Shown: positions 1 through 43,033 of the stretch, one piece after another
How the letters are laid out: each line of letters starts with the position of its first letter
Numbering within the stretch: the stretch's first letter is position 1
NCBI GenBank assembly: GCA_027366615.1
Contig: DAHXNG010000071.1
Span: 1 to 43,033, forward strand
Source of the DNA: Nitrospirota bacterium
GTDB lineage: Bacteria; Nitrospirota; Leptospirillia; Leptospirillales; Leptospirillaceae
Direction of reading: 5' to 3'
Length of the DNA: 43,033 bases
Position numbers and translations under genes: made by a program
Notes under the pieces: model-generated
Databases searched by the model: none
Seen by the model: only the letters and a program-made list of their open reading frames with translations
Told to the model about the DNA's origin: nothing

Positions 1-123
1 GGAACTGCCATTTTTTACTACATCGTTATCTGGTTCCAGAAGTGGCAGGAAGGCTCCTTCTATCCCGAAGGACATCCTCTCCGCAAATCGGCCCAGACCA
101 CGGAAAGGGGACGTAAAGAATGA
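1..123 (+). CDS. C-terminal end of a membrane protein (partial)
   Basis: The reading frame is open from the first base to a TGA at 121-123 and gives 40 residues. It begins inside a hydrophobic stretch rich in Ile, Tyr and Phe (a likely last membrane helix) and ends in a charged, basic tail. The stop overlaps the ATG of the following four-haem cytochrome c as ATGA, so the two genes are translationally coupled. The context suggests a membrane subunit of the same electron-transfer complex, for example a cytochrome b-like protein. Too little is present to name the family. Confidence 0.6.
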   Translation, partial: GTAIFYYIVIWFQKWQEGSFYPEGHPLRKSAQTTERGRKE

Positions 124-1079
124 AAATGCGTATTTACGGTCTTTTCTTCCTCTCGACGATCCTTCTCGGGGCTGTCTTTTTTTACGAGCTCTACAAGGAC
201 ACACACCCGGAATGGATGACATACCAGCGCGCCTATTACCAGCTTCTGGCCAAAATCACGAAAAAGCCCGATCTGGCCACTTCCACGTTGACCGTGGTGC
301 AGATCTGGAATCCGATCATGAACAAGCCGGACCGTTGCATGACCTGTCATATGGGGATTGCCATACCCGCATTCAAGACGGCACCCGAACCCTTTACGAC
401 CCATCCGGATCTTTCCGGCTATATCGGAAAGCATCCTTTTGAGAAGTTCGGTTGCACCATCTGTCATGATGGGCAGGGAGTCTCCACGACGGTTTCCGAC
501 GCGCATGGCTTTAATACATCGCTCAATTATCAGCCCAAGCGGGGAGCCTTTTCCGAGGCCTCATGCCTTAAGTGCCATACGGATCTCTTTAAGCCGGGGA
601 TCAATCCACCGATGACGCCCTTCCTGAATCTTGCGAAAAAGACGATTATTCAGAAGGGATGTGGATCCTGTCATACGATGACCCAGTTCAATCTTCACGG
701 AGTTCTCGCGCCTGATCTTTCGGGCTTCGGAAGCCGGACGGAGCTTGGATTCTATAATGTTCACGACTTTAACCATGTTGGCGGTCTCCATTCGATGCGC
801 GAGTGGGAGTGGGAACATTTCAAGAACCCCCGCAAGATTTCGCCGGGAATCCCTGCATTCAAGGTTCCCCCGACGATCATGCCGAACTTTCACCTGACAG
901 ACCTGCAGACGACGGCCCTGACCACCTGGGTTCTCGGTCTTGATGATCCGTCGGTGATCACCATTCCTCAGAAGTTCCTTCCGATCGACCGGGACAATGG
1001 ACGTCCGATTCCGATTCCGATCACGAACTATAAGGGAGTCTTCATCCCCGGAGAAGAAAAGGTCGCCCAGACGAATTAG
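120..1079 (+). CDS. Membrane-anchored four-haem c-type cytochrome
   Basis: The 319-residue protein has an N-terminal membrane helix (about residues 5-22), which acts as an uncleaved anchor or signal. Four CxxCH haem-c motifs follow at residues 73-77, 112-116, 149-153 and 181-185, so it should sit on the periplasmic side and carry electrons. Several Met and His residues that could be distal ligands follow the last motif. The start overlaps the stop of the upstream membrane protein (ATGA), and a terminator follows at 1102-1131, so this is the last gene of its operon. Electron transfer between a quinol-handling membrane subunit and soluble carriers is an inference from this pairing. The protein does not look like a classical cytochrome c1, which has one haem. 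Confidence 0.85.
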   Translation: MKMRIYGLFFLSTILLGAVFFYELYKDTHPEWMTYQRAYYQLLAKITKKPDLATSTLTVVQIWNPIMNKPDRCMTCHMGIAIPAFKTAPEPFTTHPDLSGYIGKHPFEKFGCTICHDGQGVSTTVSDAHGFNTSLNYQPKRGAFSEASCLKCHTDLFKPGINPPMTPFLNLAKKTIIQKGCGSCHTMTQFNLHGVLAPDLSGFGSRTELGFYNVHDFNHVGGLHSMREWEWEHFKNPRKISPGIPAFKVPPTIMPNFHLTDLQTTALTTWVLGLDDPSVITIPQKFLPIDRDNGRPIPIPITNYKGVFIPGEEKVAQTN

Positions 1080-1101
1080 TCTGAGACCAGATTTTAATAA
1101 G

Positions 1102-1131
1102 ACGGCAGGAGAAATCCTGCCGTTTTTTTTT
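1102..1131 (+). terminator. Rho-independent terminator
   Basis: A perfect 8-bp stem (ACGGCAGG with CCTGCCGT) and a 6-nt loop are followed by nine T residues. It lies 22 bp after the cytochrome c stop and closes that operon. Confidence 0.9.
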
Positions 1132-1162
1132 GTCCCGCGAAACCCTCCCCGAGAAAGATCCC

Positions 1163-1191
1163 TCGAACCTGAGGCTCGATCCGGGTAGAAT
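1163..1191 (+). promoter_or_regulatory. Putative sigma-70 promoter of the ABC transporter operon
   Basis: A TAGAAT -10 element (1186-1191) lies 17 bp after a weak TCGAAC -35. Transcription would start near 1198. This argues that the ABC ATPase is translated from the ATG at 1234, not from the ATG at 1198. Confidence 0.4.
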
Positions 1192-1233
1192 AGAAAGATG
1201 AAAAGAGTCTCTGACAATAGGAATTGGGGAAAC

Positions 1234-2199
1234 ATGATGATTGAAGCCCGACATCTTTCTAAAGTCTATAAAGCCCGGAAGGGAGACCGGACGGCAGTTG
1301 ACGACATCTCCTTTTCGGTCGGGGAGGGAGAGTTTTTTTCTTTTCTAGGCCCTAACGGCGCGGGAAAGACGACGACAATTCAAATGATGGTGGCCCTGTT
1401 AAAGCCGACAAAGGGTACGATTACCATCGATTCGCTCGATGTCGTGGCCTCCCCTCATGAGGTCCGTCAGCGTATCGGAATTATTTTCCAAGACCCCAGC
1501 CTCGATGATCGCCTGACCGCCTGGGAGAATCTTGAATTCCACGGAAGGCTTTATGGAATCGATGCCGAGTCACGTCGGACAAGAGGTAATTTTCTCCTGG
1601 AGGTGTTGGGGCTGGCAGATCGAAAGGATGATCTGGTTCGAACCTTCTCGGGAGGGATGAAGAGACGGCTTGAAATTGCCCGGGGACTATTGCATGCACC
1701 GCGTCTTCTTATCCTTGACGAGCCCACATTGGGACTTGACCCCCACTCCCGTCGCTCGGTATGGGAGCATATTCATCGCGTCAGAAAGGAGGTCGGAATG
1801 ACCGTCTTTCTCACGACGCACTATCTCGAAGAGGCCGACAGCTCGGACAGGGTCGCTATCATCAATGGTGGCAAAATCGTGGCTGAGGGTACGCCCGATC
1901 GACTCAAGAAGGATCTCTCCTCCGAGATGCTGACCCTTGAAACCAATACTCCCGAAAAAGTGGTCACGTACCTCCTTGAGAGCTATCCGAAGCTATCCGG
2001 GATGATAAGAAAAGAGGAGGAGATTGTGTCATTTCCGATGCCCTCCGGAGAGGCTCTCTCACCATGGGATCTTCTCAGGGCATTGCCGTTTCCTATTCGT
2101 GAGGCCTCAGTGCGTCGCCCCAACCTCGATGATGTTTTTATTCATTATACGGGAAGTGAGCTTAAGGGGCAGACGTCAGAAAAGGGAGTCAGACCATGA
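1234..2199 (+). CDS. ABC transporter ATP-binding protein (DrrA/NodI type)
   Basis: This is the cytoplasmic ATPase of an ABC-2 type exporter. It has the Walker A motif GPNGAGKTT (residues 39-47), Q-loop Gln86, the signature FSGGM (138-142), Walker B LLILDE (158-163) and switch His196. The C-terminal 100 residues match the DrrA-like extension. I place the start at 1234, where ATGATG gives the usual family N-terminus and follows a putative promoter at 1163-1191. The in-frame ATG at 1198 would add 12 residues unlike the family. The permease start overlaps the stop (ATGA), giving a two-gene exporter. The substrate cannot be told from sequence; drugs, lipids or polysaccharides are handled by relatives. 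Confidence 0.88.
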   Translation: MMIEARHLSKVYKARKGDRTAVDDISFSVGEGEFFSFLGPNGAGKTTTIQMMVALLKPTKGTITIDSLDVVASPHEVRQRIGIIFQDPSLDDRLTAWENLEFHGRLYGIDAESRRTRGNFLLEVLGLADRKDDLVRTFSGGMKRRLEIARGLLHAPRLLILDEPTLGLDPHSRRSVWEHIHRVRKEVGMTVFLTTHYLEEADSSDRVAIINGGKIVAEGTPDRLKKDLSSEMLTLETNTPEKVVTYLLESYPKLSGMIRKEEEIVSFPMPSGEALSPWDLLRALPFPIREASVRRPNLDDVFIHYTGSELKGQTSEKGVRP

Positions 2200-3032
2200 C
2201 AGAGGAGAAAGCATTATCCTGGTCGGTCCTCGTGGGGAAAAGCCGTCCCCTTGCTCCCCCTCTTACGCGCGATTTGATGGGGATCTATACCCTCTGGCAG
2301 AGAGATGTCATCCGGTTGTGGCGAGACAGGATCCGTCTCGTGGGCTCCTTCATCCAGCCGCTTTTGTTTCTCTTTATCCTCGGGGGGGGGCTGTCGCCCC
2401 GAATGGGAGCGATGGGGGTGACGGGATCGGGGGGAACTCTTGGCTATCAGGGGTTTCTTTTCCCGGGGATCGTTGCCATGAGCGTCCTCTTTACCGCCTC
2501 CTTTGCCGGGGTGGCAATCGTCTGGGATCGGGAGGTCGGGTTTTTGAAGGAGGTCCTGGTCGCACCCCTGTCCCGGACGGCGGTCGTCATCGGGAAAATC
2601 CTCGGAGGGGCGACAAACTCTGTCGTTCAGGGGAGCCTTATTCTGCTGCTCTTTCCCCTCTTTCACCTGCACCCGTCACCGGGGAGAATTCTCCTCGCCT
2701 TTCTTGTCATGATCCTGATCGGACTGACCCAGACCTCGGTCGGAATTCTCCTCGGTGTCAGGATGACCTCCAGCCAGGGTTTCATGGTGTTGATGAACTT
2801 TGTCATTCTCCCTCTTTTTTTCCTGTCGGGGGCGCTCTATCCTCTGGACAGGCTCCCCCCGTGGCTAGCCATGGCTTCCCGGGCCGATCCGTTGACCTAT
2901 GGGGTCGACCTTTTACGCAGGGCGTTGACAGGAGTTCATTTTCATTCGATGCTGACCGATCTTGTCAGCCTCGGACTATTCATGGGAACGATGGCGACAC
3001 TCTCCGTCGTCCTCTTTAACAAAACGGACTAG
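2196..3032 (+). CDS. ABC-2 type permease
   Basis: The 278-residue protein has about six hydrophobic segments, an N-terminal cytoplasmic stretch and a conserved ABC-2 permease ending with a DPLTYGVDLLRRAL-like motif before the last helix. It would form the membrane channel of an exporter dimer, driven by the ATPase encoded immediately upstream with a 4-bp overlap. The arrangement is that of DrrAB/NodIJ-like systems. The substrate is unknown. Confidence 0.85.
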   Translation: MTEEKALSWSVLVGKSRPLAPPLTRDLMGIYTLWQRDVIRLWRDRIRLVGSFIQPLLFLFILGGGLSPRMGAMGVTGSGGTLGYQGFLFPGIVAMSVLFTASFAGVAIVWDREVGFLKEVLVAPLSRTAVVIGKILGGATNSVVQGSLILLLFPLFHLHPSPGRILLAFLVMILIGLTQTSVGILLGVRMTSSQGFMVLMNFVILPLFFLSGALYPLDRLPPWLAMASRADPLTYGVDLLRRALTGVHFHSMLTDLVSLGLFMGTMATLSVVLFNKTD

Positions 3033-3055
3033 CTAAAGACTAAAAGGAGGGGACT

Positions 3056-3547
3056 ATGGCGTCTGACGCCTCATTTGACGTTGTCTCGAAGGTGGACTTG
3101 CAGGAGGCAAAGAATGCCGTCGACCAGGCCTTAAAAGAGATCGGGACCCGATTCGACCTCAAGGACAGCGCTGCCAGGATCGAATGGGAGAAGGAGGAGC
3201 TGGTCCTCTCGGCGAAAGACTCCCACAAGCTTGTGGCGGTCATCGATGTTCTCGAGTCCAAGCTTGTGCGCCGGGGAATCCCCCTTAAAAATCTCGACAA
3301 GAAAAAAGTCGAGGAGGCGCTGGGCGGGACGGTTCGGCAACGGATTGCCATCAAGCAGGGGCTCTCCACTGAGGTTGCCAAGGAGGTTGTCAAGGAGATC
3401 AAGGGGACAAAGCTCAAGGTCCAGGCGCAGATCCAGGGAGACAGCGTTCGCGTAAGCGGGAAGTCCCGTGACGATCTCCAGGGAGTGATCGCCCATCTTA
3501 AAGGGGCCGACTTTGGGATCGATCTCCAGTTTAATAACTACCGGTGA
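3056..3547 (+). CDS. YajQ family nucleotide-binding protein
   Basis: The 163-residue soluble protein matches the YajQ (UPF0234) family over its full length. It has the N-terminal FDVVSKVD start, the central TRFDLKDS segment and the C-terminal DFGIDLQFNNYR ending. Members have two ferredoxin-like folds, and some bind cyclic di-GMP or nucleotides. A strong Shine-Dalgarno sequence (AAAGGAGGGG) precedes the ATG. It lies 23 bp after the ABC permease and upstream of the SppA-like gene, probably in one transcript. A diguanylate cyclase is encoded elsewhere in the window (24340-25692), so a link to cyclic di-GMP is possible but unproven. Confidence 0.9.
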   Translation: MASDASFDVVSKVDLQEAKNAVDQALKEIGTRFDLKDSAARIEWEKEELVLSAKDSHKLVAVIDVLESKLVRRGIPLKNLDKKKVEEALGGTVRQRIAIKQGLSTEVAKEVVKEIKGTKLKVQAQIQGDSVRVSGKSRDDLQGVIAHLKGADFGIDLQFNNYR

Positions 3548-3602
3548 AAAGGTGGCAGGCGTTAAAGCATTGACAGAATCTAAAACAAGGTCAGGAGACA
3601 AG

Positions 3603-4607
3603 ATGTCACTCTCAGGACAGAACGCCGCAAGAAAAGGCGCCGGGGTTTTCTTTGCAGCGGTTTTTCTCTTTTTAGGCGGATGTATTACGGTAAACCTCTT
3701 TCCCGAGGACCGGGGACTTGTAGAGAAGGACCTCCGGCCGCCGGGGGGGGCAACGGAGAAGGTTGTCTTTCTCCATGTGAGGGGCTTTATCGGAGATCAG
3801 GAGAAAAAAAAGGGAACGCCCATGCTCGGGGGAAGGATCAATCAGGTCAGCGAGCTCGAGCGGGAGTTCGACAAGGCGTCACGCGACACTCATGTACGCG
3901 CGGTGGTGCTTGAGATCGATAGCCCTGGGGGAACGGTGACCGCCTCCGACAGGCTCTATCACAGGATCATGCTCTTTCGGGAGAGAACCCGGATCCCCGT
4001 TGTGGCCTTTTTCGGAGATCTCGGAGCCTCGGGGGCCTACTACGCAGCGATGGCGGCCGATGAGGTCTGGTCGCGACCGACGAGCGTGGTGGGAAGCATT
4101 GGTGTGCTGATCGCTAACATCGGGGTCGAGGGGCTCATGAAGAAGGTCGGAATTACCGACAGAACGGTGGCCTCGGGGGCGGAGAAGGAGATGGGGTCAC
4201 CTCTTCGAAAGATGACCCCCGAGGACAGGGCAATCTTTGAAGGGCTGGTAAAGGACTTTTACGGGAACTTCCTTCGGGTCGTAGAAAAGGGGCGAAGGCT
4301 CTCTCCTGAGAAGCTCCTCCCCCTGGCGGACGGCCGCGTCTATACCGCCTCTCAGGCGCTCTCTCTGGGTCTTGTGGACCGGGTGGGGTATCGATCGGAT
4401 CTTACGAATCACCTTGAAAAAATAACAAAAACCGCAAGCCTTCGGCTGGTCACCTACGAAGAGAGCGGCGGCGGATCGCCTCCTCTTTTTGGAATGGATG
4501 CAGGCGGGTTCTCGTCGGTTTCTGCGGCCGCTCTTATGGGGCTCATTCGCTCTATGGGACCCGAACCCCTCTATTTCTGGGCGCCGGGTGGACTGACCAT
4601 GAAGTAG
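3603..4607 (+). CDS. sppA: Signal peptide peptidase SppA-like, lipoprotein (S49 family)
   Basis: This is a 334-residue short-form SppA of peptidase family S49, which degrades cleaved signal peptides in the membrane. The N-terminus is a lipoprotein signal with a lipobox ending at Cys27 (LGGC), so the enzyme is probably lipid-anchored. The catalytic Ser-Lys dyad is predicted to be Ser143 (GASGAYYAAM) and Lys195 (SGAEKEMGSP). The start at 3603 is preceded by AGGAG. An in-frame ATG at 3513 overlaps yajQ and would bury the signal sequence, so it is rejected. The 3' end overlaps the convergent small exported-protein gene by 37 bp. Confidence 0.87.
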   Translation: MSLSGQNAARKGAGVFFAAVFLFLGGCITVNLFPEDRGLVEKDLRPPGGATEKVVFLHVRGFIGDQEKKKGTPMLGGRINQVSELEREFDKASRDTHVRAVVLEIDSPGGTVTASDRLYHRIMLFRERTRIPVVAFFGDLGASGAYYAAMAADEVWSRPTSVVGSIGVLIANIGVEGLMKKVGITDRTVASGAEKEMGSPLRKMTPEDRAIFEGLVKDFYGNFLRVVEKGRRLSPEKLLPLADGRVYTASQALSLGLVDRVGYRSDLTNHLEKITKTASLRLVTYEESGGGSPPLFGMDAGGFSSVSAAALMGLIRSMGPEPLYFWAPGGLTMK

Positions 4608-4927
4608 GGAGCCTCCCTCAGAAGATGATGGGCGGGAGCAGGAAAACGGCTGCAGAAGTCTCGCCTGTGGGAATTGTGGATAAAATCCCTGAGGGCTCTC
4701 CTTCCGGGCTCTTGGGCCAGACTGCCCGATCTGCAGGCCTTCCCGAGGGTCTGCCAGGAGGTGGTCCGATAGAGCCGAAGGGCCTCCTTTACGTGATTCT
4801 GCGCCCACCAGACGACGGGATACTCAAGTCCGGGGGGCGGAAGCCCGGAGGAGTGAGCGGGAGAAGGGGAAAGAACAAAGAGACTTGCAAAGGCAAAAAG
4901 GAGAAGGGCCATCCGGCGAAATGTCAT
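4571..4927 (-). CDS. Small exported protein of unknown function
   Basis: I do not recognise this 118-residue protein. It has a clear signal peptide (MTFRRMALLLFAFASLF, with likely cleavage after AHS near residue 26), then a mature part with aromatic and basic residues and two cysteines. Its ATG overlaps the stop of the glycerate kinase gene (ATGA), which supports translation as the third gene of that operon. The 3' end overlaps the convergent sppA by 37 bp. It may be a periplasmic protein, and it could also be a weakly expressed orphan. Confidence 0.55.
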   Translation of the reverse strand: MTFRRMALLLFAFASLFVLSPSPAHSSGLPPPGLEYPVVWWAQNHVKEALRLYRTTSWQTLGKACRSGSLAQEPGRRALRDFIHNSHRRDFCSRFPAPAHHLLREAPYFMVSPPGAQK

Positions 4928-6234
4928 GAAGTCCTCCGTGGGGTGGGCGAGGGAAGAACGACGACCATGAGAAGATCGTTGAGGTTGGTTCCTGAGGGGC
5001 CGGTCTTGATCCCTAATCCGTGGCGCTCGAGAAATCCCCCCGAATCGTGGCGGGAGAGGGCCTCCTGCCCTTCGTGAAAGAGGCGTTTTGTGTGGAAAAT
5101 ATCGGAGGGGAGGAGGGCTCCTGCGAGGCCGGAGTTCCCGTCGGCGCCGTCCGACGCAAGCGAAAGGATGAGTGCGGAGGTTTTTTGAAGCGAGAGGGCC
5201 AGGGAGAGAGCCAGCTCCAAGGTCCGCCCTCCCTTCCCGGGATCTGTCCGGGAGAGCGTGACGGTAGTCTCGCCCGAGGCCGCCCAGAGGCCGCCTTTTA
5301 AATGAGTGGCCGTCTGCCATCTGATCTGGGAGGCGAGGACCCGTCCAACCTCCCGGGCTTCCCCGCAAAGCTCCTCGGAAAGAATATGGAGCGGAAGCTC
5401 GGAAAGCGGGGGAATCGGCAGAAAAACCCTCTTCATGGTAGCGATAAGTGTTTTTGAGGAGGCCAGGACCCCACCAAAGAGGGCATGGGAGGGGAGCGCC
5501 GGAGGGGGGCCGGGAGGCAGGGAGAGAAGGAGCCTGCGGACCGGGTCAGGGATCCCGTCCTTGACCCAGAATTCAAGCTCGGAGAGCATCCCCGGTCCGT
5601 CTCTCGGGATGGAAAACATGGGAGATGAGCCGACGAGAGGAGCCCCGTCTCCGGGAATGTCGGAGAGAATATAGGTCAGCGAGGGGCGCGAGGCGATCAT
5701 CCGGGCCAATCCTCCCCCTTTGAATGCCGAGAGATGGATGCGCAGGGCATTGATCGTCTCGATCGGGGCCCCGCTCTCCATGAGACGCTTCGAGATCAGA
5801 ACCTTGTCCTCAAGCTCCACCGGGGGAACCGGGTGGACGACAAGGCTTGAGCTTCCTCCCGAAAGGGCGACGACAAGCGGCATGCCGTCCGGGAGGTTTT
5901 CTGTAAAGTCGCGAATGCGTAAAAATGCCTCGAGGCTCCGTCTGTCGGGAAGGGGATGGGACCCCGAAAAGAGAGGGAATGAGGGGGGAGGCGGGGGATA
6001 TCCCTCGGGAAGAATCGAAAGGGTTGCGGCGGGATCGATGCCGAACGCTTCGGCAAAGGAGGCCGTCATGGCCCCTGCCGCCTTGCCCAGGGAGAGAAGG
6101 GCCTTGGGGCCGGTCGGAAGCGGGGGCGCAGGGTTTTTCTCAAGATGGTGTCTTATGAGGGGGCCGGGGGCAATCTCCGCCATGTAGTCCGGAATCGCCG
6201 CAAGAAGTCTCGCCCGGAGATCTTCACTCTCCAT
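4924..6234 (-). CDS. Glycerate 2-kinase (MOFRL family)
   Basis: The 436-residue protein has the two-domain structure of GckA-type glycerate kinases: an N-terminal DUF4147 domain and a C-terminal MOFRL domain. Visible motifs are ALSGGSSSL (about residue 128), the SGETTVT segment, SDGADGNSG and TGPSGTNLNDL near the end. Such enzymes phosphorylate D-glycerate to 2-phosphoglycerate with ATP, feeding lower glycolysis. The start overlaps the upstream YHS-like gene by 11 bp, and the stop overlaps the downstream exported protein. The metabolic source of glycerate (photorespiration-like salvage or serine turnover) is not shown here. Confidence 0.87.
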   Translation of the reverse strand: MESEDLRARLLAAIPDYMAEIAPGPLIRHHLEKNPAPPLPTGPKALLSLGKAAGAMTASFAEAFGIDPAATLSILPEGYPPPPPSFPLFSGSHPLPDRRSLEAFLRIRDFTENLPDGMPLVVALSGGSSSLVVHPVPPVELEDKVLISKRLMESGAPIETINALRIHLSAFKGGGLARMIASRPSLTYILSDIPGDGAPLVGSSPMFSIPRDGPGMLSELEFWVKDGIPDPVRRLLLSLPPGPPPALPSHALFGGVLASSKTLIATMKRVFLPIPPLSELPLHILSEELCGEAREVGRVLASQIRWQTATHLKGGLWAASGETTVTLSRTDPGKGGRTLELALSLALSLQKTSALILSLASDGADGNSGLAGALLPSDIFHTKRLFHEGQEALSRHDSGGFLERHGLGIKTGPSGTNLNDLLMVVVLPSPTPRRTS

Positions 6235-6505
6235 CGGGGGGGCCCGTTATTCGGGATTCGTGAGGGGGGGCAGGAGAAGACAGGTATCTGTCCCGGCACT
6301 CCCGGCTGCAGAAATAGACGGACCCGCCGGCTGGATCCCGGGCAGAAAGAGCCTCGGTCTTGTCGATATAGAGGCCGCAGACCGGGTCGACCACGAGGGG
6401 GCGGGGAGATTCGGGGGCGGATTTTTTGGGGCCCCCGAGGAAGGTGCGTGCCGCACGCCCGACCAGGACAAGAAGAAAGGCGATGACGAAGAGGCGGATC
6501 AGCAT
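6224..6505 (-). CDS. Small membrane protein with YHS/TRASH-like cysteine motif
   Basis: The 93-residue protein has one N-terminal membrane helix (about residues 3-20) and a C-terminal domain with a DPVCGLYI ... YFCSRECRDRYL arrangement. These cysteines (PVCG and CSREC) are typical of YHS/TRASH-like metal-binding modules, and the whole resembles small PP0621-type proteins. It is the first gene of the glycerate kinase operon, overlapping it by 11 bp, and is divergent from the methyltransferase gene starting 31 bp away. Metal binding is family knowledge; the role is unknown. Confidence 0.7.
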   Translation of the reverse strand: MLIRLFVIAFLLVLVGRAARTFLGGPKKSAPESPRPLVVDPVCGLYIDKTEALSARDPAGGSVYFCSRECRDRYLSSPAPPHESRITGPPDGE

Positions 6506-6535
6506 ATGTCGCCTGCCAGAGATAAGGATTGAGGG

Positions 6536-7690
6536 ATGGTAACCTTTTGCGAGTTCATGAGACAGGCGGCGGGATCTGACCGGGAAGGCTACTATACACG
6601 CCATGCGGGAATCGGCCATGAAGGGGGGGACTTCTACACGGCCCCCGAGACGAGTCCCGCGTTCGCGACCCTTCTGGCACTTCAGATCGGAGAGATCGAC
6701 CGCGCCTTGGGATCCCCCGACCCATTTTATCTGATCGAGGCGGGTCCCGGCAACGGAACATTGATGGACGACCTTCTCTCCATCTTCCGGAAGGCCGACC
6801 CGGCATTTTATGCCCGGGTCTCGCCGATCCTTTTCGAGCTGCCCGGGGTTTTGGAAAAACGTCAGCGAGAGAGGCTCTCCCGATGGGATCTCCCGCATCC
6901 CCCCCGCTGGATAGCTCCTCCGAACCCCTCGAACAACAACCTGACAAAGACAGAAGCTCTTCCCCTCCCGGGCAGTGGTGTCGTCCTGGGAAACGAGTTC
7001 CTCGACGCCCTTCCGGTTCACCGGCTCCGGGTCAATCGGGGGGGATGGGAGGAGTGCTACGTAGTGAAGGGCGATTCGGGGGATCTCTCCTATGTGTGGG
7101 GGGAGCTTTCGGATCCGGCTCTTCAGGTGGCCCTTTCGGAGGGCTTTGGCTCCGATCTTTCCCGACGGGAGGGACAGGAGACCGAGATCTGTCTGGAGAT
7201 TCCGGGGGTGCTGGGTTTTCTTGACGGCTTTCTCGAGAGGGGATTCATGCTCTGGATCGACTACGGGGACATCGGGGAGGAGCTCAGGTCGGAGAGGCGG
7301 CGGGAAGGTACCCTTCTCGCCTACAAAAAACACAAGGTCTCGGGAGAGCTTCTCGAATCTCCAGGAAAAACGGATCTCACAGCCTTTGTCGACTTTTCCC
7401 GGGTGGCGGGGACGCTCTCAACTCTTGGATTTCGTCTCGAGGGCTATACCGACCAGATGTCATGGCTCATGGGGCTGGGATTTGAGGAGTGGGTTAGTGC
7501 CAATGCCGACAGGCTCTCCCCAGAGGATCTAAAGAATGCGGGGATCCTTCTTCACCCTCTTAGGATGGGGCGCCTGTTCAAGGTCCTCCTCATGTCGAGG
7601 GGGCTCCAGGAGAGGCTTTCGTTTTCGGGATTCCGGTTCGGAGGGCTGCGGCTCCCCGTCGGTGAGGATCTCCCTTCTGGAGAGTGCTAG
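6536..7690 (+). CDS. SAM-dependent methyltransferase, MidA/NDUFAF7 family
   Basis: The 384-residue protein belongs to the DUF185/MidA family. The N-terminal FCEFMRQAAGSDREGYYT segment is diagnostic, and SAM motif I is IEAGPGNGTL (about residues 67-76). The mitochondrial homologue NDUFAF7 methylates an arginine of a complex I subunit; bacterial substrates are mostly unknown. The N-terminus is slightly shorter than in many relatives but keeps the whole conserved core. The stop shares the CTAG tetranucleotide with the stop of the convergent cytochrome gene. Confidence 0.88.
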   Translation: MVTFCEFMRQAAGSDREGYYTRHAGIGHEGGDFYTAPETSPAFATLLALQIGEIDRALGSPDPFYLIEAGPGNGTLMDDLLSIFRKADPAFYARVSPILFELPGVLEKRQRERLSRWDLPHPPRWIAPPNPSNNNLTKTEALPLPGSGVVLGNEFLDALPVHRLRVNRGGWEECYVVKGDSGDLSYVWGELSDPALQVALSEGFGSDLSRREGQETEICLEIPGVLGFLDGFLERGFMLWIDYGDIGEELRSERRREGTLLAYKKHKVSGELLESPGKTDLTAFVDFSRVAGTLSTLGFRLEGYTDQMSWLMGLGFEEWVSANADRLSPEDLKNAGILLHPLRMGRLFKVLLMSRGLQERLSFSGFRFGGLRLPVGEDLPSGEC

Positions 7691-8037
7691 CGCTGATTCT
7701 TGACGATATAGAGGGTGACCTCCCGGGCCTCGGTGTCGGAGAGAAAGCTTCGTCCGGTCTGTCTCATGTAGCGGTTCATCTTCAGGACGAGAATCCGCCA
7801 GTCCTCCGGCGTCCGGTGGGTCAGGGCCGGAAGGGCATGGCACTGTTCGCAATGGGAGCTGAAAAGGGCCGCTGGGGTTTCATTTGCCGGAGTCGGCGAA
7901 GCCGACCCTCCCTCGGAGGAGACCGGGGGGGTCCGGGAGTGGGGCCCGGGAATGAAAAGAAGAAGTCCGAAAAAAAATGCAGCCGCCCCGACCGTAATGG
8001 CCAGGGCTCTGCCGTTTGAGAGAGGACGATTTGTCAC
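7687..8037 (-). CDS. Membrane-anchored monohaem cytochrome c
   Basis: The 116-residue protein has one N-terminal membrane helix (about residues 11-29), a Pro/Ser/Thr-rich linker and a haem-binding CEQCH at residues 63-67. The Met residues near the end (MNRYMRQ) could give the sixth ligand. The start is GTG, overlapping the stop of the upstream lipoprotein gene as GTGA. It should be a periplasmic electron carrier tethered to the inner membrane. The redox partner is not encoded next to it. Confidence 0.8.
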   Translation of the reverse strand: MTNRPLSNGRALAITVGAAAFFFGLLLFIPGPHSRTPPVSSEGGSASPTPANETPAALFSSHCEQCHALPALTHRTPEDWRILVLKMNRYMRQTGRSFLSDTEAREVTLYIVKNQR

Positions 8038-8696
8038 TGTGAAGCTCCTGTCTTGGCCTTGATTGACGGGATGAGGTCCTCCCGGAGACTCTTGGCAAAT
8101 AGCTCGCCCATCAGCGCCGAAAGTTTGTCGGGGTCGAAGGAGACGACCGGTTTGGGAGAGAGATGGCGGGCGATTTTTCGGGTGATTGTCCGGGTCGTCC
8201 GGCCCTCGTGGATGACGAGCGTCGCCTGGAATTCTATCCGGGCCGTTTGCTTCGCTTCGACAAGACTCTGGCGGACACTGTCCTCAAAGACCGTAACCTT
8301 GAGCGAAAGTGTCGGAGCGCCCTTGGGTGCCGGCGCGGGTGAGAGCACCGGATCGTATCCGGCTTTTTTGAGCTCATTGACGAGAATCGCGTCGAGGGCG
8401 GGGGCGACGGGGTCCCGGGGAACAAGCTGGGAATAGCTTCCGTCCTGATGGTAGAGCGTTCCCACATCGGTCATGCCGGAGGGAGTTTGTGTTGGCAGGA
8501 CCAAGAGGGGAGCGAGTCCTTGGGCGGTGACCGATCCGGCCCCTTCGGAGGTCGGAGCGGAGACGACCACCGGAGGCGCAGGTCCGTAAGATGCGCATCC
8601 CGAAAAGACAAGAAGCCCCACGATGGAGAGGACGGCCAGTGGTCCGGTCGGGAAAGGAAAGAATCTTCGAATGTGTCGTGATGTTGTCTGTCGCAT
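8034..8696 (-). CDS. Lipoprotein of unknown function
   Basis: This 220-residue protein has a lipoprotein signal ending in LLVFSGCASYG (lipid Cys near residue 33), so it is a predicted outer- or inner-membrane lipoprotein. The mature part has alternating beta-like segments (SLKVTVFEDSVRQS; ARIEFQATLVIHEG), as in outer-membrane assembly or LPS-related lipoproteins, but no family is certain. I chose the ATG at 8696 because a good Shine-Dalgarno (AAAGGAGA) precedes it and it gives the proper signal peptide. It sits between an exported protein and the monohaem cytochrome in one operon. Confidence 0.75.
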   Translation of the reverse strand: MRQTTSRHIRRFFPFPTGPLAVLSIVGLLVFSGCASYGPAPPVVVSAPTSEGAGSVTAQGLAPLLVLPTQTPSGMTDVGTLYHQDGSYSQLVPRDPVAPALDAILVNELKKAGYDPVLSPAPAPKGAPTLSLKVTVFEDSVRQSLVEAKQTARIEFQATLVIHEGRTTRTITRKIARHLSPKPVVSFDPDKLSALMGELFAKSLREDLIPSIKAKTGASQ

Positions 8697-8754
8697 CGTT
8701 CGTGTCTCCTTTCGAAAGACGTTTGAGGATGTTAAGTGACTCGAGCGGAGGATC

Positions 8755-9177
8755 CTAGGGGAGAACCTCCACTGTCTTGGTCTGGGCTTCGGATGAGCCC
8801 CCCGGAGGGTTTCTCCAGACGATGGAGATGGTGTGGTCTCCGGCGGGTTGAGCCGGAACGGTGATCCACGTGGAGGACTCCTCGGAAAGATCGGCCAGCG
8901 CGACCGGATGGCTGTCCACATCGACTTCGAGACGATAGAACTCCCTCGCCGGGGGGGGCTTGGGGAATTTTATCCGGATCTTGAGAGCCTCCCCCTGGTG
9001 GACACTCTTCGGGAAGGTGACGGCCAGGAGAGGAAGGTCCGTCCCTGGCCCCGCGGCCCAGACGATCGCAGGGACGAGAAAGACGAGTCCCAAGAGAGAG
9101 ACGCAGGCCGTCCACCAAGGTCTGACACCTCGCGGCGTTATCGATCCGGCTCCCGTATTCCGGAGTCTCCTATCCAT
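8755..9177 (-). CDS. Exported protein, unknown function
   Basis: The 140-residue protein has a basic N-terminus and a signal sequence (about residues 18-41, cleavage near VWAAGP). A mature domain of about 95 residues follows with beta-strand-like content and the pattern HTISIVWRNPPGGSS, resembling a small Ig-like or quinoprotein-associated fold. No enzyme motif is visible. A very strong Shine-Dalgarno (GAGGAGGAG) precedes the ATG. It is the first gene of the minus-strand operon 9177-7687 and is divergent from the DUF2127 gene. Confidence 0.7.
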   Translation of the reverse strand: MDRRLRNTGAGSITPRGVRPWWTACVSLLGLVFLVPAIVWAAGPGTDLPLLAVTFPKSVHQGEALKIRIKFPKPPPAREFYRLEVDVDSHPVALADLSEESSTWITVPAQPAGDHTISIVWRNPPGGSSEAQTKTVEVLP

Positions 9178-9192
9178 ATCCGCTCCTCCTCT

Positions 9193-9207
9193 GGTACAAT
9201 GGCGGAA
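9193..9207 (+). promoter_or_regulatory. Extended -10 promoter of the DUF2127 gene
   Basis: TGGTACAAT (9192-9200) is an extended -10 (TGnTACAAT) only six bases before the ATG at 9207. If used, transcription would begin at or next to the start codon, giving a leaderless mRNA. No convincing -35 is seen. Confidence 0.4.
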
Positions 9208-9701
9208 TGATCCTCTCCCGGCGTTCGCCCCTCTTTTTAAAATACATCATCCTTGAGCGTATTGCGAAGGGGTCACTCGCCTTTCTCATCGGTATCGGCG
9301 GACTCTCCCTGGGGCCGGTCCGCCTGAACCACCTGCTTTACCATTGGGCGCAGAACCTCAATATCGATACGGACAACGCCTTTACCGGCCAGATCTTTCG
9401 AAAGACAGGTCTTGTCGGGCCCAACATGCTGATGATCATCTCGGTGGGGGGGGTCGTCTACGGATTGCTCAATCTGGTCGTGGCATGGGGACTCCACCGG
9501 CGCTTCCGGTGGGCTGAGTATATGACCATCATCGAGATCTCGGCCCTCATCCCCCTCGAGGTCTATGCGATGCATTCCCATTTTTCCAATTGGAGGCTGG
9601 GGGCCTTTGTCCTGAATGTTCTTATCGTGATCTATCTTCTGAAGAACCGTCAGCTGTTCCATGGCATTCATGAGACAGCCGACAGCGTGGACCCTGCCTG
9701 A
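9207..9701 (+). CDS. DUF2127 family membrane protein
   Basis: The 164-residue protein has about four membrane helices and matches the DUF2127 family. Hallmarks are LKYIILERIAKGSLAF at the start, a YGLLNLVVAWGL helix, a cytoplasmic RFRWAEY loop and the ending LLKNRQLFH. The function of the family is unknown. The start ATG lies directly downstream of an extended -10 element and has no good Shine-Dalgarno sequence, so leaderless expression is possible. It is followed 30 bp later by an MFS transporter. Confidence 0.8.
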   Translation: MILSRRSPLFLKYIILERIAKGSLAFLIGIGGLSLGPVRLNHLLYHWAQNLNIDTDNAFTGQIFRKTGLVGPNMLMIISVGGVVYGLLNLVVAWGLHRRFRWAEYMTIIEISALIPLEVYAMHSHFSNWRLGAFVLNVLIVIYLLKNRQLFHGIHETADSVDPA

Positions 9702-9731
9702 ACCGTTGGGGTGGTCAAGGAGAGCCTCTCC

Positions 9732-10955
9732 ATGAGATTCTTTCTTCCGGTTCTGCTCTTTCTTTCCAATCTTCTCAACTACCTCGACCGCCAGCTCTTC
9801 ACCGCGCTCTTTCCCGTTCTGGCCCCGGCCTATCGCCTCTCCGATGTGGAGATGGGCGCCCTTGGCTCTTCCTTTACATTTTCATACCTTCTGTCCGCCC
9901 CGGCATTTGGGGTTCTTTTGGACAGAATCTCCCCCCGAAGGCTTCTGGCCGGCGGGGTGCTCGTTTTCTCTCTGGGGATGGCGATCTGCGCCTTCGCCGG
10001 GGGGAAGGTCGGTCTTTTTTCAGGCAGGATCCTGACCGGTGTAGGCGAGGCCGCCCTGATTGTGGTGGGTCCGCGGATCCTTGGCGGGCAGAAGGGAACC
10101 GGAAAACGAATGGCTCTCTTCTTTCTTGCCATGCCCATGGGGGTGGCCTCCGGGTTTCTTCTCGCCTCACGAAAGATCTCCGACTTTCACCGGATTCTCT
10201 TCATGCCGGTTCTTCCCGGAGTTCTCCTGGCGCTGTTTTTCCTCCTTCCTCCCGCAGGGCGTGCGACGCCGGAGCGGGAGGGGGGGAGCGAATCGCGGAG
10301 TGACCTTCCGGTCCTTTCGAGGTTTTCCATGATTCTCTTCGACCGGCGGCTTCTGACCCTGGTCGTTCTTCAGAGCGTGACGTTTTTTGTGATGGGAGGG
10401 ATGGGGGTCTGGATTTCCGTCTACCTGACGCGGGTCAGGCATTTGTCGATGGCGTCGGCTGGACAGATAAGTGCGGTGGCTCTTGTAACCGGGGGGGTGG
10501 CAGGGATTCTTCTGTCAGGATTCTTTTGTGACAGGATTGGCGATCGCGATCTTGAGGGAGTCTTTTGGCTTCTGCTCCGCACCCAGCTTCTGGCCCTTGC
10601 AGGAGTCTGCCTTGTGCTCCTGTCAGAGGGGCGACCGATGCTGCTTTTTGGGATGCTGCTTTCGAGCGGTGCCCTCTTTGGCCTTAATGTCAGCCTTGTG
10701 GTGGCCTTTCTGAGAGTCTCCTCCCCTCCTCTCTGGGGATGCGTCCTGGGGGGAGGGCTTTTCCTCTCTCACCTGACGGGGGACCTTCCCTCCGGAGCCC
10801 TGATCGGATTTCTCTCGGCCCATGTGGGACTCAAGTCGGCGATCGAAATCCTTCTTCCCGGCCCCCTGCTGGCAGGATTGTTTGCCGTATGGCTAACCGC
10901 AACTAACGAGCGGAGGATCAGACTCAAGTCGGAGCTCCCGCTCCGGTCCGGGTAG
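9732..10955 (+). CDS. MFS transporter
   Basis: The 407-residue protein has about 12 hydrophobic segments and a major facilitator pattern. The loop after helix 2 reads GVLLDRISPRRLL, and helix 4 has GRILTGVGEAALIVVGPRIL, as in Spinster-like and related anion or sugar transporters. The first helix contains NYLDRQ, a motif common in that group. I chose the ATG at 9732 because AAGGAG lies about ten bases upstream; an in-frame GTG at 9711 would add seven residues. The substrate is not predictable. Confidence 0.82.
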   Translation: MRFFLPVLLFLSNLLNYLDRQLFTALFPVLAPAYRLSDVEMGALGSSFTFSYLLSAPAFGVLLDRISPRRLLAGGVLVFSLGMAICAFAGGKVGLFSGRILTGVGEAALIVVGPRILGGQKGTGKRMALFFLAMPMGVASGFLLASRKISDFHRILFMPVLPGVLLALFFLLPPAGRATPEREGGSESRSDLPVLSRFSMILFDRRLLTLVVLQSVTFFVMGGMGVWISVYLTRVRHLSMASAGQISAVALVTGGVAGILLSGFFCDRIGDRDLEGVFWLLLRTQLLALAGVCLVLLSEGRPMLLFGMLLSSGALFGLNVSLVVAFLRVSSPPLWGCVLGGGLFLSHLTGDLPSGALIGFLSAHVGLKSAIEILLPGPLLAGLFAVWLTATNERRIRLKSELPLRSG

Positions 10956-10962
10956 CGTCCCG

Positions 10963-10971
10963 TGCTATACT
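10963..10971 (+). promoter_or_regulatory. Extended -10 promoter upstream of the CBS gene
   Basis: TGCTATACT is an extended -10 element (TGnTATAAT-like) 8 bp after the MFS stop. It would start a transcript with a leader of about 115 nt for the CBS and tsaE genes. There is no clear -35, as expected for extended -10 promoters. Confidence 0.5.
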
Positions 10972-11092
10972 CTTTCGAGAGATCCGGAACCCGGGAACTG
11001 GAAGGTCGGAAAAAAAAGGCGAAATATCGGGACGCAGGGAGTTTTTGACCGGAGTCGGGAAAACAAAATCAGTGTTTATTCAGGAGCGGGAC

Positions 11093-11563
11093 GTGGAGAA
11101 GACGGTCGGAGAGATCATGACAAAGAATGTGGTGACGGTAACTCCGGAGGACTCTCTTCGGAGACTTGCGGAGGTCCTGACCACGGGGAAGATCGCCGGA
11201 GCGCCGGTTGTCGACGGATCGGGGCGCTATCTGGGTGTCGTTGGAGAGCATGATCTGATTCGTCATGAAAAGCCCCTCCATATTCCCACGGTCCTGACCC
11301 TGTTCGATTCCTGGATCCCGCTTGAGCTTCCCTCCACACTGAAAAAGGAGATCTCTCGAATCGGAGCTACGACAGTCTCCGATATCGTGAACCGGGAGGC
11401 TCCCACCCTTTCTTCCGGAGCGCCCTTGCGGGAGGCGGTCCTGCTTCTCGATCGGGAGGATGTCGACATCCTCCCGGTGGTCGAGGCGGGCCGGATCCTG
11501 GGAGTTGTGGGGCGGGAGGATCTCGTCCGGCTCCTCCTGACAGGTGATGACACCGTCGACTAG
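11093..11563 (+). CDS. CBS-domain pair protein
   Basis: The 156-residue soluble protein is a tandem CBS (Bateman) module. The first domain begins VGEIMTKNVVTVTPED and the second VSDIVNREAPTLSSG, each ending in a GVVGEHDL or GVVGREDL strand. Such modules bind adenine nucleotides or other ligands and regulate partners; no catalytic domain is attached. I chose the GTG at 11093, six bases after AGGAG. TTG (11045) and GTG (11072) starts would add unconserved residues. It overlaps tsaE by 17 bp. Confidence 0.8.
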   Translation: MEKTVGEIMTKNVVTVTPEDSLRRLAEVLTTGKIAGAPVVDGSGRYLGVVGEHDLIRHEKPLHIPTVLTLFDSWIPLELPSTLKKEISRIGATTVSDIVNREAPTLSSGAPLREAVLLLDREDVDILPVVEAGRILGVVGREDLVRLLLTGDDTVD

Positions 11564-12164
11564 CCGGGAAAAGGACGGTGCAGGCGACCTCCTGCGCGTT
11601 CCGCCGGAGATTCCTCTCGGCCGGATCGGTGAGTGCCTGGGACGAACAGCCTCTCCGGGGGCGCTGATACTTCTGTCCGGAGCCATGGGGACGGGGAAGA
11701 CCTCCCTTGCCGCGGGTGTCGCCCGGGGAATGGGGATTTCCTCCCGAATAGCCTCGCCGACATTTCTCTACCTGCAGGACTACCCGTCTTTGGCAGGGGG
11801 GGGTGCGCTAGGGCTTCTTCATGCCGACTGGGACAGGGTCTCACCGGGGGCGGAGGATCTCGAGGAGGCCCTTCTTGACGGCGCCTCCCGGCGGGTAACG
11901 ATGGTCGAGTGGGGAGAGAAGCTTCCCCGATCCCTTGTGGCATGCTTTCCGCTTCGCCTTCGATTGGGACTTTCGATTCCCGCGGAGGGTAGGGGCCGCT
12001 GTCTTACGCTCTTCTGGGAGTCCGATCCTCCCCGGGAAGAGGAGTGGGCCTGTGTCAGGGACTCCTTCTGGAATAGTCTTGCGAAGGAGGAGCCTTCTCT
12101 GTCCGGCCCTGATTCGGCCCTGATCCGGCCCATCCGGATGGATCCTCCTCGCGAAATGCCCTGA
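11547..12164 (+). CDS. tsaE: tRNA threonylcarbamoyladenosine biosynthesis ATPase TsaE
   Basis: TsaE is the ATPase that supports the TsaB-TsaD complex in making t6A on ANN-decoding tRNAs. This 205-residue protein has the P-loop GAMGTGKTS (residues 45-53), the SPTF segment (70-73), an HADWDR motif and VEWGEKLP. It is about 50 residues longer than common TsaE proteins, because of an N-terminal extension and a C-terminal Arg/Pro/Glu-rich tail. It starts inside the CBS gene (17-bp overlap), so the two are translationally coupled. Confidence 0.85.
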   Translation: MTPSTSREKDGAGDLLRVPPEIPLGRIGECLGRTASPGALILLSGAMGTGKTSLAAGVARGMGISSRIASPTFLYLQDYPSLAGGGALGLLHADWDRVSPGAEDLEEALLDGASRRVTMVEWGEKLPRSLVACFPLRLRLGLSIPAEGRGRCLTLFWESDPPREEEWACVRDSFWNSLAKEEPSLSGPDSALIRPIRMDPPREMP

Positions 12165-12174
12165 CCTCTGTCGG

Positions 12175-12210
12175 CTCTGGGCGCCTCTGGGCGCAAAGGG
12201 GCGCAAAGGG
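12175..12210. repeat. Short tandem decamers
   Basis: The decamer CTCTGGGCGC occurs twice in tandem (12175-12194). It is followed by a second near-decamer, AAAGGGGCGC then AAAGGG. The array sits 11 bp after tsaE, upstream of the HIT gene. Confidence 0.7.
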
Positions 12211-12283
12211 CAGGGAGGACCGGGGCTCCCGAGAGAGGCCAAAGGGGCGGAGCCGGAATTCTCGAACGGTTTCGATACGATTA

Positions 12284-12311
12284 TTGGCTAAAATTGTTGA
12301 CTTAATAAGAT
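12284..12311 (+). promoter_or_regulatory. AT-rich promoter-like segment of the HIT gene
   Basis: TTGGCT (12284-12289) lies 16 bp before TAAGAT (12306-12311), in a sharp AT-rich island within GC-rich DNA. A direct repeat ATTGTTGAC lies within and after it and could be an operator. The match to consensus is only moderate. Confidence 0.35.
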
Positions 12312-12342
12312 TGTTGACGTGATGACGGAGGGGCCAGAACGG

Positions 12343-12867
12343 ATGGAACATCTCTTTGCTCCCTGGCGTATGCGCTATATCAAGGGAGAGTCCCGGACGG
12401 CCAACGACGGGAGTTGTCTTCTTTGTGAGATTCCCCGGGAAGGGGTGAGTCGCGACCGGCTCGTTCTCTATCGCGGTGAGCTCTGTTACATTGTTATGAA
12501 CGCCTTTCCCTATACCAGCGGCCATCTGATGGTTGTCCCCCGCTCACATGGGGCGAAGATGGGAGATTTTTCGCTAGATGTTCTCGACGAAATGACTGCC
12601 CTTCTCAGGGAGTGCGAGAGAATCATCGGCGAGATTTTCCGTCCGGGAGGGTTCAACATGGGAATGAATGTGGGCTCAGCCGCTGGAGCGGGGATTGCCG
12701 GCCACCTTCACGCCCATATCCTCCCCCGGTGGGACGGCGATACCAACTTTCTGACGACGGTGGCGGAGACCCGAGTCGTTCCGGAGGACCTCCGCGAAAG
12801 CTACGACCGGATGCTTCCCTATTTTTTGAGTCTTCCCGCGAGCATGGCTCCCGGATCGGCTTCCTGA
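12343..12867 (+). CDS. HIT family hydrolase (AP4A phosphorylase-like)
   Basis: The 174-residue protein begins MEHLFAPWRMRYI, the usual start of bacterial AP4A-phosphorylase-like HIT proteins. It has a CLLC metal-type pair near residue 30 and the catalytic histidine triad in GHLHAHILPRW (near residue 130). These enzymes split dinucleoside polyphosphates or nucleotide conjugates. The ATG at 12343 follows GGAGGGG by nine bases and fits the family; the GTG/ATG at 12319-12324 is rejected as a start. Confidence 0.87.
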   Translation: MEHLFAPWRMRYIKGESRTANDGSCLLCEIPREGVSRDRLVLYRGELCYIVMNAFPYTSGHLMVVPRSHGAKMGDFSLDVLDEMTALLRECERIIGEIFRPGGFNMGMNVGSAAGAGIAGHLHAHILPRWDGDTNFLTTVAETRVVPEDLRESYDRMLPYFLSLPASMAPGSAS

Positions 12868-12958
12868 GAGCTCCTGCCGGCATGGATGTTTACAGGAGAG
12901 AGGATCGGGCGTAGGATGAATGAGTGTTTTTCCTGAGAGGATATGTGAGGAGGTCGGC

Positions 12959-13693
12959 ATGAGAGTCTTTCGGCGTCTGTTTCTTTATGCGGTTCCTGTG
13001 GCGTTTGTCGTCCTGTCGGGCCTTTTTCCCCTCCTGACTCCCCCCGCCCGGGCCTGGGTCGTTGACGGGAAGCCCAATTATCCTGTGGCGGAGGTCCATG
13101 CAAGGCTTGCGGTCCTCTACGACAATTACAGGACCCTCGCCACCGAGATGGATGCGATGCTCGCCGACCCGAAGGTGACTTCAGCTCGCTACGAACCCTG
13201 GAAGAAGGACTGGTCAAAGCGCATGTTCGCCGCCGAGGCGGATCTCCGGACCTTTTACCCCTACTTCATGCCGATCAACCAGCATCCCTGGACCCGGGAG
13301 GCGGCGGTCTTTACCAACCTTCAGGGCGTCCGCGAATGGCTCTGGACAGTGGAGCAGGACAAGGAGAGTCTGGTCCTCGGAAAGCCGAACTTCGACATCG
13401 AAAATGGTGCCATCTATCCAAGGAATATCGATATGTACCGGGGATTTCTCCAGAAGGCCGGGGGTATCTTGACCGGGGGCCCCTTTTACGGTAATTTCTT
13501 CAAGGACACGCAGGCTACGATCCTTGCCAACTACTGCGTCTACCCCGAGGTTCACGGGGACGGTTCGACCCACATGACAAAGCTCGTCAAGCCATCCTTC
13601 CAGAAGATGGGGCTGGTGAACGGCCTGAAGGAGCGGCAGGAGGCAAAAAACTCCTCCTCTGCGCCATCGTCTTCGCCGGCCGTATCAAGATAG
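12959..13693 (+). CDS. Exported protein, unknown function
   Basis: The 244-residue protein has a strong signal peptide (about residues 1-33, cleavage near ARA-WVV). The mature part is soluble-looking and rich in Trp, Tyr and Phe, with conserved-looking blocks such as VFTNLQGVREWLWTVEQ and GGPFYGNFFKD. No known family was recognised. The ATG follows GAGGAGG by six bases. It lies 91 bp after the HIT gene and may be periplasmic. Its C-terminus is a Ser/Pro/Ala-rich tail. Confidence 0.72.
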   Translation: MRVFRRLFLYAVPVAFVVLSGLFPLLTPPARAWVVDGKPNYPVAEVHARLAVLYDNYRTLATEMDAMLADPKVTSARYEPWKKDWSKRMFAAEADLRTFYPYFMPINQHPWTREAAVFTNLQGVREWLWTVEQDKESLVLGKPNFDIENGAIYPRNIDMYRGFLQKAGGILTGGPFYGNFFKDTQATILANYCVYPEVHGDGSTHMTKLVKPSFQKMGLVNGLKERQEAKNSSSAPSSSPAVSR

Positions 13694-13812
13694 CTCCGGT
13701 CTCGCCAATGGCTTCGGCCAGGATCGCCGGGCAAGGCGATCAGGACAGGAAATAGCAGCCTCTCCTCCGGCCCTCCAGGGGGGGGCATGAATTCTTCCAT
13801 CACTCCTTTAAA

Positions 13813-13841
13813 TCCGGGACTGCGAGCCCGGAAAGGGGCTC
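13813..13841 (+). promoter_or_regulatory. Two overlapping, mutually exclusive hairpins in the pyrR leader
   Basis: TCCGGG (13813-13818) can pair with CCCGGA (13827-13832). Alternatively GAGCCC (13824-13829) can pair with GGGCTC (13836-13841), and the two share bases. Another short hairpin, CGTCC with GGACG, lies at 13872-13886. The rest of the 321-bp gap 13694-14014 holds no gene that I can support. A PyrR-type binding loop was not found. Confidence 0.4.
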
Positions 13842-14014
13842 ATGATGTCTCAGCTGACCCGGTGGCAGGCACGTCCTTGTGGGACGGTCCGAACCGCACA
13901 TCGCCTCTCTTCGTGCCAATTCTTCGCTCTCTTTTTCTTTCCGGAATTGAATAGCGCCTGTCTTGATTGGCTCCTGTCTCGGCCAGCTTTGATGTTTCGG
14001 GGGGGGGAGGAGCT

Positions 14015-14575
14015 GTGAGCCTTTGGGAATCCCCCCGCCTTCTTCTCGACCCTCCCCGTATTGACCGTATTCTCAGGCGCATGGCCCACGAAATCCTGGA
14101 AAAGAACCAGGGGCCTTCCGGCCTCTATCTCGTGGGAATCCTCAAGGGGGGGGAGCCCCTGGCCGGGAAGCTTGCACAGCTGATCGAAGAATTCGAGGGA
14201 ACACATCCTCCCGTCGGCGCGCTCGATGTCACCCTCTACCGCGATGACCTCTCCGGTCGGGAGGGACTTCCCCTACTTCGTCAAAGCCATCTTCCCCTTC
14301 CCATCGACGGAAAGAAGATTGTTCTCGTTGACGACGTTCTCTTCACCGGAAGGACGGTCCGTGCCGCCATGGACTTCCTCGTCGACTTCGGGAGACCCTC
14401 CCGGATCATGCTGGCCGTTCTTGTCGACCGGGGCCATCGGGAGCTTCCCATCCGTGCCGACTTTGTCGGGAAAAATCTGCCGACCTCTCACGAAGAGAAG
14501 GTTCTTGTGGACCTCTCCGAGGGAGCGGAAAACGTGACGGTCGTTCGTCCGCTTCCGGGAGAAGACCATGCCTGA
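14015..14575 (+). CDS. pyrR: Bifunctional pyr operon regulator / uracil phosphoribosyltransferase PyrR
   Basis: The 186-residue protein has the PRPP-binding motif VLVDDVLFTGRTVRAA, the IDRILRRMAHEILEKN N-terminal helix and the GILKGGEPLA loop of PyrR. In other bacteria PyrR binds pyr mRNA leaders when UMP is high and has weak uracil phosphoribosyltransferase activity. I chose the GTG at 14015, four to five bases after GGAGG. The in-frame TTG at 13967 would add 16 unlike residues. It opens the pyr/car operon and overlaps pyrB by 8 bp. The leader shows alternative hairpins but no clear PyrR-binding loop. Confidence 0.88.
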   Translation: MSLWESPRLLLDPPRIDRILRRMAHEILEKNQGPSGLYLVGILKGGEPLAGKLAQLIEEFEGTHPPVGALDVTLYRDDLSGREGLPLLRQSHLPLPIDGKKIVLVDDVLFTGRTVRAAMDFLVDFGRPSRIMLAVLVDRGHRELPIRADFVGKNLPTSHEEKVLVDLSEGAENVTVVRPLPGEDHA

Positions 14576-15563
14576 GCGCTCCCTTCCTTCCTCCCCCCCG
14601 TCCATTGGACCCCACCTGCTCTCGCTTTCCGGGATGACGAAGGAGAAAATTACCTCCATTCTCGATGCGGCAGAGACCTTTCTCGATGTGGGCCATCAGA
14701 CGGTCAAGAAGGTTCCGGTCCTTCGCGGGAAGACATTGGTCAACCTCTTTTACGAATCGTCGACCCGGACACGCTCCTCCTTCGAGATCGCGGCCAAACG
14801 CCTCTCGGCGGACGTGATCAATGTCACCCCGTCCCAGAGCAGCGTGACCAAAGGGGAGAGCCTTTCCGACACGGTCCGGACGATCGAGGCTTTGGGGGCG
14901 GACGGGATCGTGATTCGCCATGCCTCGTCGGGGGCCGCCGCCTTTGTGGCCGAGCGGGTAAACTGCCATGTGGTAAACGGGGGGGACGGCTGCCACGAGC
15001 ATCCGACCCAGGCCCTTCTCGACCTTTTTACCATAAGAAAGAAGAAGGGACGCATCGACGGCCTGTCGGTGGCGATCGTGGGGGACATCCTCCACAGCCG
15101 CGTCGCCCGTTCCAATATACTGGCACTTTCGGCCATGGGGGCCCGTATCCGGCTCGTGGCCCCACCGACCCTATTGCCCCGGGGAATCGAGGGCTGGCCG
15201 GTGACGATCCATCATCGACTCGACCGCGGGATCGAAGGTTGCGATGTGGTCATGGCCCTTCGCCTCCAGCTCGAACGCGCATCGGGGGGATATATTCCCT
15301 CGCTCTCCGAGTACGCAAGCCTCTACGGCCTTTCGGCCCGGGTTCTCGAACGCCATGCTCCGGAGGCGGTTGTCCTTCACCCGGGGCCGGTCAATCGCGG
15401 GGTCGAGATTTCAGGCGAAGAAGGCTTTCTAAACGAGGTGGCCATTCTCGATCAGGTCGAGTTCGGGGTCTCGGTTCGCATGGCTGTACTCTATCTTTTG
15501 ATGGGGGGTCGTCCTGAAGAGGCGGCACTCCTGTCCATGCCCGCAAGGGGGGAGGGTTCGTGA
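14568..15563 (+). CDS. pyrB: Aspartate carbamoyltransferase catalytic chain
   Basis: PyrB joins carbamoyl phosphate and aspartate to form carbamoyl aspartate. The 331-residue protein has the carbamoyl-phosphate loop STRTRSSFE (residues 65-73), the K/H segment DGCHEHPTQALLD and the substrate-binding motif HPGPVNRG. It starts 8 bp inside pyrR and overlaps pyrC by 4 bp, so it is made with its neighbours. No pyrI regulatory chain is encoded here, so a non-allosteric enzyme or a complex with PyrC is likely. Confidence 0.94.
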   Translation: MPERSLPSSPPSIGPHLLSLSGMTKEKITSILDAAETFLDVGHQTVKKVPVLRGKTLVNLFYESSTRTRSSFEIAAKRLSADVINVTPSQSSVTKGESLSDTVRTIEALGADGIVIRHASSGAAAFVAERVNCHVVNGGDGCHEHPTQALLDLFTIRKKKGRIDGLSVAIVGDILHSRVARSNILALSAMGARIRLVAPPTLLPRGIEGWPVTIHHRLDRGIEGCDVVMALRLQLERASGGYIPSLSEYASLYGLSARVLERHAPEAVVLHPGPVNRGVEISGEEGFLNEVAILDQVEFGVSVRMAVLYLLMGGRPEEAALLSMPARGEGS

Positions 15564-16858
15564 AGGAGGCGTCGGGGGGAAATCTTCTGGTAAGAAACGT
15601 CCATCTGTTCGATCCCTCGGAAGGGATCTCGAAGGAGGGGGAGTCCCTCCTTGTCCTGGAGGGGCGGGTGGCCTCTCCGGGAAGCTCCGTTCCCGCAGGA
15701 ACGCCCGAGATCGACGGACGCGGAGGACTCCTCTGTCCCGGATTTGTCGACCTTCACGCCCATTTCAGGGAGCCAGGGTTCGAATACAAGGAGACCGTCG
15801 CTTCAGGGTCGCGTGCCGCCGCCGCCGGAGGCTTCACCTCCGTGTGCGTGATGGCCAATACGAACCCGGTCAACGACAACGCGGCCATTACCCGGGCCAT
15901 CCTCGATCGCGCCCGTGAGGTCGGTCTGGTCCGGGTCTTTCCGATCGGTGCAGTGACCCGGGGACTCGAGGGCGCAGAACTCTCCGAGATGGGAGCGCTA
16001 TCCGAGGCCGGATGCATCGCCTTCTCCGACGACGGTCGACCGGTCTCGACAGCCCTGATGCTTCGTCGGGCCCTCGAATACAGCCGCCTTTTCGGGAAGC
16101 CCGTCATCGACCACTGCGAGGATATGCCGCTGTCCAACCGCGGCGTCATGAACGAGGGGACGGTCTCGGCGGAGCTGGGGCTTGCGGGGATCCCCAACGC
16201 CTCCGAGGAGGTCTCGATCGCCCGGGACCTTGCGGTTCTCGAGCTGGCCGGGGGCCACCTCCATGTTGCCCACCTCTCCACCGCCGGAGGGGTCAGGCTT
16301 GTCCGGGAGGCCAGGCGCCGCCATCTTCGGGTGACTACAGAGACCTGCCCCCACTACTTTTCCCTGACGGACGAGGCTGTCCGGTGCCACGGGACCCATG
16401 CCAAGATGAATCCGCCTCTCAGGCGGGAGGAGGACCGGCTGGCTGTGATCGCGGGAATTCGGGACGGGACCATCGATGCGATCGCTACCGACCATGCCCC
16501 TCATGCTCCCCACGAGAAGGAGCAGGAGTTCGACCGGGCCCCGTTTGGCATTATCGGCCTTGAGACCGCTTTTTCCCTTTCTCTTGAGCTTGTCCGGGAC
16601 GGACACATCACCCTCTCCGAACTCATGACCCTCCTTTCTGCGCGTCCCGCCGAAATCTTCGGCCTTCCGCACGGGAGCCTCCACCCCGGGGGGCTTGCCG
16701 ACCTCGTTCTTCTTGATCTGGAGGGCGAATGGGAGGCGGGCCGACCGGGATACCGTTCGAAGAGCCGGAACTCTCCCTTTACCGGACGCACGATGAAGGG
16801 TCGCGTCGCCGCGACGATCGTCGGCGGCCGCGTCGTCTTCGAGGAGAGCCGCCCATGA
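15560..16858 (+). CDS. pyrC: Dihydroorotase (type I)
   Basis: PyrC cyclises carbamoyl aspartate to dihydroorotate. The 432-residue protein has the metal-binding HxH in DLHAHFREPG (His66 and His68), the AFSDDG segment, DHCED, HVAHLST and ATDHAPH, so all catalytic residues look intact and it is not a silent PyrC paralogue. The start is GTG, overlapping the pyrB stop. The stop overlaps the carA ATG (ATGA). An intact type I dihydroorotase next to pyrB fits the PyrBC complex architecture known from other bacteria. Confidence 0.94.
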   Translation: MKEASGGNLLVRNVHLFDPSEGISKEGESLLVLEGRVASPGSSVPAGTPEIDGRGGLLCPGFVDLHAHFREPGFEYKETVASGSRAAAAGGFTSVCVMANTNPVNDNAAITRAILDRAREVGLVRVFPIGAVTRGLEGAELSEMGALSEAGCIAFSDDGRPVSTALMLRRALEYSRLFGKPVIDHCEDMPLSNRGVMNEGTVSAELGLAGIPNASEEVSIARDLAVLELAGGHLHVAHLSTAGGVRLVREARRRHLRVTTETCPHYFSLTDEAVRCHGTHAKMNPPLRREEDRLAVIAGIRDGTIDAIATDHAPHAPHEKEQEFDRAPFGIIGLETAFSLSLELVRDGHITLSELMTLLSARPAEIFGLPHGSLHPGGLADLVLLDLEGEWEAGRPGYRSKSRNSPFTGRTMKGRVAATIVGGRVVFEESRP

Positions 16859-17961
16859 GGGATCGCGCCAAGAACAGGAAGATTTCCCTGGCACTTGAGG
16901 ACGGGACGATTCTCACCGGGCAGTCGGCCGGGGTCCCCGGAACGGTGGCCGGAGAGTTCGTTTTCAATACCGCAATGTCGGGCTACGAGGAGGTTCTGAC
17001 CGACCCCTCCTATGCCGGCCAGATCGTCGTGATGACCTCCCCCATGATCGGCAATACCGGAATCACCCGGGAGGATGCCGAGTCGGGCAAGGTTCACCTG
17101 TCGGGCTTCGTGGCCCGCGAGATCGTCGATCTTCCCTCGAACTACCGCTCCCGCCTTTCTCTTCCCGACTACTTCCGGGAGGAGGGGGTCGTGGCGGCGA
17201 CAGGGATCGACACGCGCCTTCTGACCCTTCGCATTCGTGACAGAGGGGTCCTCCGGGGGGTGCTGACCACCGAGGAGCATGATCCTGCGACCCTTCTCCG
17301 GATGGCCCGGGAGGTTCCTCCAATCGGGGAGAGCGACCTTGTCGGGCGGGTGGCGACCCGGGAGCGGCGGACGCTTCTTCCGGAAGGGCCCTCCACCCTT
17401 CGCGTCGTCCTCGTCGACTACGGGGCCAAGGAGTCGATTGCCCACTGTATTCTGTCGATGGGTGTGGCTGTGACCGTTGTTCCCCCACAGACCACCGCCC
17501 GCCAGATACTCGAGGATCGCCCCGATGGGGTGATCCTCTCGAACGGTCCGGGAGATCCGGCCGTCCTCACCTCGGTGGTGGAGGAGATCCGGGGCCTCGT
17601 GGGCCGGCTCCCCCTCTTCGGGATCTGTCTTGGCCATCAGCTTCTGGCGAGGGCGGTGGGGGCGCAGACCTTCAAGCTTCCCTTCGGCCACCATGGCATC
17701 AACCATCCGGTGCTCGACATTCTGGAGGGGCGCGTTCTGATCACCTCCCAGAACCACAACTACGCCGTCGATCCGGCAACGCTTCCCGAAGGGGCAGTCA
17801 GGACCTTCGAGAGCCTCTATGACCACTCGCTCGAAGGGCTCTGGTTTCGTGAGGCGAGGATCTATTCGGTCCAGTTCCATCCCGAGTCGGCCCCGGGCCC
17901 CCGGGACGGGCGGAGTATCTTTTCCCGCTTTCTTTCGATCCTTTCGGGGGAGGATCGGTGA
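16855..17961 (+). CDS. carA: Carbamoyl-phosphate synthase small chain
   Basis: CarA hydrolyses glutamine and passes ammonia to CarB. The 368-residue protein has an N-terminal CarA domain (FVFNTAMSGYEEVLTDPSYAGQ) and a C-terminal class I glutaminase with nucleophile Cys258 in GICLGHQ and the His-Glu pair in QFHPES. The ATG overlaps the pyrC stop as ATGA. It is separated from carB by a radical SAM gene whose GTG overlaps the carA stop (GTGA). Confidence 0.94.
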   Translation: MRDRAKNRKISLALEDGTILTGQSAGVPGTVAGEFVFNTAMSGYEEVLTDPSYAGQIVVMTSPMIGNTGITREDAESGKVHLSGFVAREIVDLPSNYRSRLSLPDYFREEGVVAATGIDTRLLTLRIRDRGVLRGVLTTEEHDPATLLRMAREVPPIGESDLVGRVATRERRTLLPEGPSTLRVVLVDYGAKESIAHCILSMGVAVTVVPPQTTARQILEDRPDGVILSNGPGDPAVLTSVVEEIRGLVGRLPLFGICLGHQLLARAVGAQTFKLPFGHHGINHPVLDILEGRVLITSQNHNYAVDPATLPEGAVRTFESLYDHSLEGLWFREARIYSVQFHPESAPGPRDGRSIFSRFLSILSGEDR

Positions 17962-18956
17962 CCGGCTTCGTCTCCTCTCTCCGGGAACTTCCGGAGGAGG
18001 CCTCGGAGAGAGTCCGGGCGGGCTACGAGGCCCTGGGCAACTGCCGGGTCTGCCCGCGTTCCTGCGGCGTCGACCGCCTCTCGGGGGAGACCGGAACCTG
18101 CCGTACCGGCCTCCTCGCCAAGGTCGCCGCCGCCAATCTCCACTTCGGAGAGGAGCCCTGTCTGACAGGGACGAGGGGGTCGGGAACGGTCTTTTTCTCC
18201 GGCTGCAATCTGGCCTGCGACTTTTGCCAGAACTTTCCTCTCAGCCAGTTTGGTCAGGGACAAGAGAAGACGCCCCGGGAGATCGCTGAGATCTTTTTGG
18301 GGCTCGAAGGTCGGGGGGCTCACAACATCAACCTCGTCACGCCGAGCCATGTTGTGCCCCAGATCCTTCATGCCCTGGCGCTGGCCCGGAAGGACGGGCT
18401 CACCGTACCGGTGGTCTACAACTCGAACGGCTACGACGAGCCTGCCATGCTTCGCCTTCTCGAGGGATATGTCGACATCTATCTTCCCGACATGAAATAT
18501 GCCTCCGACCTCGTGGCCCTTCGTCACTCGAAGGCCCCCGGCTACGTGGAGCGAAATCGTGCCGCAGTGAGGGAGATGGCCCGTCAGGTTGGCCCTCTCT
18601 CCCTTGACGACAGAGGTCTTGCCCGGCGGGGTCTTCTTATTCGCCACCTGCTCCTTCCGGGAGGCTTGTCGGGGTTCGGCGAGGTTGCGAAATTCATCAG
18701 GGAAGAGCTTGGTCAGGAGACGGCCGTCTCCTTCATGGGGCAGTATTTTCCGACCCACCGGGCGCTCAGGATTCCCGCCCTGGCCCGGAGGATCACGAAG
18801 GATGAGTACGACCGGGGGCTTGAGATCCTCTTTTCGGAGGGGCTTGTCGAGGGATATGTACAGGAGTTCGAAGGGGAGGATGAGGGCCTGTTCCCGGCCT
18901 CCCAGGAAACAGAGGAGAGAGAGTGCCAAAGAGAGATGACCTTCGCCACATCCTGA
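17958..18956 (+). CDS. PflX-like radical SAM protein
   Basis: The 332-residue protein has the radical SAM 4Fe-4S triad CxxxCxxC at Cys83, Cys87 and Cys90. Extra cysteines lie at 29, 32, 36 and 48 ([10 protein letters not shown] ... TGTC), as in the COG1313 PflX group of pyruvate-formate-lyase-activase relatives. The target of this group is not established. It is inserted between carA and carB, with a 4-bp overlap upstream and a 34-bp overlap with carB, so all three are made from one mRNA. No formate lyase or glycyl radical enzyme is encoded nearby, so an activase role is unproven. Confidence 0.85.
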
Positions 18957-21900
18957 TCATCGGCAGCGGGCCGATCGTGATCGGTCAGGCAGGCGAATTC
19001 GACTACTCCGGAACCCAGGCCGTCAAAACCCTGAAGGAGGAGGGGTACCGGGTCAGCCTCGTGAACTCGAATCCCGCCACCATCATGACCGACCCGGAGA
19101 TTGCCGACGCCACCTACATGGTTCCGCTTTCCGTGGAGAAGGTGAGCCAGGTACTTCTTCGCGAGAGGCCGGACGCCATTCTTCCCACAATGGGGGGGCA
19201 GACGGCGCTGAACCTGGCCGTGGCACTTGCCAAGGACGGCATTCTCGACCGTCTGGGGATCACCCTTCTGGGAAGCTCCATCGAGACGATCGAGATGGCG
19301 GAGGACCGGGGCAAGTTCAAGGAGGCGATGGCCCGTATCGGCCTCTCCGTCCCCCAAAGCTATCTTGTGCGTACGCTTCCCGAAGCGATTGAGGCCCTGG
19401 GGAAGCTCTCCTTCCCCATCCTTATCCGTCCCTCCTTCACGCTGGGCGGGACCGGCCAGTCGGTCGTCTATAACCGGGAAGAGTTCTCCCGCGCGGTTCT
19501 TTTCGGAATCGACCAGAGTCCGATCGGAGAGATTCTGGTCGAGGAGTCCCTGATCGGCTGGAAGGAGTTCGAGCTCGAGGTGGTCCGGGACAAAAAGGAC
19601 AATGCGATTATCGTCTGCAGTATCGAGAATGTGGACCCCATGGGGGTCCACACCGGAGACAGCATCACCGTCGCTCCGGCCATGACCCTGACCGACCGCG
19701 AGTACCAGGATCTGCGCGATGCGGCGATCGCGATCCTGCGCGAGGTCGGGGTCGAGACCGGGGGATCGAATGTGCAGTTTGCGATCAATCCCCGGGATGG
19801 CCGCGTCGTCGTCATCGAGATGAACCCGCGAGTCTCAAGGAGCTCGGCCCTGGCCTCCAAGGCGACGGGCTTTCCGATCGCCCGGGTTGCGACCCGGGTG
19901 GCGATCGGCTATACCCTCGACGAGATCTCCAACGAGATCACCGGGACGACCCCTGCCGCCTTCGAGCCCTCCATCGACTATGTCGTCGTGAAGATCCCGC
20001 GCTTTCACTTCGAGAAGTTTCCCCAGTCCGACCGGACATTGGGCCCCCAGATGAAATCGGTGGGCGAGGTCATGGGGATGGGCCACAACTTCCGGGAGGC
20101 TTTTCTCAAGGCTTTGCGCTCGCTCGAAAACGGAACGGACCATCTCATGCCTTGCGAGCTTCCGGAGGATCCGGAGGAGCGGGACCAGCTCCTCAAGACC
20201 CCCACCGACCGTCGGATCCACCAGATCGGGGAGGCGATCCGCCGGGGGCTCGATACGGAGACTCTTGTCCGCCTGACAGGATTTGACCCCTGGTTTCTCC
20301 GGGAGTTCGCCAAGATCGTTGAGTTTGAGGAGGAGATCCGGGAATATCGGGGACACCCCCTTTCCGGGGTGCCCCGGGAGCTTCTCCGGACGCTCAAGGA
20401 AAACGGCTTCTCGGACCGGGCCCTGGCCCGTTTTCTCGACCGGACAGAGGCCGAGATCCGCATCTGTCGGGAGGCCCATGGGATCCGGATGAACCTCCGC
20501 ACCGTCGACACATGCGCGGGAGAGTTTTCGGCAAGGACCCCCTACCTCTACGGGACCTATCATGGAGTGCCCGAATGGCGGCGCACATCCTCCTCCGACT
20601 CGGTCATCATCCTGGGGTCGGGCCCCAACCGTATCGGCCAGGGTGTCGAGTTCGACTACTGCTGCGTGCACGGGGTCATGGCGCTTAGGGAGATGGGGAT
20701 CTCTTCGGCCATGATGAACTGCAACCCCGAGACCGTCTCCACCGACTTCAATGTCTCGGACCGGCTCTTCTTCGATCCCTTGACCCTCGAGGATGTACTG
20801 GAGGTCATCGCCTGCGAACGTCCGCGAGGGGTCGTCGTCCAGTTCGGGGGGCAGACCCCCCTCCGGCTCATGAAGGGGCTCCACGAGGCGGGCGTGCCCC
20901 TTTTGGGCACCTCCTATGAAATGACGGATCTCGCCGAGGACCGGGAACGGTTCCGGGATCTGATCGACCGGCTGGGGCTCCTCCAGCCCCGGAGCGGACT
21001 CGTTCACCGCATCGATGAGGCACTTCCGGAAATCCGGCGCATCGGATTTCCCGTGCTGGTGAGACCCTCCTATGTTCTCGGGGGGGAGGCGATGGAGATC
21101 CTCTACGACCTGGAGGACTGGTTCGAATACGAACGGCGGATCGCCTCCCTCGACTTCCGGTTTCCCCTTCTGATCGACTCCTTCTTCTCCGATGCCACCG
21201 AGGTCGATGTCGACGCACTGGGCGACGGCCATGAGGTCGTGGTAGGAGGGATCCTCGAGCACGTCGAGCAGGCGGGGATCCACTCCGGGGACTCGGCCTG
21301 TTTCATCCCCCCGAGATCCCTTTCGGAAACCGTTCTCTCCGAGATCTCCCGGCAGACGAAGGTCCTGGGGGAGGCCCTTTCGGTCCGGGGTCTGATGAAT
21401 ATCCAGTTTGCCGTTCAAAATGAAACAGTCTATGTTCTGGAGGTCAATCCCCGGGCCTCCCGGACCGTTCCGTTCACCTCCAAGGCGATCGGCCTCTCTC
21501 TTCCCAAAATGGCGATGCGCATCATGATGGGAGAGACGCTGGCCTCGCTCGGCCTCTCGGGGCGCCGCCCACCGCTTCTTCCCTATACGGCCGTGAAAGA
21601 GGCGGTCTTCCCCTTCCGAAGGTTCCGGGGGGCTGATACGCTCCTGAGCCCCGAGATGAAGTCGACGGGCGAGGTGATGGGCGTCTCCGGCGACTTCGGT
21701 GGCGCCTTCAGGGATGCACAGGAGGCGTCGGGGATGGTTCTTCCGACCTCGGGGACGGTCTTCGTGAGCGTCAGCGACCGGGACAAGCCGGCGGCGGTTG
21801 AGGTCTCCCGAAGCCTTTTCGAGGCCGGATTCCGGATCATGGCCACGGGGGGAACTTCCCGGGCCCTCGCCACTGCAGGGATCCCTTCGGTGGGCGTTCT

Positions 21901-22162
21901 CAAGGTCAAGGAGGGTCGTCCCCACATCGTGGATCTTATCAAGGACGGGGAGGTTCAGCTCGTTATCAATACCGTCTCGGGCAAACAGGCCCAGAAGGAC
22001 TCCCTCTCCATCCGCCAGGAGACGCTCCTTCGGAACATTCCTTACTATACGACGATCGAGGGGGCCCGGGCCCTGGTTCTGGCCTTGGGGACAGGGCCGG
22101 ACTCAGGTGTCCGCTCCCTCCAGGAGCTCCACCGTCTGCTTTCTGACGGGGCCGGCGCTTGA
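18923..22162 (+). CDS. carB: Carbamoyl-phosphate synthase large chain
   Basis: CarB makes carbamoyl phosphate from bicarbonate, ammonia and two ATP. The 1079-residue protein shows the expected duplicated ATP-grasp halves, beginning with [24 protein letters not shown] and, near the middle, [21 protein letters not shown]-terminal MGS-like allosteric domain holds the MATGGTS motif. The start is GTG with an upstream AGAGGAGAGAG. It overlaps the radical SAM gene by 34 bp. Length and motifs indicate a complete enzyme. Confidence 0.95.
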
Positions 22163-22241
22163 GTTTTTTCGGAAAATTTGTTTAAGTTCGAAAAGAGCAC
22201 TTGTCCCGACGATATATTTGATGAACGACCCAGGAGGGACC

Positions 22242-22718
22242 ATGCAACAGACACCCATGACCAAGGAAGGATACGCAAGGCTCCAGGAGGAGCTCGACCG
22301 CCTGAAGAAGGTCGATCGGTCCAAGAACATCCAGGACATTGCGGAGGCGCGGGCCCACGGAGATCTTTCCGAAAACGCCGAATACCATGCCGCCAAGGAG
22401 AAGCAGTCCTTTATCGAGGGGCGTATCAAGGAGCTTGAGTCCAAGCTTTCCACCGCGATCGTCGTCTCTGCTGCCCACCAGGACAAGGATCGCGTGACCT
22501 TCGGTGCCACTGTCTCCCTCAAGAACAGTGCCACAGGTGAGGAGAAGGTCTATACTCTCGTTGGGCAGGAGGAGGTGGATATCAAGCGCGGCCGGCTTTC
22601 GGTGGCTTCCCCCGTTGGAAAGGCCCTTGTCGGACGGCGGGTGGGCGAGACCGTTCTGATCCGGGTGCCTGCCGGAGAGATCGAATACGAGGTCTGCCGG
22701 ATCGACTACGAGGGGTGA
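22242..22718 (+). CDS. greA: Transcription elongation factor GreA
   Basis: GreA rescues backtracked RNA polymerase by stimulating cleavage of the 3' end of the RNA. The 158-residue protein has the N-terminal coiled coil with the acidic tip motif ARAHGDLSENAEYHAAKEKQ and a C-terminal FKBP-like domain. The ATG at 22242 follows CAGGAGGG; an upstream in-frame ATG (22221) lacks a ribosome-binding site. It lies 79 bp after carB and may be in the same transcript or have its own promoter. Confidence 0.93.
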   Translation: MQQTPMTKEGYARLQEELDRLKKVDRSKNIQDIAEARAHGDLSENAEYHAAKEKQSFIEGRIKELESKLSTAIVVSAAHQDKDRVTFGATVSLKNSATGEEKVYTLVGQEEVDIKRGRLSVASPVGKALVGRRVGETVLIRVPAGEIEYEVCRIDYEG

Positions 22719-22741
22719 GTCTCTCCCTGAAAGGGGTTCCT

Positions 22742-22858
22742 GTGAAAAAGGCTCTGACGCTTGTCCTGTTTGCTCTCACGGTGGCCATTCCCGCCCTGGT
22801 CGTCTTCGGGATCTATTTCTTCGGCCCCCAACTCTCCCGCCTCCTGACCGGGGGATAG
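22742..22858 (+). CDS. Small membrane protein, 38 residues
   Basis: A GTG preceded by AAAGGGG opens a 38-codon frame. It has a basic start (MKKALTLVLF), one membrane helix over about residues 4-27 and a short tail ending in RLLTGG. No family is recognised. The hydrophobic core, basic N-terminus and position 24 bp after greA make expression plausible. Confidence 0.4.
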   Translation: MKKALTLVLFALTVAIPALVVFGIYFFGPQLSRLLTGG

Positions 22859-23001
22859 TGTTTCAAAACCGACGGGAGCCAGGGGGACTGTTTCATTGTC
22901 GGACAGTTTCTCTTTTTTTTTATTCCTCTTTTGAGAGGGGAATGGGTGGTAGTTCTGTTAAGGTACTGTTTCTTAAGTGTATTCTTTTTGTAAGCCATCT
23001 T

Positions 23002-23017
23002 TGGCATTCTTCTTGCA
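23002..23017 (+). promoter_or_regulatory. Sigma-54 (RpoN) promoter
   Basis: TGGCATTCTTCTTGCA matches the -24/-12 consensus TGGCAYRNNNNTTGCW, with GG at 23003-23004, GC at 23015-23016 and ten bases between. It lies in an AT-rich island, 62 bp before the small two-CxxC protein, with a transcription start expected near 23028. A NifA-type sigma-54 activator is encoded at 29217-30839. The rest of the 220-bp gap 22859-23078 shows no gene. Confidence 0.8.
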
Positions 23018-23078
23018 TTTCTTTTAGGGCATCGGGGAGGAAGTCTGGACGTCTCCACGATCCACAAGGAGGAGTGCA

Positions 23079-23276
23079 ATGGACTGTCAGCGTTGTCATG
23101 GGAAGATGGTGGAAGAGGAATTCAGCGACATCAAGGATGACTCGGGCTTTCTGAACTTTCGCGGTTGGCGATGTCTCCTGTGTGGTGAGATCGTGGATTC
23201 GGTCATCCTTTCGAACCGATCCCACAGGCCCTCCCCCATTGTGAGCCGCAACCGAAAGATTATGGCCTATCACTGA
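23079..23276 (+). CDS. Small two-CxxC zinc-ribbon-like protein under sigma-54 control
   Basis: The 65-residue protein has two CxxC pairs, Cys3-Cys6 and Cys32-Cys35, spaced as in small zinc ribbons, and a basic C-terminus. The first pair reads CQRCH, but there is no signal peptide, so haem attachment is unlikely. An excellent Shine-Dalgarno (AAGGAGGAG) and a sigma-54 promoter 62 bp upstream point to strong, condition-dependent expression. GC-rich hairpins follow the stop (23299-23347), without a T-run. No family was recognised; metal binding is inferred. Confidence 0.75.
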   Translation: MDCQRCHGKMVEEEFSDIKDDSGFLNFRGWRCLLCGEIVDSVILSNRSHRPSPIVSRNRKIMAYH

Positions 23277-23298
23277 GAGACAGCTTTTTCGGCCGGGC

Positions 23299-23347
23299 CC
23301 GGGTCCTCCCCGGACCCGGATGCACTCATAGGGGAGAGGATCTCCCC
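23299..23347 (+). promoter_or_regulatory. Two GC-rich hairpins between the zinc-ribbon gene and the Fe-S carrier gene
   Basis: CCGGGTCC pairs with GGACCCGG (23299-23319), and GGGGAGA pairs with TCTCCCC (23331-23347). Neither has a T-tract. They could pause polymerase or stabilise the short upstream mRNA, or shape the leader of the Fe-S carrier gene. Confidence 0.5.
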
Positions 23348-23389
23348 GGATATTATAAAAAAGATGATGAAATGAACAGGAGTGAGACG

Positions 23390-23713
23390 ATGATTACGAT
23401 GAGCGAAAAGGCAGTGGAAAAGGTCAACGAATATCTCAAGACGGAAAACAAGGCAGGTTACGGCCTCAGGGTCTATGTCTCCGGGGGGGGATGTCATGGC
23501 TTCCAGTACGGGATGTCCTTCGAGGAGGCTCCGGGCGACATGGACCAGGTTGTCGAGGAGGCCGGCGTGAAGCTCTTCATCGACTCGCAGAGTTATCCCC
23601 TTCTTTCCGGGGCGACCGTCGACTATGTCGAGAATCTTTACGGTTCGGGTTTTGCCATCAAGAACCCGAATGCAAAGAGCTCCTGCGGATGCGGAAGCTC
23701 CTTTTCGGTCTGA
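23390..23713 (+). CDS. A-type iron-sulfur carrier (IscA/ErpA/HesB family)
   Basis: The 107-residue protein is a complete A-type carrier that accepts and delivers Fe-S clusters. The three cluster-ligand cysteines are in GGGCHGFQY and the C-terminal SCGCGSSF. I chose the ATG at 23390, which has AGGAG seven bases upstream and gives the usual MITMSEKAVEKV start; the ATG at 23372 is an alternative. The radical SAM and redox proteins in the window are plausible clients. A terminator follows at 23744-23776. Confidence 0.9.
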   Translation: MITMSEKAVEKVNEYLKTENKAGYGLRVYVSGGGCHGFQYGMSFEEAPGDMDQVVEEAGVKLFIDSQSYPLLSGATVDYVENLYGSGFAIKNPNAKSSCGCGSSFSV

Positions 23714-23743
23714 GACTTCCGGGGTTCGTTCCGGAAGGTCAGG

Positions 23744-23776
23744 GAGGGCCTGTGGCACAGCAGGCCCTCTTTTTTT
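23744..23776 (+). terminator. Rho-independent terminator containing the next gene's start codon
   Basis: A perfect 9-bp stem (GAGGGCCTG with CAGGCCCTC) and an 8-nt loop are followed by seven T residues. It ends the Fe-S carrier transcript. The GTG start (23752) of the lytic transglycosylase gene and its GGGAGGG Shine-Dalgarno both lie in this hairpin. Confidence 0.88.
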
Positions 23777-24315
23777 GTGCGCTTTTATGGCTTCTTTTGC
23801 GGCCGGCCCAGCTCCTGGCCGCCCCCTGCTCCATTCCTGCGGTTTCGGAATATATTACCTCCCACAGCCATCCTCCCCAATCCTCCGGGACAGCCGACCG
23901 GATGGCGGCTTCCCTGATCGCCGCCTCTCAAAGAACGGCGCTCCCCCTCTATCTTCTGGTCGCCATTGCGCAGCAGGAGTCCTCTTTTAACCCAAGAGCG
24001 GTCAACCGCGATTCGGGTGACTACGGTCTCTTCCAGGTCCACTACGCCTTCTGGCGGGCCCATCTGGCAAGAAGGTCTTCCCGGGGGCTTCGGGAGATCC
24101 GGCGGGCGGACCTCCTCAGTATCGACTTGAATGTGCGGGCAGCCGTGCTGATCCTCTCCCATGACCTCAGGCTCTCCGGGGGGGATGCCGTCTCGATGCT
24201 CGGCCGGTGGTCGGGGAGGGTGGGGGAGGCTCACAAGCGGTATGTGGAGGGGGTTCTGGAAAAAGGAATGGGATTTCTCAACGGGCTTCGTCGCCGGGGA
24301 ATCTCCTGCCGATAG
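23752..24315 (+). CDS. Lytic murein transglycosylase-like exported protein (SLT fold)
   Basis: The 187-residue protein has a signal peptide (about residues 1-23, cleavage after LLA) and an SLT-type domain. The catalytic Glu is in AQQESSFNPRAVNRDSGDYG, followed by LFQVH. Such enzymes cleave peptidoglycan glycan strands; short ones often open the wall for secretion systems. The best start is the GTG at 23752, after GGGAGGG, which lies inside a terminator hairpin. Translation may thus depend on RNA folding. It converges with the diguanylate cyclase gene 24 bp away. Confidence 0.78.
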   Translation: MAQQALFFCALLWLLLRPAQLLAAPCSIPAVSEYITSHSHPPQSSGTADRMAASLIAASQRTALPLYLLVAIAQQESSFNPRAVNRDSGDYGLFQVHYAFWRAHLARRSSRGLREIRRADLLSIDLNVRAAVLILSHDLRLSGGDAVSMLGRWSGRVGEAHKRYVEGVLEKGMGFLNGLRRRGISCR

Positions 24316-24339
24316 CTGCCAGGAGGAAGGTCTTGCCTC

Positions 24340-25692
24340 TCAGGAGGGGGCGGCGGCGACCCGGTCGCGTCCGCCGCGTTTGGCTTCGTACAGCATCCTG
24401 TCGGCCAGGGCGATGAGTTCATCCTCGCGGGAGAGGTCCTCCGGATAGTTTGCCACCCCGATGCTGACGGTCACGCCCCCGGCCTTGGGGTGTTTCAGTG
24501 AGCGGACCGTTCCCAGAAGCCTTTCGGCAATCCTGACTGCCGTCTCCTTTTCGATCTCGGGAAGCACGACGACAAACTCCTCCCCTCCATAACGTCCAAA
24601 CCCGTCTTTTGCCCGGAGCGTTCCTGCGATCTTGCTTGTCACGGAGACGATGATCTCGTCTCCGACCTGGTGGCCCAGGGTATCGTTCACATTTTTGAAG
24701 TGATCGATATCGACCATGAGAAGGGAGAGAGGGGTCTTTCTTGAAACGGCATCCATCCATGCGAGATGGATAAAGGTGTCGAGGGAGTCCCGGTTGAGGA
24801 TTTTCGTCAAGGGATCGTGCTCTGACTTTCGCTTGAGATGGCTTCGGTGGGCGAAGAGCGCATGGCTCGTTTCGAGGACCGGTGCCGAGAGTTCGAGAGC
24901 GTTCTGGAACTCAAGCTCCGGTTGGGGATTCTCCTCGGGGAATGGCGGGGGAAAGAGCAGGAGAAAGGGGATGGAGGGGGTCGTCTCCTGCTGGAGTTTG
25001 AAGATGACGATGTGCTGCGAGCCTGTATGAGGGAGATGAAGAATCCCGGTTTTTGCGGGGTCGAGTTCGTCAAAATATCTGTCATTGAGGAAGAGGATCT
25101 CGCGGACGGCCTCCGTCAGGGGGAAGGAGGCCTGCTCGGCAAAGAGGCTTTCTGGATCGCTTGACAGGACCGTTACCGTCCGGGCTTCGATCCTGGCTTC
25201 GCAGTAGGCGGCGGCGTTGGCCGAGAGGAGCTGGCGAAGCGACTGGCAAATCAGGGACTCGTAGGAAAAGGAGACTTCGAGCGGAATCAGGTTTGTGAGG
25301 CTCTGGGCAAAGGACCTGTAGCGGTTGAAGATGGCCATGAGACCGTTGCGCGCGGCGACCTGTTCGGCCAGAAAGGCGACGATGGAAAAAGAGATGCGGG
25401 GCCAGGGATCTCCCTGGTCGTCCATTATATCGGGAGCGCCATCCTCGAGTGCGATATGGGTAAAGCTCCCCGGGGGAAGTTCCTTGGCATTGTTGACAAT
25501 GGGAGTCCCGTCCATCGTGGCGACGATCTGGATGTTCTGGGAAGGGCGGGGATCGATGACGCCCGAGAGGACAAGGGAGGGATCGGAGATCTGCATGAGG
25601 GTCTGGACGATCAAATCCCATCGCAAGGGGGAGAGATAGCGGGGGCGAACAAGAAGGAGGCGGCAGACATCTTGGGGGGAAGAGGGGTCCAT
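24340..25692 (-). CDS. Diguanylate cyclase (GGDEF domain)
   Basis: This 450-residue protein makes cyclic di-GMP from two GTP. The C-terminal GGDEF domain (about residues 285-445) has the active-site GGEEF (369-373). A product-inhibition I-site RAKD lies at 360-363, exactly five residues before it. The N-terminal 280 residues show no membrane helix and no recognised sensor domain; a proline-rich loop near 245-258 precedes the linker. The protein is therefore soluble, with an unidentified input. A promoter-like sequence lies upstream at 25761-25789. Confidence 0.88.
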   Translation of the reverse strand: MDPSSPQDVCRLLLVRPRYLSPLRWDLIVQTLMQISDPSLVLSGVIDPRPSQNIQIVATMDGTPIVNNAKELPPGSFTHIALEDGAPDIMDDQGDPWPRISFSIVAFLAEQVAARNGLMAIFNRYRSFAQSLTNLIPLEVSFSYESLICQSLRQLLSANAAAYCEARIEARTVTVLSSDPESLFAEQASFPLTEAVREILFLNDRYFDELDPAKTGILHLPHTGSQHIVIFKLQQETTPSIPFLLLFPPPFPEENPQPELEFQNALELSAPVLETSHALFAHRSHLKRKSEHDPLTKILNRDSLDTFIHLAWMDAVSRKTPLSLLMVDIDHFKNVNDTLGHQVGDEIIVSVTSKIAGTLRAKDGFGRYGGEEFVVVLPEIEKETAVRIAERLLGTVRSLKHPKAGGVTVSIGVANYPEDLSREDELIALADRMLYEAKRGGRDRVAAAPS

Positions 25693-25760
25693 GGAGCCTT
25701 TTTTTTGACGAGTATGCCAAAGTGACGACCGGGGACGGCAAAAAAAACATTACGTTCGTT

Positions 25761-25789
25761 AGACTACCACAGGATAAGGGGAAAGTGAA
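25761..25789 (-). promoter_or_regulatory. Putative sigma-70 promoter of the diguanylate cyclase gene
   Basis: On the minus strand TTCACT (25784-25789) is followed after 17 bp by TAGTCT (25761-25766). It lies 69 bp upstream of the ATG in an AT-richer gap. It would let the cyclase be expressed apart from the upstream flavoprotein. Confidence 0.4.
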
Positions 25790-25801
25790 AAGATGTGCGG
25801 A

Positions 25802-27259
25802 TCAGAGGGCGTCGGTCATCTCGTCGATGACGTAGCGGACGATCTCGGCCATGGTCGGATGGATGTGAAGGATCCTCTGATAGGTGTCGACGGTGGCACG
25901 AAGGGAAATTGCCACCCCGATCAAGTGGATAAGATCGGCGGCTCCCGGGCCGAACATTTCCGCGCCCAGGATCTCCCGGGTCTTGGCGGAGGCGGTGATC
26001 TTCAGTGCGCCCTCCGTCTGTCTGTTGACGATAGCCCGGCCGAGCTCGGAAAAGGGAAGATAGCCCGTCAAAACGGGAATGGCGCGTTCCCGGGCCTCCG
26101 ATTCGCTGATTCCGACCCGCGCAAACTCCGGCTCGGTGAAGATCGAAAGGGGAACAGGACGTTCTTCGACGATGCGCGGCGGGTCGAGGACGGCGTTTGT
26201 CCCGGCCATCTCCCCGTGGTAGGTGGCGAGGTTCAGGACGGGGAGGTGGCCTGTCACGTCACCGGCGGCAAAGATGTGAGGGTTTGATGTGCGGAGGCAG
26301 GGGTCGACGGCGATCGCCCCGGCATGGGAAAGGACGATTCCGGCGTGTTCGCAGCCAATCCCCGTGACGGCAGCCTGTCGGCCGGTCGCGAAGAGGATCC
26401 GGTCGGCCTCGAGGCGGAGGGCGTCTCCGTCTTTTCTTGTGGCATGGAGGATCGGCCGGCCGCCTGATGTCTCGAAGCGGTGGGCCGTCATGCCGAGATG
26501 CACCCTCAGTCCGCTTTTCTCAAGTGCGGCGATATATCCCTCCCCGATTCGAGGGTCGACGTTCGGGTTCCAGTGATGGGAGATCTCGACGACCTCGACC
26601 CGGACCCCCAGCATTGAGAGGTATTGTCCAAGCTCGAGTCCTACCGGACCTGCCCCCATGACAACCACCGACCGGGGAAGGGTGAGACATTCGAGGAGGT
26701 CGTCGGAGGTCCAGAGCCACTCCCGGTTGATCCCGGGGATCTCCGGGATGCGGGGGGTGGATCCCGTGGCAACGATGGCCCGGTCAAAGTGAAGGACCTC
26801 GTCTCCGACCCTGGCGGAGCTGTGGGAGAGGAATGTGGCAGGAGCGGGAATAAATCGTATGCCCGGGTTCCCGGTGACGCTCTGGTGAGCCGACTCGGCC
26901 ATCTCGCGGATCATGGAGTTCTTCATCGCCACGATGGTTGGAATGTCGATACGAAGAGATCCTGCGTCAAGGGAGATCCCCAGATCGGAAAGGCCCGTCC
27001 TGAGAAGGTGGAGGACGTGGGCTGGCCGGAGAAGGGCCTTGGAGGGCATGCATCCCTTCAGGATGCAGAGCCCTCCGAAGGGAGGCGGAGAGGCCAAAAC
27101 AACCTCCGCTCCGAGACTTGCCGCCTGTCTTGCGGCATAGCGCCCGGCCGATCCGGCGCCGATGACGAGAATCTTTCTTTTTTTCAAGGGAACCTCAGGG
27201 GGATTCGGGTGAGGAGTCTTCTGGGCCCGGGTTGCGCCTTCTCTCCGTAGAGAGAGCAT
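25802..27259 (-). CDS. Dihydrolipoamide dehydrogenase-like FAD/NAD(P) oxidoreductase
   Basis: The protein (up to 485 residues) has an FAD-binding GAGSAG (34-39), the redox-active pair Cys65 and Cys70 (GGLCILKGCMPSK), a second NAD-binding GAGPVGLELGQYL and the C-terminal His467-Glu472 pair of disulfide reductases. It belongs to the lipoamide dehydrogenase, mercuric reductase and soluble transhydrogenase group. It lacks the N-terminal HMA domain and C-terminal vicinal cysteines of MerA. The ATG at 27259 has no Shine-Dalgarno; a TTG at 27187 with GAGG nearby fits the family's start better, so the true protein may be 24 residues shorter. Confidence 0.82.
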   Translation of the reverse strand: MLSLRREGATRAQKTPHPNPPEVPLKKRKILVIGAGSAGRYAARQAASLGAEVVLASPPPFGGLCILKGCMPSKALLRPAHVLHLLRTGLSDLGISLDAGSLRIDIPTIVAMKNSMIREMAESAHQSVTGNPGIRFIPAPATFLSHSSARVGDEVLHFDRAIVATGSTPRIPEIPGINREWLWTSDDLLECLTLPRSVVVMGAGPVGLELGQYLSMLGVRVEVVEISHHWNPNVDPRIGEGYIAALEKSGLRVHLGMTAHRFETSGGRPILHATRKDGDALRLEADRILFATGRQAAVTGIGCEHAGIVLSHAGAIAVDPCLRTSNPHIFAAGDVTGHLPVLNLATYHGEMAGTNAVLDPPRIVEERPVPLSIFTEPEFARVGISESEARERAIPVLTGYLPFSELGRAIVNRQTEGALKITASAKTREILGAEMFGPGAADLIHLIGVAISLRATVDTYQRILHIHPTMAEIVRYVIDEMTDAL

Positions 27260-27370
27260 AACTGAAATGGCCGAGAGAAGTCATCTTGAGGACGTTTTTC
27301 AGGCGGCAGGGGCCGCTTTGGGGCGTTTTGAAAGAGTTTTTGTGCGAATTGGGATTTTTCGAGAGGGATA

Positions 27371-27399
27371 TTGCCTTTTTTTAACTCACCGTGTAATCT
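27371..27399 (+). promoter_or_regulatory. Putative sigma-70 promoter of the glnA leader
   Basis: TTGCCT (27371-27376) and TAATCT (27394-27399) are separated by 17 bp. Transcription would start near 27406 and give a leader of about 265 nt before glnA. Confidence 0.55.
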
Positions 27400-27405
27400 T
27401 TGTGG

Positions 27406-27564
27406 AGATCGGTATCGCGAAAAACGCATCCAGACTTTCCAGGCCAAAGACAGGCCGCCAGGAAAGGATCATCGGCGATGTTCACGCAGAGACGGTGATC
27501 GGGAGCGAGAATAAGGGGCGAAGACAAGGGAGTCTTCATGAGTCGTCATGGAGGCTCTTTTTTT
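27406..27564 (+). ncRNA. Structured glnA leader: candidate riboswitch/attenuator or sRNA
   Basis: The transcript from the promoter at 27371-27399 can fold into several helices. One stem pairs CTTTCC (27435-27440) with GGAAAG (27461-27466) around an inner GGCC/GGCC stem. A possible closing helix pairs ATCGC (27414-27418) with GCGAT (27475-27479). A TCAC/GTGA stem lies at 27482-27498. The end then offers two exclusive stems: GAAGAC (27520-27525) with GTCTTC (27532-27537), or the long terminator stem at 27530-27557. This is the arrangement of a ligand- or protein-controlled antiterminator. No known riboswitch class was matched. Confidence 0.55.
27530..27564 (+). terminator. Intrinsic terminator (attenuator) in the glnA leader
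   Basis: An 11-bp stem (GAGTCTTCATG, 27530-27540, with CATGGAGGCTC, 27547-27557, including two G-U pairs) and a 6-nt loop are followed by seven T residues. It lies 108 bp before the glnA start. An alternative hairpin at 27520-27537 would block its 5' arm. Confidence 0.85.
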
Positions 27565-27588
27565 GTTTCGCCCCCTTTTTTATGTTCA

Positions 27589-27625
27589 GGCGGAGGCGGG
27601 ATCCGGGACCAGGTCCCACTCCGCC
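27589..27625 (+). promoter_or_regulatory. Second leader hairpin before glnA
   Basis: GGCGGAG (27589-27595) pairs with CTCCGCC (27619-27625), with an inner GGGAC/GTCCC stem. It is 30 bp upstream of the AAGGAG ribosome-binding site (27656-27661) and could modulate translation or mRNA life. Confidence 0.55.
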
Positions 27626-27671
27626 CCGGGTTTTCCCATCCCATGACCATCATTTAAGGAGCAGGATTCTC

Positions 27672-29081
27672 ATGACCCCGAAAGAAGTGCTTGACTATGC
27701 AAAGAAGAACAATGTTCAGATCATCGATGTGAAGTTTACCGATCTGTTTGGAACCTGGCAGCACTTTTCCATTACGCCCCTCCAGCTTTCCGAGGAGACC
27801 TTCGAGGAGGGCCTGGGCTTCGATGGGTCCAGTATCCGCGGTTTTCAGACCATCAACGAATCCGACATGCTCCTTATTCCCGATCCCAAGACTGCCTTCC
27901 TCGATCCCTTTACCCAGGTGCCGACGCTTTCCCTTATCTGCAACATCAAGGACCCCATCACGGGTGAGTCCTATGCCAAGGATCCCCGCTATATCGCGCA
28001 GAAGGCGGAAAACTACCTCAAGAAGGTGGCCGACATCTCCTACTGGGGCCCCGAGTGCGAGTTCTTTGTCTTCGACGACGTCCGTTACGGATCGGGACCG
28101 AACTTCTCCCACTACGCAGTTGACTCGATCGAGGGGGCCTGGAACACCGGCCGGGAAGAGGATCCCAACCTGGGCTACAAGATCCGCCACAAGGAAGGAT
28201 ACTTTCCCGTTCCGCCGACCGACACCCTGCAGGATCTCAGAAGCGAGATGGTCCTGACCATGGAGCAGATCGGGATCCGCTGCGAGGTCCATCACCATGA
28301 GGTTGCCACCGCCGGACAGTGCGAGATCGACATGCGCTTCGACACCATGACCAAGATGGCCGACAATGTGATGAAGTACAAGTATGTCGTGAAGAATACC
28401 GCCGTCAAGTACGGAAAGACGGCCACATTCATGCCCAAGCCTCTTTTTCAGGACAACGGCTCCGGCATGCACGTCCACCAGAGCCTCTGGAAGGCCGGCA
28501 AGAACCTCTTCTACCAGAAGGGCGGTTACGGAGACATTTCGGAGATGGCCCGCCACTACATCGGCGGACTGATCCATCACGCTCCGGCACTTCTGGCCTT
28601 CATCGCCCCCACGACCAATTCCTATCGTCGTCTGGTTCCGGGCTATGAAGCTCCGATCAACCTCATGTACTCGAAGCGGAACCGTTCCGCCTGCGTCCGC
28701 ATCCCCATGTACTCGAAGAGCGAGAAGTCCAAGCGTATCGAGTTCCGGACTCCCGACCCCTCGAGCAACCCGTACATCGTCTTTGCCGCCCTTCTCATGG
28801 CCGGTCTTGACGGCGTCGAAAGAAAGCTCGAGCCTCCGGCTCCGCTCGACAAGGATCTCTACGAGCTGACCGACCGGGAAAAGAAGAAGATCAAGCAGAT
28901 GCCGGGAAGCCTCGAACAGGCCCTTCAGGCACTCGAGAAGGATCATGACTTCCTCCTCAAGGGAGGGGTGTTTACCTCCGAGCTGATCGAGACCTGGATT
29001 CATGAAAAGATGAAGAAGGAAGTGGATGCAGTCCGTCTTCGTCCTCATCCCCATGAGTTCTTCCTGTATTACGACATCTAG
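27672..29081 (+). CDS. glnA: Glutamine synthetase type I
   Basis: GlnA makes glutamine from glutamate, ammonia and ATP and is the entry point of nitrogen assimilation. The 469-residue protein is a complete type I subunit (a dodecamer in the family), with the GFDGSSIRGF loop, metal ligands in YWGPECEFFVFD and the HHHEVATAGQCEID segment. It has the MHVHQSLW motif and the NRSACVRIP loop. Tyr397 in KDLYELT lines up with the adenylylation tyrosine of the enterobacterial enzyme, so GlnE-type control is likely. The ATG has AAGGAG ten bases upstream. It is preceded by a structured leader and followed by a strong terminator and nifA. Confidence 0.95.
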   Translation: MTPKEVLDYAKKNNVQIIDVKFTDLFGTWQHFSITPLQLSEETFEEGLGFDGSSIRGFQTINESDMLLIPDPKTAFLDPFTQVPTLSLICNIKDPITGESYAKDPRYIAQKAENYLKKVADISYWGPECEFFVFDDVRYGSGPNFSHYAVDSIEGAWNTGREEDPNLGYKIRHKEGYFPVPPTDTLQDLRSEMVLTMEQIGIRCEVHHHEVATAGQCEIDMRFDTMTKMADNVMKYKYVVKNTAVKYGKTATFMPKPLFQDNGSGMHVHQSLWKAGKNLFYQKGGYGDISEMARHYIGGLIHHAPALLAFIAPTTNSYRRLVPGYEAPINLMYSKRNRSACVRIPMYSKSEKSKRIEFRTPDPSSNPYIVFAALLMAGLDGVERKLEPPAPLDKDLYELTDREKKKIKQMPGSLEQALQALEKDHDFLLKGGVFTSELIETWIHEKMKKEVDAVRLRPHPHEFFLYYDI

Positions 29082-29160
29082 ACCTCCCCGAAAGGGAACT
29101 TGGGAAGTCTTCGGCAACGGAGCCGCGGGCGCAGTTTGCCTTGGCCCGAAAAGTCATGCT

Positions 29161-29197
29161 GGGCCTGGACAAAGAGATTTGTTCAGGCCCTTTTTTT
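29161..29197 (+). terminator. Rho-independent terminator between glnA and nifA
   Basis: A 13-bp stem (GGGCCTGGACAAA with TTTGTTCAGGCCC, one G-U pair) with a GAGA tetraloop is followed by seven T residues. It ends 20 bp before the nifA ATG, so nifA expression needs read-through or a promoter inside 29082-29160. Confidence 0.92.
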
Positions 29198-29216
29198 GTG
29201 CGAGGACATAGGACCT

Positions 29217-30839
29217 ATGAATCACGAGCAGAAAATCATTCGGGAGCTGACGGCCTTTTTTGAGATCAGCCGGGAGCTTGCGAGCTCTCCGGACCTCGAC
29301 AGCGCCCTGGCCCACATTCTGGGAATCATGGACTCCCAGCTCAATCTCCACCGGGGAGCTATCCTCCTGCTCGATGCGCAGACCGACGAGCTCATGACGG
29401 AGCTTGCCTTCGGGATGTCGGAGGAGGAGAAGCGGAAGGGGCGTTTCAAGGCCGGGGAGGGGATCAGCGGGACGGTGCTTTCGACAGGACAGCCCATCGT
29501 CGTCCCCGACATCGATGCCGAACCCCGCTTTTTGAACCGCACCGGGAGTCGACGGGGGAAGGGACGGGCAAAGACGGCCTTCATTGCCGTTCCCCTGATT
29601 TTTCAGGGGAAGAAGCTGGGCGTTCTCTCGGCCGATTGCGACATGTCCAAGGAAGAGCGGGACCTCGAAGAGGACACACGCGTGCTCTCGATCATCGGGT
29701 CGACCATTGCCCAGGCGGTGCTTCTTCGCCAGCGGCTCTCCCTGGAAAACCGGAAACTCCTTGAGGAGGCCTCCCGCCTCGAGCATGCCCTGAAGGACCG
29801 GTATGCGATCGAGGGGTGGATCGGCCGCTCCAAGGTCATGCACCAGATCGCAGAGAGCGTCCACCAGGTGGCGGGAAGCCGGGCGACCGTCCTGATCCTG
29901 GGAGAAAGCGGGACCGGCAAGGAGGTGATCGCCAAGGCGCTCCACTTCATGAGCCCCCGGGCCAAGAACCCCTTCGTACAGATCAACTGTGCCGCCATCC
30001 CCGAGACCCTTCTTGAGAGCCAGCTTTTTGGCCACGAGAAGGGGGCCTTCACCGGAGCCCATATCTCCCGCCCGGGCAAGTTCGAGGCGGCCGACGGAGG
30101 GACGATCTTTCTCGACGAGATCGGAGAGATCTCCCCGGCTGTACAGGTAAAGCTCCTTCGGGTCCTCCAGGAGCGTTCGGTGGAGCGACTGGGAGGTCAG
30201 CGGGTCATCCCTGTCGACGTTCGGATCGTTGCCGCCACGAACAAAAATCTTGAGGAGATGATCCGCCGGAACCTTTTTCGGGAGGACCTTTACTATCGGC
30301 TGAACGTCGTACCGCTTGTCCTGCCGCCCCTTCGGGCGAGACGGGAAGATATTCCTCTGCTTCTCGACCATTTTCTGGAGCGATTCAACCGGGATAACGG
30401 ACGGACTGTCGAGCTCAGTTCGGGGGTCCTCGATCTTTTGATCGATTACGAATGGCCAGGCAATGTCCGGGAGCTTGAAAACATGGTGGAAAGGCTTGTG
30501 GTGATGGCCCGGGAGGACCGGATCACAGGGGAGGACGTCAGGAGGGCGATGACGCTCTATCCCCGTCCCTCCCGGATTGAGACCTCCCGGGAGCCATCGG
30601 AAGGGACCCCAAGGCCGAGTGTGGAGAGAGACGGGGAAATCCACGGGGAGGAGCCGGAGGTTCGGGCCAGGGGGCTACTCGGGGCGGTCAGCTCCCTTGA
30701 GCGGGAGCAGATCGAGTCTGTTCTGAAGCGCTACGGATATGTGAAGACCCGGGCGGCCAGGGCTCTCGGGGTGACTCCGCGCCAGCTTCGCTACCGCATG
30801 ATCAAGTACGGGATCCCCGACGACCTGCCGGAGGAGTGA
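29217..30839 (+). CDS. nifA: NifA-type sigma-54-dependent transcriptional activator
   Basis: The 540-residue protein has the NifA domain order: a GAF domain (about 25-172), an AAA+ domain (about 200-430) and a C-terminal Fis-type helix-turn-helix (about 494-533, TRAARALGVTPRQLRYR). The AAA+ domain has Walker A GESGTGKE (229-236), the sigma-54 contact loop GAFTGA (276-281) and Walker B GGTIFLDE (294-301). The EPRFLNRTG segment in GAF is typical of NifA. The linker before the helix-turn-helix has no cysteine, unlike oxygen-sensing NifA proteins. NifA drives nif promoters with RpoN; here it follows glnA. A general NtrC-like regulator is less likely because no receiver domain is present. Confidence 0.85.
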   Translation: MNHEQKIIRELTAFFEISRELASSPDLDSALAHILGIMDSQLNLHRGAILLLDAQTDELMTELAFGMSEEEKRKGRFKAGEGISGTVLSTGQPIVVPDIDAEPRFLNRTGSRRGKGRAKTAFIAVPLIFQGKKLGVLSADCDMSKEERDLEEDTRVLSIIGSTIAQAVLLRQRLSLENRKLLEEASRLEHALKDRYAIEGWIGRSKVMHQIAESVHQVAGSRATVLILGESGTGKEVIAKALHFMSPRAKNPFVQINCAAIPETLLESQLFGHEKGAFTGAHISRPGKFEAADGGTIFLDEIGEISPAVQVKLLRVLQERSVERLGGQRVIPVDVRIVAATNKNLEEMIRRNLFREDLYYRLNVVPLVLPPLRARREDIPLLLDHFLERFNRDNGRTVELSSGVLDLLIDYEWPGNVRELENMVERLVVMAREDRITGEDVRRAMTLYPRPSRIETSREPSEGTPRPSVERDGEIHGEEPEVRARGLLGAVSSLEREQIESVLKRYGYVKTRAARALGVTPRQLRYRMIKYGIPDDLPEE

Positions 30840-30869
30840 TCCGGCAGGGGCTAGGAGAGTTTGAGCCCC
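30825..30869. promoter_or_regulatory. Overlapping hairpins between the convergent nifA and aspS ends
   Basis: CTGCCGG (30825-30831) pairs with CCGGCAG (30841-30847) around the nifA stop. GGGGCT (30847-30852) pairs with AGCCCC (30864-30869) over the aspS stop. There is no T-tract on either strand, so these are weak candidates for a shared 3' end. Confidence 0.35.
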
Positions 30870-32608
30870 AGGTCCCGAAGCTGGATGGAGTCGACCGGGG
30901 CCGGGGCCTCCGTAAGAAGGCAGGCGCCCTTCTGTGTTTTGGGGAAGGCCATGACATCCCGGATTGAATCGCGTCCGAGCAGGATCATTGCGAGGCGGTC
31001 GAGTCCGATTGCCATCCCGCCATGGGGAGGGGCCCCGAAGGAGAGGGCCTCGAGCAGAAATCCGAAGCGGCGGTCGGCCTCCTCTTGCGTCAGTCCGATC
31101 AGGTTGAAAATCCTCCGCTGAAGTTCAATCTCATGGTTTCTGATGCTTCCCCCTCCCACCTCCGTCCCGTTGAGGACAAGATCGTAGGCCAGCGAACGGG
31201 TCTTTTCCGGGGTGTCGGCGAGAACGCCCAGATCCTCGGGGTGGGGGGCGGTAAAGGGATGGTGGACCGCCTCGTGCCGCTTCTCGTCGTGGTTCCATTC
31301 GAGAAGGGGAAAGTCCACGACCCAGAAGAGGGAGGTCCGGGTCTTGTCGATGAGGTCGGCCTGGTGGGCGATGTGGGTTCGGAGTGCGCCCAGAATTTTG
31401 AGTGCGGTCTTCTTCTCATCGGCCACGAAGACAAGCAGATCTCCCTCCTCCGCCGCCATGCGCTCCCGGAGGGAGCTTCGGATATCTTCGGGGAAAAACT
31501 TCAGGATGGGACTTGAAAGTCCGGAGCTGTCGACCTTGATCCAGGCGAGCCCCTTGGCTCCCTGACTCTGGGTCCAGGCAGTGAGGTCCTCCACATCCTT
31601 GCGGCTGAGGGCCGCTCCTCCGGGGTAGCGAAGTCCCCGGACCGTTCCTTTCTCCGAGGCGGCAACGCTCGTGAAGACGGAAAAAGTGGTTTTTTTCGCC
31701 AGATCCGAGATGTCGACGATGGGAAGGTCAAAACGGAGGTCCGGCTTGTCGCTGCCGTAGCGCTCCATGGCCTCCTCATAGGTGAGCCGCATGAAGGGCC
31801 GGGAGAGGGTCTCGCCCCGGAAGGTCCGGAAGATGTCGCAGAAGAGGTCCTCCATGATGCCGAGGAACTTGTCGCGCGTCAGAAAGGAGGCCTCGATGTC
31901 GACCTGGGTGAACTCGGGCTGGCGGTCGGCACGCAGGTCCTCGTCCCGGAAGCAGCGGGCGATCTGGAAGTAGCGCTCGAGACCCCCGACCATCAAAAGC
32001 TGCTTGAAGAGCTGGGGCGACTGCGGAAGGGCGTAGAAGGAGCCCTTCTCGAGCCGGGAAGGGACAAGAAAGTCTCTGGCGCCTTCCGGGGTCGACCGGG
32101 TGAGAAGGGGGGTCTCGACCTCCCAGAACTGCTGGGAAGTCATGTGGTTGCGAATGAGGGTCGTCAGCTCGGAGCGGAACTTCAGCGCTTCGAGAAGGCG
32201 CGGGGAACGCATGTCGAGGTAGCGGTGAGTGAGCCGGAGGCTCTCCGAGACCTCTTCGGTGGTCCCGACCGGGAAGGGCGGGGTCTTTGCGGAGTTGAGG
32301 ATCGTGAGCCCCGTAACCCGGATCTCGCGGTCTCCCCCGGGGATGGTGGCATTGACTGTCCCTTCCGGACGGAGACCCACCACGCCATGTACGGAGATCA
32401 CCCATTCGTCCCTGAGATCCTTGGCCACCTCTTCTAGGGTCGCGTTTGCCGATGCGTCGATGACGCACTGGATGCGTCCGGAGCGATCCCGGAGCTCGAT
32501 GAAGAGAAGTCCTCCGTGGTCCCGGACCGTCTGGACCCATCCGGCAACAGTGACGGTGGTTCCGGAGGGGCAGGAGTAAAGGTCTGAGACAGGGTGCGAA
32601 CGGTACAT
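30851..32608 (-). CDS. aspS: Aspartyl-tRNA synthetase
   Basis: AspS charges tRNA-Asp (and, in non-discriminating forms, tRNA-Asn). The 585-residue protein is bacterial-type, with an N-terminal OB-fold anticodon domain (VTVAGWVQTVRDHGGLLFIELRD). The class II catalytic core includes ARCFRDEDLRADRQPEFTQVD, an inserted GAD domain and the C-terminal GMAIGLDRLAMILLGRDSIRDVMAFPK motif 3. I chose the ATG at 32608; longer in-frame starts only add Arg/Pro-rich leader sequence. GatCAB is not encoded here, so the discriminating status is unknown. Confidence 0.94.
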   Translation of the reverse strand: MYRSHPVSDLYSCPSGTTVTVAGWVQTVRDHGGLLFIELRDRSGRIQCVIDASANATLEEVAKDLRDEWVISVHGVVGLRPEGTVNATIPGGDREIRVTGLTILNSAKTPPFPVGTTEEVSESLRLTHRYLDMRSPRLLEALKFRSELTTLIRNHMTSQQFWEVETPLLTRSTPEGARDFLVPSRLEKGSFYALPQSPQLFKQLLMVGGLERYFQIARCFRDEDLRADRQPEFTQVDIEASFLTRDKFLGIMEDLFCDIFRTFRGETLSRPFMRLTYEEAMERYGSDKPDLRFDLPIVDISDLAKKTTFSVFTSVAASEKGTVRGLRYPGGAALSRKDVEDLTAWTQSQGAKGLAWIKVDSSGLSSPILKFFPEDIRSSLRERMAAEEGDLLVFVADEKKTALKILGALRTHIAHQADLIDKTRTSLFWVVDFPLLEWNHDEKRHEAVHHPFTAPHPEDLGVLADTPEKTRSLAYDLVLNGTEVGGGSIRNHEIELQRRIFNLIGLTQEEADRRFGFLLEALSFGAPPHGGMAIGLDRLAMILLGRDSIRDVMAFPKTQKGACLLTEAPAPVDSIQLRDLGLKLS

Positions 32609-32629
32609 GAATCGGTCCTCGGTGTTGGG

Positions 32630-32652
32630 GAAGAGCCGGCGAGGGGCTCTTC
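32630..32652 (-). promoter_or_regulatory. Leader hairpin just before aspS
   Basis: AAGAGCC pairs with GGCTCTT (one more G-C pair possible) in the last part of the leader, 21 bases before the ATG. It is close to the GAGGA ribosome-binding site and could modulate translation. Confidence 0.45.
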
Positions 32653-32728
32653 TTGGGGGGTGTCTGCGTGTCTTTTGGGAGTCGTCTGTGCGTGTTTTGC
32701 CCCGGCCTCTCGTGCGACCGATACTTCC

Positions 32729-32750
32729 GGATGGGGTCCGGATGGGGTCC
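32729..32750. repeat. Tandem 11-bp repeat in the aspS leader
   Basis: GGATGGGGTCC is present twice in direct tandem, and a related GAATG follows. It may be an operator or simple slippage product. Confidence 0.6.
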
Positions 32751-32784
32751 GAATGCCGCCCGGATCCCATATGGGGCATTGGCC

Positions 32785-32819
32785 GGCCGGTTTTGCCGGC
32801 CGACGGCCCCATTGTAGCA
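32785..32819 (-). promoter_or_regulatory. Extended -10 promoter and 5' hairpin of aspS
   Basis: On the minus strand TGCTACAAT (32811-32819) is a strong extended -10. The mRNA would begin near 32804, directly at a GGCCGG-CAAAA-CCGGCC hairpin (32785-32801), leaving a leader of about 196 nt. The 237-bp gap 32609-32845 holds no gene. A T-box was sought and not found. Confidence 0.6.
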
Positions 32820-32845
32820 CAGGAGGTCCTCCTCCGGGGGAAGGG

Positions 32846-33295
32846 TCAGGGGAGAGTTCGTCCCTCGTCGAGATCGATCAGGTCGAAGGGGGAGAGCGTT
32901 CCGATATCGGGACGCTGGGCCAGGGAGGGATAATTGCGCCTTCGGTGGCCCGTTCGTTTCTCGTCGGGAGGAGCGTTCTCGATTGCCTCCCGCCATGCGT
33001 CTTTCTCCTGATCGGTCCGGGGAACGGACTTTTCCTGAATCCAGGCAAGAACGGCCAAGTCGTCGGGAAGCCGGAGGATGGCCTTTTCAAGCGCGGCCGG
33101 ATCGAGTCCCGTAAAGGCAAGAAAACGTCCGTCGAGGGGATAGAGGCCGGTCTGGGGATCGATCGGCCGGAGGAGGTTTTGATGGTACTCCTCCGGAAGG
33201 GTTCCTTCGGCGTGTCGGCGGACCTTGTCGATGAGCCTGGGAAGGATCACGAACCCCCCCAGACTCTCCCGCGGGGATCTCAATGAGACGGTCAT
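32846..33295 (-). CDS. DUF5069 family protein
   Basis: The 149-residue soluble protein matches DUF5069: it begins LRSPRESLGGFVILPRLIDKVRRHAEGTLPEEYHQN, the hallmark of the family. The rest is helical with a charged, basic C-terminal part. The function is unknown. The ATG overlaps the stop of the upstream pseudouridine synthase gene as ATGA, so the two are coupled. aspS lies 237 bp downstream with its own promoter. Confidence 0.78.
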   Translation of the reverse strand: MTVSLRSPRESLGGFVILPRLIDKVRRHAEGTLPEEYHQNLLRPIDPQTGLYPLDGRFLAFTGLDPAALEKAILRLPDDLAVLAWIQEKSVPRTDQEKDAWREAIENAPPDEKRTGHRRRNYPSLAQRPDIGTLSPFDLIDLDEGRTLP

Positions 33296-35928
33296 CGTCG
33301 AGGTCCGCGTTTGCCGGAGGGGGATCCGGGACGTTTGGGTCCCGAGGAGGAAGGCCTCCTTCCCGCCGTGGGTCGTGCACTCCTGGGGGCTCCTCCGGGG
33401 GAACTCTTTCTGGGCCCGCCCCTTTCGGATTGGGGGGCAGTTCGCGCGTCAGACCTTCCAGAAGGCCGGGAAGACCGTTCGGGGTGTGGTTTTCGATCGG
33501 CCCCCTCCCGGTTGTCAGCTCCCTCCCGGCGAGGTTCCCGTGTTTCCCGGTCTCTTTCGAAGCCCGCTCTCGGGGGGCGGGTCTCGGTATTCTTACGGAA
33601 GGGGCGGTCCTGAGAACTCTCCCGAGAGCGTCCCGGAGGCCGGTCTGACCGTTCTGGACGTTCCGATCGTTCTGGCCGGTCTTGGCGGTATGGGCGGTCT
33701 GGCCGGTCTTGGCGCTCTGGGCGAGCTGGCCGGTCTGAAGAGTCCCTCTCTCGAGCCGGCTCATCAAACTTCCGTCCCGGCGCGCTTCTTTTGAAGGAAC
33801 CTTCGGTCTTCCGGAAGGGGGGACGGCCTTCGGCTCGTCCTCCTGCCCGCGCGGAACGTTCGGGATAAGCGTTCCGTCCGGCCCCTTCCCGGCTGTCGGG
33901 TCTCTCCCGGCGGGGCTCGCGTGTTCCCCGGTCCCGTTCGAAGCCTTCTCTTGGGGGGCGGGAGTCGCTGTTTTTCCTGAACTCCCTGTCCGGGGAGCGC
34001 TCTTGAAAGCGTTCCGAGGGTCTGTCGGATCGCTCTGACTTGCCTGACCATTCTGGCCTGGCTGGCCGGTCTGGCCGGCCTGGCCTGTCTGGCCTGGCTG
34101 ACCGGTCTGATCGTTCCTTCCATTCTGTCCGGGCTGGTCGGTCAGAGAAGTCCCTCTCCCGGGCCGGCTCGTCAAACTTTCGTCCCGGCGCGCCTCTTTT
34201 GAAGGATCCGTCGGTTTTCCGGAAGGGGGGACGGCCTTCGGATCGCCCGAATGGCCGCGGAGAAGGCCGTTCAGACCGGCCTGAACTCTCAAATCGCTCG
34301 GACCGCCCTGGCCCCTCGGACCGCTCCGGCCGCTCGGAACGCTCGGAAAAGCCCCTCTCCCGGGCCGGCTCGTCAAACTTGCGTCCCGGTGCGCTTCTCT
34401 TGAAGGAACCTTCGGTTTTCCGGAAAGGGGGACGTCCTTCGGATCGCCCAAATGGGCGCGGAGCGGGACGGGAGGAGCGTTCGGTCGAGGCGTCCCGCTC
34501 GGCTCCCTCCCGGCGGGGCTCCCGTGTTCCCCGGTCCCGCTCGAACCCCTCTCTCGGGGGGCGGGAGTCACTTGTTTTTCGGAACTCCCGGTCCGGGGAG
34601 CGCTCTTGAAAGCGTCCCGGGGGTCTGTCGGAGCGCTCTGACTTGGATGACCATTCTGTCCGGGCTGGCCTGGCTGGCCGGTCTGATCGTTCAGAAAAGG
34701 TCCTCTCCCGGGCCGGCTCGTCAAAATTTCGTCCCGGCGAAGTTCTTTTGAAGGAGCCGTCGGTCTTCCTAAAGGGGGGACGGCCTTCGGATCGCCCGAA
34801 GGGTTTTCCGGAAGTCTCGCGCTGGGGCGCTCGTTCAACGCCCTCCCCGCTGTCAGGTCGTTCCCTTCGAAAATCCCTGTCTGCTTGCCCCTTGGAAAAA
34901 TCCTCTCTCGGGGTTCGCTCACCCCGCTCCCTGCTGAAGGAAGGGCGCGAGGGGCCGGTTCTCGTTGGGCGATCCGGGGACTCTTCGGAGGAGAAGCGTC
35001 TCGGCCGATCGGCTCCCCCGGCCGGGCGTCGGTATCTTTCTTGTGTTTCGGAGAACCCTCCGGCTCTCGGAGCCGACTTCCCGGGCGCCCTTCCGGAGTC
35101 TCTCCCGTAGCGGGAGTCAAGGTTCTTGGAATGGGTTCCGGGGCGGGTCCCGGCCAGAAGGGACTCGATTTCCGCGGGGGTCACGGTGCGGTATTCTCCG
35201 GGCTCAAGACCCGAGAGGGTCAGGGGGCCAAACGCTGTTCGGACGAGTTTTAGGACGAAGTAGTTTAGCGTCTCGAATAGACGCCGGACCTCGCGGTTTC
35301 TTCCCTCGGTCAGGGTGATGCGGTACCAGGCGTTGGTCGATGTCTGACGTTCGAGGACGAGCTCCAGGGGAAGGACCGCCCGTCCGTCGAGCTTGACGTC
35401 GCCCTGTGCCATCCGCTCAAGATGGGCAGGGGTCAGTCCTCCCTGGATCTTCACAAGGTATGTGCGGGGGATCTCGAAGCGGGGGTGGAGGATCCGCTGG
35501 GAGAGATCGCCGTTGTTTGTGAGGAGGAGCGCCCCTTCCGTCTGGAAATCGAGCCGGCCGATATGCAGGATGGGGTCGATCCCCGGAAAGTAGTCCTTGA
35601 GGGTCGGACGCCCTTCCGGATCGAAGAGGGTGGAGACCACCCCCTTGGGCTTGTAGAAGAGGAAGAGGAAGGTCTCCGACTCCCGGGGAAGGGGACGTCC
35701 GTCCACAAGGACATCCTGGGTCGTGGGGTCGACGCGCGTTCCCGGCTCGGTCACGACCTCCCCGTCAACTGTGACGGAGCCGGCGGCGATCAGCTGTTCG
35801 GATTTTCTTCGGGAGGCCACTCCGCGATGGGCGAGAAGCTTGTGGAGCCGGAGTCGGCCATCCGCCTCTTCTTGAGAGTCGGGGGAGTCGTCTGGGCTCC
35901 GGTCGAAGTCGGAACCTTGGGTTGTCAT
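33292..35928 (-). CDS. RsuA/RluB-type pseudouridine synthase with giant Arg-rich repeat tail
   Basis: The first 260 residues are a complete RsuA/RluB/RluE/RluF-type rRNA pseudouridine synthase. An S4 domain covers about residues 25-70 (LRLHKLLAHRGVASRRKSEQL), and the catalytic Asp127 is in GRLDFQTEG. The remaining roughly 610 residues are a low-complexity tail of Arg, Pro, Glu, Ser, Asp and Gly. A GRPPFRKT-GSFKR-GRKFDEPARER module starts near residues 377, 493, 560 and 696. An ERSPDREFRK-RPPREGFERDR module occurs near 439, 640 and, diverged, 766. Normal family members are about 240-300 residues. The tail is probably disordered and RNA-binding. I chose the ATG at 35928 with AAAGGA upstream; a GTG at 35949 is an alternative. 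Confidence 0.88.
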   Translation of the reverse strand: MTTQGSDFDRSPDDSPDSQEEADGRLRLHKLLAHRGVASRRKSEQLIAAGSVTVDGEVVTEPGTRVDPTTQDVLVDGRPLPRESETFLFLFYKPKGVVSTLFDPEGRPTLKDYFPGIDPILHIGRLDFQTEGALLLTNNGDLSQRILHPRFEIPRTYLVKIQGGLTPAHLERMAQGDVKLDGRAVLPLELVLERQTSTNAWYRITLTEGRNREVRRLFETLNYFVLKLVRTAFGPLTLSGLEPGEYRTVTPAEIESLLAGTRPGTHSKNLDSRYGRDSGRAPGKSAPRAGGFSETQERYRRPAGGADRPRRFSSEESPDRPTRTGPSRPSFSRERGERTPREDFSKGQADRDFRRERPDSGEGVERAPQRETSGKPFGRSEGRPPFRKTDGSFKRTSPGRNFDEPARERTFSERSDRPARPARTEWSSKSERSDRPPGRFQERSPDREFRKTSDSRPPREGFERDRGTREPRREGAERDASTERSSRPAPRPFGRSEGRPPFRKTEGSFKRSAPGRKFDEPARERGFSERSERPERSEGPGRSERFESSGRSERPSPRPFGRSEGRPPFRKTDGSFKRGAPGRKFDEPARERDFSDRPARTEWKERSDRSARPDRPGRPDRPARPEWSGKSERSDRPSERFQERSPDREFRKNSDSRPPREGFERDRGTREPRRERPDSREGAGRNAYPERSARAGGRAEGRPPFRKTEGSFKRSAPGRKFDEPARERDSSDRPARPERQDRPDRPYRQDRPERSERPERSDRPPGRSRESSQDRPFRKNTETRPPRAGFERDRETREPRREGADNREGADRKPHPERSSRPSGRSDARTAPQSERGGPRKSSPGGAPRSARPTAGRRPSSSGPKRPGSPSGKRGPRR

Positions 35929-35939
35929 GTCGGGATCCT

Positions 35940-37481
35940 TTACTCCCACTCGATCGTGGAAGGCGGCTTGGGAGAGATGTCGAATACCACCCGGTTGATT
36001 CCGGGAACGGTGGCGATGATGCGGTGAGAGATGCGGGCGAGGAGCGCCGGGTCGAGAAAGTGGACGTCTGCGGTCATGCCATCGACCGATTGGACTGCCC
36101 GGATCGCCGCCACATTTTCATAGGTTCGGGCGTCGCCCATGACCCCGACCGACTTGACCGGGAGCAGGACGGCAAAGTATTGCCAGAGGTCGGCGCGGTA
36201 AGACGAGGCCTCGACCTCCTCCCGCACGATGGCGTCGGCCTCCCGAAGGATCTCGAGACGTTCCTCTGTGATCGATCCGAGGATGCGGATGGCGAGCCCT
36301 GGACCCGGAAAGGGCTGGCGAGAGACAAAACGGTCGGGAAGACCCAGCTCCCGGCCAAGACGACGCACCTCGTCCTTGAAGAGCTCCCGCAGGGGTTCGA
36401 CAAGGGCGAAGGGCATGCGCTTCGGAAGCCCTCCGACATTGTGGTGCGACTTGATCACGGCGGAGGGTCCCCCGAAGGAGGAGACGCTTTCGATGACGTC
36501 GGGGTAGAGTGTCCCCTGGGCAAGGTAGCGATAATTGCCCCGCCGTTTGGCCTCCCGGCCGAAGACATCGATGAAGGCCCTGCCGATGATCTTCCGTTTC
36601 TTTTCCGGGTCGGCCACGCCCCGGAGACGGTCGAGAAAGAGCTGGCGGGCGTCGATGACCTCAAGGGGGATCCCCAGGGAGTCGAGGTCACCCCGGAGTT
36701 CGGAGAGCTCGTTTTTCCGGAGAAGGCCGTTGTCGACGAAGAAGGCGTGGAAGCGGTTTTTCAGGGCGCGGTGGCAGAGAAGGGCGGTCACTGTGGAGTC
36801 GATGCCGCCGGAGAGGGCACAGATCAGGTGGTCGGATCCGACCTGGGATTGGATCGCCTCAACGTGGCGGTCGAGGTATCCCTTGAGCGTCCAGTTTTTT
36901 GAGATCCCGCAAATATCCCGAAGAAAATGGCGAAGGAATTCGACACCTCCTGCCGTCTGGGTCACCTCCGGGTGAAACTGGACCCCGTAGATCCCCTTCT
37001 TCCGGTTCTCCATGGCCGCCACCGGCGTTGTGGAGGTCTGTCCTGCGGCCGAAAATCCGGGCGGGAGAGTAATGATGTTGTCGCCGTGGCTCATCAGGAC
37101 GGGGGAGCCCGGAGGAAACACTTTCCAGAGAGGGGAGAGGGTCCCGGCAGGGGAAAAGGGCTGGACGCCGTACTCCCTGACCTTCGCCCGCTCGACCCTG
37201 CCGCCGGCTGTATGCGCAAGGATCTGCATCCCGTAGCAGATGCCCAGGATGGGAAGTCCCATTTCGAGCAGTGCGGGGTCGAGTGTGGGCGCTCCCGGTT
37301 CGTAGACCGAGGCCGGCCCCCCCGACAGAATCAGCGCAAGGGGATTTCTTCGACGGATCTCCTGCAGCGGGGTCGAGGCCGGAAGGATCTCCGAATAGAT
37401 CTCCATCTCGCGGATGCGTCGGGCGATGTTCTGCGTCAGCTGGGATCCGAAGTCGAGAATCAGCACAGGGGCGATGGTCAC
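35940..37481 (-). CDS. guaA: GMP synthase (glutamine-hydrolysing)
   Basis: GuaA converts XMP to GMP using glutamine and ATP. The 513-residue protein has the class I amidotransferase domain (LILDFGSQL, GICYGMQILAH with the catalytic Cys near residue 84, FHPEV) and the PP-loop ATP pyrophosphatase domain (LSGGIDSTV). It ends with the dimerisation domain ISPKPPSTIEWE. I chose the GTG at 37481, which gives the usual APVLILDFGSQ start; there is no clear Shine-Dalgarno. It is 34 bp after guaB and upstream of the pseudouridine synthase gene, forming one operon. Confidence 0.92.
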   Translation of the reverse strand: MTIAPVLILDFGSQLTQNIARRIREMEIYSEILPASTPLQEIRRRNPLALILSGGPASVYEPGAPTLDPALLEMGLPILGICYGMQILAHTAGGRVERAKVREYGVQPFSPAGTLSPLWKVFPPGSPVLMSHGDNIITLPPGFSAAGQTSTTPVAAMENRKKGIYGVQFHPEVTQTAGGVEFLRHFLRDICGISKNWTLKGYLDRHVEAIQSQVGSDHLICALSGGIDSTVTALLCHRALKNRFHAFFVDNGLLRKNELSELRGDLDSLGIPLEVIDARQLFLDRLRGVADPEKKRKIIGRAFIDVFGREAKRRGNYRYLAQGTLYPDVIESVSSFGGPSAVIKSHHNVGGLPKRMPFALVEPLRELFKDEVRRLGRELGLPDRFVSRQPFPGPGLAIRILGSITEERLEILREADAIVREEVEASSYRADLWQYFAVLLPVKSVGVMGDARTYENVAAIRAVQSVDGMTADVHFLDPALLARISHRIIATVPGINRVVFDISPKPPSTIEWE

Positions 37482-37515
37482 GGGCGTGCGGGCTTTCTGT
37501 AGTGGGAAGGAGGGA

Positions 37516-38994
<1,479 letters not shown>

Positions 38995-39019
38995 TCATAT
39001 TTGGTCGAATAATCTTTCT

Positions 39020-39048
39020 ATTCTAGATGAACTCCGTCTCAAAGTCAA
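39020..39048 (-). promoter_or_regulatory. Sigma-70 promoter of guaB
   Basis: On the minus strand TTGACT (39043-39048), a 17-bp spacer and TAGAAT (39020-39025) form a near-consensus promoter. The start would be near 39013, 28 bases before the ATG. This lies in an AT-rich gap (38986-39119). Confidence 0.75.
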
Positions 39049-39119
39049 TGGAGGATCTTTGTGCTAATGCCGATTTATTTATTTTTGTTAATGTCTTAAT
39101 TGTTTTTATCCGGGAGGGA

Positions 39120-39995
39120 TTACAGGAGGCCGCGGAGCTTGAGGTCGACGAACTGACGGGCCGTTCTCCCCGACCGGGAGCCTCGTCCGCGGGAAAAGGA
39201 GAGCGCCGAAAGGAGAAGTCGGAGGGCAGGATCGGAGAGCTCTTCGACCGTGTCGCGGGAGGTCTCCTGCCAGGCGGCCAGGCGGGAGAGGACTCCTCCT
39301 TCCTCTTCCGAAAGGATGCCGGCGGCTCGGGCCTTCGCGAGAACGATGGAGAGGTAGCCCTCCTGCGAAGGTTCGTCGAAGGAGCGGACAATCCCGAAAC
39401 GGTCGCGGATAGCGTGGACGTCGTCGGCCTCCTCTTCGGGATGAAGGGAGTCCCCCCGGGCGGATCGGGACTCGGGGAGAAGGTTGCGGATGTTTGTGGT
39501 GACGACAAGTGCCATGTTCTCGGGAGGGGCCATGGCCCCCCCGTCGAGAAAGGCCTTGAACTGGCGAAAGTCCAGGTCGTCTGGAGAAAAGGCCAGGTCG
39601 TCGAGCAGGAAAAGGTAGAACTCGGGTCGCAGGGAGAGGAGATCGCTCAGGGGAGCGAAAAAAGGGATCCCGGTAATGTCGGCCTGAACGAGCCGGAGCG
39701 GGGGGAGTCCCGGATCCTGGTTCCACTCGTTCCAGAGGGAGAGGACAAGCGAGGTCTTTCCCGTTCCCCGGTGGCCGTGGAGAAGCGCCGGAAGGGGAGG
39801 CAGTCCCCGGGTCATTCCCCGGAGGTTCTTCCGGAGGATCTCTGCGGTCTCTTCCTGGCCGGACAGCTCTCCGGGAAGGATTGTCCGCGGATGGTGAATC
39901 GCGTGGAGAAAGGGGAGCTGGCCGGGAGGAGAGACGAGACGGAGGGCCTTGTGTGGTCCTTCGAGAACGTGACCTTCGTCGATCCTGTCAAACAT
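39120..39995 (-). CDS. DUF815 family AAA-type ATPase
   Basis: The 291-residue protein has an N-terminal region (about 1-65) and an ATPase core with P-loop GHRGTGKTS (about residues 73-81), Walker B FLLDDL (about 129-134), a TTNIRNL sensor-1 motif and the arginine-rich end of the AAA fold. This is the DUF815 family, of unknown function. Its start overlaps the stop of the LON-domain gene by 8 bp, so the two are coupled. It may act as an adaptor or remodelling ATPase for the partner, but that is inference. Confidence 0.83.
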   Translation of the reverse strand: MFDRIDEGHVLEGPHKALRLVSPPGQLPFLHAIHHPRTILPGELSGQEETAEILRKNLRGMTRGLPPLPALLHGHRGTGKTSLVLSLWNEWNQDPGLPPLRLVQADITGIPFFAPLSDLLSLRPEFYLFLLDDLAFSPDDLDFRQFKAFLDGGAMAPPENMALVVTTNIRNLLPESRSARGDSLHPEEEADDVHAIRDRFGIVRSFDEPSQEGYLSIVLAKARAAGILSEEEGGVLSRLAAWQETSRDTVEELSDPALRLLLSALSFSRGRGSRSGRTARQFVDLKLRGLL

Positions 39996-40650
39996 CGAAG
40001 AAGAGGTCGCCCGCTCCGTCCTTCCGGTTTTCCTGGGCCATCTCGGTCTCGAAGGTGATCTTCTTGAAGAGGAGAAGATCGTAAAGCCGTCCCGCCTGAG
40101 TCCTGATGTCCGGAGCCTCCAGAAGAAACTGGCGTTCCGTGGCCGTGAAAGGAAGGAATGCCGACCAGTGCTGGAGAAGGGAGATCGGATCCTTTGCCGA
40201 CTCGTTGATCCACTTGAGTTCGGATGTCAGGTCCCACTGGGTCAGCACCTCCGAGACGACGGAGCCGATACGGTCCATGTCGGCCTGGGCCAGAGGCCAG
40301 CGGCTCTCTGGGCGAAGGACGGAGACGAGGGCCGTGCGCCACTCCTCATTGGAGGTCTCCTCTTCGATATCGAAGGTCGAGATGCCGAGGAGGGTGATAT
40401 AGTAGCGCCCGTCGGGGAGTCTGTTGCTCTGGACGATCTTTCCCAGTGTTCCCCGTTTTTCGACAGGAGGAGTCTGGTCGTACTGCTCCTCCCAGCCTTC
40501 CTTGAGGAGGGTCATGCCGACGAGGTGCTCCCCCTCGAGGGCGGATTCGATCATCTTCCGGTAGCGCGGCTCGAAGATATGAAGGGGCCGGAGGGTCTTC
40601 GGAAAAAGAACGACATTCGGAAGTGGAAATAGTGGAATCTCTATGGGCAT
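39988..40650 (-). CDS. LON substrate-binding domain protein
   Basis: The 220-residue protein is a stand-alone LON N-terminal domain: it opens IPLFPLPNVVLFPKTLRPLHIFEPRYRKMI and continues through the GRYYITLLGISTFDIEEE strand. It has no ATPase or protease domain. Such proteins are thought to bind substrates or act near Lon or ClpXP, though this is unproven for most. A strong GGGAGG lies upstream of the ATG. It precedes the DUF815 ATPase gene with an 8-bp overlap. Confidence 0.85.
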   Translation of the reverse strand: MPIEIPLFPLPNVVLFPKTLRPLHIFEPRYRKMIESALEGEHLVGMTLLKEGWEEQYDQTPPVEKRGTLGKIVQSNRLPDGRYYITLLGISTFDIEEETSNEEWRTALVSVLRPESRWPLAQADMDRIGSVVSEVLTQWDLTSELKWINESAKDPISLLQHWSAFLPFTATERQFLLEAPDIRTQAGRLYDLLLFKKITFETEMAQENRKDGAGDLFFDV

Positions 40651-40771
40651 GGCGGCTTAACCTCCCATGAAGGCCGTGAGGAATGGATCCGGGAGAAGGG
40701 CGCTCCTGCTCCTCCCCGTATGTGCTTACTGTATGGTGACCCGGAACCCTTTGGTCGTCGGTCCATGACGA

Positions 40772-41155
40772 TCAGTCCTCTTCATAAAGTGTATAGCCAG
40801 CAGGCTCTTTTCTGATGATTCCTCTGGCATCGGGAAAGGCCGCCCCGAAGAGGGCAAGCCTCCCGAACCATACTGTCGTATCGGCAGAATACGGGAATGT
40901 CTTGAGCCTTCCAGGAACCCTTCGTTCGAGGGCGCCCAGCGCCGCCTCGAAGGTCGGATAGCTCCCGACCTTGAGAAGGTGATTGCTTGCCGCAAGTCTC
41001 TGGTGAACCGCCGGCGAGGCGAGTTCGTGCATCCCGTAGAAGGCGCCCCCGGAGATCAGGAGGAGGCCCAGGGTCACCATGACGGCAAGCTGGCGGGAAA
41101 AGCTCTGGAATGCGGCCGACCAGCTGGAGCTGTCGCCTTTTGAAAAAAAAGCCAC
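40772..41155 (-). CDS. Membrane protein, unknown function
   Basis: The 127-residue protein has a single N-terminal membrane helix (about residues 22-45) followed by a soluble domain with a conserved-looking LALFGAAFPDARGIIRKEPAGYTLYE end. I did not recognise the family. The GTG at 41155 has AGGAGG five bases upstream and gives a compact protein; longer in-frame starts only add low-complexity residues. It is divergent from the GNAT gene and sits 121 bp before the LON-domain gene. The 121-bp gap 40651-40771 shows no feature that I can support. Confidence 0.65.
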   Translation of the reverse strand: MAFFSKGDSSSWSAAFQSFSRQLAVMVTLGLLLISGGAFYGMHELASPAVHQRLAASNHLLKVGSYPTFEAALGALERRVPGRLKTFPYSADTTVWFGRLALFGAAFPDARGIIRKEPAGYTLYEED

Positions 41156-41297
41156 GAAGGCCTCCTGAGGGGTAAGGGGAGTCGTCAACCCTATTATCGT
41201 TCCGGATTCGGGGGGTGGAGTCAAGTCTTGCGATTTGCTAAGGTTTGAGGGAAGGGAAGGGACTTGGTCCGCGCATGGTTTACGGGGGGGGTGGACG

Positions 41298-41858
41298 ATG
41301 GAAGGATCGAAGAGGAGTGCCGAAGAAGACCGCTCATCGTGGCGGGTGGTCCCTGCCGTCCCGGGAGATGCCGCTGTCATGGCCCGATTCTGGGTCCGGC
41401 TGATGGACGAGGAGGCGCCGCCCCTCTTCCGTGCCGGGACGGAAGGTCTGTCCCGGGCGGAAAAGGCCTTCGACCGGATGCTTGCGCAACGGGCCACCTA
41501 CCGGGGATTCCTGCTTTACCCGGTATCGCCTCTCCCTGCGGTAGGCCGGGAGGCCCGGGGGGAGGGAGCCGTGCGGGAGCCTGGGGGCTTCATTCTGGGT
41601 TCGGTCTATGAGCGGCTCTACGGGGAACCCTCCCGGGCGGGCAATATCATGCACTGGTATGTTCTCCCCGAGCTGCGGGGGAGAGGGGAGGGGGGGAGAC
41701 TCTACCACGCGCTCATGGACTGGTTCCGGGCGGAGGAGGTGGAGAGCGTCGAGGTGATGGCCCGCGCCGAACCGTCGCGGACTGCGGCCTGGAGTCGGCA
41801 GGGTTTTTCCGTTGTGCTCGACCTTCTTGTCATGCGGGCGCCCTGGTCCTCCGACTGA
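41298..41858 (+). CDS. GNAT family N-acetyltransferase
   Basis: The 186-residue protein has the GNAT fold pattern, with the acetyl-CoA binding segment IMHWYVLPELRGRGEGGRL (residue 114 onward; a R/Q-x-x-G-x-G/A motif), preceded by GGFILGSVYERL and followed by TAAWSRQGFSVVLDLLVM. The substrate is unknown. The ATG at 41298 is chosen over one at 41235, which would add 21 Arg/Gly-rich residues. It is divergent from the membrane-protein gene and converges with prfB. Confidence 0.8.
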   Translation: MEGSKRSAEEDRSSWRVVPAVPGDAAVMARFWVRLMDEEAPPLFRAGTEGLSRAEKAFDRMLAQRATYRGFLLYPVSPLPAVGREARGEGAVREPGGFILGSVYERLYGEPSRAGNIMHWYVLPELRGRGEGGRLYHALMDWFRAEEVESVEVMARAEPSRTAAWSRQGFSVVLDLLVMRAPWSSD

Positions 41859-41871
41859 CAGGGAGGATCGT

Positions 41872-43027
41872 CTAGAGATCGGGAAGGTCGTCTCCCTTTC
41901 CGGTGAAGAGCTTTCCTTCCCACCGCGCAAGAAGGAATCCCCGGATGTAGGGGTCGATCTTGCCATCGAGGATTTCGTCGACCCGGGAGGATTCGATGCC
42001 TGTCCGGTGGTCCTTCACGATCTGGTAGGGCTGAAGGACATAGGATCGTATCTGGCTTCCCCAGGCGTTGTCCTTCTTGTTCTCGGCCCCGGAGACCATG
42101 TCGAGCTCGGCCTTCTTCTTCTGGCGTTCGAGTTCGAAGAGGCGCGCCCTCAGGACCTTGAAGGCCATCTCGCGGTTCTGGATCTGGGAGCGCTCGTTCT
42201 GGCTCGAGATGACGATCCCTGAGGGCATGTGTGTGAGCCGGACCGCTGACGAGGTCTTGTTCACGTGCTGGCCACCGGCCGAGGAGGCGCGGAAGGTATC
42301 GATCCGGATATCTTCGTCGCGAATGTCGACCTCGATATCCCCCTCGATCTCGGGGTAGACGAAGACGGAGGCGAAGGAGGTGTGGCGGCGTTTGGCCGCA
42401 TCGAAGGGGGAGATGCGGACCAGACGGTGGACGCCGCTTTCAGCCTGGAGAAAGCCGAAGGCAGACTCCCCCCGGATCCGGACCGTGGCACTCTTGATGC
42501 CGGCCTCCTCTCCTGGCTGAAGGTCGAAGACTGTCGTCTCGAAGCCCCGGCCCTCGGCCCACCGGAGGTACATGCGGAGCAACATCTGGGCCCAGTCCTG
42601 GGACTCCGTTCCCCCGGCCCCCGGATGGATCTCGAGGATCGCGGGGCTGTCCGAGTACTCGTCGGAGAGGATCTCTTCGAGCTCGAGCTGATCGATCTTC
42701 GAGATGAAGAGGGGAAGGATTCGGGCCGCCTCCGCCAGAAGATCCGGATCCTCTCCCATATCGAGTGCCGTTTCGATCTCCCCTTCCTCTCCGGAGATCT
42801 CCCGGAGGAGATCCCGCCTTTTCTCGATCCGACGCTTTTCCTTGAGAAGCCGCGTGGCCCGTTCGGCATTTTTCCAGAAGGCGGGATCCGCGCTCTGGGC
42901 CTCGAACTGTTCGATGGTCAGGGAGAGGCGTTCCGGGTCAAAGATGCCTCCGGAGCTGGTCAAACCTGTCGCGGTTTTGGGAAAATCGGTCCCGGATTGC
43001 CTGAATATCAATATGGTCTCCGTTCAC
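41872..43027 (-). CDS. prfB: Peptide chain release factor 2, with programmed +1 frameshift
   Basis: RF2 releases peptides at UGA and UAA. The coding sequence is read in two frames: 43027-42941 (GTG start, 29 codons) and then 42939-41872, skipping T42940. The shift occurs at CTT TGA C (42943-42937), with the Shine-Dalgarno-like GGAGG at 42951-42947 three bases upstream of CTT, the same geometry as the classical prfB site. Reading this way gives 384 residues, with the expected RF2 N-terminal helix before DPERLSLTIEQF. The SPF motif (RISPFDAAKRRHTSF) and the catalytic GGQ (SSAGGQHVNKT) are intact. The TGA makes synthesis autoregulated. The true start may lie past the window edge, since the frame is open upstream of the GTG. 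Confidence 0.9.
42937..42951 (-). promoter_or_regulatory. prfB: prfB programmed +1 frameshift signal
   Basis: GGAGG (42947-42951), CAT, then the slippery CTT with an in-frame TGA followed by C. A ribosome that pauses at the UGA, when RF2 is scarce, slips +1 and continues in the main frame. Confidence 0.9.
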
Positions 43028-43033
43028 GGAGGG

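Follow-up and report, generated by a model that had tools for sequence, protein, structure and literature searches.

Antiterminators targeted by ANTAR-domain proteins are known for EutV, NasR and AmiR, and share a hairpin, P2, that has a hexaloop with A at position 1 and G at position 4 (A1/G4) and overlaps the terminator; the terminator-overlapping eut box was published as AGCAANGRRGCUY, and the predicted ANTAR targets are mostly nitrogen genes, glutamine synthesis among them (PMC3369931). In the case of EutV, a first hairpin, P1, is required and a linker 20 nt longer abolishes antitermination, and single hexaloops bind well (PMC3369931, PMC8934654). For the acid-mine iron oxidizers, NtrYX/PII-based control was proposed earlier (PMC2607301).

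Here, we analyzed the leader of glnA in a 43,033-nt stretch of DNA (the window) from a member of the Leptospirillaceae in the phylum Nitrospirota, and compared it with its counterparts in a family sample of 21 genomes, 20 of them with glnA, representing 5 genera. Judging from the sequences, this leader is very probably a transcription attenuator controlled by an ANTAR-domain RNA-binding protein. It resembles the EutV/eut, NasR/nasF and AmiR/amiE systems in its A1/G4 P2 hexaloop, in the overlap of P2 with the 5' arm of the terminator, in its position as the leader of a nitrogen gene, and in the presence of ANTAR genes in the relatives of the window. In contrast to these systems, which have a canonical P1 at 2-25 nt from P2, the window leader has a heptaloop with G4 located 63 nt away, and the sister genera have nothing clear. 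The features of the locus and of the related sites discussed below are listed in Table 1.

Table 1. Features of the glnA leader and downstream genes in the window, and candidate ANTAR sites in the sister family.
Feature	Coordinates	Strand	Description
Sigma-70-like promoter	27371..27399	+	TTGCCT-N17-TAATCT, from sequence; -35 TTGCCT 27371-27376, -10 TAATCT 27394-27399
H_a, 5' hairpin	27411..27431	+	GGUAUCGCGAAAAACGCAUCC; clade A alignment; near-invariant in the sub-clade of the window
H_b, P1-like hairpin	27435..27466	+	apical GGCC-AAAGACA-GGCC at 27442-27456; fold -11.3 kcal/mol
H_c helix	27467..27500	+	GAUCAUCG...CGGUGAUC; between the P1-like hairpin and P2
Linker, conserved, single-stranded	27501..27519	+	GGGAGCGAGAAUAAGGGGC; clade A alignment
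Antiterminator, ANTAR-type P2 hairpin	27520..27537	+	hexaloop with A1 and G4; GAAGAC 27520-27525, loop AAGGGA 27526-27531, GTCTTC (GUCUUC in RNA) 27532-27537; 6 bp; -6.1 kcal/mol
Intrinsic terminator	27526..27564	+	stem 27526-27541/27546-27561, 16 bp; loop UCGU; U7 27558-27564; -20.2 kcal/mol
Stable hairpin between terminator and ribosome-binding site	27589..27625	+	-23.2 kcal/mol; no U tract
Shine-Dalgarno	27656..27661	+	AAGGAG, from sequence
glnA, type I glutamine synthetase	27672..29081	+	TIGR00653, profile match
nifA	29220..30839	+	TIGR01817; GAF, sigma-54 AAA, Fis HTH; next gene after glnA
ANTAR dual-hexaloop sites with terminators, near a GAF-GAF-ANTAR gene, sister family	L201:916, 1025, 10590	-	around amt-glnB-glnD-glnA and urea-uptake-like genes
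ANTAR dual-hexaloop site with terminator, near a GAF-GAF-ANTAR gene, sister family	L202:6265	+	around amt-glnB-glnD-glnA and urea-uptake-like genes

The core of the leader is a switch composed of two competing hairpins. The terminator begins inside the P2 hexaloop, and because both structures need bases 27526-27537, they are mutually exclusive, as proposed in the initial annotation, which correctly recognized the run of seven T residues but gave the terminator a stem of 11 bp, five fewer than the computed one. Nascent RNA extending to 27545 adopts the antiterminator fold, such that P2 is complete before the terminator during transcription; however, the terminator is the more stable of the two, and the default outcome would thus be termination unless P2 is held. 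We therefore envisage that, by default, RNA polymerase would start near 27406, the 16-bp terminator (27526-27561) would form, and most transcripts would end near 27564. Under nitrogen need, an activated ANTAR protein would bind the AAGGGA hexaloop of the emerging P2 and hold this hairpin, leaving the terminator without its 5' arm, so that glnA, and perhaps nifA, would be transcribed. In this scheme, the binding of an ANTAR protein at this site, the direction of control and the signal are all inferred, and the direction, from nitrogen need to read-through, would follow that of the known ANTAR systems by analogy.

The start site near 27406 is suggested by the position of the promoter. A consensus promoter scan yielded 0 promoters, with the TTGCCT/TAATCT pair falling below the scan threshold; this pair, already pointed out in the initial annotation, nevertheless occupies the same register as TTGC[CG]T...GTGTANTCT of the same-genus leaders and TTGACA-N17-TAGAAT of the sister genera. 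At the other end of the locus, the gene following glnA, previously called nifA, indeed matches the NifA profile. It is possibly co-transcribed with glnA, and two genera preserve the glnA-nifA order. We also observed that nifA (window 29220-30839; L035, L044) stays beside glnA in G004 and G012, genomes without detectable nifH, so that nifA may control something besides nitrogenase.

Conserved pairing in orthologous leaders, the test set beforehand for this locus, was found throughout the family. Leader DNA matches were detected in 13 of 41 relatives and could be aligned within the genus, and a covariance model of the switch built from 13 leaders placed it in front of glnA in each of the 20 family genomes that carry this gene (E 6.9e-14 to 1.9e-5). 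In the same genomes, the model found no other place at E < 1e-3 except the reverse strand of the switch itself; weaker matches (E 0.004-0.5) resembled ordinary terminators and were rejected. In the terminator stem, 98.4% of the alignment cells are paired and covariation reaches 0.274, compared to 0.186 in shuffled alignments (0/500 as high) and at most 0.135 in slid controls, with 11 cells changed on both sides vs 3.7 in the shuffles. The P2 stem is paired in 100% of the cells across 14 distinct rows, with AAGAC, AA and GG invariant and covariation limited to the outermost pair (G-C/G-U/A-U), and every family leader has AARGGN as its P2 loop. Although the GAAGAC arm is not part of the terminator stem, AAGAC does not vary among the 5 genera, which indicates that P2 itself is under selection. 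Beyond the family, 17 glnA leaders representing other families of the phylum were inspected, and all lacked the P2 hairpin.

The switch also appears to be confined to this one place. Searching for a second family site with the exact P2 pattern RGACAARGGNGTCY returned a single match in each of G000, G002 and G015, always at the glnA leader. A scan for P2 with a terminator over 2.0 Mb of the single-contig genome G015 gave 5 matches vs 4 in two nulls, of which only the glnA site was convincing, and a separate scan of the region around the nif-linked ANTAR gene in this genome found no second site. In the window, one further P2-like match, at 23736-23776 (AGGUC-AGGGAG-GGCCU; scan match 23741), has an off-consensus loop, AGGGAG, and no P1, and is probably an ordinary terminator behind the gene at 23372-23713.

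Upstream of the switch, the leaders diverge into three types that differ in the length from the -10 element to the switch: ~119-185 nt in clade A (the window and its close relatives), ~60 nt in clade B (same genus) and 33-36 nt in clade C (other genera). Common to all leaders is the switch alone, that is, AAGACAARGGNGTCTT followed by the terminator. This distribution bears directly on the possibility, raised in the initial annotation, that a metabolite riboswitch, perhaps a new glutamine class, resides in the 5' leader and senses glutamine, 2-oxoglutarate or another ligand, with P2 and the terminator as its expression platform. The window leader is indeed long, with ~115 nt preceding P2, and it is strongly structured: the segment 27400-27640 folds at -106.5 kcal/mol, compared to -80.8 +/- 4.9 for 200 dinucleotide shuffles (z -5.28; 0/200 equal), and the sub-clade conserves parts of it. 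The glutamine riboswitches (glnA RNA, Downstream-peptide/glutamine-II) are likewise leader RNAs controlling glnA. However, unlike these, the window contains no Rfam family at the gathering score (0 matches), and the sub-threshold matches on 27200-27720 (E 10) are unconvincing, the best being mir-H20 (E 0.047) and PyrR (E 2.8); the regulator of this leader would instead be a protein. Moreover, the upstream elements are not kept across genera, whereas P2 and the terminator are. We consider a riboswitch very improbable, mainly because the 33-36 nt between the -10 element and P2 in the sister genera leave little room for an aptamer, and protein-controlled attenuation, the other mechanism suggested at the outset, has a much higher probability than a new riboswitch class.

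The same comparison makes it extremely improbable that the locus encodes an independent sRNA of ~160 nt that ends at the terminator and is unconnected with glnA control. A structured RNA is bracketed here by a promoter and a strong terminator, and an RNA of this kind could arise as a by-product of termination; but neither its size (33 to 185 nt up to P2) nor its sequence is conserved, and what is conserved is the switch alone, always ahead of glnA.

Several elements of the attenuator leader are specific to subsets of the family. H_a is not present in the sister genera, and H_c varies in length, being longer in L035-L037 and L052 and absent from clade B. In clade A, an outer stem around the switch, GGGGCGAA at 27515-27522 with UUUCGCCCC at 27567-27574, would pair the 3' part of the linker, GGGGC(GAA), with 27567-27574 and can form in read-through RNA only; in L035 and L052, GGGGC/GCCCC is replaced by GGGAC/GUCCC, a G-C to A-U change. 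Further downstream, the hairpin noted previously before the ribosome-binding site is real but, lacking a U tract, is not a terminator. Reading by eye, we saw unrelated-looking hairpins at the matching position in relatives, and the recurrence there of hairpins that differ in sequence makes a structural role in the antiterminated mRNA possible.

The principal departure from the known ANTAR systems concerns P1. A strict search for a canonical P1 (an A1/G4 hexaloop 2-25 nt 5' of P2) found none in the window, and among 21 leaders such a hairpin is present only in L043 and L052. In its place, the genus has H_b, with a 7-nt loop of the consensus RNNGNCA that retains G4; its clade B equivalent is UCCC-GAAGGCA-GGGA, 10 nt 5' of P2, and most leaders of clade B have a spacing of 10-11 nt. 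The four pairs of the apical H_b stem covary between the two sub-clades of the genus (0.604 vs 0.144 shuffled, 0/500), in an alignment of 9 rows chosen and assembled by hand. Of the 63 nt separating H_b from P2 in the window, 34 can fold as H_c, with the 19-nt conserved linker remaining; in leaders with inserted structured RNA, the heptaloop hairpin lies up to 63-117 nt from P2, and clade C has no evident hairpin of this kind. The window also offers two weak P1 alternatives, neither of them conserved: a heptaloop closed by a 3-bp CGC/GUG stem, at 22 nt from P2, and a hexaloop on a 3-bp AUC/GAU stem, at 40 nt. The H_b heptaloop hairpin may serve as the recruitment site in the genus of the window. 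With P2 and the overlapping terminator in place and a canonical P1 missing, the glnA leader is, by its sequence, best described as a variant of the ANTAR attenuators rather than a plain member of this class.

The loop and stem of the window P2 match the published AGCAANGRRGCUY box, and an independent test linked the exact P2 sequence to ANTAR-type sites elsewhere. We scanned 84,980 genomes with the exact pattern AAGACAARGGNGTCTTNNTGA and obtained 40 loci, 19 from the Leptospirillum group and 21 others, the latter compared to ~15 expected by chance (arithmetic from base counts). Outside the Leptospirillum group, 2 of the 21 loci have a terminator in the right place. In an Actinomycetota MAG (L195, 1880-2030), the site immediately precedes glnA and a gene for a glutamine amidotransferase, and a canonical P1 (CAAUAC-ACUGUU-GUAUUG) stands 2 nt 5' of P2. 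In a Halothiobacillus MAG (L192, 780-864), the site lies between a REC-ANTAR (NasT-like) gene and a gene for an MFS transporter, which we assume may be for nitrate, with a canonical P1 (AAACC-AACGGC-GGUUU) ~15 nt 5' of P2. By these sequence features, the pattern taken from the Leptospirillum glnA leader retrieved two textbook ANTAR sites.

Related sites were detected closer to home, in the sister family of Nitrospira-like bacteria. In G029, an orthologue of the GAF-GAF-ANTAR protein described below (46% identical; 44-46% across the sister family) is encoded upstream of, and on the same strand as, amt-amt-glnB-glnD-glnA; a dual-hexaloop site with a terminator heads this region, and two more sites follow glnA. 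In G037, a site precedes genes for a porin and a urea-type ABC binding protein (annotated by eye). Two P2 loops of the sister family are AAAGGC, as in other leaders of the Leptospirillum family. The pattern GGACAANGRCGTCC gave 119 matches in 41 sister-family genomes vs 32 for a reversed control pattern (summed by hand), repeatedly just after glnA (e.g., G069, G086). Thus, on sequence grounds, a glnA-bearing nitrogen operon in the sister family appears to be under ANTAR control, with a canonical P1. The sites in L201, L202, L192 and L195 share with the window a GAC-AANGRN-GUC core, the terminator overlap and the association with nitrogen genes; they differ from it in having a canonical P1, the exception being one of the two sites after the Nitrospira glnA.

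ANTAR domains (PF03861) are encoded in 19 of the 21 family genomes, the two without being the assembly of the window itself, in which no ANTAR gene was found (70% complete), and one that is 64% complete. An alternative explanation of the switch, namely, that a different RNA-binding protein acts here, or that attenuation is constitutive and partial with P2 merely delaying the terminator, would account for the missing or aberrant P1 and for the unaided formation of P2 in nascent RNA. It would, however, reduce the exact A1/G4 hexaloop, the ANTAR-linked sites of the same sequence and the family-wide ANTAR genes to coincidence, and we regard it as quite improbable.

The ANTAR proteins of the family are of two kinds. 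The first is a GAF-GAF-ANTAR protein of ~410 aa, missing from five genomes, or from six when a fragment at a contig edge in G005 is disregarded, compared to ~3.8 absences expected from completeness, so that this type is possibly universal in the family. The second is a 205-aa protein with a C-terminal ANTAR domain, of AmiR/NasT-like size, the N-terminal part of which was matched by no Pfam model. Of the 13 genomes in which nifH exceeded the cut-off, 12 carry its gene; so does the one genome with a partial nifH, and no other. At the loci with enough sequence, it follows one or two tandem PII-family genes and precedes a nifV-like gene (L142:3892-6815; also L093-L096, L101, L143, L144). The second tandem PII-family gene carries a long insert, which we take to be like that of NifI2. 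This arrangement makes it possible that the tandem PII proteins and the 205-aa protein form a PII-ANTAR signaling pair, and the NifI/PII-ANTAR-nifV gene order suggests a new route for PII signals to RNA. By alignment, both kinds of ANTAR protein are identical to EutV at 8-9 of its 11 RNA-contact positions (Arg142, Lys143, Lys147, Lys149, Glu160, Tyr164, Arg168, Met172, Asn173, Arg175 and Arg177).

Co-occurrence with the motif is imperfect for either gene. The nif-negative genomes G012, G017 and G004 keep the glnA switch and the GAF-GAF-ANTAR gene and are missing the 205-aa type, making the former the better candidate; G002, the closest to the window (96% complete), has the 205-aa type only, without the GAF-GAF type. 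From this distribution, we lean toward the GAF-GAF-ANTAR protein as the probable cognate regulator; otherwise, it might be the small NifI/PII-linked ANTAR protein of the diazotrophs, or both kinds. A more specific scenario is tentative and, in our assessment, rather doubtful: a one-hexaloop ANTAR attenuator, with P1 lost in some genera, a heptaloop displaced by inserted RNA in Leptospirillum sensu stricto, and a PII-type (NifI-like) partner in the diazotrophs. If true, this single-hexaloop and PII reading would break the two-hairpin rule and provide a direct link from PII to antitermination.

The missing P1 offers a natural test of the structural claim made in 2022 that the minimal binding site of ANTAR proteins is one hexaloop. 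More broadly, these observations would extend ANTAR antitermination to Nitrospirota, a phylum in which the Nitrospira-like sister family has a small ammonium/glutamine regulon that appears to be ANTAR-controlled, and offer a candidate mechanism for the control of glnA in acid-mine iron oxidizers.
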